DNA from: a candidate division TA06 bacterium
GTDB lineage: Bacteria; Edwardsbacteria; AC1; EtOH8
Direction: 5' to 3'
NCBI GenBank assembly: GCA_016235665.1
Contig: JACRJI010000011.1
Span: 62,001 to 126,000, forward strand
Length of the DNA stretch: 64,000 nt
Position numbers and translations under genes: made by a program. The notes under the pieces were generated by a model. The model was not told the origin of the DNA. It worked only from the letters and a program-made list of their open reading frames with translations, and searched no databases. This document shows positions 1 through 64,000 of this stretch, in pieces (position 1 is the stretch's first letter; every line of letters begins with the position of its first letter).

Positions 1-83
1 AAAAGAAAAAAGGACACAAGATGGCCACCCACAAGCGCAAGAAGAGGCTCCGCGCCAACCGGCACAAGAAGAAGATCCGTTAG
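1..83 (+). CDS. AURKAIP1/COX24-like basic micro-protein, 5' end outside the window
   Basis: The frame is open from the left edge (first full codon at 3) to a TAG ending at 83. The visible part is almost all Lys, Arg and His and holds MATHKRKKRLRANRHKKKIR. An ATG at 21 could start it, but the codons before it (KKKGHK) continue the basic pattern of the roughly 30-residue AURKAIP1/COX24-domain proteins of Bacteroidetes-like genomes, so the real start is probably upstream. The family is related to mitochondrial mS38 and actinobacterial bS22, both small-subunit ribosomal proteins; a ribosomal role here is inferred. An intrinsic terminator follows 12 bp after the stop. Confidence 0.72.
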   Translation, partial: KKKGHKMATHKRKKRLRANRHKKKIR

Positions 84-94
84 CACTTTGTCCT

Positions 95-133
95 GGGCAG
101 TTTCCTGTTATGGGGAACTGCCCATTTTTTTTT
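95..133 (+). terminator. Intrinsic terminator after the micro-protein gene
   Basis: GGGCAGTT (95-102) pairs perfectly with AACTGCCC (116-123), followed by A and nine T (125-133). It separates the micro-protein gene from the next promoter. Confidence 0.88.
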
Positions 134-157
134 GCAAATTATTTGCATTCCAAAGTC

Positions 158-186
158 TTGACTTTTGCGGCCAGTTGGTTTAAACT
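158..186 (+). promoter_or_regulatory. Sigma-70-type promoter of the barrel gene
   Basis: TTGACT (158-163), a 17-bp spacer, then TAAACT (181-186). It lies just after the preceding terminator and about 55 bp before the barrel gene, which has its own AAAGGAG site. Confidence 0.65.
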
Positions 187-246
187 ATGAGTGTTTGAGA
201 GAATAATAAACCCACAAACCATAATCAACTAAAAGGAGAAACAGAC

Positions 247-753
247 ATGAAGAAACTGGCAGTGGTATTATTGCTGGTGGCGGTGATGGCCGGAATGGCT
301 TCGGCCGCCGGGTACAAGATGGGCCAAACCTACGTCGGCCCGCTGGTTGGCTTGGGCTGGCATGACCTGATGCTGGGCGGCCAGTTCGAGTACGGGTTCC
401 ACGAGAAGATCAGCGGCGGCGCCATCCTTGGCTGGTCGTCAGAGTCTGAGGATTATTATTGGGCGGAATATACCTACACTTACATCGCGATCGGCGCCCA
501 GGGCAACTACCACTTCAAGCCCGGTGAAAAATTTGATCCTTTCGTCGGCGCTGTGCTTGGTTACGATATCGTTTCCTGGGATGCCGAGTATGCTGCCGGT
601 TACGGCGATTGGTATGATTACGATGCGTCCGCCAGCGCAATGTTCTTTGGTGGAACGTTGGGATGTAACTATGACTTCAGCCCGACCATGGTAGGTACTG
701 CCCGGCTTGGGTATCCATACTATCTGTCGGCTGGCGTTTCCTTCAAGTTCTAA
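247..753 (+). CDS. Small outer-membrane beta-barrel protein
   Basis: The 168-aa protein has a clear signal peptide (MKK, hydrophobic core, ASA/A cleavage near residue 21). The rest is glycine- and aromatic-rich with short alternating strands such as AAIGAQGNYHF and TARLGYPYYLSAGVSFKF, ending in a C-terminal Phe as outer-membrane barrels do. Its length suits an eight-stranded OmpA/OmpX-type or OprF-like barrel. It starts at the ATG after a strong AAAGGAG site and is a single-gene unit between its own promoter and terminator. No ligand can be named. Confidence 0.78.
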   Translation: MKKLAVVLLLVAVMAGMASAAGYKMGQTYVGPLVGLGWHDLMLGGQFEYGFHEKISGGAILGWSSESEDYYWAEYTYTYIAIGAQGNYHFKPGEKFDPFVGAVLGYDIVSWDAEYAAGYGDWYDYDASASAMFFGGTLGCNYDFSPTMVGTARLGYPYYLSAGVSFKF

Positions 754-766
754 TCCGTCATTCTTT

Positions 767-797
767 AAAACGCCCCGTTTTATGCGGGGCGTTTTTT
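767..797 (+). terminator. Intrinsic terminator after the barrel gene
   Basis: AACGCCCCG (769-777) pairs with CGGGGCGTT (785-793), ending in a run of T. It closes the single-gene unit. Confidence 0.9.
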
Positions 798-852
798 GTT
801 TATCAACAATAAACCTTTTCACAGGTAAAGCAGTCTAATACTTTGTAAGCAG

Positions 853-1368
853 ATGATCGATCAGACGGACAAGCACATACAACCAGAGCCTCAAACGTAT
901 GATCTAAAAGAGGTTATAACATCCAACAGCCAGGCTATCTATCGCCTGTGTTATCGGCTGACCGGCAACGTGGAGGATGCCAAGGACCTTACCCAGGAGG
1001 TGTTCATCAGGGCTTACAAGGGGCTGGACGGATTTAGGGGACAATCCGAGATCAAGACCTGGCTGTACCGGATAGCCATTAATTTGGGATCCAGCTGGCG
1101 CAAGAAAGAGGCCTTCAGCTCAATATCTATGGACGAGATCCCGGAACCGTCGGCCCCGGACGGGCAGGACAGCGAAAAGGTCAGGGCGGTCAAAAAAGCG
1201 GTCAGCGAACTGCCCTACAAACAGAGGATGGTCTTCGTGATGCACCAGTACGAGGGGTTCAAGCACGAGGAAATTGCCAAGATGACCGGAAGGACCGAGG
1301 GCAGTGTCAAGGCCAACTACCACCAGGCGGTGGAAAAACTGAAAATAAGCTTAAAAGACCTGATCTGA
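853..1368 (+). CDS. ECF-type RNA polymerase sigma factor
   Basis: The 171-aa protein has a sigma-70 region 2 (about residues 25-90: IYRLCYRLTGNVEDAKDLTQ, then FIRAYKGLDGF and TWLYRIAIN) and a region 4 helix-turn-helix (about 113-165: LPYKQRMVFVMHQYEGFKHEEIA, GRTEGSVKANYHQA). Regions 1 and 3 are missing, as in extracytoplasmic-function sigma factors. It is the first gene of a five-gene set: sigma, single-pass membrane protein, and three small exported proteins, two with LTXXQ motifs. That order resembles cnrYXH-type metal or envelope-stress loci, so it probably senses an envelope signal through the next gene. Its target promoters cannot be read from this window. Confidence 0.92.
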   Translation: MIDQTDKHIQPEPQTYDLKEVITSNSQAIYRLCYRLTGNVEDAKDLTQEVFIRAYKGLDGFRGQSEIKTWLYRIAINLGSSWRKKEAFSSISMDEIPEPSAPDGQDSEKVRAVKKAVSELPYKQRMVFVMHQYEGFKHEEIAKMTGRTEGSVKANYHQAVEKLKISLKDLI

Positions 1369-1377
1369 AAACAAAAA

Positions 1378-1881
1378 ATGAAAAACGATAACGACATAAA
1401 AAACCAAGACCTCGCAGCCCAAAAGCTACTTCAGCTGGCCGGGAACTGGGAAGTGGAGATGCCGGAAGACAGGTTCTTCACCAACCTTCCGGTGGTGGTG
1501 GCGGAAAGTTTAAGAGCCAAGCCGGTCTCCTGGTGGCAGAAGGGCTGGATCTGCTGGGGTACCCTTTCCGGGGCCATGACTGCGGTGATGCTGTTGTTTG
1601 TCTGGCAATTGGGAACCGGGATCAACGCCAACAACAATCTGGACAAAGCCGCCTCGGAATGGGGCATAGACAATTACGGCTGGGAAAGGGTGGACGAGGT
1701 GCTGAGCCAGGCCGGCCAAAGCGCTGAGCTTTCTTCCAGCCTTAAGGACTACAACAGCGCCATTTTGCTGGACTACAGCATCAGCGACCAGGACGATTAC
1801 CAAAGCGCCACCCAGGATCTTTCCGATGAAGAGTGGAAAGATGTGTTGGAGCAAATATCAGCCAAAGAAAGGACCATATAA
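1378..1881 (+). CDS. Probable membrane anti-sigma factor
   Basis: This 167-aa protein has a soluble N-terminal part of about 55 residues, one transmembrane helix (about 57-78, GWICWGTLSGAMTAVMLLFVW) and an acidic C-terminal domain that would face the periplasm. It starts 9 bp after the ECF sigma gene, the usual place of a cognate anti-sigma factor. No zinc-binding HxxxCxxC motif is present, so it is not a ZAS-type anti-sigma. The role is inferred from topology and position. The next gene starts 1 bp after its stop, so the two are probably translationally coupled. Confidence 0.62.
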   Translation: MKNDNDIKNQDLAAQKLLQLAGNWEVEMPEDRFFTNLPVVVAESLRAKPVSWWQKGWICWGTLSGAMTAVMLLFVWQLGTGINANNNLDKAASEWGIDNYGWERVDEVLSQAGQSAELSSSLKDYNSAILLDYSISDQDDYQSATQDLSDEEWKDVLEQISAKERTI

Positions 1882-1882
1882 A

Positions 1883-2437
1883 ATGAAGAAAACAAGTATG
1901 CTGGCGGCAGTTTTGATCCTGTGGGTTTCCGTCTCAGCCTGGGCCCAGCCCGGGCCTCAGGACGGAATGATGCCCCCGCCTCCCGGGATCATGAACGGCG
2001 GCGGCCCGGGATCCTGCGAAGAACCCTGCCCGCCCTGGGATAAAGAGCGCAAAATGCTGGAGGCGGTCCGTATCAGCCGGATGACAGAAGCACTGGAACT
2101 TACCGACCTGCAGATAGCTCAATTTTTCCCCAAGCTTAAGGAGATGGAGACTGTTCAGAGGGAAGCGGGCAGGCAGCAACAGAAATATATTGGCCAGTTG
2201 GACAGCTTATTGATTGCAGGTGCGAAGGATCAGGAATTGAAGACCAAAATGGCCCAGATAGAAAATGCCGAAGCCGAGAGATGGCAGAGGATGAGGGCAT
2301 TTAAAACGAAATTAGACGGGATACTGACGGTAAAACAGCAGGCAAAGATGCTGGTTTTCAATCAAAAATTCGATGAAGAGATCAGGGATATGGTAAGGGA
2401 CATCCGGCAGAAAAAGATGAGGCGATACGGGCAATGA
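1883..2437 (+). CDS. LTXXQ-family periplasmic protein (Spy/CpxP/CnrX-like)
   Basis: I start this gene at the ATG at 1883, which opens a good signal peptide (MKKTSMLAAVLILWVSVSAW, then AQ), and not at an earlier in-frame ATG inside the upstream gene. The mature protein has a Pro/Gly/Met-rich stretch and then long charged helices. LELTDLQ (residues 71-77) fits the LTXXQ motif, and ILTVKQQ later is its degenerate second copy. Spy, CpxP and ZraP are helical periplasmic chaperones or metal sensors; CnrX is the sensor that releases a Cnr anti-sigma factor. Following an ECF sigma/anti-sigma pair, a sensor role like CnrX is plausible but not proven. Confidence 0.74.
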   Translation: MKKTSMLAAVLILWVSVSAWAQPGPQDGMMPPPPGIMNGGGPGSCEEPCPPWDKERKMLEAVRISRMTEALELTDLQIAQFFPKLKEMETVQREAGRQQQKYIGQLDSLLIAGAKDQELKTKMAQIENAEAERWQRMRAFKTKLDGILTVKQQAKMLVFNQKFDEEIRDMVRDIRQKKMRRYGQ

Positions 2438-2522
2438 ATCCGACTACGCTCTATCTGCGTCACAGCTTTGTCGGACAAGCAACGAATATTTAGTAATTAA
2501 CAACAGAATAAAAAGGAGAAAC

Positions 2523-2855
2523 ATGAGAACCCTTCACAAGCTTATCCTGGCGCTGGCAATGGCGGCCCTGATGGCCCCGGCGGCCTGGGCTCAAAACGGA
2601 ACTCCGGCGGATTCCAGCCAGGGCCAGAAGATCCGGAACCAGGAGCAGACCCAGACCAAGGCCCAGTACAAGGACGAGGACGGCAACGGCGTCTGTGACC
2701 AGTGTAAGGTTCAGAAAAAGGAGCAGGCCAAGAAACAGGCCCGCACCCGGGCCAAAAAGCAGACCGGTGATTGCAGCGGGAACATGGCCCCCCAGGGAGG
2801 CGGATCGGGCTGCCGGCAGGGTAAGGGCAATGGTTCGGGCAGCGGCAAAAATTAA
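2523..2855 (+). CDS. Small exported basic protein with an EF-hand-like loop
   Basis: The 110-aa protein has a signal peptide (residues 1-23, ending WAQ), a Gln-rich segment, one calcium-binding-like loop (DEDGNGVCD, 51-59), a CxxC pair, and a Lys/Arg/Gly-rich tail. The start follows AAAAGGAGAAAC. It sits between two LTXXQ genes in the ECF operon and is probably regulated with them. The single DxDxNG loop resembles EF-hand or thrombospondin-type-3 loops; binding of calcium or another metal is inferred. I do not recognise a family. Confidence 0.62.
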   Translation: MRTLHKLILALAMAALMAPAAWAQNGTPADSSQGQKIRNQEQTQTKAQYKDEDGNGVCDQCKVQKKEQAKKQARTRAKKQTGDCSGNMAPQGGGSGCRQGKGNGSGSGKN

Positions 2856-2944
2856 AACTATCACAGATCAGCTAAATAATATTTACCGCGCGGGTTGATA
2901 TTAAAGGTCCAAAAAACAAAAACAAAATTATAAGGAGCAAAAGA

Positions 2945-3466
2945 ATGAAAAAGACACTTACCCTGGCAGCCGTCCTGCTGATAACCGCCGGCGTGGCCCT
3001 GGCCCAGTGTCCCATGGGACAAGGAGAACCGGGCGGACAAAGGATCGAGCGCCGCGAGATCAAGATCATGGACGGAGACGGACCCAGGGGGATGGGAATG
3101 GGCCGGGGCCAATGGTGGGAAAACCCTGAGATCGCCAAGAATCTTGGTTTAACAGCCGAGCAAACGGAAAAGATAGATCAGTTGGCTCTTAAACACCGCA
3201 AGGACATGGTGAAACTGGAAGCTGATATGAAGATCGCCCGGATGGAATACCAGGACATCCTGGAAGGCAACGCCACCGACAGCGAGATCCGCAAGAAATC
3301 CGGAGAGATGAAAGCACTAATGAACAAACTGCATGACGCCAAGACCGAACATTTGCTGGAATTGCGAAAGGTTTTGACCGCCGAGCAGCAGAAGAAGCTG
3401 AAGGCTGAGCACCGCGGAATGCGCCGCCAGATGAAGAACGACCCCGGCTGCTGTGATAAAGAATAA
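2945..3466 (+). CDS. LTXXQ-family periplasmic protein (Spy/ZraP-like)
   Basis: This 173-aa protein has a signal peptide ending at ALA/Q (residue 20), a Met/Gly-rich linker, and two LTXXQ motifs (LTAEQ at 69-73 and again at 144-148) framing a charged helical hairpin, which is the Spy/CpxP/ZraP fold signature. The tail DPGCCDKE could bind metal. Its ATG follows AAGGAGC. It ends the ECF operon, and a strong terminator follows. ZraP in enterobacteria is controlled by a sigma-54 two-component system, and here a sigma-54 activator gene is next. That pairing may be coincidental because the terminator separates them. Confidence 0.82.
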   Translation: MKKTLTLAAVLLITAGVALAQCPMGQGEPGGQRIERREIKIMDGDGPRGMGMGRGQWWENPEIAKNLGLTAEQTEKIDQLALKHRKDMVKLEADMKIARMEYQDILEGNATDSEIRKKSGEMKALMNKLHDAKTEHLLELRKVLTAEQQKKLKAEHRGMRRQMKNDPGCCDKE

Positions 3467-3488
3467 AATATTGGATTAATAATCAGCA

Positions 3489-3532
3489 AACGGGCCGTCC
3501 CGCAATCTGCGGGACGGCCCGTTACTATTTTA
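3489..3532 (+). terminator. Strong intrinsic terminator closing the ECF operon
   Basis: A 16-bp perfect stem, 3489-3504 with 3508-3523, encloses a three-base loop and is followed by a T-rich stretch. Confidence 0.88.
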
Positions 3533-3541
3533 AAAATCCAG

Positions 3542-3570
3542 TTGACACTATATAATTGTTATGGTAGACT
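3542..3570 (+). promoter_or_regulatory. Sigma-70-type promoter placed for a leaderless message
   Basis: TTGACA (3542-3547), 17 bp, TAGACT (3565-3570). The ATG of the activator gene at 3578 is only 7 bp beyond the -10 box and no Shine-Dalgarno site is seen, so transcription would start at or beside the start codon. The TTG inside this -35 box is in frame with the gene but cannot be its start if this promoter is real. Confidence 0.6.
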
Positions 3571-3577
3571 ATTACCC

Positions 3578-5848
3578 ATGAGTAACAGATGGCAAAGATA
3601 CGAGTTAGAGACCAAACTGGCCGGTTTATTGATCGTGCTGGTGCTTTTGGTCATCAACTTATCAGGGATCTGGTTGGTGTATAAAACAAAATCCCGGATG
3701 GATTCGATCCAGCTAAGACAGATGGAGTTGTTAGGGGTCTTGGCTCAAGGAGAACTGGTAAAAACCAAAGATCTGCCCAATGATTCGCTTTGGTCATCCT
3801 GGCAGCGCCTGGCCCAAAAAACAGGATTGGTCAGCATTGGATTGTTGGACGCCGCCGGCAGGGCAGTCTTTAAATACGACAAATACCAACCCTGGAATTT
3901 GGAACCTAAAACATATGAAAGATCTTCAGCCGTCATACCATCTTCCGTCTCGTTTAGTGAGAACGGGGTCGCCCTTTCCCCCGCCTACCAACGGTTGGGG
4001 CTTTTGTATTTTACCGCCTATTATAAGACCGGTCAGGGCCAGAGCATCCTGGCCCTGGAATACCCGGCCGGCGAAGAGGCCTCCATCGCCAGGGCAGCTA
4101 AAGTCCAGGTGATGGCCGGAGTCATAGGATTCGGGTTGATACTGATCATAGGACTATTCTATCTGAGGAGCATCTTTTCGCCTTTTAGGCAGATGGCTCA
4201 AAGCGCCCGCAGCAGTCTGGGCCAGGTGCCTTCCGGCCAATCCAGCTCCGATGTGGATCTGGTGGTGAAAACCTATGATCAAATGATAGAACAGTTAAAG
4301 GCCAAGGGTCAGACCTTGCAGAAGCTTTACGACAATGCCCGTGACCGGGCCGAGCAGAGTGAACTGATAAAAAAACAGATCGTGGACAGCATTGACAAGC
4401 CCCTGATCACACTGGACAGGAACGGAGAAGTAACCTCGTTCAACCGGGCGGCGGCCCAATTGGCAGGAGGGAGTGAGGCTGCAAATATCGCCCGATGGCT
4501 AAAAGAGAACAATCTTCCGGCCCGGATCGAGAACAAAAAGCCGCAGGTGTGGGAATCAAATAATTTAAAATACGGACCCCGGTGTCTGCAGGCCGAACAG
4601 TATGATCTTACCGATCCCGGGGGACAAAGCTCCGGCAGCGTCATAGCGGTGGCCGATATCACCGAGATCAGAAACATGGAGGAACAGGCCCGGCTTTACG
4701 ACAGCGTACTGCTGATGGCCCAGGCTTCCCAAAAACTGCTGGAGAAGATCACGCCCGAGATAGCGGCCTTAAAGGATCCGGCCTGCGCTGCCTTGGCCCA
4801 GCCAGGCCTGTGGCAAAAACATGTGGCCGAGATCGAGCGGGCGGTGGAGGACATGGGACAGTATCTGACCTACCAGCCGGCCGGGGTGCCGGAAGCAGGA
4901 TATTCTGAGATCATTTATGCTTCCCAGGCCATGGCCGATGTGCTGGAGATGGCCAGAAAGGTGGCCAAGACAGAGAGCACGGCGCTGATCACCGGGGAAT
5001 CCGGCACCGGCAAGGAACTGGTGGCCAGGGCCATCCACCGCCAGAGCCCCAGGAACTCCGGACCTTTCGTTTCCATCAACTGCGGGGCGCTGCCCGAGAC
5101 GCTTTTGGAATCGGAGCTTTTCGGATATTTGCGGGGCGCATTCACCGGGGCAGCCAAGGATAAACCTGGGCTGTTAAAGGCGGCCGAGGGCGGCACTTTC
5201 TTCCTGGACGAGATAGGAGAACTGCCGCTTTCTCTTCAGGTAAAGCTTTTACGGGTCCTTCAGGAGCGCGAGGCCACCCCGGTGGGCGGCACCAAGCCGT
5301 TCAAGGTTGATATCCGGCTGATAGCGGCCACCAACCAAAACCCGGAACAATTGGTAAAGGCGGGGAAATTCAGGCAGGATTTGTATTTCAGGCTTAATGT
5401 ATTTCCCATTGAAATGCCCCCGCTGCGCCGGAGGCCCGAGGATATCATTTTATTGGCCAATCATTTTGCCGAAAAACACTGCCAAAAGACCAAAACCGCG
5501 GTCAAACACTTCAGCAAGGCCAGCCTGGAGATATTGACCGGTTATCAGTGGCCGGGCAACGTGAGGGAACTGGAGAACGCAGTGGAACGGGCGGTGGTGA
5601 TGGCCATGGGGAATCTGATCAAGCCGGAGCACCTGAAAATTACGGAAGAAGAAGGGCAAAGTGTCTCCAAAAATGAAAAAGGGCTGGGTTTGCTGGAAGT
5701 ATCGGCCAGGGCGGCGGCCGCCTCCGAGTCCCAGATGATCAAAGAAATGCTGAAGGAAACCGGAGGCAATAAAAGCGAAGCTTCCCGCAAGTTAAAGATC
5801 AGCTACCGGGTGATGCTGAAAAAGATCAAGGATTACCAGTTGGGGTAA
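3578..5848 (+). CDS. Membrane sensor fused to a sigma-54-dependent activator
   Basis: The 756-aa protein has transmembrane helices at about 14-35 and 179-198 enclosing a periplasmic sensor region. A HAMP/coiled-coil stretch follows, then a PAS-like domain (about 262-370), a sigma-54 AAA+ domain, and a Fis-type helix-turn-helix (about 712-756, GGNKSEASRKLKIS). In the AAA+ domain, GESGTGKE (Walker A, about 473), GAFTGA (sigma-54 contact loop, about 519) and FFLDEIGELP (Walker B, about 541) are intact. There is no histidine-kinase or receiver domain, so signal input and activation lie in one chain, unlike the PilS/PilR pair. The pilin operon downstream begins with a sigma-54 promoter, its likely target. 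I chose the ATG at 3578 because an earlier TTG lies in the promoter. Confidence 0.88.
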   Translation: MSNRWQRYELETKLAGLLIVLVLLVINLSGIWLVYKTKSRMDSIQLRQMELLGVLAQGELVKTKDLPNDSLWSSWQRLAQKTGLVSIGLLDAAGRAVFKYDKYQPWNLEPKTYERSSAVIPSSVSFSENGVALSPAYQRLGLLYFTAYYKTGQGQSILALEYPAGEEASIARAAKVQVMAGVIGFGLILIIGLFYLRSIFSPFRQMAQSARSSLGQVPSGQSSSDVDLVVKTYDQMIEQLKAKGQTLQKLYDNARDRAEQSELIKKQIVDSIDKPLITLDRNGEVTSFNRAAAQLAGGSEAANIARWLKENNLPARIENKKPQVWESNNLKYGPRCLQAEQYDLTDPGGQSSGSVIAVADITEIRNMEEQARLYDSVLLMAQASQKLLEKITPEIAALKDPACAALAQPGLWQKHVAEIERAVEDMGQYLTYQPAGVPEAGYSEIIYASQAMADVLEMARKVAKTESTALITGESGTGKELVARAIHRQSPRNSGPFVSINCGALPETLLESELFGYLRGAFTGAAKDKPGLLKAAEGGTFFLDEIGELPLSLQVKLLRVLQEREATPVGGTKPFKVDIRLIAATNQNPEQLVKAGKFRQDLYFRLNVFPIEMPPLRRRPEDIILLANHFAEKHCQKTKTAVKHFSKASLEILTGYQWPGNVRELENAVERAVVMAMGNLIKPEHLKITEEEGQSVSKNEKGLGLLEVSARAAAASESQMIKEMLKETGGNKSEASRKLKISYRVMLKKIKDYQLG

Positions 5849-5948
5849 CCAGTTTATCGCGAATGACCAGTAGAGACAAATTATTACTTTTGGGTAATAG
5901 TAAAAGATGGTTTATTAGGGAATCAAATTTTGCACAAATCTTCATAAC

Positions 5949-5962
5949 CTACTGCCCAGTAG
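5949..5962 (+). promoter_or_regulatory. Candidate activator-binding palindrome
   Basis: CTACTG (5949-5954) and CAGTAG (5957-5962) are perfect inverted half-sites around CC, 24 bp upstream of the sigma-54 -24 element. A further CAGTAG half-site occurs near 5867, just after the activator gene. Fis-type activators bind such dyads, but nothing proves that this one is used. Confidence 0.4.
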
Positions 5963-5984
5963 TATGATAATCAGTTAATTTTAA

Positions 5985-6004
5985 CCTGGCATGAACATTG
6001 CATA
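5985..6004 (+). promoter_or_regulatory. Sigma-54 promoter of the pilin operon
   Basis: TGGCATG (5987-5993), four bases, then TTGCA (5998-6002) fits the consensus TGGCACG-N4-TTGCA with one change and correct GG/GC spacing. The predicted start near 6013 leaves a short leader with the ribosome site GGGAGGT (6017-6023) before the first pilin ATG at 6032. A sigma-54 activator gene ends 138 bp upstream. Confidence 0.85.
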
Positions 6005-6031
6005 TTTAATTATAGCGGGAGGTAAAAAACC

Positions 6032-6496
6032 ATGAAAGAAAAAGGGTTCACATTAATCGAGTTAATGGTGGTGGTGGTGATTATTGGCATTGTGGCGGGA
6101 TTTTCAATCCCTTCGTTTATTCGCACAATACCCACCGCCAGATTAAAAGACTCGGCTGATGACCTCAGGGGCAAATTGATGATAGCCCGGATAAAGGCAA
6201 TAGGAGAAGGAGTTCCCTATATAGCGGTTTTTACGGAGAATGGCACCAGTTTTAACATAGTTAAAGATATCAACAGCAGCGAAACTGTAGATGGAGGTGA
6301 TATAACCACCACCATTTCATTTGCCACCGGCATAACCAGCGATGAAGTTCCGGACGCTAATGTTGACGGGGATGCGGTGATAATATTTTCACCCAGGGGT
6401 GAGGCGACGGTGCCGGGCGGGGTAAGGCTTACCAACACCCGCAATGAAAAGGTTACCGTTGACGTCGTCACTTCCGGATCCGTTTTGAAGCATTAA
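6032..6496 (+). CDS. Type IV pilin-like minor pilin, FimT/GspH type
   Basis: The 154-aa protein starts with a class III leader (MKEKG, cut before FTLIE), with Glu at position +5 and a hydrophobic helix MVVVVIIGIVAGFSIPSF. The segment after it (RLKDSADDLRGKLMIARIKAIGEG) is typical of GspH/FimT pseudopilins, as is the short beta-rich domain ending in RGEATVPGGVRLTN. It would be processed by PilD and inserted in a pilus or pseudopilus base. It is the first gene of the sigma-54 operon; the next pilin gene follows after 15 bp. Confidence 0.9.
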   Translation: MKEKGFTLIELMVVVVIIGIVAGFSIPSFIRTIPTARLKDSADDLRGKLMIARIKAIGEGVPYIAVFTENGTSFNIVKDINSSETVDGGDITTTISFATGITSDEVPDANVDGDAVIIFSPRGEATVPGGVRLTNTRNEKVTVDVVTSGSVLKH

Positions 6497-6511
6497 CATT
6501 AAGGAGCAATA

Positions 6512-6925
6512 ATGAAATCAAACATTTTTAATAAAATCCGCCCGGTTAAGGGCATGACCATGGTGGAGCTTTTAATGGCAATGGTAGTCCTTACCGTTGG
6601 TTTGCTTTCAATCGCCGGGGTGGTACCGATGGCCATGAGGCAGATAACCAAGAACCGGGTGGTGACCAAGGCATTGGAATACAGCCAACAGGAGATGGAG
6701 ACCTTAAAAAGGCTGGGTTTTGACAACTTGGCTTTGGTTAGCACCGACCATTTCAATCCCGGCGGGGACACCAGATACGAGACCTGGATCACGGTTACCA
6801 ACACCATAGGCGGCATGGCAACCATCAGAATGGTAACGGTGAGCACTTCCATGAGGCCGGGAGTGGCTGAAGCCGATCTGCAACCAGACGATGTGATCAC
6901 CATTACAAGTTATTTTACCCGGTAG
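6512..6925 (+). CDS. Minor pilin, PilV type
   Basis: In this 137-aa protein the leader ends in KG before MTMVELLMAMVVLTVGLLS, with Glu at +5. The text after the helix, IAGVVPMAMRQITKNRVVTK, resembles PilV/GspI minor pilins, which carry a P-x-A-x-x near the helix end. The C-terminal part is short and beta-rich. AAGGAGC precedes the ATG. Together with the fimT-, pilW- and pilX-like neighbours it would form the priming complex of a type IV pilus. Confidence 0.82.
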   Translation: MKSNIFNKIRPVKGMTMVELLMAMVVLTVGLLSIAGVVPMAMRQITKNRVVTKALEYSQQEMETLKRLGFDNLALVSTDHFNPGGDTRYETWITVTNTIGGMATIRMVTVSTSMRPGVAEADLQPDDVITITSYFTR

Positions 6926-6957
6926 CAATAAAACCAATAAACTAGGAGGCAACAATC

Positions 6958-9900
6958 ATGAGCGCCAAACGTATTTTAAAGGGGAAGGGATTTACCCTGA
7001 TAGAACTGATGATAGTTCTGGTAATGCTCTCCCTGATCGTGGCAGCGGCTATGTCGGTGTTCATCCAAAGCCAAAAAGCCAAACGCAACACCGAATTGGT
7101 GGCCGAGGCCCAGCAGACCGCCCGGGTTATGGTGGACATGCTGGCCGATGACATCCGGTCGGCCGGGTTTGGCGCCAATGCCCTGGCCGGGCATTATCCC
7201 ATTGTTTATGCCGCGCCCTTTGATCTGATGATCTCGGCTAATATGGCGCCATACCCTGATTCAGTAACCAATCACATGCCTCCCAGGGCCATAGATCCAG
7301 GCGCCTCCCCGCTGCCCGGCGGAGATCTCTATACCGGAGGCACCGGATACAACGACGGAGCCGAGACCATTCGTTACAGCTTTGATTCCGACAATGACGG
7401 TGAAATTACCGCCGCCGACCGGGGGGACGATCTGGAGGAAACCCTGACCCGCAATGACAGCCTGTACTCCCTGACCCGTCAAGTATACGGTGATAACGGC
7501 ACCGATAACGGCGGAACAGTTCTACCGGTGGGCGTGGCCCGTTCCAATTTCCCGGTCCGGTCAAGCGGCACCCCAGTCTATCCCTTGTTCAGCTACTGGA
7601 TATACAACGCCACCACCGGCAAAGATGAACTTTACGGAGCCGCCAACGACAGCGTATTCACCGATGCCGAAATTGAAGCCTTGACACCGGTGCCCACGGC
7701 CCAGCTTAAGGACATTTCCAAGATAGGGGTGACCGTTACCACCGCTACCAGGACCCCTAATTCCAAAGGTCTTTACGAAATCGTGACGGTCACCACCATC
7801 ACCAGCATAACCCGCAACCGGCCGCTAAAAGAAGCCAAGACCATATCCGGCCGGGTGGGTCTGGATGAAAACGGCAATCACATCCTGGATGCCAGCGAGC
7901 CGGGCATCGCCGACATAGAAGTGCAGGACCTTACCGACGGTCAGATCCAAATGACAGCCAATGATGGAACCTACAGTTTTAGTGTGGAACCCAAGACCCA
8001 CAACATAAAATGCGTGGTTCCCACACCAGACTGCGGGGTCAGCAGCGCCTATAAAGCCTCCGGGACCACCGATACCTTGGTCAATGTCACATCAGTCAGC
8101 GCTTCAAATGTAAATTTCCCGTTGCTGAGCTACACTGCGGGCTGGGCCAACGGGATCACCTACCTGGATGTCAACAACAATGGTGCATACGACTCGGGCA
8201 CCGATAGCCCACTGCCGGGCTGTTCGGTCTTTCTTAAAAATGCCTCCAAGCTCGTTTATTCCGGCAGCGACGGTTCATATTGCCTGGTGGCCGAGCCCGG
8301 CAACGACAGCCTGATCTGCCGCCCGCCTTCGATAGACTACGTGCCTTCCTCTATCAGCAAACTGATTACAATCACCGGGAACGCCTACACCACCAACAAT
8401 TTCGGTTTTAAGCTGGGCGGCAAGGGGATAATAAGGGGCAAGGTCTACCGGGACGCCGCCCCCATCGGCAGTTACAACAATGAAGCCGGCATCGGCAATG
8501 TCCGGATAGTGGTTTACCAAGGCCCGGCTCCCGCCACGGAAAGATACATTACAGACGGCTATACAGAATCCGACGGGACCTTTAGAATTGAAGCGCCGGA
8601 AGCGTTGGTGTCCGATCCCTACAACATCGTGGAAACCGATTCGGCCGGGTGGGTTTCCACCACTCCCAACCGGGTTTACATCGGAGCCCTGGCGGCCGGC
8701 GATTCCACCTCCATGAAGTACTTTGGCGATGTGAAGATAGACACTGTCCGGATACCGGCTGCCAAGGTGCTGTGTATGACCGTCAAGAATTTCTTTGAAT
8801 GGCAGACCACCACGGCCACCAACGATACCGCCACCGCCAAGCGGGACCCCGACATCGTGCTGGGTACCAAGTACGTCAGCACCTCCACCGGCAACATCCG
8901 GGGCTGGTTCAGCAAACGCTACAAGATAGACAACAGCCAGGAAACAGTGGTCAAGAACCTGTTCGACGCAGCGGCCAGCATCTATATGTACGAAAAAGTG
9001 ACCGGCACCGCGGCCGACATCAAGTCCATAGCCAGCGATACCCTGGACGACATGGGCAGCAAGGGCTACACCGGGACCAACGGAAACATCAATTTTTACC
9101 GGACCCGGCCGGATCTGGTGCTGGGCCTGGACAACACCGCGGTATCCAGTCCCACTTATAACGTGGTGGTCTGGCCTACCATCAACAACGATTCCGCCAC
9201 CACCTCCTCGCGGGGCCGGGCCCAGTGGACCACCAACATACCCTCCACGCCCAATTTCAAACTGACGGCGGTTGACGCCCGCAACAAGGTGAACGCCGTG
9301 GTCACCGGCAACTTTGACAGCAACGGGTTCCCGGACATCGTGGCCGGTTATTCCGGCACCACCGCCAACACCGGCGGGTTCGTGCTGTGGATCAACACTG
9401 CTTACACCGGCTATACCGGCAACTGGACCAACAAACAGGTGCGGCAGTTTCCCGATCCACCGGCTGCCCAGCAGTTCACAGGGATGGGAGAGGTCAAGGG
9501 CTTGGCGGCAGGGAACTTATTGGGCGATTCCAAAACCGACTTAGTGGCAGGCCTGAGGACCGGCGATTATCAGGGCGAGATAAGGATCTACACCGGCGCG
9601 GGGGCCAGCCCCTGGTTCAACCTGACCACCACCCTGACCTATGCCGGGGTGCAGGGCGAGGTCACCGGGATCAAGATACTGGACTGCAATAACGACAGCC
9701 GCAGCGACATCATTGCCATAGTCAAGACCGAGAATTACAAGGGCGAGGTCCAATTATGGCTCAACAACGGGGACAACACCTTTGGCCGGCTGGACGCGGG
9801 CAATTGGATACCGACCTACGTGGCCGAGCTGTCGGACGGCGAGCCGATATCGCTGGATGCGGCCAAGATGAACTGGGCCACCGCCATTTATCCGCACGTG

Positions 9901-10131
9901 GTGGTGGGTCTCAAGACCGGCACCTTCAGCGGCAAGACCCTGATGTTCGACTGCGACGGGGGCGTCCTTCCCGAGACCGGCACCGATCCTTCCTATGGCA
10001 TGTTCACCGGCGAAGTGGCCACGGTGGGCATCGGCGACTTTAATCTGGACGGACATATGGACATCGCAGTGGCTGAGCGTAAGTCCGACACCGAGGGCAA
10101 CCTGATAATCTACTTCCCGGTATTCCAATAA
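6958..10131 (+). CDS. Giant PilW-like pilin with SdrD-B-like and FG-GAP-like domains
   Basis: The 1057-aa protein starts as a type III prepilin (GKG/FTLIELMIVLVMLSLIV), and its first 250 residues look like PilW. Three SdrD-B/carboxypeptidase-regulatory-like Ig modules follow at about 295-375 (GRVGLDENGNHILDASEPGI), 395-470 (GITYLDVNNNGAYDSGTDS) and 488-565 (GKVYRDAAPIG). The last 280 residues hold repeats such as GNFDSNGFPDIVAG, GNLLGDSKTDLVAG, LDCNNDSRSDIIAI and GDFNLDGHMDIAVA, the calcium-loop pattern of FG-GAP/VCBS propellers. PilW proteins are normally about 300-400 aa. This looks like a minor pilin carrying its own tip adhesin or ligand-binding head, possibly replacing PilY1. The AGGAGGC site before the ATG is strong. 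Confidence 0.85.
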   Translation: MSAKRILKGKGFTLIELMIVLVMLSLIVAAAMSVFIQSQKAKRNTELVAEAQQTARVMVDMLADDIRSAGFGANALAGHYPIVYAAPFDLMISANMAPYPDSVTNHMPPRAIDPGASPLPGGDLYTGGTGYNDGAETIRYSFDSDNDGEITAADRGDDLEETLTRNDSLYSLTRQVYGDNGTDNGGTVLPVGVARSNFPVRSSGTPVYPLFSYWIYNATTGKDELYGAANDSVFTDAEIEALTPVPTAQLKDISKIGVTVTTATRTPNSKGLYEIVTVTTITSITRNRPLKEAKTISGRVGLDENGNHILDASEPGIADIEVQDLTDGQIQMTANDGTYSFSVEPKTHNIKCVVPTPDCGVSSAYKASGTTDTLVNVTSVSASNVNFPLLSYTAGWANGITYLDVNNNGAYDSGTDSPLPGCSVFLKNASKLVYSGSDGSYCLVAEPGNDSLICRPPSIDYVPSSISKLITITGNAYTTNNFGFKLGGKGIIRGKVYRDAAPIGSYNNEAGIGNVRIVVYQGPAPATERYITDGYTESDGTFRIEAPEALVSDPYNIVETDSAGWVSTTPNRVYIGALAAGDSTSMKYFGDVKIDTVRIPAAKVLCMTVKNFFEWQTTTATNDTATAKRDPDIVLGTKYVSTSTGNIRGWFSKRYKIDNSQETVVKNLFDAAASIYMYEKVTGTAADIKSIASDTLDDMGSKGYTGTNGNINFYRTRPDLVLGLDNTAVSSPTYNVVVWPTINNDSATTSSRGRAQWTTNIPSTPNFKLTAVDARNKVNAVVTGNFDSNGFPDIVAGYSGTTANTGGFVLWINTAYTGYTGNWTNKQVRQFPDPPAAQQFTGMGEVKGLAAGNLLGDSKTDLVAGLRTGDYQGEIRIYTGAGASPWFNLTTTLTYAGVQGEVTGIKILDCNNDSRSDIIAIVKTENYKGEVQLWLNNGDNTFGRLDAGNWIPTYVAELSDGEPISLDAAKMNWATAIYPHVVVGLKTGTFSGKTLMFDCDGGVLPETGTDPSYGMFTGEVATVGIGDFNLDGHMDIAVAERKSDTEGNLIIYFPVFQ

Positions 10132-10176
10132 GCAACAGCGAAAAAGAAAAACCATTTTATAAAAGGAGAAACTAAA

Positions 10177-11538
10177 ATGAAGAACATCATTAAACAGGAA
10201 AAGGGCATAGCCCTGGTAATATCGCTGATGCTTATTCTGGTGATGTCGGTAATGGTGGCCGGATTCATGCTGACCATCACCAACGAGCAGAAGATGGGCG
10301 GGAACCAGGTGCGTTACATAGAGGCCCTGAACGTGGCCGAGGCCGGGATCAGCGAGGCTGCCGCCCGGATCGGAGTCGGCACCAGCTCGGCCAATTTCAT
10401 CGGTGAGGGGACAAACCCCGGCAGCGCCAGTTGGCAAGCGAAATTGGTGGATTCGGACGACCTGCCGACCGCTGCCTCCGGGTCCAATGTGGTGTACTAT
10501 TCCTCCATCCAGCCGGATGGCTCCGGCCTGCAGTACTCGGTAAGCCAATGGGACAACAACCCTGATACCATCTATGCCCTGACGGTGCGCTACAAGACCG
10601 ACGAAGCCGGGACCGGAATTTATTACTACAATCATGCCACCGGAGCCGAAACCCTGGTGGTCGGGCCTTCCTACAGCGCTCCCAGTCTTAACCATTCGCC
10701 GGTCTATATTGCCCGGAGCACCGGGATGGTGGGCAATGTCAGACGTTCGGTGGAAGTGAACCTGACCCAGCAGAGATTTACCTTTGCCACTAACGCAGCA
10801 GTGGCCTGCGATGCCGGAGTATTCAAGACCGGCTTCTTCTGCGCCTGTGGTCATAACCATAGCATCAATACTCCCTGGGGAACAGGAGTTAAAAAGGGCG
10901 CGAATCAATTCCCCTGCATACCCTACGAATTATGCGATCCCAACCGGACCCCGGCCGGAGACAGCGCGGCAGGCTGCCTGAAGGCCATCACCACTTCCGG
11001 TGATGTGATCGATCAGCCAGGAAACGGGAACAACGGCGGAGCCTTCGGCTACCCCGAGCCATTATCAACCACAGAACCTCCGTTAAAACAAATATGGGAA
11101 ATATTCGGCTTTGCTGATTCAATAGATTTCAAGAACGCGTTTACCTTTAGAACAGTCAACAGCGTAGGCGAACTCGGCGGCGATCCCAACGGTTTTGTGG
11201 AATTTAACTGCGACGTAAACTTCGCGGATGTAGGAGCCACCCAGGTTCACGGAATATGGTGGATCAAGGGGAATTTCTTTGCCGGCTCCGAGCAATTCAA
11301 GGGTCTGATTTATGCCGAATCAGACTGCGACATGACCGGAAAATTCTGGATTCTGGGAGCCCTGCTGGCCAAAGGGGATGTGACCCTGAGCGGAGTAGGC
11401 CAGCCCCGGGGACGCGGCATGCACTTCAGGGGCAATGCCGATGTGCTTTATTCCAGCGAAGCGGTTTCACAGGAGTTATCAAACAGCAGCAATAGCGGCC
11501 TAAAACAGCTGGCCTGGCGCGAGGTAAACATTCATTAA
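10177..11538 (+). CDS. PilX-like pilus assembly protein
   Basis: The 453-aa protein has the PilX N-terminal pattern: short basic leader, helix GIALVISLMLILVMSVMVAG, then EQKMGGNQVRYIEALNVAEAG, the usual 'AEAG' start of the PilX soluble part. The C-terminal half has a Cys cluster (VACDAGVFKTGFFCACGHNH and others), perhaps disulfide-bonded. It follows the pilW-like gene after 45 bp with an AAAAGGAG site and ends the operon at a strong terminator. PilX proteins help minor-pilin complexes assemble. Confidence 0.83.
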   Translation: MKNIIKQEKGIALVISLMLILVMSVMVAGFMLTITNEQKMGGNQVRYIEALNVAEAGISEAAARIGVGTSSANFIGEGTNPGSASWQAKLVDSDDLPTAASGSNVVYYSSIQPDGSGLQYSVSQWDNNPDTIYALTVRYKTDEAGTGIYYYNHATGAETLVVGPSYSAPSLNHSPVYIARSTGMVGNVRRSVEVNLTQQRFTFATNAAVACDAGVFKTGFFCACGHNHSINTPWGTGVKKGANQFPCIPYELCDPNRTPAGDSAAGCLKAITTSGDVIDQPGNGNNGGAFGYPEPLSTTEPPLKQIWEIFGFADSIDFKNAFTFRTVNSVGELGGDPNGFVEFNCDVNFADVGATQVHGIWWIKGNFFAGSEQFKGLIYAESDCDMTGKFWILGALLAKGDVTLSGVGQPRGRGMHFRGNADVLYSSEAVSQELSNSSNSGLKQLAWREVNIH

Positions 11539-11548
11539 ATTATTGATC

Positions 11549-11585
11549 AAAAAGCCGTTCCGGAAAATTCCGGAACGGCTTTTTT
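11549..11585 (+). terminator. Intrinsic terminator closing the pilin operon
   Basis: A perfect 15-bp stem, 11551-11565 with 11568-11582, has an AA loop and a T run to 11585. The T run touches the next -35 box. Confidence 0.9.
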
Positions 11586-11587
11586 GT

Positions 11588-11616
11588 TTGACTTTTGGCT
11601 TGGTTTATATTATACT
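11588..11616 (+). promoter_or_regulatory. Sigma-70-type promoter before the JAMM gene
   Basis: TTGACT (11588-11593), 17 bp, TATACT (11611-11616). The next gene starts about 165 bp after the predicted start site, so the message has a long leader with a TAACTCG/CGAGTTA hairpin (about 11639-11663) and a repeat fragment. Confidence 0.62.
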
Positions 11617-11788
11617 TAATAGTTATTTTGGTAATTAGTAACTCGTTAAAAACAAGCGAGTTATATTCAATTGACCTGACTACGCTCTGCCTGCTCCAAG
11701 GCTTCCTCCCACGCAACTACAGCGTCGGACAAACCATAATCAGTTTACTGCTCCAATTCACAAACATCTAATCCCAAGCCACTGTCAG

Positions 11789-12322
11789 ATGCAGGTATTC
11801 ATAAATGAATCGGCCTTCTGGGGCCTGTTGGTCTCGGCCATCGAGGTCTATAAAAAAGAATCCTACGGCCTGCTGCTGGGCCACAAGGACGGCGACATGT
11901 TCATGGTGGTCAACGCCGTGGCCTGCCAGAAGGCCGAGCGTCATTCCACCTGGGTCAAAGCCCGGGACAAGTCATACGCCCGGATCGTCAATTTCTTCAA
12001 GAACCTGCCAAACCTGTACGTGGTAGGGGATTTTCACTCTCATCCTCTGCATAACACAGAATTAAGCGATGATGACATCGACGGGATGAAGCCGGGCCAG
12101 ATATACATAGTGCTGGAGATCAAGGACAAGGCGAAGGACAAATACTGGGGATACAACGATGACGGTACACTCTCCGGCACCACCGACAGCTGGTTCATCA
12201 AAGTGGCGGCCTATTACATAGACCCGGAAACCCTGAAGCCCAAAATGGCCGATGTGCTGTGCCCGTTCGCCATTGGATTCGACATCAAGCCCAAGGAAAG
12301 AAAGCGCAATGGACAAGGCTGA
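11789..12322 (+). CDS. JAMM/MPN-domain (Mov34/PAD-1) metalloprotease-like protein
   Basis: The 177-aa protein has a complete JAMM zinc motif: Glu24 in KESYGLLLG, His83-Ser-His85-Pro, and Ser93 with Asp96, fitting E...HxHP-x7-S-x2-D. The region after the motif (GQIYIVLEIKDK) is a standard JAB core strand. Prokaryotic JAB proteins cut isopeptide or peptide bonds, for example trimming ubiquitin-like or sulfur-carrier proteins. No ThiS/MoaD-like or E1-like partner is beside it, so the substrate is unknown. The start ATG lacks a good Shine-Dalgarno site. It stands alone, with AT-rich repeats before and after. Confidence 0.83.
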   Translation: MQVFINESAFWGLLVSAIEVYKKESYGLLLGHKDGDMFMVVNAVACQKAERHSTWVKARDKSYARIVNFFKNLPNLYVVGDFHSHPLHNTELSDDDIDGMKPGQIYIVLEIKDKAKDKYWGYNDDGTLSGTTDSWFIKVAAYYIDPETLKPKMADVLCPFAIGFDIKPKERKRNGQG

Positions 12323-12324
12323 GT

Positions 12325-12460
12325 TCTCTCACACTAAGCCACGGAGGAGAATACCTCATCACACAAAGCCACTAAGAACACAAAGGATTACTTTAAACAC
12401 GGGGATGAATTAAAAACCTTTGCGGTTTTGCGTCTTTATGTGAGAGAAAGGTTTCTATCT
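12325..12460 (+). repeat. Imperfect hairpin repeat before the GxxExxY gene
   Basis: Motifs such as CACACAAAGCCACTAAGAAC on the left face their reverse forms (GCGTCTTTATGTGAGAGAAA) on the right. The same unit recurs three times after the GxxExxY gene. Confidence 0.7.
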
Positions 12461-12844
12461 ATGAACGAAAATGAAATTGGAGAGATCGTAGTTGATGCCG
12501 CAGTCGCTGTTCATAAAGAACTTGGTCCAGGATTGCTGGAAACAGTGTATGAAGTGGTGATGGCACATGAATTGGAGAAAAGGGGTTTAACGGTTAGCCG
12601 TCAAGTAATCGTTCCCATCGAATGCAGAGGTATAAAATTTGAAGAAGGTTTTCGGGCAGACCTGATCATAGAAAATAAAGTGATAATCGAGTTGAAATCT
12701 GTTGAAGCCATAAGTAAAGCGCATAAAAAACAAGTGTTAACATACTTGCGTCTAACTGGGTGTAAACTCGGGTATTTGTTGAATTTCGGCGAAGCTTTGA
12801 TGAAAAACGGAATATCAAGGGTAATTAACGGAAGTATTACATAA
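12461..12844 (+). CDS. GxxExxY family protein (PD-(D/E)XK-like)
   Basis: The 127-aa protein matches the GxxExxY family: DAAVAVHKELGPGLLETVYE gives the naming motif, and the later FRADLIIENKVIIELKSVE is the PD-(D/E)XK-type D...ExK core, followed by HKKQVLTYLRLTGCKLGYLLNF. Function is unknown; the nuclease-like fold is known for the family, but activity is not. I start at 12461 because an earlier in-frame ATG at 12428 lies in repeat sequence. The gene is AT-rich and flanked on both sides by copies of a hairpin repeat, which suggests that gene and repeats travel together. Confidence 0.86.
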   Translation: MNENEIGEIVVDAAVAVHKELGPGLLETVYEVVMAHELEKRGLTVSRQVIVPIECRGIKFEEGFRADLIIENKVIIELKSVEAISKAHKKQVLTYLRLTGCKLGYLLNFGEALMKNGISRVINGSIT

Positions 12845-12849
12845 CTCTC

Positions 12850-13112
12850 AGTATTTTTGTGTCTTGGCGTGAGAAATTTACCTATCACACGGAGTCACTA
12901 AGAACACGAAGGGAATGTTTTATCACACAAAGTCACGGAGAACACAAAGATCTCCTTTAAACACGGAGATTAAAAATAACCTTAGTACCTTTGTGTCTTG
13001 GTGTGAGAAATTTACCCATCACACGGAGCCAGGGAGAACACTAAGAGTTACCTCAAACACGGAGAAAAAATAGCCTTAGTGTCTTTGTGTCTTTGTGTGA
13101 ATAAAGTGCCAA
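12850..13112 (+). repeat. Array of hairpin repeats after the GxxExxY gene
   Basis: About three imperfect units of 80-100 bp run in tandem. Each reads roughly TATCACACGGAG...GAGAACAC.AAG...TTAAACACGGAG...CCTTAGT...TTTGTGTCTTGGTGTGAG and is nearly self-complementary from end to end. The array ends just before the prfA ribosome site. No ORF is supported in it. Confidence 0.75.
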
Positions 13113-13136
13113 AAAAGAAGGAAAACGGAACTGATC

Positions 13137-14207
13137 ATGGACAATAAACTGGAACAACTGGAAAAAAGATACCGGGAGCTGGAGTCACAGCTGTCCGATC
13201 CGGCGGTGCTGGCCAACCAGGCCAAGTTCCGGGATTACGCCCGGGAGCACCGCTCCCTGGGCGCCACCATCTCCAAATACGACGAGCTGAAGAGCCTGCG
13301 CCGGCAGATCGAGGACAGCCGGGCCATGGTCACCGCCGACGAGGACCCCGAAATGACCGCCATGGCCAAGGCCGAGCTGGAGGAACTGGAGCCGAAGCTA
13401 AAAATCCTGGAGGAAGAGATCAAGGCCATGCTGGTGCCCAAGGACCCCAACGATTTCAAGAACGCCATCGTGGAGGTGCGGGCCGGCACCGGGGGCGATG
13501 AGGCCGCGCTTTTTGCCGGGGACCTGTTCCGGCTTTACACCCGCTATGCCGAGCGCAAGGGCCTTAAGATAGACCTGATGAACTCCAACCCCACCCAGCT
13601 GGGCGGATTCAAGGAAGTGACCTTCGGGGTGGAGGGCGAGGGGGCCTACGGGCTGTTCCGCTACGAAAGCGGGGTCCACCGGGTGCAGCGGGTGCCCCGG
13701 ACCGAGGCCTCGGGGAGGATCCACACCTCGGCCGCCACCGTGGCGGTGATGCCCGAAGCCGAGGAGGTGGACATCCAGATAAATCCCGCCGACCTGAAGA
13801 TAGACATCTACTGCTCCTCCGGGCCGGGCGGCCAGTGCGTCAACACCACCTATTCCGCCGTCCGCCTGACCCACCTTCCCACCGGGGTGGTGGTGGCCTG
13901 CCAGGACGAGCGCTCCCAGATGAAGAACAAGGCCAAGGCCCTCAAGATCCTGCGCTCCCGGGTGCTGGAGAAGATCGATGAGGAACGCCACGCCAAGGAA
14001 GCACTGGACCGCAAGAGCCAGGTGAAATCGGGCGACCGCAGCGAAAAGATCCGGACCTACAACTTCCCCCAGAACCGGGTGACCGACCACCGGATAGGGG
14101 TGACCCTGCACAGCCTGGACCAGGTGCTGGAGGGGCACATTGACCAGCTGGTGGAGGGGCTGATCAAGGAGGCCCAGGCCGAGGAGCTGGCCACGGCCCT
14201 GGAATAG
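13137..14207 (+). CDS. prfA: Peptide chain release factor 1
   Basis: The 356-aa length is standard for RF1. The GGQ peptidyl-tRNA hydrolysis motif is at residues 231-233 (SSGPGGQCVNTTYSAVRLTH), with Cys where His or Lys is more common after GGQ. RF1-type stop recognition shows as PxT in RVPRTEASGRIHTS; RF2 would have SPF. The region HLPTGVVVACQDERSQMKNK is conserved. It ends translation at UAA and UAG. prmC, which methylates the GGQ glutamine, follows after 139 bp, the usual prfA-prmC order. Confidence 0.97.
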   Translation: MDNKLEQLEKRYRELESQLSDPAVLANQAKFRDYAREHRSLGATISKYDELKSLRRQIEDSRAMVTADEDPEMTAMAKAELEELEPKLKILEEEIKAMLVPKDPNDFKNAIVEVRAGTGGDEAALFAGDLFRLYTRYAERKGLKIDLMNSNPTQLGGFKEVTFGVEGEGAYGLFRYESGVHRVQRVPRTEASGRIHTSAATVAVMPEAEEVDIQINPADLKIDIYCSSGPGGQCVNTTYSAVRLTHLPTGVVVACQDERSQMKNKAKALKILRSRVLEKIDEERHAKEALDRKSQVKSGDRSEKIRTYNFPQNRVTDHRIGVTLHSLDQVLEGHIDQLVEGLIKEAQAEELATALE

Positions 14208-14213
14208 TGGGTT

Positions 14214-14300
14214 CTACCACAAAGGCACCAAGACACAAATTAAAGAATATTTTTCCCCTCGATACTTTCGGAAAATCAGCGACGATCTGCGTTAATCAGC
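14214..14300 (+). repeat. Two dispersed-repeat fragments between prfA and prmC
   Basis: CCACAAAGGCACCAAGACACA (about 14218-14238) belongs to the CAC-type family and GATCTGCGTTAATCAGCGTC (about 14285-14304) to the CAG-type family; both families occur in several other gaps of this window. Confidence 0.6.
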
Positions 14301-14346
14301 GTCCCATAAAATCACCAGTTTCTTAAAACATTCAACGCATCAAACA

Positions 14347-15186
14347 ATGACCATCGGCCGGCTGCTGCAATGGGGCGCTGAGGCGCTGAGACAGAAGGGC
14401 ATCGAGAGCCCGGAACTGGAATCAGAGATCCTGCTTTCCTTTGTCTTCAAATGCGGCCGGGCCCGGCTGTTCCTGAAAAATTCCGAACATGTTCCCAAAG
14501 CCCTGGAGTCCAAATTCAGGCGGGCGGTGGTCCAGCGGAAGACCCGCAAGCCCTGGCAGTACATCACCGGAGAGACCGAATTCTACGGGCTGAAGATAAA
14601 AGTAAACAGGAACGTTTTGATCCCCCGGCCCGAGACCGAGCTTTTAGCCGAAGCGGTCATCAAACGCTGGAAGCCGGAGTGGTCAACAGTCCTGGATATA
14701 GGGGCCGGCAGCGGAGCCATCTCGATAGCCCTGGCCAGGAACCTTCCAAACGCAAAAATCTGTGCCAGCGAGATCTCGCCTGGGGCCTGGGCGCTGGCCA
14801 AAAGGAACGTGGCAGCAAACGAACTTTCCCGCCGGGTGAAAATAGTTAAAGCTGACCTTTTCCCCAATCTAAAACAGAGTTACGACTGCATAGTCTCCAA
14901 TCCCCCGTACATTCCCTCCGGTCAGTTGAAGTCCTTGCAGCCCGAAGTTTCTCTTTACGAGCCCTGGCAGGCCCTGGACGGGGGCCGGGACGGACTGAAA
15001 TTCTACCGCCTTATCTCCAAGAAACTGAAAGACTATTTGAACCCCGGCGGCCTGCTGGCCCTGGAAATAGGGCAGGGGCAGGGATCCCAGGTCCGGGAGC
15101 TGCTGAAAAAATCTGATCCGGGAATTAAAGTAGATATCATCAAGGACTATTCCAAAATACAGCGGATAGTGCTGGCTTACGGCTGA
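14347..15186 (+). CDS. prmC: Release factor glutamine N5-methyltransferase
   Basis: The 279-aa protein has the HemK/PrmC plan: a helical N-terminal domain, the linker RKPWQYITGETEFYGL, and a SAM-binding fold with VLDIGAGSGAISIALA. The hallmark catalytic NPPYIP is at about residues 183-188 (CIVSNPPYIPSGQL). It methylates the GGQ glutamine of release factors, and prfA is directly upstream. Fits the expected 270-290 aa. No clear Shine-Dalgarno site precedes the ATG. Confidence 0.96.
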   Translation: MTIGRLLQWGAEALRQKGIESPELESEILLSFVFKCGRARLFLKNSEHVPKALESKFRRAVVQRKTRKPWQYITGETEFYGLKIKVNRNVLIPRPETELLAEAVIKRWKPEWSTVLDIGAGSGAISIALARNLPNAKICASEISPGAWALAKRNVAANELSRRVKIVKADLFPNLKQSYDCIVSNPPYIPSGQLKSLQPEVSLYEPWQALDGGRDGLKFYRLISKKLKDYLNPGGLLALEIGQGQGSQVRELLKKSDPGIKVDIIKDYSKIQRIVLAYG

Positions 15187-15208
15187 TCAAAATTAGTCTT
15201 GGGCATTA

Positions 15209-15237
15209 TTGACAAGCCTGGCATAATAGGATATCAT
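15209..15237 (+). promoter_or_regulatory. Sigma-70-type promoter of the flavin/iron-sulfur gene cluster
   Basis: TTGACA (15209-15214), a 17-bp spacer, TATCAT (15232-15237), about 44 bp before the first iron-sulfur subunit gene. No intrinsic terminator is seen between here and 30517. Confidence 0.65.
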
Positions 15238-15280
15238 TAGAATTTATACCGCTATAAACCATTACAACTTCTTTGGAAAA

Positions 15281-15592
15281 ATGAGGATAGAAACCCACCC
15301 AATTCTGGATTTTCAAAGAGGCCCCAAGGTCACTTTTTACTTTGAGGGCCGGCCCGTGGAAGGCTTTTCGGGCGAAACCGTCGCGGCTGCGCTTCATGCC
15401 GCCGGGGTCAAGATATTGCGCCACAGCGTCAAGCTCAACCGGCCCCGGGGCTTTTTTTGCGCCATCGGCAAATGCTCGTCCTGTTTGATGGAGGTGGACG
15501 GCGTGCCCAACGTCTTTTCCTGCATCACCCCAATAAAGGAGGGTATGCAGGTGAGGCGCCAGCAGGGCCGCGGCCGGATCACCCTGGACTGA
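15281..15592 (+). CDS. [2Fe-2S] subunit of a flavin dehydrogenase (HcnA/SoxA N-terminus-like)
   Basis: The 103-aa protein is a single Fer2_4-type domain with ligands Cys60, Cys65, Cys68 and Cys81 in CAIGKCSSCLMEVDG...FSC. Stand-alone proteins of this kind correspond to HcnA or to the N-terminus of sarcosine oxidase alpha and work with an HcnB-like NAD(P)/FAD subunit, which is the next gene. The start lies behind a weak TTTGGA site and a good promoter at 15209. It is the first part of a dehydrogenase whose other parts lie at 15641, 21508, 29078 and 29353. The substrate cannot be read from this subunit. Confidence 0.88.
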   Translation: MRIETHPILDFQRGPKVTFYFEGRPVEGFSGETVAAALHAAGVKILRHSVKLNRPRGFFCAIGKCSSCLMEVDGVPNVFSCITPIKEGMQVRRQQGRGRITLD

Positions 15593-15640
15593 GCGCATCT
15601 CGTATACGTTACTACATTAATACCCTAAATACTCAATTTC

Positions 15641-16726
15641 ATGAATGCTCTTGACTTTTTGATAATCGGCGGCGGGCCGGCCGGCCTGATGGCGGCGCTG
15701 GCGGCTTCGGACTTCGGCCTAAAGCCACTGGTGATAGACGAGAACCAGAAGCTGGGCGGCCAGTTGATCAAGCAGACCCATATGTTCTTCGGCAGCAAGG
15801 CGGAGAGGGCCGGCACCCGGGGCTTTGACATCGGGATCGAGCTGGCCGGAGAGATGGAAAAACGGGGGATAGAGGTCTGGAACAATTCCCCGGCGGTGGG
15901 CTACTATCCCGACGGCACGGTGGCGGTGCTCAAGAACGACAAGCTTCACGGCTTAAAGCCCAAAGCGGTGCTGGCAGCCACCGGGGCCTCGGAGAACTTC
16001 GTCACCTTTCCCGGAAGCGACCTACCGGGGGTCTACGGAGCCGGTGCGGTGCAGACCCTGATGAACGTGTACGGCATCAGGCCCGGGCAAAGCGTGCTGA
16101 TGATCGGCTCGGGCAACATCGGGCTGATCGTCTCCTACCAATTGATGCAGGCCGGGGTCAAAGTCCAGGCCATCATAGAAGGCCTGCCCAACATCGGGGG
16201 CTACCTGGTGCACGCCTCCAAGATCGCCCGGGCCGGGGTGCCCATCCTGACCGGGCATACCATCCTGGAAGCAACGGGGGAGAATCAGGTGACGGGCGCG
16301 GTGATTTCCAAAATAGACGACCAGTGGCAGCCGGTTGCAGGCAGCCAGCAGAACATAGAGTGCGACACCATCTGCCTGGCGGTGGGCCTGACGCCCCTGA
16401 CCGAAATGCTGTGGCAGGCCGGATGCCAGATGAACTACGTACCTGAACTGGGCGGCCAGGTGGCCTGGCACGACGAGCTGATGATGACCTCCATCCCCGG
16501 GATCTTCACCGCCGGTGACGTGACCGGGATCGAAGAAGCCTCCACCGCCATGCTGGAGGGGGAACTGGCCGGGCTGGGAGCGGCCAAATACCTTAAGGGC
16601 GATTCCAAAGAACTGCAGTGCCGGATAGATGACACCGCCTGCCGTTTGGCGGGGCTAAGAGCCGGACCCTTCGGGCAGAAGGCCAGGGAAGGGAAGTGCA
16701 AGCTGGCGGAATGCCGACGTACATAG
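15641..16726 (+). CDS. FAD/NAD(P)-binding subunit of a flavin dehydrogenase (HcnB-like)
   Basis: The 361-aa protein has an FAD dinucleotide fold at the N-terminus (FLIIGGGPAGLMAALAA), a second nucleotide fold near residue 152 (VLMIGSGNIGLIV), and the C-terminal FAD motif GIFTAGDVTGIEEAS. This is the plan of HcnB, opine oxidase A and proline dehydrogenase alpha subunits, which shuttle electrons from the amine-oxidising DAO-type subunit. The partner DAO gene is 12.6 kb downstream (29353). The last 60 bp of this gene occur again at 19151-19205, as part of a duplication scar. Confidence 0.88.
   Translation: MNALDFLIIGGGPAGLMAALAASDFGLKPLVIDENQKLGGQLIKQTHMFFGSKAERAGTRGFDIGIELAGEMEKRGIEVWNNSPAVGYYPDGTVAVLKNDKLHGLKPKAVLAATGASENFVTFPGSDLPGVYGAGAVQTLMNVYGIRPGQSVLMIGSGNIGLIVSYQLMQAGVKVQAIIEGLPNIGGYLVHASKIARAGVPILTGHTILEATGENQVTGAVISKIDDQWQPVAGSQQNIECDTICLAVGLTPLTEMLWQAGCQMNYVPELGGQVAWHDELMMTSIPGIFTAGDVTGIEEASTAMLEGELAGLGAAKYLKGDSKELQCRIDDTACRLAGLRAGPFGQKAREGKCKLAECRRT
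16660..16720 (+). repeat. Left copy of the segment used at the tandem-duplication junction
   Basis: The end of the HcnB-like gene, from GCCGGACCCTTCGGGCAGAA onward, is repeated with few changes at 19151-19205, fused there to the beginning of a ferredoxin gene copy. It marks the left limit of the duplicated unit. Confidence 0.82.
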
Positions 16727-16814
16727 GTATAAAAGGTTTGAAACGTTCAAAAGGTTGAAAAGTTAAGAATGGCTGGCTGGACCGAAGCCAATAGATAAAT
16801 GAATGGAAATTAAA

Positions 16815-19064
16815 ATGAAACCAAGATCATTCCAGTGGTTGGGTCTCTTCGTTCTGTTCTTAAGCAGTTTGGCCTATGCCCAGACCACCCGCGATAGCTT
16901 GTATGTTAGGACCTTGGGATCCTATCCCTCGGGACAGTCGTATTCGGTCAAATGCTTTCAGAACGGCGGGCACGACTACGCCTTGGCGGTTTTCGGCGAG
17001 GGGATCCGAATAATAAATATTGATTCGATTGCAAAACCGAAAGTAGTCAGCGCTTTGACTTTATATAATTGTGGGCACATTATTGATATCACGATTCAGG
17101 GTTCATTTGCTTATTTATCGGGCGGATATGATGGTTTATGGATAGTTGATATATCCGACCCTTATAATCCCGTAAAGAAAGGCCACTGTCCATTACCAAC
17201 AGCTATTAACTTAATAACCGTTAATGCCCAATATGCTTTTGCCGGAACACATTACGATGAAACCACGGGGGGATTGCATATTGTTGATATAAGCGACCCG
17301 GACAATCCTTTCATGGTGACCACTTATGATTCACGCTTTGTCGGTGGCGTTGCTACCAAGGATTCGCTGGTGTTTGTTACTTTTGACGGGAAACTACATG
17401 TTCTAAATGTTGTTAATCCAATGGATATTAAAACACTCTTTATTGATTCCACCAATGGTCTTGCGGGCACCTTGTTAATAAGCGGTAATTACCTTTATGC
17501 TAACGCCAATGTTTACAATATAACCGATCCTGCCAACCCGGTACATTTCCCCACGTCAGAGTTTACTTCAGGAACCGGCATTCACTGCTATAATTTTGTG
17601 ATCAGGGATAGTGCCATATATGGTGCAAGCGCAGACCTGGAAGTCAATAAACTGGAAGATTCGGTCACTGTTAGTCACTTGGCAACTTATGATCCTATAG
17701 GGTATGTGTTTTATCTTGATGCTATAAATAAAAAGCTGTGCGTAGCCAGCTGCCTTTCCACGGAATTTAACGGCATAACAATATACGATATATCATCACT
17801 ATTTAACCCTCAATTGATGTCATATGTCCCCACTCTGACTCCTTTTGCAGCCAACGGACATGTGAATGTACACAATGATACTATTGTAGCATACGGCAAA
17901 GGGCTTGAGATATATGATGCGGTGTATCCACCCAAACCCAAATTGATAGCTACTTATTATGATACGGCACGTTGTTTTTACAATCTTACTTGGTATCAAA
18001 ATCATATATATGCGGCTGATCCAATCGGAATATGGGCTTTTGATTTTGCCTCAAAAGAATCCCTCCATTTAACAGACACTTTTTGCTTTCCTTCGCCTAA
18101 CTGGGCGACGTATGGTTTCACTATTGCTGACAGTACAATTTATTTCTCTTTGGACAGTACCTTATGGATGGTTGACATATCAGATCCTGATAGTTTTGGT
18201 AATATTAAGACTTACGTTACAGAGGACTATATTATTGATATAGTAAAGCAAAATGGTTTAATATTTGCGGCAAACAATAACGATGGTCTTAATATATTTA
18301 ATGTGTCAAATGAGGACAGTGTTTATAAAGTCGGCAATTATAGCACAACAGATTATGCCTGGGGTGTTGTTTTGTCAAACGGCCACGCATATGTATCAAA
18401 TGGTGATGCAGGTTTGGAAATAATTGATATTGCAGATCCTTCCAGCCCGCAAAAAGTCGGCAACTTTAATGTTTATGGTTACTTAAATAAAGTGGATGTA
18501 GATTCGAACATTTTGTATGTTGTTAATAGTAATTTTGGGAGTGCCCAAGATAGTGCTGGGCTTAAAGTGATTGATTTAAGCGACCCTGCCAACCCACAAC
18601 AAATCGGATATTACTATCTGGGTTATTTTGACAAAGGTATGAACCAATGGTACAGCATGTTGCAGGAAGTTACCTTTGATAAAAATCATATTTATTTAAA
18701 TTCCCCTTCATACGGACTACAGATATGTGAATATTACGGGCCCAACGGTGTTTTAACAAACGATTCTGAAGACGAGCTTAATTATCGTTTTAAATTGCTT
18801 GGCTCATATCCAAACCCTGCGGTGAACTTTCTATCAATAAGCTACGAGATAACAACTCCCGGACTATACGAATTTTCCGTTTATAATGTTCTGGGTCAGA
18901 AAATATCATTGATTGACAAGGGCAATAAAGTTCCGGGCAAATATACCCTAAAATGGAATTGTAAAGACTCCAATGGAAATAAGGTCGCCCCAGGGGTGTA
19001 TTTCTACCAACTTCGAGACAAAGGCAATAACCGAGTCACAAAGAAAACAGTAGTGATCAAGTAA
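16815..19064 (+). CDS. Secreted LVIVD-type beta-propeller protein with C-terminal sorting-like domain, copy 1
   Basis: The 749-aa protein has a signal peptide (MKPRSFQWLGLFVLFLSSLAYA/Q), about a dozen LVIVD-like blades (GLWIVDISDPYNPVKKG, GLHIVDISDPDNPF, GLEIIDIADPSSPQKVG), and a final 85 residues of the type GSYPNPAVNFLSISYEI...VYNVLGQKI...PGVYFYQLRDKG...KKTVVIK. That ending matches FlgD-like/type IX-secretion type-A sorting domains. I start at the second ATG (16815), as in the paralogue at 19279; an ATG at 16803 is also possible. The gene is much AT-richer than its neighbours. It is the left copy of a tandem pair splitting the dehydrogenase genes. Its ligand is unknown. Confidence 0.82.
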   Translation: MKPRSFQWLGLFVLFLSSLAYAQTTRDSLYVRTLGSYPSGQSYSVKCFQNGGHDYALAVFGEGIRIINIDSIAKPKVVSALTLYNCGHIIDITIQGSFAYLSGGYDGLWIVDISDPYNPVKKGHCPLPTAINLITVNAQYAFAGTHYDETTGGLHIVDISDPDNPFMVTTYDSRFVGGVATKDSLVFVTFDGKLHVLNVVNPMDIKTLFIDSTNGLAGTLLISGNYLYANANVYNITDPANPVHFPTSEFTSGTGIHCYNFVIRDSAIYGASADLEVNKLEDSVTVSHLATYDPIGYVFYLDAINKKLCVASCLSTEFNGITIYDISSLFNPQLMSYVPTLTPFAANGHVNVHNDTIVAYGKGLEIYDAVYPPKPKLIATYYDTARCFYNLTWYQNHIYAADPIGIWAFDFASKESLHLTDTFCFPSPNWATYGFTIADSTIYFSLDSTLWMVDISDPDSFGNIKTYVTEDYIIDIVKQNGLIFAANNNDGLNIFNVSNEDSVYKVGNYSTTDYAWGVVLSNGHAYVSNGDAGLEIIDIADPSSPQKVGNFNVYGYLNKVDVDSNILYVVNSNFGSAQDSAGLKVIDLSDPANPQQIGYYYLGYFDKGMNQWYSMLQEVTFDKNHIYLNSPSYGLQICEYYGPNGVLTNDSEDELNYRFKLLGSYPNPAVNFLSISYEITTPGLYEFSVYNVLGQKISLIDKGNKVPGKYTLKWNCKDSNGNKVAPGVYFYQLRDKGNNRVTKKTVVIK

Positions 19065-19261
19065 TGCTTTCCGATAAACTAAGATCAACTGGGATAGCAG
19101 ATACCGCCGACATCCAGGCAGCCTGGCCCTCCGAGGAACGCCTGAAGAAGGGCCGGGCCCTTCGGGCAGAAGGCCAGAGAAGGGAAGTGCAAACTGGCGG
19201 AATGCTGGATCAAAACTGTTTGAAACGGGTTAGGCCGGTTGTATATAGCGAAATCAATTGA
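19064..19261 (+). pseudogene. Chimeric scar: ferredoxin gene start fused to the end of the HcnB-like gene
   Basis: The first 29 codons (MLSDKLRSTGIADTADIQAA, then WPSEERLKKG) match the start of the ferredoxin gene at 21508. At about 19149 the match jumps to the end of the HcnB-like gene: GGGCCCTTCGGGCAGAAGGC and onward equal 16667-16720, but in another frame. The result is a 65-codon ORF with no cysteines of an iron-sulfur protein and no function I can defend. It is the expected novel junction of a tandem duplication running from inside the HcnB-like gene to inside the ferredoxin gene, with a few bases (GCCGG) shared at the join. Confidence 0.85.
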
Positions 19262-19278
19262 AGGTCAAGGGGAATAAA

Positions 19279-21507
19279 ATGAAACCGAAATCATACCGGT
19301 GGTTGTTTCTTTTAGTTCCATTCATTAGCGGCTTTGCCTACGGCCAGACAACCTGCGATAGCTTGTATGTTAGGACCTTGGGCTCCTATCCCTCGGGACA
19401 ATCTTATTCGGTCAAATGCTTCCAGAACGACGGGCATGATTACGCCTTAGGTATTTTTGGCGAGGGGGTCCGCATAATAAATATTGATTCGGTTGCAAAA
19501 CCGAAAGTGGTCAGCGCTTTGTCTTTGTACAACTGCGGACGCATAACCGATATAACCATTCAAGGCACATTTGCTTATTTAATGGGCGGATACGCTGGCT
19601 TATGGATAGTTGACGTTTCCGACCCCTATAATCCGGTGAAGAAAGGGTATTGCCCATTATCGTCTTCGAGCAATCTTGTCGCTGTTAATTCTCAGTACGC
19701 GTTTGCCGGAGTATTTTACGATGAAACCACGGGGGGATTGCATATTGTTGATATAAGCGACCCGGACAATCCTTTCTTGGTGACCACTTATGATTCACGC
19801 TTTGTCGGTGGCGTTGCTACCAAGGATTCGCTGGTGTTTGTTACTTTTGACGGGAAACTACATGTTCTAAATGTTGTTAATCCAATGGATATTAAAACAC
19901 TTTATATTGACTCTATAAATACCATAAGTTCATCAGGCAAGGGTTTATTGATAAATGCTAATTACCTTTATTCCAATACTAACATTTACGATATAGCTGA
20001 TCCGGCCAATCCGGTGCATTATTCTACGTCAGATTTTAGTTCTGGTGCGGGTTGCTACAATTTTGTCATACAAGACAGTGCTTTATATGGGGCGTGCGGT
20101 GGTATCTTAGATTTAGCAATTAATAAGATTGTTGACCCAGTAACGATCACAAATTTAGGTAGCATGGATACTCCAGGTTGGGGCAATTATCTTGATGCCA
20201 TTAGTGAAAAATTATGTATGGCAAGTTCTTTGTCTCCTGATTTTAACGGGATATCAATATATGATATTTCAACACCCTATACGCCACAAATTGCTTCGTA
20301 TATTACTGATTTAAAATCATATGGGAATAGCAAATTAATAGCAAGAAGCGATACTGTATTCTTATGTGGGAGGGGGATTGAGATCTACGATGCGGTAGAC
20401 CCAAACAAAATAAAATTGATTGCGGCATTTTATGACATTAATCGTTCATTTGAGGATGTGATTTGGGACCAAAACTATATCTATGCTGTTGATGGGCTGA
20501 GCGGGTTATGTGCATATGATTATTCATCAAAAGATTCGCTACGATTAACTGATTCACTTTATCTTTCGGAATATTATCTGTCAATCACTGCCTCTGGTAA
20601 CACTGTTTTTGTTGGTGCAGATAACAACTTGAAAGTGGTTGACATATCAAACCCTGATAGTCTAATATCCCTTGGTCAAACTGTTTTTACTGATTATGTT
20701 TGGGATATTGAAGTTAAAAATGATTTAGCATATATCGCCAATGGTCAGCAGGGCCTTTACATATATAACGTGGCCAACAAAGACAGTCTTTATGAAGTAG
20801 GGCATTGCCTGACGCCGGGCTCAGCTTGTGGAGTTATTATTAATGGAAATTATGCCTATATAGCGGACTATGATTCGGGCTTGGCAATTGTTGACATTGG
20901 TGATGCGGCTAATCCCCAGGTTATAGGCTCCCTTGACACACCCGGTTTGGCGCGGTATGTCGCCTTTGATACCAGTTTAATATATCTGATGGACGACAGC
21001 ACCGGGATCAGGGTAATTGATGCAAGTGTCCCAGTAAATCCCCAGGAAGTGGGTTATTACTCGCTAAGATATTATGAGCCTGGGATGGGTGAATCTTATA
21101 ATTACATGAAAAGCATTTGTTCTGGTGCCGGTCATATTTATGCAAATACATTATATGGCCTGCAGATATATGAATATTACGGACCGAACGGTGTTTTAGC
21201 AAACGATTCTGAATTTGAGTCTAATTATTGTTTTAAGTTAATTGGCTCATATCCAAACCCTGCAGTGAACTTTCTATCAATAAGCTACGAGATAACAACT
21301 CCCGGCACATACGAATTGTCAATTTATAATGTTCTGGGCCAGAAAATATCATTGATCGATAAGGGCAATAAAGTTCCCGGCCAATATACCCTAAAATGGA
21401 ATTGCAAAGACGCCAACGGCCACAAGGTTGCCCCAGGGGTGTATTTCTACCAACTTCGCGACAAAGGCAACAACCGAGTTACCAAGAAAACAGTAGTGAT
21501 CAAGTAA
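19279..21507 (+). CDS. Secreted LVIVD-type beta-propeller protein with C-terminal sorting-like domain, copy 2
   Basis: The 742-aa paralogue of the preceding propeller has the same order: signal peptide (MKPKSYRWLFLLVPFISGFA/YGQ), LVIVD-type blades throughout, and the same FlgD/T9SS-type ending (GSYPNPAVNFLSISYEI...). The ATG at 19279 follows AAGGGGAAT; an in-frame TTG at 19258 has no support. The central halves of the two copies have diverged, but 19716-19901 is almost base-identical to 17252-17437, and the last 250 bp are also very close. The stop abuts the ferredoxin ATG, so this is the copy nearest the intact ferredoxin gene. Confidence 0.82.
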   Translation: MKPKSYRWLFLLVPFISGFAYGQTTCDSLYVRTLGSYPSGQSYSVKCFQNDGHDYALGIFGEGVRIINIDSVAKPKVVSALSLYNCGRITDITIQGTFAYLMGGYAGLWIVDVSDPYNPVKKGYCPLSSSSNLVAVNSQYAFAGVFYDETTGGLHIVDISDPDNPFLVTTYDSRFVGGVATKDSLVFVTFDGKLHVLNVVNPMDIKTLYIDSINTISSSGKGLLINANYLYSNTNIYDIADPANPVHYSTSDFSSGAGCYNFVIQDSALYGACGGILDLAINKIVDPVTITNLGSMDTPGWGNYLDAISEKLCMASSLSPDFNGISIYDISTPYTPQIASYITDLKSYGNSKLIARSDTVFLCGRGIEIYDAVDPNKIKLIAAFYDINRSFEDVIWDQNYIYAVDGLSGLCAYDYSSKDSLRLTDSLYLSEYYLSITASGNTVFVGADNNLKVVDISNPDSLISLGQTVFTDYVWDIEVKNDLAYIANGQQGLYIYNVANKDSLYEVGHCLTPGSACGVIINGNYAYIADYDSGLAIVDIGDAANPQVIGSLDTPGLARYVAFDTSLIYLMDDSTGIRVIDASVPVNPQEVGYYSLRYYEPGMGESYNYMKSICSGAGHIYANTLYGLQIYEYYGPNGVLANDSEFESNYCFKLIGSYPNPAVNFLSISYEITTPGTYELSIYNVLGQKISLIDKGNKVPGQYTLKWNCKDANGHKVAPGVYFYQLRDKGNNRVTKKTVVIK

Positions 21508-22008
21508 ATGCTTTCCGAAAAACTAAAATCGACCGGCCTGGCCGATGCCTCCGACATCCAGGCAGCCTGGCCCTCCGAAGAAAGGCTGAAGAAAGGCCCG
21601 GTGGTCATCGTGGAATGCTTCCAACAGATCCCCTGCAACCCCTGCGAGACCAGCTGCCCCCAGAAAGCCATAGTGGTGGGTGAGGACATCAACGCCCTGC
21701 CCCGGGTGGACCACTCCAAATGCAACGGCTGTACCATCTGCGTCTCACGCTGCCCGGGGCTGGCCATCTTCGTGATAGACCAAAAATATTCCGAGACCGA
21801 GAGCGCCATCACCATGCCCTACGAGTTCCTGCCCCTGCCGGAGAAGGGCCAGGTTGTGGAAGCGCTGGACCGGGAAGGCAAAAACTGCTGCCGGGCAAAA
21901 GTCATCCGGGTGGTAAACACCAAGGCCCAGGACAAGACGCCGCTGGTGACTTTGGCCATCCCCAAGGGCAGGGAAAAGGATGTCAGGTTCTTTAAACTAG
22001 TTCCCTGA
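21508..22008 (+). CDS. Two-[4Fe-4S] ferredoxin subunit of a flavin dehydrogenase
   Basis: In this 166-aa protein cluster 1 is built from Cys43, Cys46 and Cys50 (CNPCETSCP) with Cys37 or a cysteine of the second group, and cluster 2 from Cys72, 75, 78 and 82 (CNGCTICVSRCP). A beta-rich C-terminal domain follows. Proteins of this length and layout accompany HcnA/B/C-like and proline dehydrogenase sets and carry electrons between flavin subunits. The ATG follows the stop of the propeller gene directly. The first 29 codons have a decayed second copy at 19064. Confidence 0.84.
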   Translation: MLSEKLKSTGLADASDIQAAWPSEERLKKGPVVIVECFQQIPCNPCETSCPQKAIVVGEDINALPRVDHSKCNGCTICVSRCPGLAIFVIDQKYSETESAITMPYEFLPLPEKGQVVEALDREGKNCCRAKVIRVVNTKAQDKTPLVTLAIPKGREKDVRFFKLVP

Positions 22009-22144
22009 TGCCTCTTACCACAAAGACACCAAGGCACAAAACGACTCTTCACAATTTACAATTCACGATTTGGCTTGATGTCTTAGTAGCGTAGTAGCTG
22101 ATTTAGTAAAAAACAAATATAAACCAATAAACAAAAGGGACGTT

Positions 22145-23281
22145 ATGGGCAAACTGAAAATGATCCTGCTGGCCTGCCTGCTGATGCCCGTTCTGGCTTT
22201 GGGGCTGGAGCCGCCCACCGATCTTAAATTGGCGGATGCTCCTAACGATGACGGTTCCATAATCATCATCACCTGGAAGCCGTCGGTCTCCGAAAGCGAG
22301 CCCGGCTTTGCCGGCTATAACATCGAACGGTCGGAATTCCCGTCCGACTCGTTTGCCATGATAGCCTGGGTGCCAAAGGGGACCGATGTCCACGAGGACA
22401 ATTCCATCGAGGCCATGGGCAAAAACTTTTATTACCGGATAGCGGCGGTGACCGAGGACAGCATTATCGCTTTGAGCGCCATTGCCGGTCCGGTCGCCAC
22501 CTGCCAAAGCTGGTTCCATACCGGCAAGCTCAATACCTTGTTCGGCACCATCCTGTTCATCTCCATCACCATGCTTTATATCTTCTGGGCCCGCCGGGGC
22601 AACCTGTTCATCCGGCGCATCGCCGGCCTGGATGCGGTGGAAGAGGCGGTGGGCAGGGCCACCGAGATGGGCAAGCCCATCCTTTACTGCAACGGCATCG
22701 GGCTGATAGACTCCATTTCCACCGTGGCGGCGCTGAACATACTGGGGCAGATTTCCAAGAAAACAGCCGAGTACGATACCCCCTTGCTGGTTCCCACCGC
22801 CGACCCGGTGGTCCATGCGGTGGCCCGGGAAATGGTGAAAGAGGGATACAACAGCGCCGGCCGTCCCGACCTGTTCAAGGAAGACTCGGTCTATTTCATC
22901 ACCAGCGACCAGATGGGCTATGCCGCTGCCCTGGCCGGGATCATGTCCCGGGAAAAGCCGGCCACCAACTTTTTCATGGGCTATTATGCCGCCGAGTCAC
23001 TGGTGCTGGCCGAATCCGGAGCGGCCACCGGAGCCATCCAGATAGCCGGGACCGACCAGATCTCCCAGCTGCCGTTCTTCATCACCGCCTGCGACTACAC
23101 CCTGATCGGCGAGGAGCTTTACGCCGCCTCGGCCTACCTGTCCAAAGAACCGCTCCTGGTGGGCAGCCTTAAGGGCCAGGATGCCTGCAAGCTGCTGATC
23201 ATCCTGCTGGTGCTGCTGGGCACCATCGGGGCGTTGCTTTTCCGTTCCGATTTCGTTTACAATCTTTTCAGCATTCATTAA
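22145..23281 (+). CDS. Cassette A gene 1: FN3-like domain plus DUF6754-like membrane protein
   Basis: The 378-aa protein has a signal peptide (1-20), an FN3-like extracytoplasmic domain (about 22-117, LADAPNDDGSIIIITW), a transmembrane helix (about 130-148), a conserved soluble domain (about 155-345) and a second helix (about 347-366). The conserved domain has IRRIAGLDAVEEAVGRATEM, AEYDTPLLVP, TREKPATNFF-type and ACDYTLIGEELYAASAYLS motifs, which I recall as Pfam DUF6754 (not checked). The topology puts this domain in the cytoplasm. It is followed by three membrane proteins, and the whole four-gene set is repeated at 25642-28971. Function is unknown. Confidence 0.82.
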   Translation: MGKLKMILLACLLMPVLALGLEPPTDLKLADAPNDDGSIIIITWKPSVSESEPGFAGYNIERSEFPSDSFAMIAWVPKGTDVHEDNSIEAMGKNFYYRIAAVTEDSIIALSAIAGPVATCQSWFHTGKLNTLFGTILFISITMLYIFWARRGNLFIRRIAGLDAVEEAVGRATEMGKPILYCNGIGLIDSISTVAALNILGQISKKTAEYDTPLLVPTADPVVHAVAREMVKEGYNSAGRPDLFKEDSVYFITSDQMGYAAALAGIMSREKPATNFFMGYYAAESLVLAESGAATGAIQIAGTDQISQLPFFITACDYTLIGEELYAASAYLSKEPLLVGSLKGQDACKLLIILLVLLGTIGALLFRSDFVYNLFSIH

Positions 23282-23296
23282 AGGATCAAAATAGTT

Positions 23297-23917
23297 ATGA
23301 AAAAAAATGTGCCTTTGGCTATAGTGCTGATACTGGGGATAGCCTTCATCATCCAGTTCTTTATCCCCAGCAGGCCTTCCCAGGTAGCCTTTAACACCAT
23401 GATCGAATGGGACCTGATCCTTTATGTGTTTGCCTCCATCATCGCGGTGGACAGCCTGGTCCGGCACCATGTCATCAAGATCAACCGCAGGAACAAAGGC
23501 TGGGGGTACAGCGTGGTCTATCTGGGAGCCGCATTGTTCATGGTGCTGTCGGCCGTTTTCAGCGGCACCCGCGAGGGCAGCTTTTACATGAAGATATTCT
23601 ATTACACCCTGGCCCCCATGCAGTCAACCATGTTCGCCATCCTGGCCTTTTACATGGCTTCGGCCAGCTACCGGGCCTTTAGGGCCAAATCATTTGAAGC
23701 CACTCTGCTTTTGATCTCGGCCTTTATAGTGATGATCGGCCTGATCCCCCAGGGGGCGGCTCTTTGGAGCGGATTTCCTAAACTTTCGGAATGGCTGCTG
23801 CAGGTCCCCAACATGGCGGCCAAGCGGGGCATAACCTTCGGCATCGGCTTGGGCATCACAGCCACCTCGCTGAAGGTGATCCTGGGCATCGAACGCAACT
23901 GGATGGGAGGGTATTGA
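23297..23917 (+). CDS. Cassette A gene 2: polytopic membrane protein, unknown
   Basis: The 206-aa protein has about six transmembrane helices (near 6-24, 38-58, 72-90, 105-124, 133-152, 175-193). Conserved with its paralogue at 26845: IIQFFIPS after the first helix, MFAILAFYMASASYRAFRA in the middle, VPNMAAKRGITFGIGLGITA and the end GIERNWMGG. No transporter or enzyme motif is recognised. It starts 15 bp after gene 1 with an AAGGA site, and gene 3 begins 1 bp after its stop, so all are likely co-translated. Probably the membrane core of a complex with genes 1, 3 and 4. Confidence 0.8.
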   Translation: MKKNVPLAIVLILGIAFIIQFFIPSRPSQVAFNTMIEWDLILYVFASIIAVDSLVRHHVIKINRRNKGWGYSVVYLGAALFMVLSAVFSGTREGSFYMKIFYYTLAPMQSTMFAILAFYMASASYRAFRAKSFEATLLLISAFIVMIGLIPQGAALWSGFPKLSEWLLQVPNMAAKRGITFGIGLGITATSLKVILGIERNWMGGY

Positions 23918-23918
23918 G

Positions 23919-24770
23919 ATGTTGAAATTCCTATCCAAATTCGGCAAACTGGACCGGAGGCTGGTATTCGTTCTTTTGATCGTGACCATACTGATCCCGC
24001 TGTTGTTCAGCGTCAAGTCCAGATTCTATGTGGATGATTCCACCAGGACCTTGTACGATCATGTCGATAAGATAGAACCCAACGGCCGGGCCCTGTTGCT
24101 TTCGTTCGATTACGATCCCCAGGTGGCGGCCGAGCTTGATCCCATGGCCCGTGCCGTGCTGCGCCACTGTTTTGCAAAGGGGATAAAGGTGGTGGGAATG
24201 GGTCTGCAGCCCCAGGGCGACGCCATCGGCGAAGCCATCATGACCCAGATAGCCAGTGAATTCAATAAGAAGAACGGAGTTGATTATTGCTATTTCGGCT
24301 ACCGGCCCGGGGCCACCATTGTCATGCTGCAGATGGGGGTGAACGTCAAACGGGCCCTGCCGCTGGACTACTACCAGACCCCTTATGACAGCCTGCCTAT
24401 GATGCACAACATCCACAATTATGACGACATCGCCCTGGTGCTCTCCCTGGCGGGTTCCACCTGGCCGGTAAGCTGGATGATCTACGCCGGGACCAAGTTC
24501 AAAGTCAAGATCGGGGCCGGACAGACCGCGGTGATGGCTCCGGATAACTATCCCTTTCTCCAGACCGGCCAGTTCATAGGGCAGCTGGGCGGAATGAAGG
24601 GCGGGGCTGAGTACGAACAGCTGATAGTGGATAACGGTTATTACAAAAAACCCGGTATGGCCAGCAAAGCCATGAGCGCCATCGCCTATTCCCATATCCT
24701 GATAATATTGCTGATCGTTCTGGGCAATATCGGATATTTTGTCACCCGCCGGCTGGAAGGCTCCAAATAA
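23919..24770 (+). CDS. Cassette A gene 3: extracytoplasmic domain between two membrane helices, unknown
   Basis: The 283-aa protein has helix 1 at about 15-33, a 220-residue domain that would face outward, and helix 2 at about 257-277. The domain has alternating strand and helix text (GRALLLSFDYDPQ, VLRHCFAKGIKVVGMGLQPQ) like a Rossmann-type fold. It holds blocks shared with the paralogue at 27480: YDSLPMM, NYDDIALVLSLAGS, SWMIYAGT, TAV...YPFLQTGQ, GMKGGAEYE. No catalytic signature is recognised. The strict conservation around SLAGS and GQTAV suggests a binding site. It is the third gene of the four-gene set. Confidence 0.8.
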   Translation: MLKFLSKFGKLDRRLVFVLLIVTILIPLLFSVKSRFYVDDSTRTLYDHVDKIEPNGRALLLSFDYDPQVAAELDPMARAVLRHCFAKGIKVVGMGLQPQGDAIGEAIMTQIASEFNKKNGVDYCYFGYRPGATIVMLQMGVNVKRALPLDYYQTPYDSLPMMHNIHNYDDIALVLSLAGSTWPVSWMIYAGTKFKVKIGAGQTAVMAPDNYPFLQTGQFIGQLGGMKGGAEYEQLIVDNGYYKKPGMASKAMSAIAYSHILIILLIVLGNIGYFVTRRLEGSK

Positions 24771-24805
24771 GGATCTTTAACATTCATTGACAGAGGATAA
24801 AAATC

Positions 24806-25438
24806 ATGAGCTTGAATCCCTGGGTCTGGATAGCCGCCCTTTTAAGCCTGGCTATATTTTCCTATCTGTACAAGGATAACCCGGTCTTCCGTTTTGCCGA
24901 GCACCTTTTCACCGGCCTGTCGGTGGGCTACTACCTGGTGCTTTACTGGAACAGCTACGCCCTGCCTTATATCGTGACCCCGCTGCAGGATCACCGCTGG
25001 ATAACCCTGATCCCGATGGCTTTGGGCATGATGTATCTTTTCCGGTTCATTCCCAAGCTTAATTACCTGATCCTGATACCCATAGCCATCAGCCTGGGTT
25101 TCTGGAATGGAATGTCCATCCCGCTGACCATTGAGGCCGACGTGCTGAAGCAAATACAGGGAACCATGGTCAGGGCCGCTATGATGAACAACCTTTGGGA
25201 TCCCAGAAGCGGATTGATGGCGGGGCTGCTGATACTGACCGGGGTGGTCTGCACCATCTCCTATTTCTATTTCTCCCGGGAGCACAAGGGAGCCTTAAAG
25301 GTTTCCGCCAACATCGGGATCTGGTTCGTGATGATAGGCTTTGGGGCCACCTTTGGATTCACAGTGATGGCCAGGGTCTCGCTGCTGATCGCCCGGATGC
25401 AATTCCTGTTCACTGACTGGATACATCTGATAAAGTAA
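24806..25438 (+). CDS. Cassette A gene 4: polytopic membrane protein, unknown
   Basis: The 210-aa protein has about six helices (near 5-20, 36-54, 68-80, 85-103, 137-155, 165-195). Blocks shared with the paralogue at 28339: NPWVWIAALLSLAIFSYLYK, FRFAEHLFTGLSVGY, ISYFYFSREHKGALKVSANI, and GFGATFGFTVMARVSLLIA with the end FLFTDWIHLIK. The acidic and aromatic residues in membrane segments could form a channel, but no known family is recognised. It ends cassette A; 203 bp of repeat-bearing sequence follow before cassette B. Confidence 0.8.
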   Translation: MSLNPWVWIAALLSLAIFSYLYKDNPVFRFAEHLFTGLSVGYYLVLYWNSYALPYIVTPLQDHRWITLIPMALGMMYLFRFIPKLNYLILIPIAISLGFWNGMSIPLTIEADVLKQIQGTMVRAAMMNNLWDPRSGLMAGLLILTGVVCTISYFYFSREHKGALKVSANIGIWFVMIGFGATFGFTVMARVSLLIARMQFLFTDWIHLIK

Positions 25439-25641
25439 ATCAAAACGGGACGCAGATGAACGCAGATTCCGCTGATCTTTAGCTTTATCGGGGCTGAAAC
25501 TAAAGCATTAATCCATTCTGTGGCGGAAACTGCATGATATATCCAGGTATTTCATCCATTGATATTTGTGATGCGACTTTGTGCTGAACTTTGAGTAAAA
25601 ATCACCCAAGAAATATAATCAACCACAAATGGAGAAAATTA
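25439..25641 (+). repeat. Gap between cassettes with a CAG-type dispersed repeat
   Basis: GGGACGCAGATGAACGCAGA (from 25447) belongs to the repeat family also found at 61065 and, in parts, at 14285, 30535 and 52165. The rest is AT-rich, and I see no promoter or gene in it. Confidence 0.55.
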
Positions 25642-26835
25642 ATGAGGCAAAAAATACCGGGGCTGCTTCTGGTCCTGTTTTGGGCTTCGCTGTGCCTGGC
25701 CCTGCCGGCCCAGCAGATTCCCGTGACAGCCGAACCGGCGGCGGCGGCCATTGCCCCAGCTCCGGAGGTCAAAGCCGGGGACACACCCAACGACGGCGGG
25801 AACGCCATCACCGTCACCTGGCAGGCATCGCCGGACGAGGCTAACGGCCTGGTGGAAGGATATGAGATACTGCGTTCTGAGACACAGGACGGGGTGTTTT
25901 CCAAGGCAGGTTATGTGCCCTACGGCTTTACCGAATTTGACGACCAGGACGTGCCCAAGAATGCCAGCGATTATTATTATCAGGTCAAGGCCATAGGCAG
26001 GGGAGCTGAGCTGTTCAGTTTGAGCGCCGTCTCCAATCCGGCCCAGGCCCGCGAACAATGGTTCAACACCGCCCGGATCAACGCCCTGATCAGCTGCATC
26101 CTGTTCACCCTGATAGTGATCATATTCATCACCCGGGCCAAGCGGGGCCAGAGCCTGTTCATCCGGCGGATCGCCGGGCTGGCGGCGGTAGAGGAGGCGG
26201 TGGGCCGGGCCACCGAGATGGGACGGCCCATTCTTTACGTACCAGGCCTTTCATCCATTTCGGATGTGGCCACCATCGCTGCCCTGAACATCCTGGGACA
26301 GGTGGCCAAGAAAGCCGCCGAGTACGACACTCCGTTGCTGGTCCCAAACCGGGACCCGGTGGTGTTCACCGTGGCCCAGGAGATCGTCAAGTCAGCCTAC
26401 GCCGAGATCGGCCGTCCCGACGCCTACAACCACGATTCGGTGTTCTTTCTGACCGACAGCCAGATGGGCTTTGCCTCCGGGGTTGACGGCATCATGACCC
26501 GGGAGAAGCCGGCCACCAATTTCTTTTTGGGGATGTTCTGGGCCGAATCGCTGATCCTGGCTGAGACCGGGGCCTCCACCGGGGCCATTCAGATCGCCGG
26601 CACCGACGCCGTCAATCAGCTGCCGTTCTTCATCACCGCCTGCGACTATACTCTGATCGGCGAGGAGCTATACGCCGCCTCGGCCTATCTTTCGCGGGAG
26701 CCGATGCTGCTGGGAACCATGAAAGGCCAGGACTGGAGCAAGGCCGTCATAGTGCTGCTGCTGGTCGGTCTGGTCACCGCCCTGATCTTTCCCGGGGCCC
26801 GGGATTTCATCCTGAAAATTCTTAAGGTAGGTTAA
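25642..26835 (+). CDS. Cassette B gene 1: FN3-like domain plus DUF6754-like membrane protein
   Basis: The 397-aa paralogue of the gene at 22145 has a signal peptide, an Ala/Pro linker, an FN3-like domain (GDTPNDGGNAITVTWQAS), a helix, the conserved cytoplasmic domain (IRRIAGLAAVEEAVGRATEM, AEYDTPLLVPN, TREKPATNFF, ACDYTLIGEELYAASAYLSR) and a last helix. The cytoplasmic domain is far better conserved between the two copies than the FN3 part, so the shared job is inside the cell or at the membrane, and the outer domains may differ in what they bind. The ATG at 25642 follows a GGAG site; an earlier TTG is unsupported. Confidence 0.82.
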   Translation: MRQKIPGLLLVLFWASLCLALPAQQIPVTAEPAAAAIAPAPEVKAGDTPNDGGNAITVTWQASPDEANGLVEGYEILRSETQDGVFSKAGYVPYGFTEFDDQDVPKNASDYYYQVKAIGRGAELFSLSAVSNPAQAREQWFNTARINALISCILFTLIVIIFITRAKRGQSLFIRRIAGLAAVEEAVGRATEMGRPILYVPGLSSISDVATIAALNILGQVAKKAAEYDTPLLVPNRDPVVFTVAQEIVKSAYAEIGRPDAYNHDSVFFLTDSQMGFASGVDGIMTREKPATNFFLGMFWAESLILAETGASTGAIQIAGTDAVNQLPFFITACDYTLIGEELYAASAYLSREPMLLGTMKGQDWSKAVIVLLLVGLVTALIFPGARDFILKILKVG

Positions 26836-26844
26836 GGAGTAAAA

Positions 26845-27483
26845 ATGAAAAGACAGATACCATTGATAATAGTGCTGACCCTGGGGACGGCTTTCTTCAT
26901 CCAGTTCTTCATCCCCAGCCAGATCTCAACTGACATCTACCAGACCACCCTGCAATGGGAGATTATCATCAGCGCCTTCGCCATCGTGCTGGCCATCGGA
27001 AGCCTGATCAACCATCATTCGCTCAAGATCAAAAGGCGCAAGCCGCACTGGTGGAACAGCATCGTGACCATGGTGGCATTGGCGGTGATGGCCCTGCTGG
27101 GGATACTGGGGAGGGTCCAGGGCTTGGAGCCGCTGAGGCAGCTTTATAACACCCTGTTCCTCTATGTCCAAGCCCCGATGGACTCGGCCATGTTCGCCAT
27201 ACTGGCCTTTTACATGGCCTCGGCCGCCTACCGGGCCTTCAGGGCCCGCTCCAAGGAGGCAACGCTACTGCTGATCTCCGGTTTTATCGTGATGCTGGGC
27301 GTAATTCCCTTTGGCTCCCTTCTCTGGTCGAAGATCCCCGACATAGCCGAATGGATCCTGATGGTCCCCAACATGGCCTCAAAGCGGGGGATCCTGTTCG
27401 GAGTGGGACTGGGAATGACCGCTACTTCGCTGAAAATCATTTTGGGCATTGAACGCAGCTGGCTGGGAGGAGGCGGCAAATGA
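26845..27483 (+). CDS. Cassette B gene 2: polytopic membrane protein, unknown
   Basis: The 212-aa paralogue of 23297 has the same helix plan and the same blocks (IQFFIPSQIS, MFAILAFYMASAAYRAFRA, VPNMASKRGILFGVGLGMTA, GIERSWLGGG). It starts 9 bp after gene 1 with AAGGAGT and overlaps gene 3 by 4 bp (ATGA). No known family. The tight overlap argues for a fixed stoichiometry with gene 3. Confidence 0.8.
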   Translation: MKRQIPLIIVLTLGTAFFIQFFIPSQISTDIYQTTLQWEIIISAFAIVLAIGSLINHHSLKIKRRKPHWWNSIVTMVALAVMALLGILGRVQGLEPLRQLYNTLFLYVQAPMDSAMFAILAFYMASAAYRAFRARSKEATLLLISGFIVMLGVIPFGSLLWSKIPDIAEWILMVPNMASKRGILFGVGLGMTATSLKIILGIERSWLGGGGK

Positions 27484-28328
27484 AGATATTTGAGAAACTG
27501 ACCAAGATCCCGCGCAGGTTCATCTTCCTGCTGGTGGCCCTATCGGTGGTGCTTCCTTTGATCATACCCATGAACCTGCCCACCCTGCCGGGCAAATACA
27601 CGGTAAAGCTGTACGACTACATCGAAAAGATACCACCCCAGAGCCAGCCGGTGGTGATTGCAGCCGATTACAGCCCTTCGATGATGCCGGAGCTGCAGCC
27701 CATGCTGGAATCCATCATCCGGCATTGTTTTGCCAAAAAGATCCGGGTGATCGTCCTGACCCTGGACCCCAACGGAGCGGCGCTGTCGGAGGCCGCCCTT
27801 AATAAGATAGCACCCGAGTACGGGGCCCGCAACGGCCAGGATTACGTTTTCCTGGGGTTCAAGCCCGGCTATTCCATCGTGATGATGTCCATCGGCGAGA
27901 ACTTCCGCCAGGCTTTTCCCACCGACTTTTACGGAACTCCGCTGGACAGCCTGCCGATGATGGCCCACGTCCGGAACTACGCCGACATCCCGATCGTGGT
28001 CTCCATCGCCGGAAGCGCCGTGACCCAGAGCTGGATAGCCTACGCCGGGACCCGTTATCATGCCAACGTGGGCTCGGGATGTACCGCGGTCAGCACCGCC
28101 GACTACTATCCCTTCCTGCAGTCCGGACAGCTGGTGGGGCTTTTGAACGGAATGAAGGGAGCCAGCGAGTACGAGTATCTTAACCAGAAGAACGGCTACA
28201 CCAAGGCGCCCCGGGTGGCCGGCAAGGGGATGGACGCTGTCTCCATCGTCCACCTGCTGCTGATGGCCTTCATCATCCTGGGCAACATCGGGTACTTGAT
28301 GACCCGGCACAACCTGAGCAAGAAGTAA
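27480..28328 (+). CDS. Cassette B gene 3: extracytoplasmic domain between two membrane helices, unknown
   Basis: The 282-aa paralogue of 23919 has helices near 15-33 and 257-276. Shared blocks: RHCFAKKIRVIVLTLDP, LDSLPMM, NYADIPIVVSIAGS, SWIAYAGT, TAV...YPFLQSGQLVG and GMKGASEYEYL. The outward domain looks like an alpha/beta fold without catalytic signature. Its start overlaps the stop of gene 2. Confidence 0.8.
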   Translation: MKIFEKLTKIPRRFIFLLVALSVVLPLIIPMNLPTLPGKYTVKLYDYIEKIPPQSQPVVIAADYSPSMMPELQPMLESIIRHCFAKKIRVIVLTLDPNGAALSEAALNKIAPEYGARNGQDYVFLGFKPGYSIVMMSIGENFRQAFPTDFYGTPLDSLPMMAHVRNYADIPIVVSIAGSAVTQSWIAYAGTRYHANVGSGCTAVSTADYYPFLQSGQLVGLLNGMKGASEYEYLNQKNGYTKAPRVAGKGMDAVSIVHLLLMAFIILGNIGYLMTRHNLSKK

Positions 28329-28338
28329 GGAGCAAGAA

Positions 28339-28971
28339 ATGATATTTTCAACCAATCCCTGGGTGTGGACCGCAGCCATCCTGACCCTATGCATCTTCTC
28401 ATTTTTATACAAGGAGAACCCGTTCTACCGCTTTGCCGAACACCTGTTCGTGGGCATTTCGGCTGGTTACGGGGTGGCGATCTACTGGAACAACGCTATA
28501 GTTCCCAATCTTTACGTTCCGCTTTTCCAGCACCACGTCTGGTGGTTCATCATACCCGGCCTTTTGGGCATGATGTTCTTTTTCCGCTTCAGCCAAAAGC
28601 TGGCCTGGCTGATACTCATTCCCATGGCCGTGTTGCTGGGCACCAGCAGCGGAATGAGCCTGGCTCCCACTTTTCAGACCAACATATTGAAGCAGATGCA
28701 GAGCGCCCTGGGCGATGCCACCAATCTCAAGCTCGGCGGATGGGGCCTGGTCTGGGGCATAGTCACCCTGTTCGGGGTGATATCCACCCTGAGCTACTTC
28801 TTCTTTTCCCGGGAACAAAAAGGACTGCTGAGGGTCTCGGCCAACATCGGGGTCTGGTTCATCATGATCGGCTTCGGGGCCAGTTTTGGCAACACCGTGA
28901 TGGGCCGTATATCCCTGCTGATAGGCAGGGTGCAGTTCCTGCTGACCGACTGGATACATATCATTAAGTAA
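28339..28971 (+). CDS. Cassette B gene 4: polytopic membrane protein, unknown
   Basis: The 210-aa paralogue of 24806 has the same length and helix plan. Shared blocks: NPWVWTAAILTLCIFSFLYK, YRFAEHLFVGISAGY, LSYFFFSREQKGLLRVSANI and the end FLLTDWIHIIK. An AAGGAGC site precedes the ATG. It closes cassette B; the BFD-like subunit of the dehydrogenase set follows after 106 bp. Confidence 0.8.
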   Translation: MIFSTNPWVWTAAILTLCIFSFLYKENPFYRFAEHLFVGISAGYGVAIYWNNAIVPNLYVPLFQHHVWWFIIPGLLGMMFFFRFSQKLAWLILIPMAVLLGTSSGMSLAPTFQTNILKQMQSALGDATNLKLGGWGLVWGIVTLFGVISTLSYFFFSREQKGLLRVSANIGVWFIMIGFGASFGNTVMGRISLLIGRVQFLLTDWIHIIK

Positions 28972-28983
28972 CTGAAAAATGAA

Positions 28984-29051
28984 AAATGGGAAATAGGAAG
29001 TGATAACCAGACTGCTCTGTGAAACAGGTGAACACTCCCTATTTCCCATTT
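28984..29051 (+). repeat. Inverted-repeat element between cassette B and the BFD-like gene
   Basis: AAATGGGAAATAGG (28984-28997) is the perfect reverse complement of CCTATTTCCCATTT (29038-29051), with a 40-base interior. The left arm with flanks, GAAAAATGGGAAATAGGAA, also occurs inside tupC at about 58930. Confidence 0.7.
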
Positions 29052-29077
29052 AATTAGTTTTCAATTTATCTGAATAT

Positions 29078-29356
29078 ATGGCAAAAAACACCGACAAGAT
29101 AGTCTGTCGCTGCGAGGACATCACTGAGTCCGAAGTCCTGGCCGCCATTGAACAGGGCGCCACCACCGCCGACGAGGTCAAGCGCCTGACCCGGGCCGGG
29201 ATGGGACACTGTCAGGGGCGCACCTGCCGCCGGCTGGTCAACCAGATGCTGGCCAGAGCACTGAGACAAAAACCCGAGGCCCAGCGCCCCATCACCCAGC
29301 GGGCCCCTCTGCAACCCCTGTCGCTAAAGACTTTGGCGGAGTACCAGGAAACATGA
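29078..29356 (+). CDS. BFD-like [2Fe-2S] subunit of a flavin dehydrogenase
   Basis: The 92-aa protein has a BFD-like [2Fe-2S] domain with Cys10, Cys12, Cys45 and Cys50 (VCRCEDITESEV...GHCQGRTC), followed by a proline-rich tail. Proteins of this kind pair with DAO-type flavoproteins, as in archaeal proline dehydrogenases and opine oxidases. The stop overlaps the DAO-type gene start by 4 bp, which supports one complex. Confidence 0.85.
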   Translation: MAKNTDKIVCRCEDITESEVLAAIEQGATTADEVKRLTRAGMGHCQGRTCRRLVNQMLARALRQKPEAQRPITQRAPLQPLSLKTLAEYQET

Positions 29357-30492
29357 GCGCTTACAAATCAGACGCCGTCATCATCGGCGGGGGCATCATC
29401 GGAACGGCCTGCGGCTACTACCTTTCACAAAAGGGCCTGAAGGTGGCGATAGTGGAGCAGGGATATCTCTGCTCCGGCTCCACCGGGCGCTGTATCGGAG
29501 GCATCAGGCAGCAGTTCACCTCGTCCGGCTCCATCAGGCTGATGATGGAGAGCATCAGGCATTTTCAGAACATGGAGCAGGAACTGGGAACCGACGTCCA
29601 CTGGCACAACGGGGGATATCTTTTCCTGGCCCACAGCCCCGAGAAAAAACAGGCCTTCCTGTCAAACATCGCGGTACAGCAGGCGGCGGGGCTAAAGGAC
29701 GTGCGCTGGGTGGATGCCGCTGAATGCCGGGAGATAGCCCCGGGAATGGACGCCACCGGGCTTTTGGGCGGCTCGTACTGCCCCTCGGACGGTCAGGCCT
29801 ACCCCTTTGCGGTGGTCCAGGGCTACGCCGGGAAGATCAAGCAAGCCGGAGGCAGCATCCACACCTTTTCCAAGGTATCCCAGATCCTTCAGCAGGGGGG
29901 AAAGGTTACCGGTGTCAAGACCGATAGCGGCCGGGAATTCTCGGCCGGAGTGGTGATCAACGCGGCCGGCCCCTGGTCCAAGGACGTCGGCCAGATGGCC
30001 GGGATCGAGATCCCGGTGGAGGCCGAGCGGCACGAGGCCATGATCACCGAGGGGGTGGAGTATCTTGGTATCCCGATGCTGGTGGACTACCGGGCCGACG
30101 GAGGGTATTTCCAGCAATACAGGCACAACGGGCAGTTCATCGGCTGTTATTCCCCAGTTCCCAATGTGCCGGGCCATTCGGCCGATTCCACCTTTGAGTT
30201 CCTGCACCAGATGCCCAAGCGGATGCTGAAACTGGTTCCGGGACTGAAGGATCTGAAGGTCATCCGGCAGTGGGCTGGCAGTTACGAGAACACCCCGGAC
30301 GGCAACCCCATTTTGGACCGCACCGGCCTGGACGGATTCTACACGGTGGCCGGGATGTGCGGACACGGCTTTATGCTGGGCCCGGCCATGGGCCGGGTGG
30401 CGGCTGACCTGGTGTTCTCCAGTGACAAGACCACACCCTACCCGGAATTCGCCCTTAAGCGGGACTTCTCCCACGCCGAGGCAATGAAATAG
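29353..30492 (+). CDS. DAO-family FAD amine/imino-acid oxidoreductase (sarcosine oxidase beta/HcnC-like)
   Basis: The 379-aa protein has an FAD fold at the start (AVIIGGGIIGTACGYYLSQ), the DAO-family text CSGSTGRCIGGIRQQFTSSG, and the C-terminal RQWAGSYENTPDGNPILD, VAGMCGHGFMLGPAMG motif of sarcosine oxidase beta, glycine oxidase and proline dehydrogenase beta subunits. It would oxidise a secondary amine or imino acid and hand electrons to the HcnB-like and iron-sulfur subunits at 15281-22008. The arrangement with 2Fe-2S, 2x4Fe-4S and BFD subunits most recalls dye-linked L-proline dehydrogenase of Thermococcales. Sarcosine, glycine, hydroxyproline or opines remain possible. Confidence 0.88.
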   Translation: MSAYKSDAVIIGGGIIGTACGYYLSQKGLKVAIVEQGYLCSGSTGRCIGGIRQQFTSSGSIRLMMESIRHFQNMEQELGTDVHWHNGGYLFLAHSPEKKQAFLSNIAVQQAAGLKDVRWVDAAECREIAPGMDATGLLGGSYCPSDGQAYPFAVVQGYAGKIKQAGGSIHTFSKVSQILQQGGKVTGVKTDSGREFSAGVVINAAGPWSKDVGQMAGIEIPVEAERHEAMITEGVEYLGIPMLVDYRADGGYFQQYRHNGQFIGCYSPVPNVPGHSADSTFEFLHQMPKRMLKLVPGLKDLKVIRQWAGSYENTPDGNPILDRTGLDGFYTVAGMCGHGFMLGPAMGRVAADLVFSSDKTTPYPEFALKRDFSHAEAMK

Positions 30493-30517
30493 GGGCTTAT
30501 TCAATAAGCCCTTTTTT
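30492..30517 (+). terminator. Intrinsic terminator after the dehydrogenase genes
   Basis: GGGCTTA (30493-30499) pairs with TAAGCCC (30505-30511), and a run of T follows. It probably ends transcription from 15209 or from internal promoters. Confidence 0.8.
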
Positions 30518-30530
30518 ATTTTGGAACCGT

Positions 30531-30700
30531 ATGGGACGCTGATTAACGCGGATTATTAAAATTACTTTCCCTCGAAAAATCCAAACAACTGGAAATCTTT
30601 TAAAAATTATCCTTTGTGTCCCTTCGGCGCGCTCAGGGTATGCTTGGTGCCACTTCGGCAAACTGATTGCACCGCTTTGTGGCTAATTTTAAAAGGGAAA
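30531..30700 (+). repeat. Dispersed-repeat fragments
   Basis: GGGACGCTGATTAACGCGGA (from 30534) is a CAG-type copy; CCTTTGTGTCCCTTCGGCGC (from 30611) and GCACCGCTTTGTGGCTAATT are CAC-type fragments. No gene is supported here; a TTG-started N-terminal extension of the next ORF would be translated repeat. Confidence 0.5.
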
Positions 30701-30714
30701 TATTTGTAAACGGA

Positions 30715-32532
30715 ATGATCAAAACTTTATCCATAATCATACTCCTGTCAACAGTCCTGGCGCTGCCAGGCGCGGCCGCACCGGCTGACATTCAAAAGGC
30801 TTTGTCCCTGCAGCAGGCCGGAGAGCCGGAGCAGGCCCTGATGCTGCTGGACAGCCTGGGGCTTGATTCTTTGGCCTTTTATGCCAAGTCCGGCCTGCTG
30901 ATCTCGCTGAAGCAGTATCCCCAGGCCTTGAAAACATTGAACCGGGCGGTGACACTGTGGCCCTCTAATGATCCTGATGTCCGCTGGCAAAGGGCCTACC
31001 TTTACCAAAAGGCCGGAGCCTTTCAGACCGCGGAAGCGCTATATAACCAGGCAGCCCGTGCCGACACTTCCCTGAAAGACTACGCCCTGCTGGGTTTCAG
31101 CCGGTGCTATTCCGGCATGGAGGAAGACAAAAAGGCTGAAGGCTTTAAGCTGGCAATAAAAGAACTGGGCAACTGGGTCTCATACATTCAATCCGGGCAG
31201 ACCTCCGCCAAAAAGCCGGCTTTTACCGCCCCGCCGCCGCCCCGATCCAGCACCGCCATCACCTCGGCCAACCGGTTGATCCGGAAGAAAAGATTTTCCA
31301 AGGCCCAAAAGCTGTTGTCCGATTTCATCCGGCTGTATCCCCAAAGCCCCAACCGGGGCGAGGCCGCCTATACCCTGGCCCGCAGTTACGAGCGCCAGGG
31401 AAAAACGGAACTGGCGATGGAGACCTACCAAAGAACGGCGGAATACCAGCCTTCCTCGGTCTGGGCCGACGATGCCGCCTTCAGATACGGGTGGTGCCAG
31501 TACAAGACGGGCCACAAAGGCGTGGCCCTGGAGCAGTGGAACATTTTGCTGCGCCGCTATTCCACCGGAGACCGGTTGGACGAAACCCTTTACTGGTGCG
31601 GCCGGGTCTCCGGCGAACTGGGCGACAGCGCCAAGGCCTTTCTCTACTATCTTACCGCCGCCAAAAGCTACCGTTACAGCTATTACGGGCTTAAAGCCCA
31701 GAACATCCTGTCTTACCGTTCCTGGAGCGAAATGCCAGCCGACAGTTTTGACCTGCCGTCATTGCTGAAAGGTCTGATCAGGAATAAAAAAGAAAACGGC
31801 GGCCCGATGCCGGCGGAAGAAGACGATCCTTCGGCCCGGCAGTGCCGGCTGGCATTCAGGCTGGCCCAAATGGGTTTCTTAGAGGATGCGGCGGCGGCGG
31901 CCCGGGGGCTGGAGCCGGGTTCGGGGCAGAGCCCCTATTCCCATTACTATCTGGCCCGCACCTACCAGTTGTGCGGGATGCCGGCTAAGGCCATCTACTG
32001 GGCTCAGAAGGCCATTGTAAAACTGCCGGATTCCCTGCAGATCAGCTTGCTGCAGATGATCTATCCCCAGAAATATTTGAGTTCCATAACCCAGAGCCTG
32101 AACGGATCAAAACTGGACCCGGCCCTGGTGCTGGCGGTGATCCGCCAGGAGAGCAAGTTCGAAGCCTCGGCCCGCTCCCGGTCCGGGGCCAGGGGCCTGA
32201 TGCAGGTGATGCCCAAGACCGGCAAGCACATGGCCCGGATGTCCAAGATCAAGAAGTTCGACAGCCGCACCCTGTACCATCCGGATGTCTCCATCGACTA
32301 CGGTACCAGGTTCCTGTCATCCATGGTCAAGATGTTCGACGGCTCGCTGGTGAAGGCGCTGGCGGCCTACAATGCCGGTCCGGGCCGGGTGCGGGAATGG
32401 CTGAAGCCCATGAAGGACAAGGATGACGAGGACTTTCTGCTGCAGGAGATCCCGCTGGCCGAGACCAGGAAGTACGTGAAAGTGGTGATGGAGAACTATT
32501 ACATCTATAAACAGTTACTCGAACCGCTATGA
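30715..32532 (+). CDS. Soluble lytic murein transglycosylase with TPR-like repeats
   Basis: The 605-aa protein has a signal peptide (MIKTLSIIILLSTVLALPGAAA), helical TPR-like repeats over about 20-440 (LQQAGEPEQALMLLDSL, YTLARSYERQGKTELAMETY), and a C-terminal SLT domain. The catalytic glutamate is Glu479 in VLAVIRQESKFEASARSRSG; the ARGLMQVMP and AYNAGPGRV motifs are intact. It cleaves peptidoglycan glycan strands in the periplasm, as Slt70 does. I start at the ATG at 30715, because the upstream TTG lies in repeat sequence. The NHL protein gene overlaps its stop by 4 bp. Confidence 0.92.
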   Translation: MIKTLSIIILLSTVLALPGAAAPADIQKALSLQQAGEPEQALMLLDSLGLDSLAFYAKSGLLISLKQYPQALKTLNRAVTLWPSNDPDVRWQRAYLYQKAGAFQTAEALYNQAARADTSLKDYALLGFSRCYSGMEEDKKAEGFKLAIKELGNWVSYIQSGQTSAKKPAFTAPPPPRSSTAITSANRLIRKKRFSKAQKLLSDFIRLYPQSPNRGEAAYTLARSYERQGKTELAMETYQRTAEYQPSSVWADDAAFRYGWCQYKTGHKGVALEQWNILLRRYSTGDRLDETLYWCGRVSGELGDSAKAFLYYLTAAKSYRYSYYGLKAQNILSYRSWSEMPADSFDLPSLLKGLIRNKKENGGPMPAEEDDPSARQCRLAFRLAQMGFLEDAAAAARGLEPGSGQSPYSHYYLARTYQLCGMPAKAIYWAQKAIVKLPDSLQISLLQMIYPQKYLSSITQSLNGSKLDPALVLAVIRQESKFEASARSRSGARGLMQVMPKTGKHMARMSKIKKFDSRTLYHPDVSIDYGTRFLSSMVKMFDGSLVKALAAYNAGPGRVREWLKPMKDKDDEDFLLQEIPLAETRKYVKVVMENYYIYKQLLEPL

Positions 32533-33881
32533 AACTACGATTTCCCATTTCCCATTTTCTGATTTGGACGTTCATACTTTTTCTGCTTTTAAATTTTGCA
32601 GACATAGGAATGGCTCAGGAGTACCAGCCGTCCCTGCTGGTCTATCCGCCATTCGGGCATTCCATGGGGTTCCACAAGGCCGGGACGTTCTACCTGAAGC
32701 TGTTGTTGGGCTGGGGATCGCGGTTCGAGGATCCCCAGGGCGTCGCCTGCGTCCGCTTAAAGGAGACAGACGATACCGGCACCGGGGATGACGATGACGA
32801 TGTCACCGTTTACATGGTAAACTCCGGGAGAAACCAGATCATCTACAACCAGGGACTGAGCGGCCTGAAGTCCTTTGGCCAGATGGGCAGCGGGCCTGGG
32901 CAGTTCCACACCCCGCGGGGCATCGCCGCCACCGAGGACGGCCAGGTCTACGTGGCCGACCTGAACAACAGTCGGGTAGTCTGTCTGCAGAACCGGAAAG
33001 AAATCCTAAAGTTCGCCCGCAACATCGGCGAGGGTATTTTGCTGCATCCCCAAGGCTGCGCGGTGGACAACCGGGGGCAGTTATATGTCACCGATACCGG
33101 GCACAACCAAGTGGTGATCTTCGACTCACTGGGAACGCAGACCTTCAGCTTCGGCGGCGAGGGGGTGCTGGACGAGCCCTTTGGGATAGCAGTCCAGGGC
33201 TTCGGCGACCGCTGGACCTTTTTTAAGGAGACCGCCGTCATCGTGGCCGATTCCATCTGCGCCCGGATCCAGAAGTTCGACCAGCAGGGCCGGCTGGTGG
33301 CCCGGATCGCCAACACCGACATCGGACTGCCGGGGGCCTACTTTTCCTACCTGGCTTTGGACTATTTTGGAAACCTTTACGCCACCGACATGATCAACCA
33401 CCAGGTGCACAAGTTCGACCGGAACCTTAAATACGTGGCCGGGTTCGGACGGAAGGGCTTGAGCGAAATGGAATTCGAGTCGCCCCGGGGCATCGCCGTC
33501 TGGAAGCGCTTTGGGCAGGTGTTCGTGATGGAACGGGAGTCGGCCCAGTATTACTGGATAGGGATAGACGGGTACATCAAGCAGGTCTCGCCGCCGGTGA
33601 TAGACAGCCTGCACCCCGGAGCCACCATAGTATTGCAGCTTTACGAGCCGGCCGACCTGAACATTCAGATACTGGATTCTTTGAACCAGCCGGTGCGGCA
33701 GTTGCTGCACGAGTTCCGGGAAAAGCTGGGGGAGAACTTTTTGATCTGGGACGGGGAGGACGACAGGGGAAGGCCGGTGCCGGCCGGGGAGTACACCATA
33801 AGCGTGACCATGTCGCCGACCTACTCGGCCAAGGGATATTTCACCAAGACGGTGACGGCCAAGGTGAGGAAGGCGGAGTGA
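32529..33881 (+). CDS. Secreted NHL-repeat beta-propeller with FlgD-like C-terminus
   Basis: The 450-aa protein has a signal peptide (ending IGMA/Q near residue 33). NHL-type blades with typical text follow (GQFHTPRGIAATEDGQVYVA, HPQGCAVDNRGQLYVTDTGH, YLALDYFGNLYATDMINH, FESPRGIAVWKRFGQ). The C-terminal FlgD-like Ig fold reads IQILDSLNQPVRQLL...WDGEDDRGRPVPAGEYTI. It overlaps the transglycosylase gene by ATGA, so the two may act together at the cell wall. The ligand is unknown. The region coding its signal peptide resembles the small GGGAAATGGGAAAT repeats of this window. Confidence 0.82.
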   Translation: MKLRFPISHFLIWTFILFLLLNFADIGMAQEYQPSLLVYPPFGHSMGFHKAGTFYLKLLLGWGSRFEDPQGVACVRLKETDDTGTGDDDDDVTVYMVNSGRNQIIYNQGLSGLKSFGQMGSGPGQFHTPRGIAATEDGQVYVADLNNSRVVCLQNRKEILKFARNIGEGILLHPQGCAVDNRGQLYVTDTGHNQVVIFDSLGTQTFSFGGEGVLDEPFGIAVQGFGDRWTFFKETAVIVADSICARIQKFDQQGRLVARIANTDIGLPGAYFSYLALDYFGNLYATDMINHQVHKFDRNLKYVAGFGRKGLSEMEFESPRGIAVWKRFGQVFVMERESAQYYWIGIDGYIKQVSPPVIDSLHPGATIVLQLYEPADLNIQILDSLNQPVRQLLHEFREKLGENFLIWDGEDDRGRPVPAGEYTISVTMSPTYSAKGYFTKTVTAKVRKAE

Positions 33882-33906
33882 TTGTTGTACAAAATGTATA
33901 TTATAC

Positions 33907-33936
33907 TTGACAAGAGGTGTATTGATTTGGTATATT
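33907..33936 (+). promoter_or_regulatory. Sigma-70-type promoter placed for a leaderless message
   Basis: TTGACA (33907-33912), an 18-bp spacer, TATATT (33931-33936), with the ATG at 33944 again 7 bp after the -10 box and no ribosome site. Confidence 0.62.
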
Positions 33937-33943
33937 TGAAATT

Positions 33944-34924
33944 ATGCAAAGCATAAAATTAATTTACTTTTGGATTGCCTGCATATTACAACAAAGAATA
34001 AAGCCTGCGGCTATAGTTTTTACTATAGTTATAGGCTTTTTGTTTTTCTGTGGCTGCAGTAATAAAACAGCTACAGAAGTAGAACCACCGCCATTCGACT
34101 GGCCTGTTTATAAAGATTTCGATCCATCATGGTCACCTGATGGCACAATTATAGCATACGTCCAGAATGATATTTCAGTTCCTCCCGTTGGAATATATTT
34201 TATTAATCCCGATGGCACGAATAAAAGATTGTTCTTGGAGTCTATTGAATTTACTACTTTATGGCGCAAACCCGATTGGTCGCCCGACGGCAAATGGTTA
34301 GTGCTTTGCGAAACCTATAGCGCACAAATATATAAAATTAGGGTGCCTGAAGGTGACAGCCTGACGCAGCTTACAACAATGGGTAGAAACTTTTTCCCAG
34401 CATGGAACCCGGATGGAAAGAAAATTGCTTGGGATACAAATTATATGGACTCTCTGGGAGCCAATGTAATCTGGATAATGGATGCTGATGGTAGTAATAA
34501 AAAGAATATCTGCCAGCAGGGGGTTGGCGAAAGGCGAATGCCTGATTGGAATCCTATAACCAATAAAATTGTTCACATGCGATATGGGGATGATGATGGT
34601 ACTGTTTGGAGAGGAATAGCTGAAATGGATACTAATGGCGAAAATGTACGCCATATATTTGAAATAAGTTTAACGGGTTCCTATCCCAAAGTATCCCCCG
34701 ATGGCACTAAAATAGTTTTTAGTTCTCAGGCAGAGGGTCAGGGTCCAAGGGTTTGGGTAGTTAATTCAGACGGCAACAATCCGATAAAACTAACAGAAAC
34801 CGGAGGCGACCACCCTGCATGGTCGCCGGATGGCAACGGCATTGTTTATTGCAACACCGGGGTTGACGGCAGACTTTGGATAATGAATGCTGATGGTTCA
34901 AATAAAAGAAAGTTAACCCCATAG
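33944..34924 (+). CDS. TolB-like (PD40/WD40-type) propeller lipoprotein
   Basis: The 326-aa protein has a hydrophobic leader with a lipobox-like FLFFCGCSNK; the second Cys would be lipidated. PD40 blades recur as DPSWSPDGTIIAYV, KPDWSPDGKWLVL, FPAWNPDGKKIAWD, YPKVSPDGTKIVFSS and HPAWSPDGNGIVYC, with INPDGTNKR-type turns. These blades form the TolB and DPP-IV propellers. There is no Tol-Pal gene nearby. The gene is AT-rich against its neighbours and is transcribed alone between a promoter and a strong terminator, which suggests acquisition or a separate role. Confidence 0.78.
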   Translation: MQSIKLIYFWIACILQQRIKPAAIVFTIVIGFLFFCGCSNKTATEVEPPPFDWPVYKDFDPSWSPDGTIIAYVQNDISVPPVGIYFINPDGTNKRLFLESIEFTTLWRKPDWSPDGKWLVLCETYSAQIYKIRVPEGDSLTQLTTMGRNFFPAWNPDGKKIAWDTNYMDSLGANVIWIMDADGSNKKNICQQGVGERRMPDWNPITNKIVHMRYGDDDGTVWRGIAEMDTNGENVRHIFEISLTGSYPKVSPDGTKIVFSSQAEGQGPRVWVVNSDGNNPIKLTETGGDHPAWSPDGNGIVYCNTGVDGRLWIMNADGSNKRKLTP

Positions 34925-34967
34925 CAGAAAGGAATCCCCAATGAAAACGGTAAAACCTTGCAGTTTT

Positions 34968-35006
34968 CACAAAGGCCGGAGCAAAATGCTCCGGCCTTTG
35001 TGTTTT
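34968..35006 (+). terminator. Strong intrinsic terminator
   Basis: CACAAAGGCCGGAGCA (34968-34983) is perfectly complementary to 34987-35002, followed by TTTT. Confidence 0.88.
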
Positions 35007-35036
35007 AAAAAAACAGCAAGGTTTCCCCTTTTCCTC

Positions 35037-35065
35037 TTGAAATATTCCATTTTTTGTGGTAAATT
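35037..35065 (+). promoter_or_regulatory. Sigma-70-type promoter of secA
   Basis: TTGAAA (35037-35042), 17 bp, TAAATT (35060-35065). The secA ATG is 35 bp further, with a weak AAAGG site. Confidence 0.58.
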
Positions 35066-35099
35066 AAGCTGTTACATTGCAACAAATTCAAAGGCTTAA

Positions 35100-38000
35100 A
35101 TGATCAACAAGATACTCCATACCATATTTGGCGACAAAAACACCCGCGAGGCGAAAAAACTCTGGCCCATTGTGGAACAGGTCAACCTTGAGGCCAAGGA
35201 ATTACAGGATGTTTCCGATGCCGACTTGCAGGCCAAAACCGCTGAATTCAAAAAGTACATAGAGGACGCCCGGAAAGAGGGTCAGGACGACAAGAAGACG
35301 CTGGAAGAGCTGCTACCGCAGTCCTTTGCCGTGGTCAAGGAAGCCTGCCGGCGGCATGTGGGAAAGAAGTGGGAGGTCTGCGGGCTGGAGCTGGGCTGGG
35401 AGATGGTCCCCTTCGACGTCCAGATACTGGGCGGGATCGCCCTGCACCAGGGCAAGATAGCGGAAATGGCCACCGGCGAGGGCAAGACCCTGGTCGCCAC
35501 CATGCCGGTCTACCTTAATGCCCTGACCGGCGACGGGGTGCACCTGGTCACCGTCAACAATTACCTGGCCCGCCGCGACAGCCAGTGGATGGGGCAGATC
35601 TACCGCTTCCTGGGCCTGACGGTGGGCTGTCTGGACGACACCGAGCCCGGCACCCCGGAGCGGCGGGCAGCCTACCACTGCGACATAGTCTACGGCACCA
35701 ACAACGAGTTCGGGTTCGACTACCTGCGGGACAACATGGCGCTGAGCCCGGAGCAGTGCGTCCAGCGCAAGCACTACTACGCCATCATCGACGAGGTGGA
35801 CTCCATTTTGATAGACGAGGCCCGGACCCCGCTGATCATCTCCGGCCCGGTGGAGCATTCTACCCACCGCTACGACGAGATGAAGCGCCCGGTGGAAAAA
35901 TTAGTGGAGAGCCAGTCCCACCTGGTCAACCGGATAGTGGCCGAGGCCGAAAAACTGCTGGCCGAGGGCGAGGACTACCAGGCCGGGATCAAGCTGCTGC
36001 AGGCCGTCCGGGGCGCGCCCAAGCACAAGAAGCTCTCCAAACTGCTGCAAGAGGGGGCCCACAAGCAGACCATGCAGCAGGTGGAAGTGGACTACATGCG
36101 GGACAAGAAGATGTCGGAGATAGACGAGGAGCTGTTCTTTGCCATCGACGAAAAATCCCACGTGGTGGACCTGACCGAAAAGGGCCGCCAGGCCATCTCT
36201 CCCAAGGATCCCGATCTGTTCATCATCCCCGACCTGACCACCGAGATCCACCGGATAGATTCCGACAGCGCCCTGAGCCCCGAGCAGAAGATGGAGGCCA
36301 AGCAGAAACTGGACCGGCTGTTCTCGGAACGCTCCGAGAAGAACCAGAACATCGCCCAGCTGCTGCGGGCCTATTCCCTGTTCGACAAGGACGTGGAATA
36401 CGTGGTCTCCGAGGGCAAGGTGCTGATAGTGGACGAGTTCACCGGCCGGCTGATGCCGGGCCGCCGCTTCTCCGACGGCCTGCACCAGGCGCTGGAGGCC
36501 AAGGAGAACGTGGTCATAGAACGGGAGACCCAGACCCTGGCCACCATCACCATCCAGAATTACTTTAGGCTTTACCAAAAGCTGGCCGGCATGACCGGCA
36601 CCGCCGAGACCGAGGCCGGGGAGTTCTACGAGATCTACAAGCTGGAAGTGCAGGTGATCCCCACCAACCGCCCGGCCCGCCGCCGCGACTACGACGACGT
36701 GATCTACCGCACCCGCCGGGAGAAGTTCAACGCGGTGATCGAGGAGATAGAGCTGATGCACAAGGCCCGCCGGCCGGTGCTGGTGGGCACGGTCTCGGTG
36801 GAGACCTCGGAGACCATGTCCCGGATGCTGGCCCGCAAGGGCATCAAGCATTCGGTGCTGAACGCCAAGTACCACCAGAAGGAGGCCGAGATCATCTCGC
36901 TGGCCGGGCAGGCCGGAAACGTAGTGATAGCCACCAACATGGCCGGGCGCGGCACCGACATCAAGCTGGGGCCGGAGGTGGTCAAGAGCCCCCACTGCCG
37001 CCTGGTGCAGAGCGACAATGACCCCGCCCAGTGCCCGCACCTGGAGGAGCTGAAGTGCAAACAGCAGGTGCCCTGCGGCCTGCACATCATCGGCACCGAG
37101 CGGCACGAGGCCCGGCGCATCGACCGCCAGCTGCGGGGCCGGGCCGGGCGCCAGGGCGATCCCGGATCGTCCCGGTTCTACCTTTCTCTTGAGGACGACC
37201 TGATGCGGCTGTTCGGCTCCGACAAGATAGCCGGGGTGATGGCCAAGATGGGGGCCGAGGAGGGCGAGGTGCTGACCCACCCGCTTTTGACACGGCAGAT
37301 AGGCACCGCCCAGAAAAGGGTGGAGGGCTACAACTTTGACATCCGCAAGCACCTGCTGGAATACGACGACGTGATGAACAAGCAGCGGGAGGCCATTTAC
37401 CAGATGCGCCACCAGGCCCTGGTGGAGACCGACCTCAGCGCCGAGATGACCGAGCTGATGGAGCGGGTGGTGGAATACGGGCTGGATGAACACGTGGACG
37501 CCAAGGAATATTCCGAGAACTGGGACTGGCCGGGCCTGAACGATTATTTCCGCCGGCACTTTTTGCTGGAGATCTCCATTCCCGACTCCCAAAAGAACAA
37601 CATGAAGATCGACCGGCTGCAGGAAGATCTTTTGGCCATGGCCAAAAACCAGTACCAGGCCAAGGAACAGCTGCTGGGGACGCCGCTGATGCGGCAGCTG
37701 GAAAAACTGGTGCGGCTGCAGGTGATAGACGAGAAATGGCGGGAGCACCTCAACAACCTGGACGCCCTCAAGGAAGGCATAAACTTAAGGGCTTACGGCC
37801 AGAAGGACCCTCTGATAGAATACAAGCGGGAATGCTACTCCATGTTCATGGAGCTTTCCCAGGACATAGACCGCCAGACCATAGAGCTTTTGTTCAAAGC
37901 CCATCCGGTGGGGATGAACGCCCCGCAGCCAAGGCAGGTGGCCATGCAGGCCTTTAAGCCCGAACTGGCGGCGCCCTCGGCCCGGCAGCTGCCTCAGGAG

Positions 38001-38159
38001 CATCAGGATTCCGGAACCAGAAGCCCGGTGGGTCCTTCCGAGGGCGACAGGCCCAAGCTGAAGCCGGTTGTTCACGCCGGGCCCAAGGTAGGCCGCAACG
38101 ATCCCTGTCCCTGCGGCAGCGGGAAGAAGTACAAGAAGTGCTGCGGGGTGGATGCCTGA
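35100..38159 (+). CDS. secA: Preprotein translocase ATPase SecA
   Basis: The 1019-aa protein has Walker A in [14 protein letters not shown] (near 125), the [16 protein letters not shown] and [16 protein letters not shown] motifs, [20 protein letters not shown] (Walker B, near 231), MAGRGTDI and [13 protein letters not shown]. The C-terminal zinc SEC-C motif is [19 protein letters not shown]. It is longer than E. coli SecA (901 aa), with an insert of about 90 residues after the first nucleotide-binding region, as in many FCB bacteria. It drives export through SecYEG. Confidence 0.98.
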
Positions 38160-38195
38160 AACAAATAGAAACCAGAAAAACTGAAAATAACCAAG

Positions 38196-38340
38196 TAACT
38201 TCTTTAACGCATAGACGCGAAGGACGCGAAGTGTTTTAATATTACGTTAAAAGTCTTTTGCTTAAAAAAATCCAATTATCTTAGCGATCACTTCGACAAT
38301 ACTCAGTGCATGCTTTGCGTCTTAGCGGTTTAATATTCAG
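38196..38340 (+). repeat. Inverted dispersed repeat between secA and the coiled-coil gene
   Basis: TTTAACGCATAGACGCGAAG near the left end and TTTGCGTCTTAGCGGTTTAA near the right end are roughly reverse complements. The same type appears at 48996. Confidence 0.6.
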
Positions 38341-38362
38341 CAAACTTTGAAAGGTCTGATAT

Positions 38363-39589
38363 ATGGTACCTCCACAGGAAAAACAGGATACCGGCGCGTT
38401 TAACTCCTGGCTGAGCAACCTGGCCAAACCCGCCGGCGGTCCGGCTCCGGCCCGGCCCCAGGCTCAGGGAGCCGCGCCCCAGGCCGCCAAGGCCAAGCCG
38501 CAGGGTGACGGGGTATTGGGCGATGTCGACGGTGAGATCGACGATATCTTCGGGCGGATAGTAAGCGAGGAAGCGCCCCAGCCCTTTGGCGCCTATACCC
38601 CGCCGGCGGCCCACGCGGCCGCTGTTCCGGTCGCCCCGCCGCCGGTACAGCCCGTTCCGCCCCAGCCGGTCTACCAGCAGCCAACGCCTGCTCCGAGGCC
38701 TCCGGCTGTGCCCCGGGTGGAAATGCCTTCCTTTGCCCCGCCGCCCCGGCCCGTGGCGCCTCTTGCTCCGCCCCAGGCCTACCGGCCCCAGCCAGCTGCC
38801 CCGGCTATCCCGCCCGTTCCCACCTTCCAGCCTTCGCCGGAACCGCAGGGCATGCCGATGATGGATCCCGCCATGATGGAAGCCCAGATAGAAGGCGCGG
38901 TGGCCGAAGCCGTGTCCGGCTTACAGAAACAGATGGAAAGTTTAAAGGCCCAGCACCAGGCCGAGATGCAGCAGCAGATCAGCGGCTTGAATGCCCAATA
39001 TCAGGCGGAGCTTCAAAAGCAGGTTGAAGGCATGAAAGCCCAGCATCAGGAAGAACTTCAGCAGAACATCGCCCAAACCAAGAATGAACTGGCCGCTCAG
39101 GTCAAGGACCTGCAGACCAAGTTCCAGGAACAGCGGCAAAAGTGGGAAAAGATACTCAACGACCTGCGTTCGCGCAACGATGAGCTGTTAAGGGCCAACC
39201 AGGAGATGGAGCAGCAGATGGAATCGCTCCGGGAACGCCACAGCGCCATGATCCAGGAATACGCCGACCTGAAGAACCAGAGCCAGCAGGCAGCATATCA
39301 GCAGGCCGCTGCAGATATCCGCATACCGGAGATATCTGCAACGGTATCTGCTCCTGATCCCTCCGAACTCAGCCTTCCCCTATCAATGACACAGCCAGCA
39401 CCGGAGATCCATCCGATGCCGGAGGTCAAGATAGAAATGCCGTCTTCCGAAATGGACATCCCGGCCAGGGTCCAGCCGGAGGCAGTGCTGGAGATCCCCC
39501 AAGCCAAGCAGGCCCAGCCGGACGACAACGCCGACCTGATGGCTGAACTGGAGGCTTTGGAGCTGGAAATGAAAAAGATCAAGGGTTAA
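38363..39589 (+). CDS. Proline-rich coiled-coil protein, unknown
   Basis: The 408-aa protein is cytoplasmic by lack of signal peptide or membrane helix. Order: short helix (AFNSWLSNLAKP), an acidic patch with GDVDGEIDDIFGRIVSEEAP (about 53-72), a Pro/Ala-rich linker (75-175), a coiled coil (about 180-315) with a 15-residue repeat (LKAQHQAEMQQQISG, LNAQYQAELQKQVEG, MKAQHQEELQQ), and a C-terminal acidic helix. It looks like a scaffold or polar-organising protein. I recognise no family. mutM starts 4 bp after its stop, so the two are probably co-transcribed. Confidence 0.7.
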   Translation: MVPPQEKQDTGAFNSWLSNLAKPAGGPAPARPQAQGAAPQAAKAKPQGDGVLGDVDGEIDDIFGRIVSEEAPQPFGAYTPPAAHAAAVPVAPPPVQPVPPQPVYQQPTPAPRPPAVPRVEMPSFAPPPRPVAPLAPPQAYRPQPAAPAIPPVPTFQPSPEPQGMPMMDPAMMEAQIEGAVAEAVSGLQKQMESLKAQHQAEMQQQISGLNAQYQAELQKQVEGMKAQHQEELQQNIAQTKNELAAQVKDLQTKFQEQRQKWEKILNDLRSRNDELLRANQEMEQQMESLRERHSAMIQEYADLKNQSQQAAYQQAAADIRIPEISATVSAPDPSELSLPLSMTQPAPEIHPMPEVKIEMPSSEMDIPARVQPEAVLEIPQAKQAQPDDNADLMAELEALELEMKKIKG

Positions 39590-39593
39590 GCTG

Positions 39594-40412
39594 ATGCCGG
39601 AACTGCCTGAAGTAGAAACTGTCAGAAGAGATCTGAACCGCCTGTTGCCCGAACGGATAATTGGCCAGACTGACGGGCCGTTTCCCGGGTCGGTCAAAGG
39701 AATCGGTTTTAAGAAATTTGCTGATTTTATTCAAGGGTCAAAAATTGTTAAAGTAAACCGGCGGGCCAAATACCTTTTGATAGCAATGGACTCGGGCCTG
39801 ACCCTGGTCATCCATCTTAAAATGACCGGGGTGCTGCAGCACCAGCAAAAAGATGATCCTTTGCCCAGATCGGCCAGGATCATCTTTTATTTTAAAGACA
39901 GCACCAGGCTGGTGTTCTCCGATCAGCGCAAATTCGGTTCCATTAAGCTGACCGGTGACCCAGACGAACTGCCGGAGATCAAGAAACTGGGGCCGGAGCC
40001 TTTGGACGGGAAATTCACTCCAGTGGTTTTAAAGAAAAGGCTGGCCGGCCGCAGGGGGCCGGTCAAGACGGTGCTGCTGGACCAGACGGTGCTGGCCGGG
40101 CTGGGGAACATCTACGTGCTGGAAGCATTGCACCGGGCGGGGATCGCTCCCCAGCGCTCGGCCGCCCTGCTTAAAGATGCGCAGATAAAAAAACTGCACT
40201 CCGCCATAGTCAGGACACTGAAGGAAGCCATCGCCGCCCGGGGCAGCTCGGTGGACACCTACCGGGACGGCCAGGGAAAAAGCGGATGGTTCCAGGTAAA
40301 GCACAGGGTCTATGACAAGGAAGGCTTAAAATGCAAGAAGTGCGGGCATACCATAGTCAAGGAGATGTTCCGGGGCCGGGGAACGTATTGGTGTCCGAAG
40401 TGCCAACGATAG
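39594..40412 (+). CDS. mutM: Formamidopyrimidine-DNA glycosylase (MutM/Fpg)
   Basis: The 272-aa protein begins MPELPEVETVRRDL, so the catalytic Pro2 and Glu3 are in place; Lys in NRRAKYLLIAMD matches the conserved mid-domain Lys. The H2TH region (LDQTVLAGLGNIYVLEALHR) and the zinc finger (CKKCGHTIVKEMFRGRGTYWCPKC) are intact. It removes 8-oxoguanine and nicks the abasic site. The usual length is 270-275. Confidence 0.96.
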   Translation: MPELPEVETVRRDLNRLLPERIIGQTDGPFPGSVKGIGFKKFADFIQGSKIVKVNRRAKYLLIAMDSGLTLVIHLKMTGVLQHQQKDDPLPRSARIIFYFKDSTRLVFSDQRKFGSIKLTGDPDELPEIKKLGPEPLDGKFTPVVLKKRLAGRRGPVKTVLLDQTVLAGLGNIYVLEALHRAGIAPQRSAALLKDAQIKKLHSAIVRTLKEAIAARGSSVDTYRDGQGKSGWFQVKHRVYDKEGLKCKKCGHTIVKEMFRGRGTYWCPKCQR

Positions 40413-40487
40413 GGAACAGGGAACAGGGGACAGGGGACAGGGGACAGGGGACAGGGACTAGGGTCTAGTATCTAGTATCTAGGGTCA
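40411..40487 (+). repeat. Short tandem repeats after mutM
   Basis: Four to five copies of the octamer AGGGGACA, preceded by two GGGAACA copies, then TCTAGTATCTAGTATCTAGG, also period 8. This is a simple-sequence tract in noncoding DNA and not a CRISPR, since it has no spacers. Confidence 0.85.
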
Positions 40488-40561
40488 AGGTGTTAGTGAG
40501 TGAATGATAATTGGATCGCAGCTGAAACAGAAAACAGAAAATAGTAAACAGTAAAAATCAT

Positions 40562-41047
40562 ATGAAAATTGGATTGATCTCAGACACCCACGACGACCTC
40601 AAGTCCTGTTACAAGGCCTGCGAGGCCTTCAAGACGGACGGCGTCAAGACCGTGCTGCACGCCGGGGACATGATCTCACCGTTCATGGTGCCGGTGTTCG
40701 AACAGGCCAAGCTCAAACTGATCGCAGTTTTCGGCAATAACGACGGCGACAGGGTCTACCTCTCCCAGAAATTCCAGGAGGCCGGGTTTGAACTGCACCC
40801 CGGGCCATACGAGTTCGACCTGGGCTCCCGGCGGATCTGCATGATGCACGAGCCCTACTGCCTGGAGAGCCTGGTCAAGTCCGGCAATTTTGACCTGGTG
40901 GTCTACGGTCACACCCACAAGCTGGACATCAGGGAAGAGGGGACGCTGGTGATCAACCCCGGCGAGGGCTGCGGGTATCTTTCAGGAAAACCCACCTGCG
41001 CGGTGGTGGACCTCTCGGACATGAGCGGCCGGATAATAGATCTCTAA
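40562..41047 (+). CDS. YfcE/MJ0936-type metallophosphoesterase
   Basis: The 161-aa protein has the calcineurin-like metal motifs: DTHDD (residues 8-12), VLHAGDMIS, VFGNNDGD, a later MMHEPYC in place of the usual GHG, and VYGHTHKLD. Family members hydrolyse phosphodiesters such as bis-pNPP in the presence of Mn or Ni; the natural substrate is not known. The next gene, larE, starts 1 bp after its stop. Confidence 0.9.
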   Translation: MKIGLISDTHDDLKSCYKACEAFKTDGVKTVLHAGDMISPFMVPVFEQAKLKLIAVFGNNDGDRVYLSQKFQEAGFELHPGPYEFDLGSRRICMMHEPYCLESLVKSGNFDLVVYGHTHKLDIREEGTLVINPGEGCGYLSGKPTCAVVDLSDMSGRIIDL

Positions 41048-41048
41048 T

Positions 41049-41903
41049 ATGCCACAGAGACTCAGAGACGCAGAGCCGGATAAAGATTTAAACGGCAAAA
41101 AAAATAAACTGACAGCATTGCTCAGAAGCTACGGCAGTGCCCTGATCGCTTATTCCGGCGGGGTGGATAGCACTTTGCTGGCGGTGCTGGCCCGGGAAGC
41201 GCTGGGAGACAATTGTCTGGCCGTCACGGCCGTATCGCCGATACACAACACAGAAGAAGTTGAAACAGCCAAGGCCCTGGCCCGCAATTTCGGAATAAAA
41301 CACTTGGTCATAAGATCACGGGAACTCAATGACCCGGCCTTTAAATCCAACCCAGTTTCGCGCTGTTATCACTGCAAGAAAATGCTGTTTGAACAGATCA
41401 GGGCCCTGGCGAAACGCCGGGGGATCAACACTGTCATTGACGGCAGCAACGCCGATGACCTTAAAGCCTACCGCCCCGGCCTGAAAGCGCTGAAGGAGTT
41501 GAAGATAAAAAGCCCGCTGGCCGAAGCCGGTTTTACCAAGAACGAGATCCGGCAGATGGCAAAGCAGAAGGGAATTCCAACCTGGAACGCTCCGGCCAAT
41601 TCCTGCCTGGCCACCAGGATCCCCTACGGGACGGCCATCACCCCCAAAATACTGAAACAGATCGAGAGAGCGGAGCAGGCCCTGCACCAGTTGGGGTTCA
41701 GCCAGTGCCGGGTAAGGCATCACGGGGAACTGGCCCGGCTGGAGATTCTTCCATCTGAATTTGACAAAGTACTTAAGTCTAAAGACAAGATAATTGGTTC
41801 CCTGCGCAGGGCCGGATTCAAATTCATCGCCCTTGATCTGGCCGGATATCAATCCGGTTGTTTTGATTCTCAAACGAATGACGGGAAAAATGGAAAAAGA
41901 TAA
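41049..41903 (+). CDS. larE: ATP-dependent sacrificial sulfur transferase LarE
   Basis: The 284-aa protein has the PP-loop SGGVDS (36-41) and the family's sulfur-donor cysteine, Cys186 in NSCLATRIPYG. A second conserved pair is in SRCYHCKKMLFEQI. LarE adenylates and thiolates the pyridinium dicarboxylate carrier in nickel-pincer cofactor synthesis. Oddity: the first codons come from DNA (ATGCCACAGAGACTCAGAGA) that looks like a dispersed intergenic repeat, so the N-terminus may have been rebuilt by it. It overlaps larB by 14 bp. Confidence 0.93.
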   Translation: MPQRLRDAEPDKDLNGKKNKLTALLRSYGSALIAYSGGVDSTLLAVLAREALGDNCLAVTAVSPIHNTEEVETAKALARNFGIKHLVIRSRELNDPAFKSNPVSRCYHCKKMLFEQIRALAKRRGINTVIDGSNADDLKAYRPGLKALKELKIKSPLAEAGFTKNEIRQMAKQKGIPTWNAPANSCLATRIPYGTAITPKILKQIERAEQALHQLGFSQCRVRHHGELARLEILPSEFDKVLKSKDKIIGSLRRAGFKFIALDLAGYQSGCFDSQTNDGKNGKR

Positions 41904-42639
41904 ACTGAAGAAAATAATAAAGGACATCCGGGCCGGGAAGCTGACGGAAGACAGGGCCCTGGAAGCCTTGCGGCATCTGCCTTTCCGGGACCTGGGTTTT
42001 GCCAGCATAGACAACCACCGGCAGCTGCGCCGGGGGGCGCCGGAAGTGATCTTCTGCCAGGGGAAAACCCCCTTACAGGCGGCCAAAATATTCAAGGCCA
42101 TGGCGGGAAGCGGGCTGGTGATGGCCACCCGGGCAACGCAGGACCATTATAAGGCGGTTAAAAAGATGGCACCCGGCGCGGTTTATCATCCCGTGGCCAG
42201 GATCATCAGCAACCGCAAGCCTGCCGTTTCCAAAAGCGCTGAATACATCGCGGTGGTAACGGCCGGGACCTCGGACATCCCGGCGGCCGAAGAGGCGGCC
42301 GTTACTGCGGAATTGCTGGGCTCCAAAGTCGTCCGTTTATGGGACGTGGGCGTGGCCGGTATCCACAGGCTTTTGGACAAGCGGGAAATATTGCAGAAAG
42401 CCCAAACCGTAGTGGCCGTGGCCGGGATGGAAGGGGCTTTGCCCAGCGTGGTCAGCGGCCTGGTGGCCTGCCCGGTGATAGCCGTGCCCACCAGCGTGGG
42501 CTACGGGGCCAGCTTTGGCGGGATCACCGCGCTTTTGGCCATGCTCAACAGCTGCTCGCCCGGAGTGGCAGTGGTCAACATAGACAACGGGTTCGGGGCA
42601 GGTTACCTGGCCTGGATGATCTCCAAGGGAAAGAGCTGA
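41890..42639 (+). CDS. larB: Pyridinium-3,5-biscarboxylic acid mononucleotide synthase LarB
   Basis: The 249-aa protein starts at the ATG at 41890 (MEKDKLKKIIKDIRAGKLTE), not at an upstream in-frame codon inside larE. The N-terminus has the family's LGFASIDNHRQLRRGAPEVIFCQGK; the C-terminal AIR-carboxylase-like domain holds VVTAGTSDIPAAEEAA and VAVAGMEGALPSVVSGL. LarB carboxylates and hydrolyses NaAD, the first step of cofactor synthesis. It overlaps both neighbours, which supports one larEBC operon. Confidence 0.94.
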   Translation: MEKDKLKKIIKDIRAGKLTEDRALEALRHLPFRDLGFASIDNHRQLRRGAPEVIFCQGKTPLQAAKIFKAMAGSGLVMATRATQDHYKAVKKMAPGAVYHPVARIISNRKPAVSKSAEYIAVVTAGTSDIPAAEEAAVTAELLGSKVVRLWDVGVAGIHRLLDKREILQKAQTVVAVAGMEGALPSVVSGLVACPVIAVPTSVGYGASFGGITALLAMLNSCSPGVAVVNIDNGFGAGYLAWMISKGKS

Positions 42640-43811
42640 TGAATACGATCTACTTTGACTGCCCCACCGGGGCCTCGGGCAACATGATCCTGGCCGGACT
42701 GATAGACGCCGGAGCCGGTTGGAAGAAAATAGAAAACTCATTGAAACGCCTGCCGGTCAAGGGCTGGAAGGTGGAACTGACCAAGGTGACCCGCCAGGGC
42801 TTAAGCGGATTGCACCTGGAAGTTATCCAGGGGCCGCAGCCCTGCCGCCATATAAAGGACATAGAGGGCATCATCAAAAAGGCCGGGCTGTCAGGCTTTG
42901 TCACGGAGAATTCCATCGCCATATTCACCAAACTGGCCGAAGCCGAGGCCAAGGTCCACCGTACTTCCATCGACAAGATACACTTTCACGAAGTGGGGGC
43001 GGTGGACGCCATCATAGACATCGTGGGCAGCTGCCTGGCGCTGGAAGACCTGGGGGCCAATAAAATATACTGCTCGGCCTTGAACGTGGGGCACGGCCAG
43101 GTCAAGTGCCAGCACGGCATTCTGCCTGTGCCGGCCCCGGCCACCGCCCAATTGCTGAAGACAGCGGCGGTCTATCAGAACGAACTAGCCGGCGAGCTGG
43201 TGACCCCCACCGGGGCGGCCATCATCACCCATTTTGCCGAAAGTTTCGGGCCGATGCCCCCAATGACCTTAAAATCTGTCGGAAGCGGAGCGGGCACCAG
43301 GGAACTGGCCCAGCCTAATCTTTTAAGGGTGATGGCGGGTGATTCATTGCCCGGCCGTAGATGCCCACACAACATCGTGCTGTTGGAAACCAACATCGAC
43401 GACCTGAACCCCCAGATATACCAGCATTTGATGGAAGATCTTTTCAGTCAGGGCGCGCTGGACGTATATTATACGCCCATCCAAATGAAGAAGAACCGCC
43501 CGGCGGTGATGCTGTCGGTGCTGACCAACCCGGAGTACGAGGCCCAGATGCTGGACACGATCTTTGCCGAGACCACCACCCTGGGCATCCGCCGCCGGGA
43601 GATGGAGAGATACACCCTGCCCCGGCAGGTTATAAAAGTAAAGACCGCCCATGGAGTTGTCTCCGGCAAAAAGGCTACTATGTACGACGGGTCACATAAG
43701 TTCATCCCGGAATACGAGGAATGCAAACAGATCGCCCAAAAAAGCGGCCAGCCCCTGATGAAGATAATTGAACTGGCCCGGGCGCAATTCATAAAGGACC
43801 AAAAGAAATAA
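42639..43811 (+). CDS. larC: Nickel-insertion protein LarC
   Basis: The 390-aa protein starts at the ATG at 42639, overlapping the larB stop by one base. The start NTIYFDCPTGASGNMILAGL, then KIHFHEVGAVDAIIDIVGS and PTGAAIITHF, are LarC signatures; the C-terminal part (LETNIDDLNPQIYQHLMEDL, TTTLGIRRREMERYTL) is in the same frame. In Lactobacillus larC is made from larC1/larC2 by frameshifting; here it is one uninterrupted ORF. It inserts nickel by a CTP-dependent cyclometallase reaction. No larA (lactate racemase) is in the window. Confidence 0.94.
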   Translation: MNTIYFDCPTGASGNMILAGLIDAGAGWKKIENSLKRLPVKGWKVELTKVTRQGLSGLHLEVIQGPQPCRHIKDIEGIIKKAGLSGFVTENSIAIFTKLAEAEAKVHRTSIDKIHFHEVGAVDAIIDIVGSCLALEDLGANKIYCSALNVGHGQVKCQHGILPVPAPATAQLLKTAAVYQNELAGELVTPTGAAIITHFAESFGPMPPMTLKSVGSGAGTRELAQPNLLRVMAGDSLPGRRCPHNIVLLETNIDDLNPQIYQHLMEDLFSQGALDVYYTPIQMKKNRPAVMLSVLTNPEYEAQMLDTIFAETTTLGIRRREMERYTLPRQVIKVKTAHGVVSGKKATMYDGSHKFIPEYEECKQIAQKSGQPLMKIIELARAQFIKDQKK

Positions 43812-43814
43812 CCT

Positions 43815-44714
43815 ATGGACATCACGCTAAAAAGACTGGGCTTAAAGCCCAAATTGTCAAAGGTCATCTGGGATTTTTTCATGATCACGGTGGGCTGCGC
43901 TCTGATGGCCCTTTCCTACGACCTGTTCCTGGTCCCCCATAAGATCGCCCCGGGCGGGGCGGCCGGGATCAGCACCATCCTGCATTATCTGTTCAAACTG
44001 CCGGTGGGGGTGGTGATCTTTGCCGTCAACATCCCGCTGTTCATCTGGGGGATGCTGGAGTTCGGCAAGAAGTTCGGGTTCCGCACCATCTATGCGGTGT
44101 TCGTCACTTCCTTTCTGACCGACTTTTTGCAAGCTGTGTTCCATTTTAAGGCGGCCACCCAGAACGCCATCCTGGCGGCGGTCTACGGGGCCATACTGCT
44201 GGGCATAGGGCTGGGGCTGGCCTTTAGGCACCAGGCCACCACCGGCGGCTCGGACATAGTGGCCCAGATCATTTCCAAGTATTCCAACGCCACCCCGGGC
44301 ATCGGCATCATCATGGTGGACTTCTTCATCATAGTGCTGGCCGGGCTGACCTTCCGCAGCGTGGACCTGGCCCTGTACGGCCTGATCACCCTGTACATCT
44401 CCAGCCGGATACTGGACGTGATACTTGAGGGCTGGTCGTACAACAAGGCGGCCTACATCATCTCCGACCAGCACCAGCTGATCCGGGGCGAGGTGGTGCT
44501 GGAGATGAACCGGGGCGGCACCATGTGGGTGGGCAAGGGATTTTACAAGGGCACCGAGCGCACCATCCTGTTCTGCGTGGTCAGCCGGAGGGAGCTGGTG
44601 CAGTTGAAGGAGATCGTAAGCCTGCTGGATCCCAAGGCCTTTATGGTGGTGACAGATGTCAAGGAGGTGCTGGGGCATGGGTTTACCTCTTGGAGCAAGG
44701 TAGCTGAAAACTAA
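43815..44714 (+). CDS. YitT-family membrane protein (DUF161 plus DUF2179)
   Basis: The 299-aa protein has five or more helices over about 15-210 with the family motif LVPHKIAPGGAAGISTIL and RHQATTGGSDIVAQII. The C-terminal DUF2179 domain (about 215-290) reads GTMWVGKGFYKGTERTILFC...KAFMVVTDVKEVLGHGFTSW. Function is unknown in spite of wide distribution. It starts 3 bp after larC, so it may be transcribed with the lar genes, though it is no known part of the pathway. Confidence 0.92.
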   Translation: MDITLKRLGLKPKLSKVIWDFFMITVGCALMALSYDLFLVPHKIAPGGAAGISTILHYLFKLPVGVVIFAVNIPLFIWGMLEFGKKFGFRTIYAVFVTSFLTDFLQAVFHFKAATQNAILAAVYGAILLGIGLGLAFRHQATTGGSDIVAQIISKYSNATPGIGIIMVDFFIIVLAGLTFRSVDLALYGLITLYISSRILDVILEGWSYNKAAYIISDQHQLIRGEVVLEMNRGGTMWVGKGFYKGTERTILFCVVSRRELVQLKEIVSLLDPKAFMVVTDVKEVLGHGFTSWSKVAEN

Positions 44715-44764
44715 CGACAAAAAATAACGATTCACCATTAACATTTTACAATTCACAGGTAAAA

Positions 44765-45760
44765 ATGAAAAGAATATTGACAGGAGACAGGCCTACCGGG
44801 CCTTTGCACATAGGACATTATTTTGGTTCACTGGTAGAACGGGTGAGACTGCAGGACCAGTACGAGACCTATGTCCTGATCGCCGACGTTCAGGCGTTGA
44901 CCGACAACTTTGACGACCCGCAAAAGGTCCACGACAACATCATAGAGGTCACTCTGGACTACCTGGCGGCGGGGATAGACCCCAACAAATCCACCATAGT
45001 CATCCAGTCCAAACTGCCGGCCATCGCCGACCTGACCATCTTCTTCATGAACCTGGTGACGGTGGCCCGGGTGGGGCGCAATCCCACGGTCAAGGAGGAG
45101 ATCAAGCAGAAGGGCTTTGGGGAATCTTTGCCCTTCGGGTTCTTTGCCTACCCCGTCTCCCAGGCGGCCGACATCCTGGCCTTCAACGCCGACCTGGTGC
45201 CCGTCGGGGACGACCAGCTGCCGATGATCGAGATGACCCGGGAGATCGCCCGCGACTTCAACCGGATCTACGGGCCGGTGTTCGTGGAGCCGGAGGCCAA
45301 GACCGGCAGTTTCGGGCGGATCAAGGGTTTGGACGGGAATTCCAAGATGAGCAAGTCGCTGAACAACGCCATAGACATCAAGGACAGCGCGGATGACACC
45401 GCCAAGAAGATCATGAGCGCCTACACCGACCCCACCAAGGCCCGCAAGGACGATCCCGGCCACCCGGACGGCTGCATGGTCTACGCCTATCACCAGATAT
45501 TCACTCCCGGCCACGCCGCCATCAAGGAAGAGTGTTTGAAGGGCGGGCGGGGCTGCGTGGTCTGCAAAAAGGAGCTGATAGCCAACATGAACGGCTATTT
45601 TGCCCCGATCCGCCAGAAGCGTTTGGAACTGGGGAATGACCTGGGTTATGTCAGGAACGTGCTGAAGCAGGGCATCATCAAGGGGCAGGAAGTGACAGGG
45701 GACATACTGGAAAAGGCCAAGACTGCCATGAAGATAGATTACCGGGACATACTGGGATGA
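44765..45760 (+). CDS. trpS: Tryptophanyl-tRNA synthetase
   Basis: The 331-aa class I synthetase has HIGH at GPLHIGHYFGSL (near 17) and KMSKS at NSKMSKSLNNAIDIK (near 198). The Trp-specific GRNPTVKEEI region and SQAADILAF...PVGDDQLPMIEMTRE are present. It charges tRNA-Trp. A standard length. The start has no strong ribosome site. Confidence 0.96.
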   Translation: MKRILTGDRPTGPLHIGHYFGSLVERVRLQDQYETYVLIADVQALTDNFDDPQKVHDNIIEVTLDYLAAGIDPNKSTIVIQSKLPAIADLTIFFMNLVTVARVGRNPTVKEEIKQKGFGESLPFGFFAYPVSQAADILAFNADLVPVGDDQLPMIEMTREIARDFNRIYGPVFVEPEAKTGSFGRIKGLDGNSKMSKSLNNAIDIKDSADDTAKKIMSAYTDPTKARKDDPGHPDGCMVYAYHQIFTPGHAAIKEECLKGGRGCVVCKKELIANMNGYFAPIRQKRLELGNDLGYVRNVLKQGIIKGQEVTGDILEKAKTAMKIDYRDILG

Positions 45761-45801
45761 ACTTGATTCCTAAACGCGGATTGTAACATCAGATTTATAC
45801 T

Positions 45802-46086
45802 ATGACGAAGTGGCCTTTTAATGACAAACCTAATACTGCTGTATTTACAACGAAAGATATTCTTGACTTCAAAGGTCATATATCTTTCGTTTGCCGAGAT
45901 TTGGATGACGGTGCATGGCAGTTTTTAACAGGGAAACAGGTGGATGAGAATGATGCTGCAATCGTTTCCCTGCAAGAGATATTGGAAATTGATCCGACCC
46001 TTATAGATATTCTTGATTTACCCATTGGGTGGAAAGCAGTGAGAAATAAGAACAATGCTGATTGGCAGCGTTCGCCAAACAATTAA
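45802..46086 (+). CDS. Small DUF2185-like protein
   Basis: The 94-aa protein has HISFVCRDLDDGAWQFLTGK near the middle, then DDAAIVSLQEIL-like text (NDAAIVSLQEILEIDPTLID) and IGWKAVRNKNNADWQR. The 'discrete Trp plus phenylalanine' pattern resembles DUF2185/Imm33-type immunity-like proteins. The match is from memory and weak. The gene is AT-rich compared with its flanks and has no partner toxin nearby. Confidence 0.6.
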   Translation: MTKWPFNDKPNTAVFTTKDILDFKGHISFVCRDLDDGAWQFLTGKQVDENDAAIVSLQEILEIDPTLIDILDLPIGWKAVRNKNNADWQRSPNN

Positions 46087-46117
46087 TAGAGTTAAGTAAG
46101 TAAAAGGAGATATAATC

Positions 46118-47569
46118 TTGAAAGACCTAGCACAACACGCCCTGAACGTGGCCGAGGTGGCCGGGGCCACCTACGCCGACATCCGCATAATCAACGAAGA
46201 CTCCGAGCGGGTGGAGGTCAAGGACGGCCAGGTGGGCAGCATCAACCGGGGAACCTCCGGGGGCTTTGGCATCCGGGTGATAGCCAACGGGGCCTGGGGC
46301 TTTGCCTCCAGCCCCAAAATAGACAAAGCCGAGATCGAGCGGGTGGCCAGGCTGGCCGTCAAGGTGGCCAAGGCCAGCGCCCTGCTTAAGGTCCGTGACC
46401 TGGAACTGGCCCCGGTGGAGAAGTACATTGACAAGTACGTCACTCCCCACAAAAAGAATCCGCTGGAAGTGCCTCTGGAGGAGAAGATCGCCATGCTGCT
46501 CAAGACCGATGAGATCATGCGGAAGGTGAAGGGCGTCAACATCACCGAATCCCAGATCGCGTCCTGGGTGGAGGACCAGTTGTTCGCCTCCACCATCGGC
46601 TCGGTGATAGACCAAAGGATAGTGCAGTGCGGCGGGGGATACACCGCCACCGCCATCAAGGACGGCGACGTGCAATACCGTTCCTATCCCTGCTCCCACG
46701 ACGGGCAGTGGGAATCCAACGGCTACGAGATGATCGAGGCCCTGGACTTTCCCGGGCACGCTCAACAGGCGGCCGAGGAGGCAGTGGCCCTGCTGTCGGC
46801 CGTGCAGTGCCCCTCCGGCGAGAAGGACATCATTTTAGAGGGCTCCCAGCTTTCCCTGCAGATCCACGAATCCGTCGGACATCCCCTGGAGCTGGACCGG
46901 GTGTTCGGCAGCGAGGCCAACTATGCCGGGACCAGCTTCGCCACCACCGACAACCTGGATAAGCTTAAGTACGGTTCGGATATCGTCAACATCACCAGCG
47001 ATCCCGCCTGCCCCATGGGGCTGGGCAGCTTCGGATACGACGACGAGGGCGTCAAGGCCCGGAAGCACGACCTGATCCGGAGCGGTCTGCTGGTCAAATA
47101 TCTGTCCTCACGCGAGACCGCACAGAAGATCGGCAAGATATCCACCGGGGCCATGCGGGCCGACGGCTGGGGCAACATGCCCATCGTCCGGATGACCTGC
47201 ATCAACCTGGAACCGGGCACCAAGCCGCTGGAACAGATCATCTCCGAGACCGAGGACGGCATCTACATGGCCACCAACAAGAGCTTCTCCATCGACGACC
47301 GGCGCTCCAACTTCCAGTTCGGCACCGAGATCGCCTGGGAGATCAAGAAGGGCAAGCTGGGGCAGATGCTGAAGAACGCCACTTACACCGGTTTTACCCC
47401 GCAGTTCTGGAACGCCTGCGACGCCATCGCCGGGCCCGGGGACTGGAAGATCTGGGGCACCGCCAACTGCGGCAAGGGGGAGCCGGGGCAGACCGCCCGG
47501 ACCGCCCAGGGCTGCTCGCCGTCAAGGTTCCGCAAGATCAAGGTCGGCGTGGTGCCGGGGAAAAAGTAG
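46118..47569 (+). CDS. tldD: Metalloprotease TldD
   Basis: The 483-aa protein has the zinc motif His250-Glu251-x3-His255 in LQIHESVGHPLELDRVFG, plus NYAGTSFATTD and the end GSPGDWKIWGT-like text typical of TldD. TldD works with TldE as a heterodimeric protease that trims RiPP precursors and unfolded peptides. The start is a TTG with a strong AAAAGGAGA site 9 bp upstream; no ATG fits better. tldE follows after 90 bp. Confidence 0.94.
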   Translation: MKDLAQHALNVAEVAGATYADIRIINEDSERVEVKDGQVGSINRGTSGGFGIRVIANGAWGFASSPKIDKAEIERVARLAVKVAKASALLKVRDLELAPVEKYIDKYVTPHKKNPLEVPLEEKIAMLLKTDEIMRKVKGVNITESQIASWVEDQLFASTIGSVIDQRIVQCGGGYTATAIKDGDVQYRSYPCSHDGQWESNGYEMIEALDFPGHAQQAAEEAVALLSAVQCPSGEKDIILEGSQLSLQIHESVGHPLELDRVFGSEANYAGTSFATTDNLDKLKYGSDIVNITSDPACPMGLGSFGYDDEGVKARKHDLIRSGLLVKYLSSRETAQKIGKISTGAMRADGWGNMPIVRMTCINLEPGTKPLEQIISETEDGIYMATNKSFSIDDRRSNFQFGTEIAWEIKKGKLGQMLKNATYTGFTPQFWNACDAIAGPGDWKIWGTANCGKGEPGQTARTAQGCSPSRFRKIKVGVVPGKK

Positions 47570-47659
47570 CGGCCCTATATCGACACTGATGGACACTGGC
47601 GGTGAACATGCAGTGAACACAGTCTCAAAAAAACTAAAAATCATTTGAACGGAAATAAA

Positions 47660-48988
47660 ATGTTGATAGATAAAAACCAGGCCCACGACATCTGCAAAAG
47701 GGCGTTGTCCTTTGCCAAAGAAGGCCAGGCCGAAGTGATCCTGACCCAGACGGCCAGCCCGCTGACCAGGATCGCCAACAACACCATCCATCAGAACGTG
47801 GAGACCTCGGATATCAGTATCTCCCTGCGGGTGGATCTCGATGATCGCTCCGGCCGCTCCACTACTAACCAGTTCGATGATGAATCGCTGAAGAATCTGG
47901 CCAAACAGGCATTGCTATCGGCCAAGGCTGTTACCAGCAAACAGGAGCTTCCGTCGATGATGGGACCGCAGCAATACCGTGAGATCCCGGCCTTTGACCA
48001 GAGCTCGGCCTTCATGGAGCCGGAGCAGAGGGCGGAGATGGTGCTTAAGGCGGTAAAGCTGGCCCGACAGGAAAAAGTGGAGTTGGCCGGGCTGGTCAAC
48101 AACACACTTTATGCCACCGCCATGGCCAACAGCCAGGGGTTGTTCGCCTACCATAACATGAGCACCCTGCGGATGGAGATCACCGCCCGTTCCGGCATCA
48201 CTGCCGGACGGTTTGCCCGGACGGCGCGCAAAGCAGGCGAGATCGACCCGGAGCAGATCGCAGCCATCGCCATCAAAAAGTGCCTGGGCGGGCTCAACGC
48301 CAAGGCGCTGGAGCCGGGCGAGTACACCGTCATCTTGGAGCCGGAGGCGGTGACCACTCCGCTGATGTTCCTGTCTTATCTGTCGTTCGGCGCCCAGGCG
48401 GTACAGGAGAACCTGAGCTGCCTGTCCGGCAAGCTGGGGCAGAAGCTGATGGGGGAGAACATCACCATAACCGAAGATGCCTATCACCCGCTGGCGGTAT
48501 GGGCCGAGCCGTTCGATTCCGAGGGCATGCCCAAGCGGAAAGTGACCATCATCGAAAAGGGCGTGGCCAAAGGACCGGTGTACGACCTTAAGACGGCGGC
48601 CAAGGATAAAACCGAGACCACTGGCCACGGCCTGCCCCAGCCCAACACCTGGGGCCCGATGCCCAGAAACCTGATCCTGGAGGGCGGTAGCTCTTCCCTG
48701 GAGGACCTCATCAAGTCCACCAAGCGCGGGGTGCTGGTGACCAGATTCTGGTACAACCGGGTGGTGGACCGCAAGATCCCCATTATCACCGGGATGACAA
48801 GGGACGGCACCTTCCTGATCGAGGACGGCAAAGTGTCCTGTGGGGTCAAGAATATGAGGTTCAACCAGGACTTGGTGGAGTTCTTCAATAACGTGGAGAC
48901 GCTGGGCGTGCCGGAGAGCCAGGAGAATATGGTGGTTCCGCCGCTTAAGGTCAATAATTTCCATTTTACCGGGCTGACCGAGGCCTAA
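47660..48988 (+). CDS. tldE: TldE/PmbA-family partner protease subunit
   Basis: The 442-aa protein is a paralogue of TldD without the HExxxH motif, as expected for TldE. Typical text: AAKDKTETTGHGLPQPNTWGP, GVLVTRFWYNRVVDRKIPIITGMTRDGTFLIEDGKV. I start at the ATG at 47660 and not at a TTG 15 bp upstream. Together with tldD it should form the periplasm-independent cytoplasmic protease. No RiPP precursor gene was found nearby. Confidence 0.9.
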   Translation: MLIDKNQAHDICKRALSFAKEGQAEVILTQTASPLTRIANNTIHQNVETSDISISLRVDLDDRSGRSTTNQFDDESLKNLAKQALLSAKAVTSKQELPSMMGPQQYREIPAFDQSSAFMEPEQRAEMVLKAVKLARQEKVELAGLVNNTLYATAMANSQGLFAYHNMSTLRMEITARSGITAGRFARTARKAGEIDPEQIAAIAIKKCLGGLNAKALEPGEYTVILEPEAVTTPLMFLSYLSFGAQAVQENLSCLSGKLGQKLMGENITITEDAYHPLAVWAEPFDSEGMPKRKVTIIEKGVAKGPVYDLKTAAKDKTETTGHGLPQPNTWGPMPRNLILEGGSSSLEDLIKSTKRGVLVTRFWYNRVVDRKIPIITGMTRDGTFLIEDGKVSCGVKNMRFNQDLVEFFNNVETLGVPESQENMVVPPLKVNNFHFTGLTEA

Positions 48989-48994
48989 GCACAG

Positions 48995-49045
48995 GATGTA
49001 ATTTTTAACCGCAAAGACGCAAAGAACGCTAAGCGGTTTAATCAA
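48995..49045 (+). repeat. Dispersed repeat after tldE
   Basis: AACCGCAAAGACGCAAAGAA and CGCTAAGCGGTTTAAT form an imperfect dyad of the same type as 38196-38340. Confidence 0.6.
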
Positions 49046-49060
49046 TGTGAGAAAACAGCA

Positions 49061-49957
49061 ATGACCAAATCAACAAAATATGACGCAGGACGGATAATGA
49101 TCCGCCCGGCCCGGCCCTCGGACAAGGCGGTGGTGCTTGACTTCTGCAAGCATACCTTTGGCCGCTGGGGCGACTACATGCCCCATGTCTGGGACGAGTG
49201 GGTAAAGACCAAGGGCGGGCTGTTCTTCGCAGCCACGATGGATGACAGGCCGGTCGGCGTGGGCAAGATCACCATCCACCGGCCGGGCGAGCTGTGGCTG
49301 GAGGGCTTAAGGGTGGACCCCAAGTACCGGGGGCACGGCATCGGCCGCATCATACAGGACTACACCTGGAAGAAGGCCATGAGCCTGAAACCCCGTTTCA
49401 TACGATATGCCACCGGCTCCTACAACAAGATCTCCCAGCACTTGGGCGGGTCCAAGGGCATGAAGATCGTGGCTGAGTTCGACGAATACGTGGCAAAATT
49501 ACCCAAGGCAGTTGAAACTTACCTGGTCCCCGCCCGGGCAGATGAGTGCATAGAATATTTAGAGCTTTTCAACCGCGATCGCCAGGCCAAACATTGGAAA
49601 GGATTGTATCTGGACAGCTGGTCAGCCAGGACCTTTGACCAGCAGGCACTGGAAGGCTTGATCAAACAAAAAAGAGTTTACGGGTATTATGACCAACGGG
49701 GGCTGGCCGGAGCTTTGGTGATACTGCAGTCCAAGGACAAGAAGTTCTACAACTACTGTCGTTCTGCGGCGCTTGATCCCAAGACATTCAAGACCGTCCT
49801 TAAGGAGGGCCGGAAACTGGGGCATCTGCTGGGGGCCAAAAAGACCGAGATGCATCTGCCCAAAACGCCGTGGTTCCGGAGCATCGTCAAGGGAACAGGC
49901 TGGAAGAAGGCCATGCCGATATGGATGGTGATACTGGAGTGGGCCAGGAAACGGTAA
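49061..49957 (+). CDS. GNAT-family N-acetyltransferase
   Basis: The 298-aa protein has an N-terminal GNAT domain with the acetyl-CoA loop LRVDPKYRGHGIGRIIQDY (about 85-103). The rest of the molecule (about 150-298) is a second, GNAT-like half of the kind found in double-domain acetyltransferases. The substrate is unknown. The start ATG at 49061 lies close to a repeat; an internal ATG (49097, IRPARPSDKAVV) is an alternative. It ends about 87 bp before the phosphorylase gene. Confidence 0.85.
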   Translation: MTKSTKYDAGRIMIRPARPSDKAVVLDFCKHTFGRWGDYMPHVWDEWVKTKGGLFFAATMDDRPVGVGKITIHRPGELWLEGLRVDPKYRGHGIGRIIQDYTWKKAMSLKPRFIRYATGSYNKISQHLGGSKGMKIVAEFDEYVAKLPKAVETYLVPARADECIEYLELFNRDRQAKHWKGLYLDSWSARTFDQQALEGLIKQKRVYGYYDQRGLAGALVILQSKDKKFYNYCRSAALDPKTFKTVLKEGRKLGHLLGAKKTEMHLPKTPWFRSIVKGTGWKKAMPIWMVILEWARKR

Positions 49958-50043
49958 TTCCCCACGAAAACCAGATCAAAATATTTCGTGCATCCTTCGG
50001 CCCGCCAAGGCGGACTCAGGACAAGTTTATCGGGAGAGGTAAT

Positions 50044-51348
50044 ATGACCCCTTATGAGATAATCTATAAAAAACGCAACGGCGGTGAACTCTCGGCCTCC
50101 GAGATAAAATGGTTCATCGCCAGTTACACATCCGGGGCCATACCGGACTACCAGACCTCGGCCCTGCTGATGGCCATATTCCTGAAAGGCATGACCCCGC
50201 AGGAGACCACCGAGCTGGCCATGGCCATGATGAACTCCGGACGGGTGTTCGACCTGTCCGACATTCCCGGTATCAAGGTGGACAAGCATTCCACCGGCGG
50301 GGTGGGGGACAAGGTCTCCATAATCTTAGCGCCGATGGTGGCGGCGGCCGGGGTGCCGGTGCCGATGGTCTCCGGGCGGGGCCTGGGCCACACCGGCGGG
50401 ACGCTGGACAAGCTGGAATCCATCCCCGGTTTCCGCACCAACCTGTCTTACGACGAGTTCCGCCACACTTTGGCCCGGATTGGGCTGGCCATGATGGGTC
50501 AGACACCCGACCTGGCCCCGGCCGACAAGAAGCTCTACGCCCTGCGCGACGTCACCGCCACGGTTGACTGCGTCCCGCTGATAGCCGCCAGCATCATGTC
50601 CAAGAAGCTGGCCGAGGGCGCCGACGGGCTGGTGCTGGATGTCAAGACCGGCAGCGGGGCCTTCATGCAGAAGCACCAGGACGCCTTGGAGCTAACAAAG
50701 ACCATGACGGCCATCGGACAGGGGATGGGCAAAAAGATGAAGGCCCTGATCACCGACATGAACCAGCCGCTGGGCCGGGCGGTGGGCAATGCGCTGGAGA
50801 TCGAAGAATGCGTGGAATGTCTTAAGGGCAATGGCCCCGAAGACCTGATGGAGTTGACCTATGCCTTGGGCGCCGAGATGCTGGTGATGGGCGAACGGGC
50901 CAACGACGTGGAATCCGGCAAGAGGATCCTTGAACAGATCGTCTCCTCAGGCCAAGGTCTTGATAAATTCAGGGAAATGGTGGCGGCCCATGGCGGGGAG
51001 GTCAAAGTTGCCGATGACTATAAGAAAGTACTGCCCCAGGCCAAATATGTCATCGAAGCCAAGGCAGAGAAGTCAGGATACATCTTTTCCATGGACAACC
51101 GCGAAGTGGGAATGATCGGGGTCTTTCTGGGCTGCGGCCGGCTGAAGATGGACGATGTGATCGATCCCTCTGCCGGGTTCATCTTTGAACGCAGGGTAGG
51201 TGGCCAGGTAAAAGCCGGGGATACCATGGTCAAAGTGCTCTGCAATGATGAGCAGAAGGGACGGGAAGCGGCCCGGCGGCTTCAGGGATGCATTAAGATA
51301 TCAGACAATAAACCAGAAGCAGTTAAGTTAATAAAAGACATAATATAA
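50044..51348 (+). CDS. pdp: Pyrimidine-nucleoside phosphorylase (thymidine phosphorylase family)
   Basis: The 434-aa length equals Bacillus Pdp. I start at the ATG at 50044 after GGGAGAGGT; an earlier in-frame codon lies in the GNAT gene. Motifs: KHSTGGVGDKVSIILAPMVAA (phosphate-binding, about 80-100), SGRGLGHTGGTLDKLESIPG, and DVKTGSGAFM. It splits uridine, thymidine or deoxyuridine with phosphate to base and (deoxy)ribose-1-phosphate. The protein fits Pdp or DeoA; I favour Pdp by length. Confidence 0.93.
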   Translation: MTPYEIIYKKRNGGELSASEIKWFIASYTSGAIPDYQTSALLMAIFLKGMTPQETTELAMAMMNSGRVFDLSDIPGIKVDKHSTGGVGDKVSIILAPMVAAAGVPVPMVSGRGLGHTGGTLDKLESIPGFRTNLSYDEFRHTLARIGLAMMGQTPDLAPADKKLYALRDVTATVDCVPLIAASIMSKKLAEGADGLVLDVKTGSGAFMQKHQDALELTKTMTAIGQGMGKKMKALITDMNQPLGRAVGNALEIEECVECLKGNGPEDLMELTYALGAEMLVMGERANDVESGKRILEQIVSSGQGLDKFREMVAAHGGEVKVADDYKKVLPQAKYVIEAKAEKSGYIFSMDNREVGMIGVFLGCGRLKMDDVIDPSAGFIFERRVGGQVKAGDTMVKVLCNDEQKGREAARRLQGCIKISDNKPEAVKLIKDII

Positions 51349-51361
51349 GCAGGACAAAATA

Positions 51362-52135
51362 ATGCAAAACTTTAGCAACAAAATAGTACTCATTACCGGG
51401 GCTTCCAGCGGGATCGGGCAGGCCTCGGCGGTGGAGTTTGCCAAACTTGGCGCTAAGCTGGTCCTGGCCGCCCGGCGCAAAGACCGCCTTGATCAACTGG
51501 CCGCTCGACTGATCAAAGAATACAAGATCGAAGTTCTCACCATAGCACTTGATGTCAGAAACCAGAAGGACGTCCAGAAGGCCATTGACGAACTTCCAAT
51601 CGAGTGGGCTAACATCGACATCCTGCTGAACAACGCCGGGCTGTCCCGGGGGCTGGAGAAGATCCAGGAAGGCGTCATTCAGAACTGGGAGGAGATGATA
51701 GACACCAACGTCAAGGGCCTGCTCTATGTCACCCGGGCGGTGATGCCGGGGATGGTGCAGAGGAACTCCGGCCACATCGTCAACATCGGCTCCATCGCCG
51801 GGCACGAGGTCTATCCGGCCGGCAACGTCTACAACGCCACCAAGCACGCGGTAAAGGCCCTGAACAAGGCCATGAGGATGGACGCCTTCGGCACCAGTAT
51901 CCGGGTCACCAGCGTTGATCCCGGCTTCGCCGAGACCGAGTTCTCGGTTGTCCGCTTCCACGGCGACCAGCAGCGGGCGGACAAGGTCTACCAGGGGATG
52001 ACGCCCCTAAGGCCGGAGGACATCGCGGATGCAGTGGTCTGGGCCTGCTCCCGGCCGGCCCACGTCAACATCGAGGACATCATCATCATGCCCACCGACC
52101 AGGCGGCGGTAAGCATGGTCAACAGAAAACAGTAA
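51362..52135 (+). CDS. Short-chain dehydrogenase/reductase (YdfG-like)
   Basis: The 257-aa protein has the cofactor motif TGASSGIGQASAVEFA (about 10-25), NNAGLSRG, and the catalytic Ser in GSIAGHEVYPAG with YNATKHAVK. Arg residues at the end of the second strand (AARRKDR) predict NADP preference. It is close to YdfG-type 3-hydroxy-acid dehydrogenases; the substrate is unsettled. It starts 13 bp after the phosphorylase stop. Confidence 0.92.
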   Translation: MQNFSNKIVLITGASSGIGQASAVEFAKLGAKLVLAARRKDRLDQLAARLIKEYKIEVLTIALDVRNQKDVQKAIDELPIEWANIDILLNNAGLSRGLEKIQEGVIQNWEEMIDTNVKGLLYVTRAVMPGMVQRNSGHIVNIGSIAGHEVYPAGNVYNATKHAVKALNKAMRMDAFGTSIRVTSVDPGFAETEFSVVRFHGDQQRADKVYQGMTPLRPEDIADAVVWACSRPAHVNIEDIIIMPTDQAAVSMVNRKQ

Positions 52136-52339
52136 GAAGTGCTTATGTATATTGCTCAGGAACCTTTATCCGCAGATTAACGCAGATAATATCTGTTCAA
52201 CTTTTACCAAAGCAGAGTAACTTGACTAGAAGAATCTGCGAAAATCTGTGAAAGCGTTCGACTGAGCTCACGCCGAAGTCTGCGGATAGATAACTTTGGT
52301 GTATGTCCCTGAGCTAATTTGATAGACGTTCAGTAAAAT
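52136..52339 (+). repeat. Non-coding stretch with CAG-type dispersed repeats
   Basis: This part holds CCGCAGATTAACGCAGATAA and its inverted partner AATCTGCGAAAATCTGTGAA, then CGACTGAGCTCACGCCGAAG. No ORF or RNA is evident before the promoter at 52340. Confidence 0.6.
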
Positions 52340-52368
52340 TTGACAGAAAACCTGATTTCTGATATAAT
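52340..52368 (+). promoter_or_regulatory. Perfect consensus sigma-70 promoter
   Basis: TTGACA (52340-52345), exactly 17 bp, TATAAT (52363-52368). It is the best promoter in the window, 255 bp ahead of the P5C dehydrogenase gene, and it drives the leader RNA described next. Confidence 0.85.
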
Positions 52369-52503
52369 TCCATAAATGTTCTCCGATCCCGTTGTCCTAA
52401 AGCAGAGATGCCACGGATCCCGGGACGGTTCCGCTGAAAAGCGGACAAGGGTGGGGCTGGAAACGGCTTTGCCTCCCGTATTTGGAAAGGAGAGGTGGTC
52501 AAG

Positions 52504-52527
52504 AATGCAAGCGGTTCGTCAATTATA
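52504..52527 (+). CDS. Possible leader peptide MQAVRQL
   Basis: Inside the leader RNA, GGAGAGG (52489-52495) stands 8 bases before an ATG followed by six sense codons and TAA. The codons for Ala, Val and Arg overlap the 9-bp hairpin just before the terminator, so translation could change its folding. It may equally be chance, because such micro-ORFs are common. Confidence 0.3.
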
Positions 52528-52553
52528 ACGGGCCGCATTGTGGTCCTTTTGCG

Positions 52554-52589
52554 CCTATCCTTCCAAAATATTCAAGGATGGGTTTTTTT
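52554..52589 (+). terminator. Intrinsic terminator before pruA
   Basis: CCTATCCTT (52554-52562) pairs with AAGGATGGG (52574-52582; one G-U), followed by seven T. Since pruA starts 34 bp later without its own visible promoter, this terminator is a candidate attenuation switch. Confidence 0.82.
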
Positions 52590-52622
52590 ATTACCAAATC
52601 ATAACCACAGCAAGAGGAACCA

Positions 52623-54251
52623 ATGAACAACGCGGTATTCAACACGGCCTTACCCGGCAATGAACCGATCTACGGTTACCTGAAAGGATCGCCCGAAAGA
52701 AGGGCCTTGGAAAAGGAACTGGAGCGGCAGTCCTCAATAATAGTGGACATCCCGGCCATCATCAACGGCCGGGAGGTCCGCACCGGGAAGACAAAAAATG
52801 TGGTGATGCCCTGCGACCACGGCCATGTGCTGGCCAAATACCATCAGGTGGGGCCGGAGGAGGTCAAGCAGGCCATCAAGGCCGCCTGTGACGCCAAGGA
52901 AGAATGGATGACCATGTCCTGGGTGGAGCGCACCGCCATTACCTTAAAGGCCGCCAAGCTGATCGCCGACAAGCACCGTTATCTGATCAACGCCTCCACC
53001 ATGCTGGGGCAGGGCAAGAATGTCTTTCAGGCGGAGATAGACTCGGTGGGCGAGACCATAGACTTTTTAAGATTCAACGCCTATTTCATCTCCAAGATCT
53101 ACGGGGAACAGCCGCTTTCCACCCCGGAGCAGATGAACCGGGTGGAATTCCGGCCGCTGGAGGGCTTCGTCTTCACCATCACGCCCTTCAATTTCACCGC
53201 CATCGGCTCCAATCTTAACATGGCCCCGGTGCTAATGGGCAATACCACAATCTGGAAGCCGGCCACCACCTCGCTGTTGTCAAACTACTACCTGATGCAG
53301 GTCTTCAAGGAGGCCGGCCTGCCCGACGGGGTGATCAACTTCCTGCCGGGCTCGGGCGCGGTTATCAGCGAAGTGGCCATGAAATCCAAAGAACTGGCCG
53401 GGATTCATTTCACCGGCTCCAACAACACTTTCAACAGCCTGTGGAAAGGCGTCTCGGACAACCTGGGAACCTACAAGTCGTACCCCAAATTGGTGGGGGA
53501 GACCGGCGGCAAGGATTTCATCTTCGTCCACAACTCCTCCGACCCGGCCCAGGTGGCCGCGGCTTTTGTTAGGGGAGCCTTTGAATACCAGGGCCAGAAA
53601 TGCTCGGCCTGCTCCCGGGGCTATGTTCCCAAATCATTGTGGCCGGAGGTCAAGGACAGGATGCAGGGCATGCTGAAGCGCATCAAGCTGGGCGATGTCA
53701 GGGATTTTGACTGTTTTGTCAACGCGGTGATAGACGAAAGATCGTTCGACTCCATCATGGGATATATTTCCAAAGCCAAATCCAGCCCCATTGCCAAGAT
53801 CATCGCTGGCGGTGAAGGTGATAAGAGCAAGGGTTACTTTGTTCAGCCTACCGTCATAGAAGCTTTTGTTCCCCATTTTGTGACCATGGAGGAGGAGATC
53901 TTCGGGCCGGTGCTGACCATCTACGTCTACGAAGACGACCAGTTCGAGGAGACGCTGAAGATCTGCGACAGCACCTCGCCCTACGCTCTGACCGGGGCCA
54001 TCTTCGCCCGGGAGCGTTCGGCCATCGTCACGGCCTGCCAGGCCCTGCGATATGCCGCCGGGAACTTCTACTACAACGACAAGTGCTCCGGGGCCATGGT
54101 GGGATTGCAGCCGTTCGGCGGCGCCCGGGCCTCCGGCACCAACGATAAGGCCGGCGGGGTCTACAATCTTTTGCGCTGGATCTCGCCCCGGACCATCAAG
54201 GAGAACTACCTGCCCCCGGTGGATTTCCCCTACCCCTATATGGAAAAATAA
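52623..54251 (+). CDS. pruA: L-glutamate gamma-semialdehyde (P5C) dehydrogenase
   Basis: The 542-aa single-function ALDH4-type enzyme has the catalytic cysteine at about residue 327 in FEYQGQKCSACSRGYVP. Glu in LVGETGGKDFIFVH and the C-terminal FGGARASGTNDKAGG motif are also family marks. It oxidises glutamate semialdehyde (from proline via P5C) to glutamate with NAD+. There is no PutA-type proline dehydrogenase in the window, but the DAO-type set at 15281-30492 could supply P5C. It lies directly after the leader RNA at 52375-52589; AAGAGGA is its ribosome site. Confidence 0.94.
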   Translation: MNNAVFNTALPGNEPIYGYLKGSPERRALEKELERQSSIIVDIPAIINGREVRTGKTKNVVMPCDHGHVLAKYHQVGPEEVKQAIKAACDAKEEWMTMSWVERTAITLKAAKLIADKHRYLINASTMLGQGKNVFQAEIDSVGETIDFLRFNAYFISKIYGEQPLSTPEQMNRVEFRPLEGFVFTITPFNFTAIGSNLNMAPVLMGNTTIWKPATTSLLSNYYLMQVFKEAGLPDGVINFLPGSGAVISEVAMKSKELAGIHFTGSNNTFNSLWKGVSDNLGTYKSYPKLVGETGGKDFIFVHNSSDPAQVAAAFVRGAFEYQGQKCSACSRGYVPKSLWPEVKDRMQGMLKRIKLGDVRDFDCFVNAVIDERSFDSIMGYISKAKSSPIAKIIAGGEGDKSKGYFVQPTVIEAFVPHFVTMEEEIFGPVLTIYVYEDDQFEETLKICDSTSPYALTGAIFARERSAIVTACQALRYAAGNFYYNDKCSGAMVGLQPFGGARASGTNDKAGGVYNLLRWISPRTIKENYLPPVDFPYPYMEK

Positions 54252-54366
54252 AAAACTGAACCGGTTAGCTATCTAACTCAGGGCACATATATGGACATGG
54301 GACTATTCTGAACTCAACCCCGCTTCGTTTGCAAAATGCTTGCATGTCTCAGTGCATGCTTTGATT

Positions 54367-54414
54367 CCCCTTCTCTTACTCCAAAGATAGTCCAAATTTA
54401 TCCAAGAGAAGGGG
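54367..54414 (+). repeat. Perfect inverted repeat before tupA
   Basis: CCCCTTCTCTT (54367-54377) and AAGAGAAGGGG (54404-54414) enclose 26 bases. There is no T-run, so it is not an obvious terminator. The rest of the 54252-54525 gap also holds a CAGTGCATGCTTTG fragment that recurs at 38305, and I see no gene in it. Confidence 0.6.
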
Positions 54415-54525
54415 ACAGAGGGGATGAGTTAAAGAAAATATGTTTCCACACAATACAACTTTCCTGAGCAGGTCAAACAGATATTTAAAACTATTAACCT
54501 ATCATAAACACTTTTAGGAGAAACA

Positions 54526-55353
54526 ATGAAGAGGTTCACCACCCTGGCGCTTTCCCTGCTTCTGGTGCTTTCCCTGCTGGCTCCGGCGGCCCTGGCCAAG
54601 GACAAGCCCAAGCTGGTCCTGGCTACCACCACCAGCACCATGGATTCGGGACTGCTCGATTTCCTGGTTCCCATCTTTGAAAAGGAGAACGGCTGCAAGG
54701 TGCAGGTGATAGCGGTGGGCACCGGGGCCTCCATCCGCTACGGCAAGGACGGCAACGCCGACGTCGTGATGGTCCACGACCCGGTGGCAGAAGAAGTGGT
54801 GGTCAAGGAAGGCTTTTTCGTGGAACGGAAATACCTGATGTACAATGATTTTGTCATTGTGGGCCCGGCCGAGGATCCGGCCGGCATCAAGGGCCTGGCC
54901 TCCGCCACCGAAGCGCTGAAGAAGATAGAGGCTTCGCAGGCGACCTTCGTCTCCCGGGCCGACCAGTCCGGCACCCACAAGAAAGAACAGCGGCTGTGGG
55001 AAACGGCCGGCGTCAAGCCCAAGGGCACCTGGTACCTGGAGGCCGGCGCCGGAATGGAGGCCATCCTGCGTATCGCCAACGAAAAGCGGGCCTACAGCCT
55101 GACCGACCGCGGCACCTACCTGGCCCATCAGAAGGAGTATGACCTGCCGATCCTGAACGAGGGGGACAAGGAATTGTTCAACCCCTACCACATCATGCTG
55201 GTGGCCCCGGCCAAGTATCCGTTCGTCAACTATTCCCTGGCCAAGAAGTTCTCTGACTTCCTGACCTCGGAGCGCGGCCAGAAGCTGATCGCCGAGTACG
55301 GTGTGGAAAAGTACGGCCAGCCCCTGTTCTACCCGGCGGCGGAGAAGAAATAA
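54526..55353 (+). CDS. tupA: Tungstate/molybdate ABC transporter binding protein TupA
   Basis: The 275-aa protein has a signal peptide (ending ALA/K near 25), then LVLATTTSTMDSGLLDFLVP, the TupA TTTST oxyanion motif. Further marks are GADVVMVHD-like text (GNADVVMVHDPVAEEVV), YNDFVIVGP, SRADQSGTHKKE and LTDRGTYL. It would bind tungstate or molybdate in the periplasm. The next gene is a diverged second binding protein. The TupB/TupC genes follow at 57496 and 58188. Confidence 0.92.
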   Translation: MKRFTTLALSLLLVLSLLAPAALAKDKPKLVLATTTSTMDSGLLDFLVPIFEKENGCKVQVIAVGTGASIRYGKDGNADVVMVHDPVAEEVVVKEGFFVERKYLMYNDFVIVGPAEDPAGIKGLASATEALKKIEASQATFVSRADQSGTHKKEQRLWETAGVKPKGTWYLEAGAGMEAILRIANEKRAYSLTDRGTYLAHQKEYDLPILNEGDKELFNPYHIMLVAPAKYPFVNYSLAKKFSDFLTSERGQKLIAEYGVEKYGQPLFYPAAEKK

Positions 55354-56172
55354 ATGAAGAAACTCTTGTTAACACTTATTGTCTCAATAAGCCTGTGTTC
55401 TTTGGCCCTGGCCGGGCAGACCCTGATAGTGGCTTCCACCATGAGCCCCTACGATACCGGGCTGTATACCGATCTGCTGCCAAAGTTCGAACAGCAGTAT
55501 GACTGCAAGATACTGCTGTATTCCCTGCCCACCGGCAAGGCCCTTGGCCTGTTGCAGTCCGGGGCGGCCGACGTGGCCATCGTCCACGACCGCAAGGCCG
55601 AGGACGCGGTGCTGCTGGCTGGTTTTGGCACCCAGGCCTGGGACCTGATGTACAACGACTTCGTGCTGGTTGGGCCGCTGGACAATCCGGCCGGTATCGA
55701 CAGCTCGCTGCCCGATGTCAAAACTGCTTTGACCAAAGTGCGGGATGCCAAGGCCAAATTCTATTCCCGTTCCGACATGTCCGGCACCCACCAGAAGGAG
55801 ATGACCCTGTGGCAGTCCGCCGGGATAGATCCCATAGACAGCGAGTGGTATTCCGAGACCGGGTTGGGCACGGTCAAGGTCTTAACCAAGGCCAACAAGG
55901 ACGGGGCTTACACCCTGGCCGACCGGGCCACCTGGCTGACCTACAGCAAGGATTACCCGAACCTCAAGATCGTCTGCCAGCGCGACCAGCTGATGCTCAA
56001 CTACATCCGGATCATCACCGGGTCGCCGGCCAAATATCCCCACCTAAACTACGATCTGGCGGTAAAGTTCGTTAAATTCATGCTCTCGCCCGAAGTGCAG
56101 GAGATGATCCGGGTCTCGGGCGTGGACAAGTTCGGCGAGCCCCTGTACATTCCCGACGCCAAGAACAAATAA
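55354..56172 (+). CDS. Second TupA-like oxyanion-binding protein
   Basis: The 272-aa paralogue of TupA has a signal peptide (ending ALA/G), but the TTTST stretch is replaced by LIVASTMSPYDTGLYTDLLP. The rest is kept: GAADVAIVHDRKAEDAV, YNDFVLVGPLDNPAG, SRSDMSGTHQKE, LADRATWLTY. A change in the oxyanion loop suggests another ligand (for example molybdate versus tungstate, or sulfate) or lower affinity. It starts immediately after the stop of tupA with a ribosome site inside it. Confidence 0.86.
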   Translation: MKKLLLTLIVSISLCSLALAGQTLIVASTMSPYDTGLYTDLLPKFEQQYDCKILLYSLPTGKALGLLQSGAADVAIVHDRKAEDAVLLAGFGTQAWDLMYNDFVLVGPLDNPAGIDSSLPDVKTALTKVRDAKAKFYSRSDMSGTHQKEMTLWQSAGIDPIDSEWYSETGLGTVKVLTKANKDGAYTLADRATWLTYSKDYPNLKIVCQRDQLMLNYIRIITGSPAKYPHLNYDLAVKFVKFMLSPEVQEMIRVSGVDKFGEPLYIPDAKNK

Positions 56173-56196
56173 AAATAAATTTTAAAGAGAGAGACG

Positions 56197-57405
56197 ATGA
56201 AAAGAATATTTTTACTGGCCATGGTCATTGCCTTAGCCGGATCAGCCTTCGCCTTTGACGTCAAGACCGACGCCAAGCAGGATTACCCCACTTTCAAGGT
56301 CAACGGCTGGCTCAAGCTTACCTACATGGACACCCTGTATCACGACACCCTGGTCACCTATCCTGCGGGCTTCGAGGCCAAGGACGCGGCCATCACCGTC
56401 AGCGGAGACGCCTGGAGCAACCTGGCCTACCGGATCTGCCTTTCGGCCAACAAGGCTACCAAGGCCGGTACCAGTACTGTCTATGCCGCCTGGCTTTTCG
56501 ACGCCTACGCCGACTGGAAGCCATCCAAATTGTATTCCTTCAGAATAGGCCAGTATAAAAGGCCATTCGGGTTCGAGCAGCTGACTGCGGCCACCAGCAT
56601 GGATTTCGTCAGCGCCGCCCAGCTTACCGGGAAGTTCAACGCCAGCAACCGGGAGGTTGGCGTGATGGGCTTCGGCGTCTGGAACGACCTGAATTATTTC
56701 CTTTCATTGGGCAACGGCTCCCCCTACAACGAAAAGGACGCCAATCCGTCAAAGACGGTCGTTTCCCGCATCGTCTATGCGCCGTTGGCGGGCATGACCG
56801 TAGGCGGCTCGGTGGAATACGGCACCCAGAACACCGCCGGGAAGAGCTATTACAACCGCCACGCCGGCCTGGACGTGAACTACGAGCGGGGCAAGCTGTT
56901 CGCCCGGGGCGAGTTTATGATCGGGAGCGATGACAAAGTGCTGTCGGATTCGCTCTACCGCAATACCACCAAGACCGTGCGAGACACCATCCCCGGCGGC
57001 TATATGGACACCACCGGGACCTGGCACGATACAACCTATTACTACACCAGGACCATCGCCACCAAGACCTACACCAAGCTGAGCAACGTGACGGATAAAC
57101 TGATGCGCGGGGCCTACATCACCGTGGGCTATGTTCCCATGCAGAAACTGAGGGTTAGCGTCAGGGGCGACCTGTACCGCGAATACTATTCCTGGAAGCC
57201 GGACACAGTCAGGATCAGCACCACCGAGCTGGACACGGTGTGGAAGAGGACAGAGGCCCGGACCACGGTCTGGACGCTGGGAGCGGACTATTTCCTGAAT
57301 CCCAACACCAAGGTCTCGTTGAATTATGACATAAAGCAGGAAGACCTGGTCTACCGGCCGTACAAGAACAACATTCTTTCGGCCCAGCTGCAGGTTAAAT
57401 TTTAA
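56197..57405 (+). CDS. Outer-membrane porin of the tungstate locus
   Basis: The 402-aa protein has a signal peptide (ending AFA/F), and then amphipathic beta-strands to the end, closing with NNILSAQLQVKF and a C-terminal Phe. The segments FRIGQYKRPFGFEQLTAATSMDFV and FARGEFMIGSDDK recall phosphate/pyrophosphate-selective (OprP/OprO-type) porins. It lies between the TupA genes and TupBC, so it probably admits the oxyanion through the outer membrane; this is inferred from position. A hairpin follows the stop. Confidence 0.82.
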   Translation: MKRIFLLAMVIALAGSAFAFDVKTDAKQDYPTFKVNGWLKLTYMDTLYHDTLVTYPAGFEAKDAAITVSGDAWSNLAYRICLSANKATKAGTSTVYAAWLFDAYADWKPSKLYSFRIGQYKRPFGFEQLTAATSMDFVSAAQLTGKFNASNREVGVMGFGVWNDLNYFLSLGNGSPYNEKDANPSKTVVSRIVYAPLAGMTVGGSVEYGTQNTAGKSYYNRHAGLDVNYERGKLFARGEFMIGSDDKVLSDSLYRNTTKTVRDTIPGGYMDTTGTWHDTTYYYTRTIATKTYTKLSNVTDKLMRGAYITVGYVPMQKLRVSVRGDLYREYYSWKPDTVRISTTELDTVWKRTEARTTVWTLGADYFLNPNTKVSLNYDIKQEDLVYRPYKNNILSAQLQVKF

Positions 57406-57429
57406 ACTGAGGATTGCATCTATTCCCAA

Positions 57430-57462
57430 CAATAGGAGCGCATTTCCAAGGCGCTCCTATTG
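57430..57462 (+). terminator. Hairpin after the porin gene, possible terminator
   Basis: CAATAGGAGCGC (57430-57441) is perfectly complementary to GCGCTCCTATTG (57451-57462). The tail is TCTTTC, so it may end or only slow transcription. Its right arm overlaps the next -35 box. Confidence 0.6.
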
Positions 57463-57488
57463 TCTTTCGATCAATATTTTGTTATCAT
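57460..57488 (+). promoter_or_regulatory. Sigma-70-type promoter placed for a leaderless tupB message
   Basis: TTGTCT (57460-57465), 17 bp, TATCAT (57483-57488), with the tupB ATG at 57496, again exactly 7 bp after the -10 box and without Shine-Dalgarno site. The -35 overlaps the preceding hairpin. Confidence 0.5.
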
Positions 57489-57495
57489 AATACCC

Positions 57496-58191
57496 ATGTT
57501 CAATCTGATCCAAAGCATGCAGCAGGCCCTGGGCCTGCTGCTTAAATTCGACCCCGAGATCTGGCAGATCGTGTTTTTGTCCCTGCAGGTCTCATTTGCC
57601 TCTTCGCTGATCGCCGTAGTTTTGGCCGTCCCGCTGTCCCTGGCCATTACCCAGAACGAATTCAGGGGCAAGAGGATCGTCATCGGAACGGTCAACAGTT
57701 TCATCGCCATCCCCGCGGTGGTGATAGGGCTGGTCTGCTATCTGCTGTTATCCCGCTCGGGACCACTGGGGTTCTGGCACCTGCTGTATACTCCATCGGC
57801 CATCATCATCGCCCAGACCCTGCTGATCATCCCGCTGATGACGGGACTGAGCATCTCGGCCCTGCAGTCTTTGGGGCACCGGGTGAAGGAGACCATGATA
57901 ACCCTGGGGGCCGGCCGGTGGCACCTGATCCTGGGAATTATGCGTGAGGTCCGCTTTGCCCTGGCCGCGGCCTTCATCACCGGTTTCTCCCGGGTGCTGG
58001 GCGAGACCGGCATGACCATGATGGTGGGCGGCAACATCAAGGGCGAGACCCGGGTGATGACCACCGCCATCGCGCTGGAGACCATCAAGGGCAACTTTGA
58101 GCTGGGGATCGCTTTGGGACTGGTGCTTTTGATAGTGGCCATCGGCATCAACATCATCCTTCAGGCTGTGCAGGGGAGGGCCGGACGATGA
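57496..58191 (+). CDS. tupB: Tungstate ABC transporter permease TupB
   Basis: The 231-aa inner-membrane protein has about six helices. I start at the ATG at 57496 (MFNLIQSMQQAL), since an upstream TTG is inside the promoter. The loop FSRVLGETGMTMMVGGNIKGETRVMTTAI holds the ABC-permease EAA-type motif and the TupB-like GNIKGxTRVMTTAI text. Length and motifs fit TupB rather than CysW. It overlaps tupC by 4 bp (ATGA). Confidence 0.9.
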   Translation: MFNLIQSMQQALGLLLKFDPEIWQIVFLSLQVSFASSLIAVVLAVPLSLAITQNEFRGKRIVIGTVNSFIAIPAVVIGLVCYLLLSRSGPLGFWHLLYTPSAIIIAQTLLIIPLMTGLSISALQSLGHRVKETMITLGAGRWHLILGIMREVRFALAAAFITGFSRVLGETGMTMMVGGNIKGETRVMTTAIALETIKGNFELGIALGLVLLIVAIGINIILQAVQGRAGR

Positions 58192-59267
58192 AGATAGTGG
58201 CCCACAACCTTTCCAAAAGCTTTGAAGGCAAGGCTGTGCTCAAGGACGTCTCGCTGGAAATCGACGGTTCAGGCATCTATGCTCTGGTGGGCCCCAACGG
58301 CTCGGGCAAGACCACTTTGATGCGTCTGCTTGCCCTGCTGGAGAAAAGCGGCGGCGGGACCCTTAAATACAAGACCCGGGGCAGCGAGGGATATGATGCG
58401 GTGGTGCATTCACCGGGCATCAGGAAAAAGATGGGCCTGATCCACAATCCGGCGGTGATGCTGTCCGGCACGGTGCGCTACAATCTGGAGTACGGCCTGC
58501 GGGTGAGGGGCGTGTCCCAATCCGAGCGGAGAAGAAGGACTGACCAGGTGCTGGAGGCCCTGTCATTGCGGGGTTTCGGGAAACGCGAGGCCAAAACCCT
58601 GTCGGCCGGGGAGATCCAGCGGGTGGCGCTGGGCCGGGTGCTGGCGCTGGACCCGGAGGTGGTGTTCCTGGACGAGCCCACCGCCAACCTGGATCCCTTG
58701 AGCGCCAAACTGATCGAGAAAACGATCCTGGAACTGGCCTCCCGGGGCAAGAAAGTAGTTTTAGCCACCCACAATCTTTGGCAGGTGGAACGGATCGCTA
58801 ACTGGGTCTGGTTCCTTAACGACGGAGTGATCTCCATCTCCGGCACTGCCCAGGACGTTCTGCACAAGGGCGATCAGGCCTTTTGGGGAAAGTTCTTGGG
58901 CCGGGACAACCTGTTTGCCGGGGAAATTGGAAAAATGGGAAATAGGAAATTGTTCAAGGTTGGAGTGACAGAGTTTGAAGTGGTAACCGAACTGGAAGGC
59001 CAGGTCATGGCCAGTCTTAATCCTACGGAGATAATATTGTCCAGCCAGAAGCTGGTCAGCAGCGCCCGCAATGTGCTGGAGGGAGTTGTTATCGAGGCCG
59101 TTTCCGAGGGCGGGTTGTACAAAGTTACTTTAGATATTGGTCTCCCGTTGGACGTGGCCATTACCAAGGCCTCGTGGGACGAGATGGGTTTGCAGAAGGG
59201 CAGCAAGATGTATGCGGTGTTCAAGGCCAGCAGTGTCAGGGTGTGGAGGGAGGAGAACGGAGACTAG
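58188..59267 (+). CDS. tupC: Tungstate ABC transporter ATPase TupC
   Basis: The 359-aa protein has Walker A GPNGSGKTT (35-43), signature LSAGEIQRVALGR (near 139), Walker B VVFLDEPTANLD and the H-loop ATHNLW. The C-terminal third is a TOBE-like regulatory domain (about 285-355). Oddity: near residue 248 the DNA reads GGAAAAATGGGAAATAGGAA, identical to an intergenic repeat at 28982, so a mini-repeat seems to have entered the gene in frame between the ATPase and the TOBE-like part. Confidence 0.92.
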   Translation: MKIVAHNLSKSFEGKAVLKDVSLEIDGSGIYALVGPNGSGKTTLMRLLALLEKSGGGTLKYKTRGSEGYDAVVHSPGIRKKMGLIHNPAVMLSGTVRYNLEYGLRVRGVSQSERRRRTDQVLEALSLRGFGKREAKTLSAGEIQRVALGRVLALDPEVVFLDEPTANLDPLSAKLIEKTILELASRGKKVVLATHNLWQVERIANWVWFLNDGVISISGTAQDVLHKGDQAFWGKFLGRDNLFAGEIGKMGNRKLFKVGVTEFEVVTELEGQVMASLNPTEIILSSQKLVSSARNVLEGVVIEAVSEGGLYKVTLDIGLPLDVAITKASWDEMGLQKGSKMYAVFKASSVRVWREENGD

Positions 59268-59314
59268 TTAATTGATAATGGATCACAGGCGCTGGATGTT
59301 AGGAAAATATCAAA

Positions 59315-59854
59315 ATGACCAAATTACACCACCGTAACATTCGTCTTCCCAAATATGATTATTCCCGTGAAGGTTCATATTTTATAACCATATGTGCCCA
59401 AGACAGGTTATTTGTTTTTGGTGATATTGCCGAAAAACAGATGAAATTGAACAAATGGGGCCTGATCGTTGAACAATGTTGGCATGATCTGGTAAAACAT
59501 TATACCGGGATTGAATTGGATGCGTTTGTAATTATGCCGAATCATGTGCATGGAATAATTGTCATCACGGGGAATATTATCGTAGGGGATGGTTTGAAAC
59601 CATCCCCTACGGGTACGGACGGTGATAAAACCAAATGTCATGGGTTGACGGAAATCGTCCGGGCATTTAAAACGTTTTCGGCCAGGAAGATCAATGAACA
59701 ACGAAACACCCAGGGGCAAAAGGTCTGGCAGCGTAATTATTACGAACATGTCATACGTAATGAAGTGTCTTTGAACAAAATACGCGAATACATCACCAAT
59801 AACCCCCGTAACTGGCATACGGATGGCAATAATCCAAACAGGATAAAACCATGA
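59315..59854 (+). mobile_element. REP-associated tyrosine transposase (RAYT, IS200-like Y1)
   Basis: The 179-aa transposase has the HUH motif His77-x-His79 in FVIMPNHVHGIIV and the catalytic tyrosine in RNYYEHVIRNE (142-143), plus the RAYT end YITNNPRNWHTD. Such proteins act on REP-type palindromes. A perfect 15-bp palindrome lies inside the gene (59581-59611), coding VGDGLKPSPT. The gene sits between tupC and moeA, overlaps moeA by 4 bp (ATGA), and is AT-rich. No flanking terminal repeats or target duplication are visible, as usual for RAYTs. Confidence 0.88.
59581..59611 (+). repeat. Perfect REP-like palindrome inside the RAYT gene
   Basis: CGTAGGGGATGGTTT (59581-59595) and AAACCATCCCCTACG (59597-59611) are exact inverted arms around one base. 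It codes for VGDGLKPSPT in the transposase frame, a loop between the HUH and tyrosine motifs. Confidence 0.9.
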
Positions 59855-61062
59855 TCTCATTTCACGAAGCGCGCAGCAAAATGCTGGAGGGCATAAAACC
59901 ATTGCCCCCAGAAAAATGCCGTCTGGCGGACCTCTTGGGCCGGGTGCTGGCCCAGGACGTCACAGCCTCGTTCGACATCCCGCCCAGGGACAATTCGGCC
60001 ATGGACGGCTTTGCCGTCATCGCCTCCGATGTTGCCGGGGCCTCGGAGCAAAGTCCTGTGACCCTGCAGGTGATCGAGGACGTTCCGGCCGGGCAGGTGG
60101 CAACCAAATCCTTGAAACCGGGGCAGGCTATCCGCATCATGACCGGGGCGCAGATACCGGAGGGGGCGGACGCCGTGATTCCTGTGGAACTAACGGAAGG
60201 CAAAATGCAAAATGCAAAATGCAAAATACTTCAAGCGGTCATACAGGGAGCCAATATTCGCCGGCAAGGAGAGGATGTTACGGCAGGGCAATTGCTGATA
60301 ACCAAGGGAACAAGATTGCGGCCGCAGGAGGCGGGGCTGATAGCTTCCTTGGGCTTGACCGAAGTCCTGGTCTCCAAACAGCCGGTGGCGGGGATCATCT
60401 CCAGCGGTAACGAGGTGGCCGCGCCGGGCCAGCCGCTTAAGCCGGGGCAGATATACGACGCCAACCGTTTCAGCATCGGCGGGCAGGTGAAAGAGGCAGG
60501 GGCCTTGGTCAGGGATTACGGCATCATCGCCGACGACCTGGCAAAGATAAAAGAAACTCTGAACCAGGCGACCCGGGAATGCGATGTGGTCATCACTTCG
60601 GGCGGGGTCTCGGTGGGCGACTACGACCTGATGAAACAGGCTTTGTCCGAGTTGGGGCAGATGAATTTCTGGCAGGTGAAACAGAAACCGGGAAAACCGC
60701 TGGCCTATGGGCATATCAACGGCAAGCCGGTGGTGGGGCTTCCGGGCAACCCGGTGTCCTCGATGGTGGTCTGTGACCAGTATGTCCGTTTGCTGCTGCT
60801 GAAGATGCAGGGTAGTCAAAACATTTTCAAAGCGCCGATAACAGCGGTCTGCGACCAGGCCGTAAAGAAACCCGCCGGCAAGACCCAATTTCTGCGGGCA
60901 AAAGTGAAATGGCAGGATGGGGCGTATCACGCGGTTCTCACCGGGCCGCAGGGTTCGGGCATTCTGACCTCCATGGTCCAGGCCGACGGGCTGATGATCC
61001 TGCCGGAGGAGTGCGAGGGAGTGAAGCCGGGGGACACCGTGCACATTGAAATGTTCGGATGA
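59851..61062 (+). CDS. moeA: Molybdopterin molybdenumtransferase MoeA
   Basis: The 403-aa protein has the MoeA plan: RDNSAMDGFAV, MTGAQIPEGADAVIPVE, ISSGNEV, FSIGGQVKEAGA, TSGGVSVGDYD, GKPLAYG, and GNPVSSMVV. It inserts Mo or W from the anion into adenylated molybdopterin. Oddity: near residue 116 a period-9 tract AAAATGCAAAATGCAAAATG-like codes KMQNAKCKILQ, an insert resembling intergenic mini-repeats. It overlaps the RAYT stop, and mobB follows after 91 bp. Confidence 0.94.
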   Translation: MISFHEARSKMLEGIKPLPPEKCRLADLLGRVLAQDVTASFDIPPRDNSAMDGFAVIASDVAGASEQSPVTLQVIEDVPAGQVATKSLKPGQAIRIMTGAQIPEGADAVIPVELTEGKMQNAKCKILQAVIQGANIRRQGEDVTAGQLLITKGTRLRPQEAGLIASLGLTEVLVSKQPVAGIISSGNEVAAPGQPLKPGQIYDANRFSIGGQVKEAGALVRDYGIIADDLAKIKETLNQATRECDVVITSGGVSVGDYDLMKQALSELGQMNFWQVKQKPGKPLAYGHINGKPVVGLPGNPVSSMVVCDQYVRLLLLKMQGSQNIFKAPITAVCDQAVKKPAGKTQFLRAKVKWQDGAYHAVLTGPQGSGILTSMVQADGLMILPEECEGVKPGDTVHIEMFG

Positions 61063-61110
61063 ACGGGACGCAGATGAACGCTGATTTGAATCGATTTGCG
61101 CTGATTTTTC
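61063..61110 (+). repeat. CAG-type dispersed repeat between moeA and mobB
   Basis: GAACGGGACGCAGATGAACG (61060-61079) with a following GATTTGAATCGATTTGCGCT is a copy of the family seen at 25447. Confidence 0.65.
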
Positions 61111-61153
61111 AACATGAAAACTTTAAACTGTAAACTCAGTAACTGGTGAAGCC

Positions 61154-61798
61154 ATGCAGCCAATAATCTCCTTCGTCGGACATTCCAACTCCGGCAAGAC
61201 CACCCTGATCGAGCAGATCGTCCGCATCCTCAGCCGCAAGGGCTACCGGGTAGGGGTGCTCAAGCACACCCACGGCGCCATCAAGGCCGACAGGCGCGGG
61301 ACCGACACCGACCGCTTCCGGCTGGCCGGGGCAGGCATCTCGTCAATCACCGACGACAAACTGCTGGTGAGGTTCGAGGATGCCAGGAAACTCACACCGA
61401 AAATAATCGTCGGCGCCCTGGGCCGGGAACTTGACCTGCTGATTGTCGAAGGCTACAAGAAGGAGTCTTTTCCCAAAGCGCTTTTTTCGGATGAACTTTC
61501 ATCCGTCAATCTTAAGGGCATCATCGCCACCATCGGCAAAAAGACACCGCAGGAAGGCACGATCCGGCATTTCAGCCCCTCAAAACCGCACCAGATCGCC
61601 CGCTGGCTGGAGCAGACCTTCATCCTGCCGGTCCGGCAGGACAGGGCGCTTCAGGTTCTGATCGACGGCAAACCATTGCCCATGAACCCCTTCGTCCGGA
61701 AGATGATCAAAGAGACCCTGGCCGGGATGCTGAAGAGCCTGAAAGGCGGGCGGGGCCGTAAGACCCAGATATTGATTGACTTTAGCTCCAAAATGTAG
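61154..61798 (+). CDS. mobB: Molybdopterin-guanine dinucleotide biosynthesis protein B (MobB)
   Basis: The 214-aa protein has the P-loop GHSNSGKTTLIEQI (about 8-21), KADRRGTDTDRFRLAGA, and the ELDLLIVEGYKKE region. The MobB core ends near 165; the last 48 residues (VLIDGKPLPMNPFVRKMIKE and on) are an extension of unknown purpose. MobB binds GTP and assists MobA in dinucleotide formation. mobA is not in the window. A promoter for the next gene overlaps its 3' end. Confidence 0.92.
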   Translation: MQPIISFVGHSNSGKTTLIEQIVRILSRKGYRVGVLKHTHGAIKADRRGTDTDRFRLAGAGISSITDDKLLVRFEDARKLTPKIIVGALGRELDLLIVEGYKKESFPKALFSDELSSVNLKGIIATIGKKTPQEGTIRHFSPSKPHQIARWLEQTFILPVRQDRALQVLIDGKPLPMNPFVRKMIKETLAGMLKSLKGGRGRKTQILIDFSSKM

Positions 61799-61804
61799 TA
61801 TCCT
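61776..61804 (+). promoter_or_regulatory. Sigma-70-type promoter of the FecR-like lipoprotein gene
   Basis: TTGACT (61776-61781), 17 bp, TATCCT (61799-61804), overlapping the end of mobB. The gene with CAGGAGA site starts 30 bp later. Confidence 0.55.
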
Positions 61805-61834
61805 TATAGCCCTAATTGTATTCAGGAGACCGAG

Positions 61835-62329
61835 ATGAAAAAAACATTGCTTTTTGCCGCTCTGGCGGCATTGATCGTTGGTTGCGCCAAAAAGGAACAG
61901 CCCAAACCGGCGGCGGCCCCGGCTCCGGCAAAACCAGCTTCGGTGTTCGTGGCTTCGGTCAGTTTTGCCAAGGGCGACGTCCAGAAATTGCTGAGCGGTA
62001 CGTGGAACAAAGCCGTTCCGGGCGATTCCCTATTCACCGGCGACTGCCTGGCGATAGCTGATAAATCAGAGCTTGAACTCAAGGATGCCCAGGGTAAATT
62101 GGTAAAACTGCTGGGACCCCAGACCGACGAAGTGACCACTTTGCTGCAGAAGGCCGCCGCGGCCCCGGAAGCAAAACAGGAAAGCAAGGTTTTAAAAAAC
62201 CTGAAGAAGATAGAAGGCAAGAAGGAGGCCCTGACAGAGCAGACGCCCACCGCCGTGGCCGGGATCCGGGGCACGCAGAAACGTAAGCCGATGCCGGATA
62301 CCACCGCCGTTTCCGATACCACCAAATAG
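61835..62329 (+). CDS. FecR-like lipoprotein
   Basis: The 164-aa protein has a lipoprotein signal with lipobox LIVGC (Cys17), an Ala/Pro linker, then FAKGDVQKLLSGTWNKAVPGDSLFTGD and a final TPTAVAGIRGT, the FecR-domain signature. FecR-domain proteins bind sugars or act as anti-sigma-like sensors. There is no ECF gene beside it. The function is unknown. Confidence 0.82.
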   Translation: MKKTLLFAALAALIVGCAKKEQPKPAAAPAPAKPASVFVASVSFAKGDVQKLLSGTWNKAVPGDSLFTGDCLAIADKSELELKDAQGKLVKLLGPQTDEVTTLLQKAAAAPEAKQESKVLKNLKKIEGKKEALTEQTPTAVAGIRGTQKRKPMPDTTAVSDTTK

Positions 62330-62424
62330 CTTTCGCACTGAAGTATTCAGTATCCAGTAATCAGTAGTCAGTATTCGCAGACGAGAGAATAAAACAAAAT
62401 AATATACCAACCCAAGGAGCAAAC

Positions 62425-62712
62425 ATGAAAAAGGGCATACATCCCAAGTACGAGGCCACCACCATCACCTGCAGCTGCGGCAATGTCATCAAGACCCGCT
62501 CCACCTCCAAGGACATCCACGTGGAAATCTGCTCCAGCTGTCATCCTTTCTACACCGGAAAAGAGAAGCTGCTGGATGCCGCCGGCCGGGTGGAACAGTT
62601 CCGCAAGCGTTATGCCAAGAAGGAAGGCGCCGAGGCCAAGCCCAAAGCCGCCGCCAAGGCCGAACCGAAACCCAAAGCCGAAGCCAAGCCCAAGGCCGCA
62701 GCCAAAGCCTAA
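62425..62712 (+). CDS. rpmE: 50S ribosomal protein L31 with Lys/Ala/Pro-rich tail
   Basis: The 95-aa protein starts [20 protein letters not shown], a zinc-containing bL31 with Cys16, Cys18, Cys36 and Cys39, and [20 protein letters not shown]. The normal length is about 70; here 27 extra residues of [13 protein letters not shown] type are added, probably an rRNA-contacting tail. AAGGAGC precedes the ATG. A hairpin lies 41 bp downstream. Confidence 0.95.
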
Positions 62713-62752
62713 GGAACGGTTCTCCGAACATCATAGAAAAGCAAGGAACATG

Positions 62753-62777
62753 GCGAGTTTCACCAAAAGAAACTCGC
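62753..62777 (+). terminator. Hairpin after rpmE, possible terminator
   Basis: GCGAGTTTC (62753-62761) pairs exactly with GAAACTCGC (62769-62777), followed by TATTTGCTT, a poor T-tract. Confidence 0.5.
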
Positions 62778-62799
62778 TATTTGCTTAGTTGAACATTGG

Positions 62800-63300
62800 A
62801 TAGTCATTTCCGGGGGTTAGACAGGATTTACATGATTTTCATGATTCTGGGGTTTGTATTCAGTAAAAAGAATAGCAATCATGTTAAACGCTTATCCAAT
62901 CAGCTCAGGGAACTGGTTGACCGCCCGGTGCCAACCCCGGTTGTCGCGTTAAGAACCGTCAGTGAGCATCGCAGTTGACGGCGGTTAAAAGCTTGTCTGG
63001 CGTGTTTGAGGGCTGGGCCAAAGCCCGAGTTCAGACAAGCCCGCCGGCTACGAGAAGCGCAACGCGGGTCCGCTGAAGCCTTGGCGTAAGCGTGGCCCGG
63101 ATGGTTCTTTGCGACGAGCTTTTTTCTTTTTGGTTCTTTTTCATTTTGGCGGCACAAAAAAGAAAAAGAACATAATTGAGCCAATTTCTGTGTTTTTACC
63201 AAACCCGCCATATTTTTTTACTTTTCCTGAGAAAGTAAAATAGTCATTTCATGTTAATCCTGTCTGCCCATGGTATGAAATTGTAGTTGAGTAATTCTGA
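62800..63300 (+). repeat. Gene-poor stretch with several dispersed repeats
   Basis: I find no credible gene here. Near 62820 ACAGGATTTACATGATTTTC and near 63250 CATGTTAATCCTGTCTGCCC form an inverted pair of a common repeat type. A hairpin, GTTCTTTTTC (63133-63142) with GAAAAAGAAC (63162-63171), follows a GC-rich tract at 63040-63110. No TPP riboswitch motif (CTGAGA ... ACCTGA) is seen before thiC. Confidence 0.65.
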
Positions 63301-63321
63301 AGTACTAACAAGGGAGCTACA

Positions 63322-64000
63322 TTGAACATCCACGAGAGCATCATCAAGAAGATCGCCGAGGACGAGAAGGTCCCCTGGGAAAGCATCAAAGAGGGTCTGG
63401 AGCAGGGCACCATAGTGATCCCCATGAACAAGAACCGCCGGCTGTTGAAGCCCTGCGCGGTGGGAAAGGGATTGCGGACCAAGGTCAACGCCAACATCGG
63501 GACCTCGCAGGACACGGCCGAGCTGTCCATTGAACTGGAGAAGCTGAAGGCCGCGGTGGGGGCCGGGGCCGACGCCATCATGGACCTTTCCACCGGCGGC
63601 GACATCGACGCGGTGCGCCGGGAGATCCTCAACCAGTGCCCGGTCCCGCTGGGGACAGTGCCCATCTACCAGGCGGCCATCGAGGCGGTACAGAAGAAGA
63701 AATCCCTGGTGGAGATGACCGTGGACGAGATATTCTCGGTGATCGAGCGCCAGGCCAAGGACGGTGTGGACTTTCAGACCGTGCACTGCGGCATCACATC
63801 GGAATCAGTCAAGCGCCTTAAGCAGGAGGGCCGGGTGGCCAGCGTGGTCAGCCGGGGCGGGGCCTTTACCATAGAATGGATGTCCTATAACCAGGCCGAG
63901 AACCCGCTTTACCAGTATTACGACCGTCTTTTAGATATCTGCAAGGAGCATAACGTCACCCTAAGCCTGGGCGACGGTTTTAGGCCTGGCTGTCTGGCCG
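63322..64000 (+). CDS. thiC: Phosphomethylpyrimidine synthase ThiC, 3' end outside the window
   Basis: A start TTG at 63322 follows AGGGAG (63311-63316); no ATG is better. The 226 visible residues read NIHESIIKKIAEDEKVP..., KVNANIGTSQD, MDLSTGGDIDAVRREI, PVPLGTVPIYQA, VDFQTVHCGI and SRGGAFTIEWM, clear ThiC marks. ThiC converts AIR to HMP-phosphate by radical SAM chemistry; its CxxCxxxxC iron-sulfur motif would lie beyond the edge. The frame is open to base 64000. Confidence 0.95.
   Translation, partial: MNIHESIIKKIAEDEKVPWESIKEGLEQGTIVIPMNKNRRLLKPCAVGKGLRTKVNANIGTSQDTAELSIELEKLKAAVGAGADAIMDLSTGGDIDAVRREILNQCPVPLGTVPIYQAAIEAVQKKKSLVEMTVDEIFSVIERQAKDGVDFQTVHCGITSESVKRLKQEGRVASVVSRGGAFTIEWMSYNQAENPLYQYYDRLLDICKEHNVTLSLGDGFRPGCLA

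Follow-up and report, generated by a model that had tools for sequence, protein, structure and literature searches.

What are two tandem copies of the same four uncharacterised membrane-protein genes doing in a bacterial genome, and do these genes form a system by themselves? The question arises from the window, a 64,000-nucleotide stretch of DNA on contig C11 of a 2.7 Mb Candidatus Edwardsbacteria genome (the host genome). A first-pass annotation of this stretch had read the genes as encoding a hetero-oligomeric envelope complex, present in two variants that differ in outer recognition. Here, we call the four genes A, B, C, and D, and examine their products, their distribution, and the company that they keep.

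Two paralogous membrane modules

The window contains two A-B-C-D cassettes, copy 1 at positions 22145-25438 and copy 2 at positions 25642-28971. As first annotated, the eight open reading frames are in the same order in both copies; all lie on the + strand and all have ATG starts. The features are as follows.

22145..23281, + strand: A1, 378 aa; signal peptide, FN3, TM, cytoplasmic DUF6754, TM
22505..23239, + strand: DUF6754 match in A1, residues 121-365; PF20539, E 6.2e-112
23297..23917, + strand: B1, 206 aa; six-TM protein, no Pfam/NCBIfam family
23919..24770, + strand: C1, 283 aa; TM, extracytoplasmic Rossmann-like alpha/beta domain, TM; AlphaFold2 mean pLDDT 96.3
24806..25438, + strand: D1, 210 aa; multi-TM protein, no Pfam/NCBIfam family
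25642..26835, + strand: A2, 397 aa; signal peptide, FN3, TM, cytoplasmic DUF6754, TM
25759..26031, + strand: FN3 domain in A2, about residues 40-130; Foldseek to FN3 structures
26050..26784, + strand: DUF6754 match in A2, residues 137-381; PF20539, E 1.5e-120
26845..27483, + strand: B2, 212 aa; six-TM protein
27480..28328, + strand: C2, 282 aa; TM, extracytoplasmic alpha/beta domain, TM; first 4 bp shared with the 3' end of B2
28339..28971, + strand: D2, 210 aa; multi-TM protein

Pairwise identity between the copies is 56% for A (over 325 aa), 57% for B, 44% for C, and 57% for D, and every motif block originally quoted as shared is found in each copy. Third codon positions are more diverged than second positions. 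In a tree of A, the two copies fall into separate, well-supported orthologous groups, each of which is Edwardsbacteria-wide. Thus, the similarity between the copies is not due to chance, and the duplication behind them is old and has been kept. Each cassette encodes one membrane module, and the two modules are paralogs. The host genome carries a third ABCD cassette on another contig (G000:C8:174865-178317).

We find that A belongs to DUF6754 (Pfam PF20539) in every copy; A1 scores 373 bits and A2 scores 402 bits, where the curated cut-off is 27 bits. The Pfam entry gives no function, operon, partners, or extracytoplasmic arm. The FN3 domain is best seen in structure: the Pfam fn3 match is weak in A2 (13.6 bits, E 0.08, against a cut-off of 25) and none is found in A1, while the AlphaFold2 model of A (pLDDT 90) has a real FN3 fold. 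Foldseek comparison of this model with the PDB retrieves titin and neogenin FN3 domains (best E 1.2e-5, TMt up to 0.79). The early description of A as an FN3 plus DUF6754-like protein is therefore sound, and so is the remark that its inner domain is kept better than its FN3 part (72% versus 31% identity between copies).

The other three proteins are harder to place. B has six hydrophobic segments and D has five clear ones, with a probable sixth in residues 16-58 that the scan does not separate; the six-helix description given to both thus stands for B and is likely for D. Loop charges place DUF6754 of A on the inner side and the alpha/beta domain of C on the outer side, the latter as had been proposed. 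In the AlphaFold2 model of C (pLDDT 96), two TM helices flank a Rossmann-like domain of six strands, and no fold in the PDB matched C at E <= 0.001. B, C, and D of the window have no match above any Pfam or NCBIfam cut-off, no solved relatives of them were found by sequence, and no known transporter family was found that would explain the set.

Both alpha/beta domains carry strongly conserved polar residues. In DUF6754, R175, Q274, E302, E308, C334, D335, E341, and E342 are invariant (A2 numbering); in C, E72 is invariant, and D122, D150, Q218, and E231 are near-invariant. Given these residues, the two domains may have catalytic or binding roles. Homology between them was considered and rejected: they have equal numbers of strands and resemble each other in an end motif, but their profile comparison scored no better than shuffled columns. 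Homology between B and D was likewise rejected (probability 1%).

A conserved cassette and its cytoplasmic partners

The one-strand order A-B-C-D recurs in approximately 130 cassettes across many phyla (among them 79 loci in public genomes and 40 in further genomes; a few of the loci overlap). The public loci come from Cloacimonadota, WOR-3/Caldifarciminota, Edwardsbacteria, Stahlbacteria, TA06, and Coatesbacteria, among others. Across the 79 and 40 loci, the four genes are consecutive on one strand wherever the contig permits. The A-B, B-C, and C-D junctions have medians of 9, -4, and 5 bp, respectively. The four genes thus co-occur elsewhere in a fixed order, with short or overlapping junctions. 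The exceptions are solitary A genes without B-D: many Cloacimonadaceae carry an additional A downstream of D, and L152 is a further case. Between-family distances are correlated (r 0.75-0.84), and nearest-neighbour agreement between the distance matrix of A and those of B, C, and D is only 64-73%.

All 10 genomes sampled from the window's phylum have DUF6754, as do 122 of 125 Cloacimonadota genomes and 22 of 81 genomes of the phylum of genome G206. In a broad sample, it is present in 29 of 98 genomes (20 of 89 families), and it was absent from all 14 control genomes. Outside G206's phylum, genomes carry one to six cassette copies, mostly two or three; the notion of two variants is therefore too narrow.

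The idea of a four-gene system also has to be given up, since three cytoplasmic genes belong to it too. In distant genomes, a long MutL/GlmL-type gene (c11) and a second gene encoding approximately 375 aa (c12) lie directly upstream of A, with a small third gene (c10) upstream of c11. All seven genes form a single operon, ordered c10-A-B-C-D-c11-c12, in 11 genomes (ten from G206's phylum, plus G154). The order c10-c11-c12-A-B-C-D is found as a single operon at six other loci, one per genome. In Cloacimonadota and in the host genome, c10-c11-c12 are together, away from ABCD. The host-genome set lies on a different contig from the window (G000:C16:322569-326208), and comprises one c10, one c11, and one c12 against three ABCD cassettes.

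The three genes track DUF6754 closely. Among the 98 genomes, the c12 profile matched 27, all inside the 29 with DUF6754. The c10 gene was found in 27 of the 29, in G233, and in one marginal case, and a strong full-length c11 in most of the 29 and in G233. G233 has c10 and c11 without DUF6754, in a genome that is 85% complete. Co-occurrence was also counted per family to limit the effects of kinship. At this level, c12 is present in 18 of 20 families with DUF6754 versus 0 of 69 without (Fisher test, P = 6e-17), c11 in 15/20 versus 1/69 (P = 6e-12), and c10 in 18/20 versus 1-2/69 (P about 1e-14). Within Cloacimonadota, c12 is found in 119 of 123 genomes. Because of the operon order and the co-occurrence of c10, c11, and c12 with DUF6754, the seven genes c10, A-D, c11, and c12 very probably constitute one functional unit.

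The c11 protein matches PF13941 (MutL superfamily) with E values of 1e-124 to 1e-129 (431 and 416 bits; threshold 27). The ASKHA motifs DCGSTTTK, DIGGATTD, and GSGG are conserved in c11 (one member of the alignment is truncated before the first motif). These intact nucleotide motifs, together with what is known of the family, make ATP binding, and probably hydrolysis, likely. In the c12 protein, barrel-sandwich domains similar to RnfC_N/biotinyl-lipoyl domains are found together with a weak KOW match. We read the middle of c12 as a possible swivelling beta/beta/alpha domain; a sequence search of solved structures gave only weak matches. No similarity was found between c12 and A. Lipoylation of c12 was considered in view of its barrel-sandwich domains and of a lipoate-ligase-type gene, the commonest neighbour (6 of 112), but is not supported, as there is no conserved lysine at the hairpin tip.

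Variable arms and a candidate machine

The accessory regions of A and C differ between lineages. A of the window has a single FN3 domain, and A of other lineages has several (about five in L122, by eye). FN3 is missing from several lineages, G206's phylum included, and A there is 243-280 aa long. In G206's phylum, it is C that is extended: its N-terminal arm, which lies in the cytoplasm and reaches up to 1200 residues, carries a zinc ribbon. Most of these arms also contain repeats of a W-L motif, up to 45 compared with a shuffled mean of 2.6. The proposal that the variants differ in outer recognition suits the FN3 arm, which evolves fast. As FN3 is absent from several lineages, where C can carry a cytoplasmic arm instead, outer recognition is an accessory feature.

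We propose that the seven components form a probably ATP-driven inner-membrane machine with ABCD as its membrane modules, a reading to which we give an even chance. The products presumably assemble into a physical complex. B and D would make up a multi-TM core, with A holding its Rossmann-like domain (DUF6754) at the cytoplasmic face and C holding another alpha/beta domain at the outer face. The ASKHA ATPase c11, the adaptor c12 with its barrel-sandwich and swivel/KOW-like regions, and c10 would dock on the cytoplasmic face. Whether c11 drives or gates the A-B-C-D core by ATP is, in our estimation, evenly balanced; if it does, the ATP cycle of the c11 module could alter the state of the core, and work or a signal would pass to C outside. 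The arms might recruit lineage-specific partners, through FN3 repeats on A outside and, in G206's phylum, through the zinc ribbon and W-L motifs that C carries in the cytoplasm. A single c10-c12 set would then serve one to six ABCD modules, whose arms vary while the core stays fixed. Beyond an ATPase plus a membrane core, this mechanism is conjecture.

More tentatively, and with the balance somewhat against it, the system might represent an unrecognised class of envelope machine, in which a multi-helix core takes its power from a MutL-lineage ATPase with the actin/Hsp70 (ASKHA) fold and not from a motor of the ABC, AAA+, or ion-driven kind. Such a machine would have alpha/beta domains on both membrane faces and exchangeable recruiting arms, and it could be core equipment of Cloacimonadota, Edwardsbacteria, WOR-3, and their relatives.

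Known envelope machines offer analogies. PilM of type IV pili, GspL, and FtsA are actin-like ATPases linked to envelope machines. The likeness, by analogy only, is an ASKHA-fold cytoplasmic protein coupled to inner-membrane subunits; in contrast, no sequence relation to these machines was seen, and the membrane parts B, C, and D have no Pfam family. TonB/Tol-type inner-membrane energisers use periplasmic force transducers (PMC12204202). Again by analogy only, the combination of an inner-membrane core and a periplasmic arm is similar. Relative to those energisers, however, the subunits are different, c11 suggests ATP over an ion gradient, and the system also occurs in a genome without Omp85 (G206). 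Dependence on an outer membrane was considered and discarded: with Omp85 in 92 of the 98 sampled genomes, its presence is not informative, and no Omp85 was detected in G206, which carries the system. Families resembling Dehalococcoides lack the system, and a role in gliding motility or filament building in G206's phylum is a speculative lead.

PF20539 and PF13941 were already known as single families; we rate the system as a whole as categorically new. No mention of DUF6754 was found in the literature searched, which was mostly open without subscription, and searches of similar scope on the phyla and on the ATPase brought up no paper about the system. A seven-gene membrane system whose gene order is kept across many phyla, and which is near-universal in at least Cloacimonadota and Edwardsbacteria, shows how much of bacterial cell biology is still missing. 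A shared context is now given to PF20539 and to the long MutL-type ATPases, which may appear in databases as glutamate mutase accessory proteins, and the nameless families B, C, and D, plus c10 and c12, become jointly testable. Clear predictions follow from the pairing of one ATPase module with many membrane modules, and from the difference in arms (on A outside, on C in the cytoplasm).

Competing explanations

The same components could instead form a sensory or signalling complex, one that reads envelope state or ligands through A, C, and the FN3 arms and uses the ASKHA protein and c12 as a cytoplasmic switch, not as an engine. A fast-evolving outer FN3 beside a nearly fixed inner domain, several paralogs per genome, and a cytoplasmic arm with a zinc ribbon and W-L motifs would all suit such a role, as would weak 7TMR-DISM-like similarity in 12 of 52 B members (best 0.001). 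However, the genes have no constant link to a kinase, cyclase, receiver, or output domain (response regulators account for only 3 of 112 neighbours), and near-universal presence within phyla suggests a core job. We thus consider signalling unlikely.

A reading of ABCD as a transporter complete in itself, and of c10-c12 as a distinct regulator that shares its operon, strikes us as quite improbable. It would account for genomes G204 and G223, which have ABCD and in which c11 and c12 were undetected (as was c10 in G223). Yet c12 never occurs without DUF6754 in the 98 genomes, and ABCD and c10-c12 are joined in three operon architectures.

A redox or ion-translocating complex of the Rnf/Nqr kind would have in common with the system described here a pair of multi-TM subunits and a periplasmic domain, and perhaps also a barrel-sandwich protein of the RnfC type in the cytoplasm. 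RnfC_N matches occur in 5 of 8 c12 members (best 2e-5; the host-genome c12 is below the cut-off), and B and D are about the size of RnfA/RnfE. Against this, B, C, and D of the window have no Fe-S motif, flavin-binding domain, or Rnf-Nqr or RnfD family match (E <= 1), and no Rnf-Nqr, RnfD, or FMN-binding family is among those listed for 50-61 relatives of each (for B and D, the 25 commonest families). Moreover, C334 of A is the sole fully conserved cysteine found, and an ASKHA ATPase is foreign to Rnf/Nqr. These differences make such a complex decidedly improbable.

Finally, c11 is a clear PF13941 member with intact nucleotide motifs, but the idea that it assists a B12-dependent mutase, as GlmL ordinarily does, and is associated with ABCD by accident is very hard to believe: it scores far under the GlmL (NF040745; 239.8 bits, cut-off 475) and Or-4 (NF040744; 222 bits, cut-off 600) equivalog cut-offs, is longer (about 600 aa versus about 450-500 aa for the weaker matches in genomes without DUF6754), and shares operons with ABCD membrane genes, while no mutase family is among the 25 commonest families of 112 neighbours or those individually scanned.

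Genes beside the system and its cassettes

In independent lineages, the most frequent neighbour of the system (cassette genes A to D with the cytoplasmic genes c10, c11 and c12) is a gene of the lipoate/octanoate-ligase type (LplA-B_cat). It lies either immediately 3' of D or inside the c11-c12 operon.

LplA-B_cat genes
L174 (c11-c12 locus, window's genome):5846-6601
L012:9329-10051
L067:9791-10582
L132:12569-13372

Also at L174, a PATAN/DUF4388-like gene and two proteins resembling roadblock/LC7 lie downstream of c11-c12 (3271-5729, minus strand); Pfam did not confirm the roadblock/LC7 identity of either protein.

By eye, the window's cassette pair is flanked by a 4Fe-4S ferredoxin-like gene and by a BFD-like and FAD-dependent oxidoreductase gene pair, as if it had been inserted within a split oxidoreductase operon.

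Genes flanking the cassette pair
window 21508-22008 and 29078-30492

The end of the 749-aa ORF that precedes the cassettes (window about 21240-21507) is similar to a type IX secretion C-terminal sorting tail. Elsewhere, a V-type ATPase C (AC39) subunit gene (L007:10363-11397, minus strand) precedes the third cassette, on contig C8, and in some genomes of the WOR-3 type (L010, L011, L013 and L151) the gene immediately after D encodes a capsule-assembly Wzi-like outer-membrane protein.

Cytoplasmic arm of C

In the phylum of genome G206 (L204-L222), C proteins have a zinc ribbon together with a long cytoplasmic arm of low complexity.

C with zinc ribbon and long arm, examples
L211:10732-15255
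L215:6590-9205

Most of these arms contain 6-45 repeats of an x-x-W-L motif, far more than shuffled sequences; this looks like a repeated docking motif.

A c11-like/c12-like fusion protein and a solitary c10

A separate fusion protein consists of a single chain with a Cys-rich stretch at its N-terminus, an ASKHA part that resembles c11, and a part that resembles c12.

c11-like/c12-like fusion
L086:3939-7109
G227, contig C51
many Cloacimonadota (ORFs of about 980-1060 aa)

Genome G204 has a solitary c10 (L221:8529-8873) without c11 or c12, and ABCD elsewhere.
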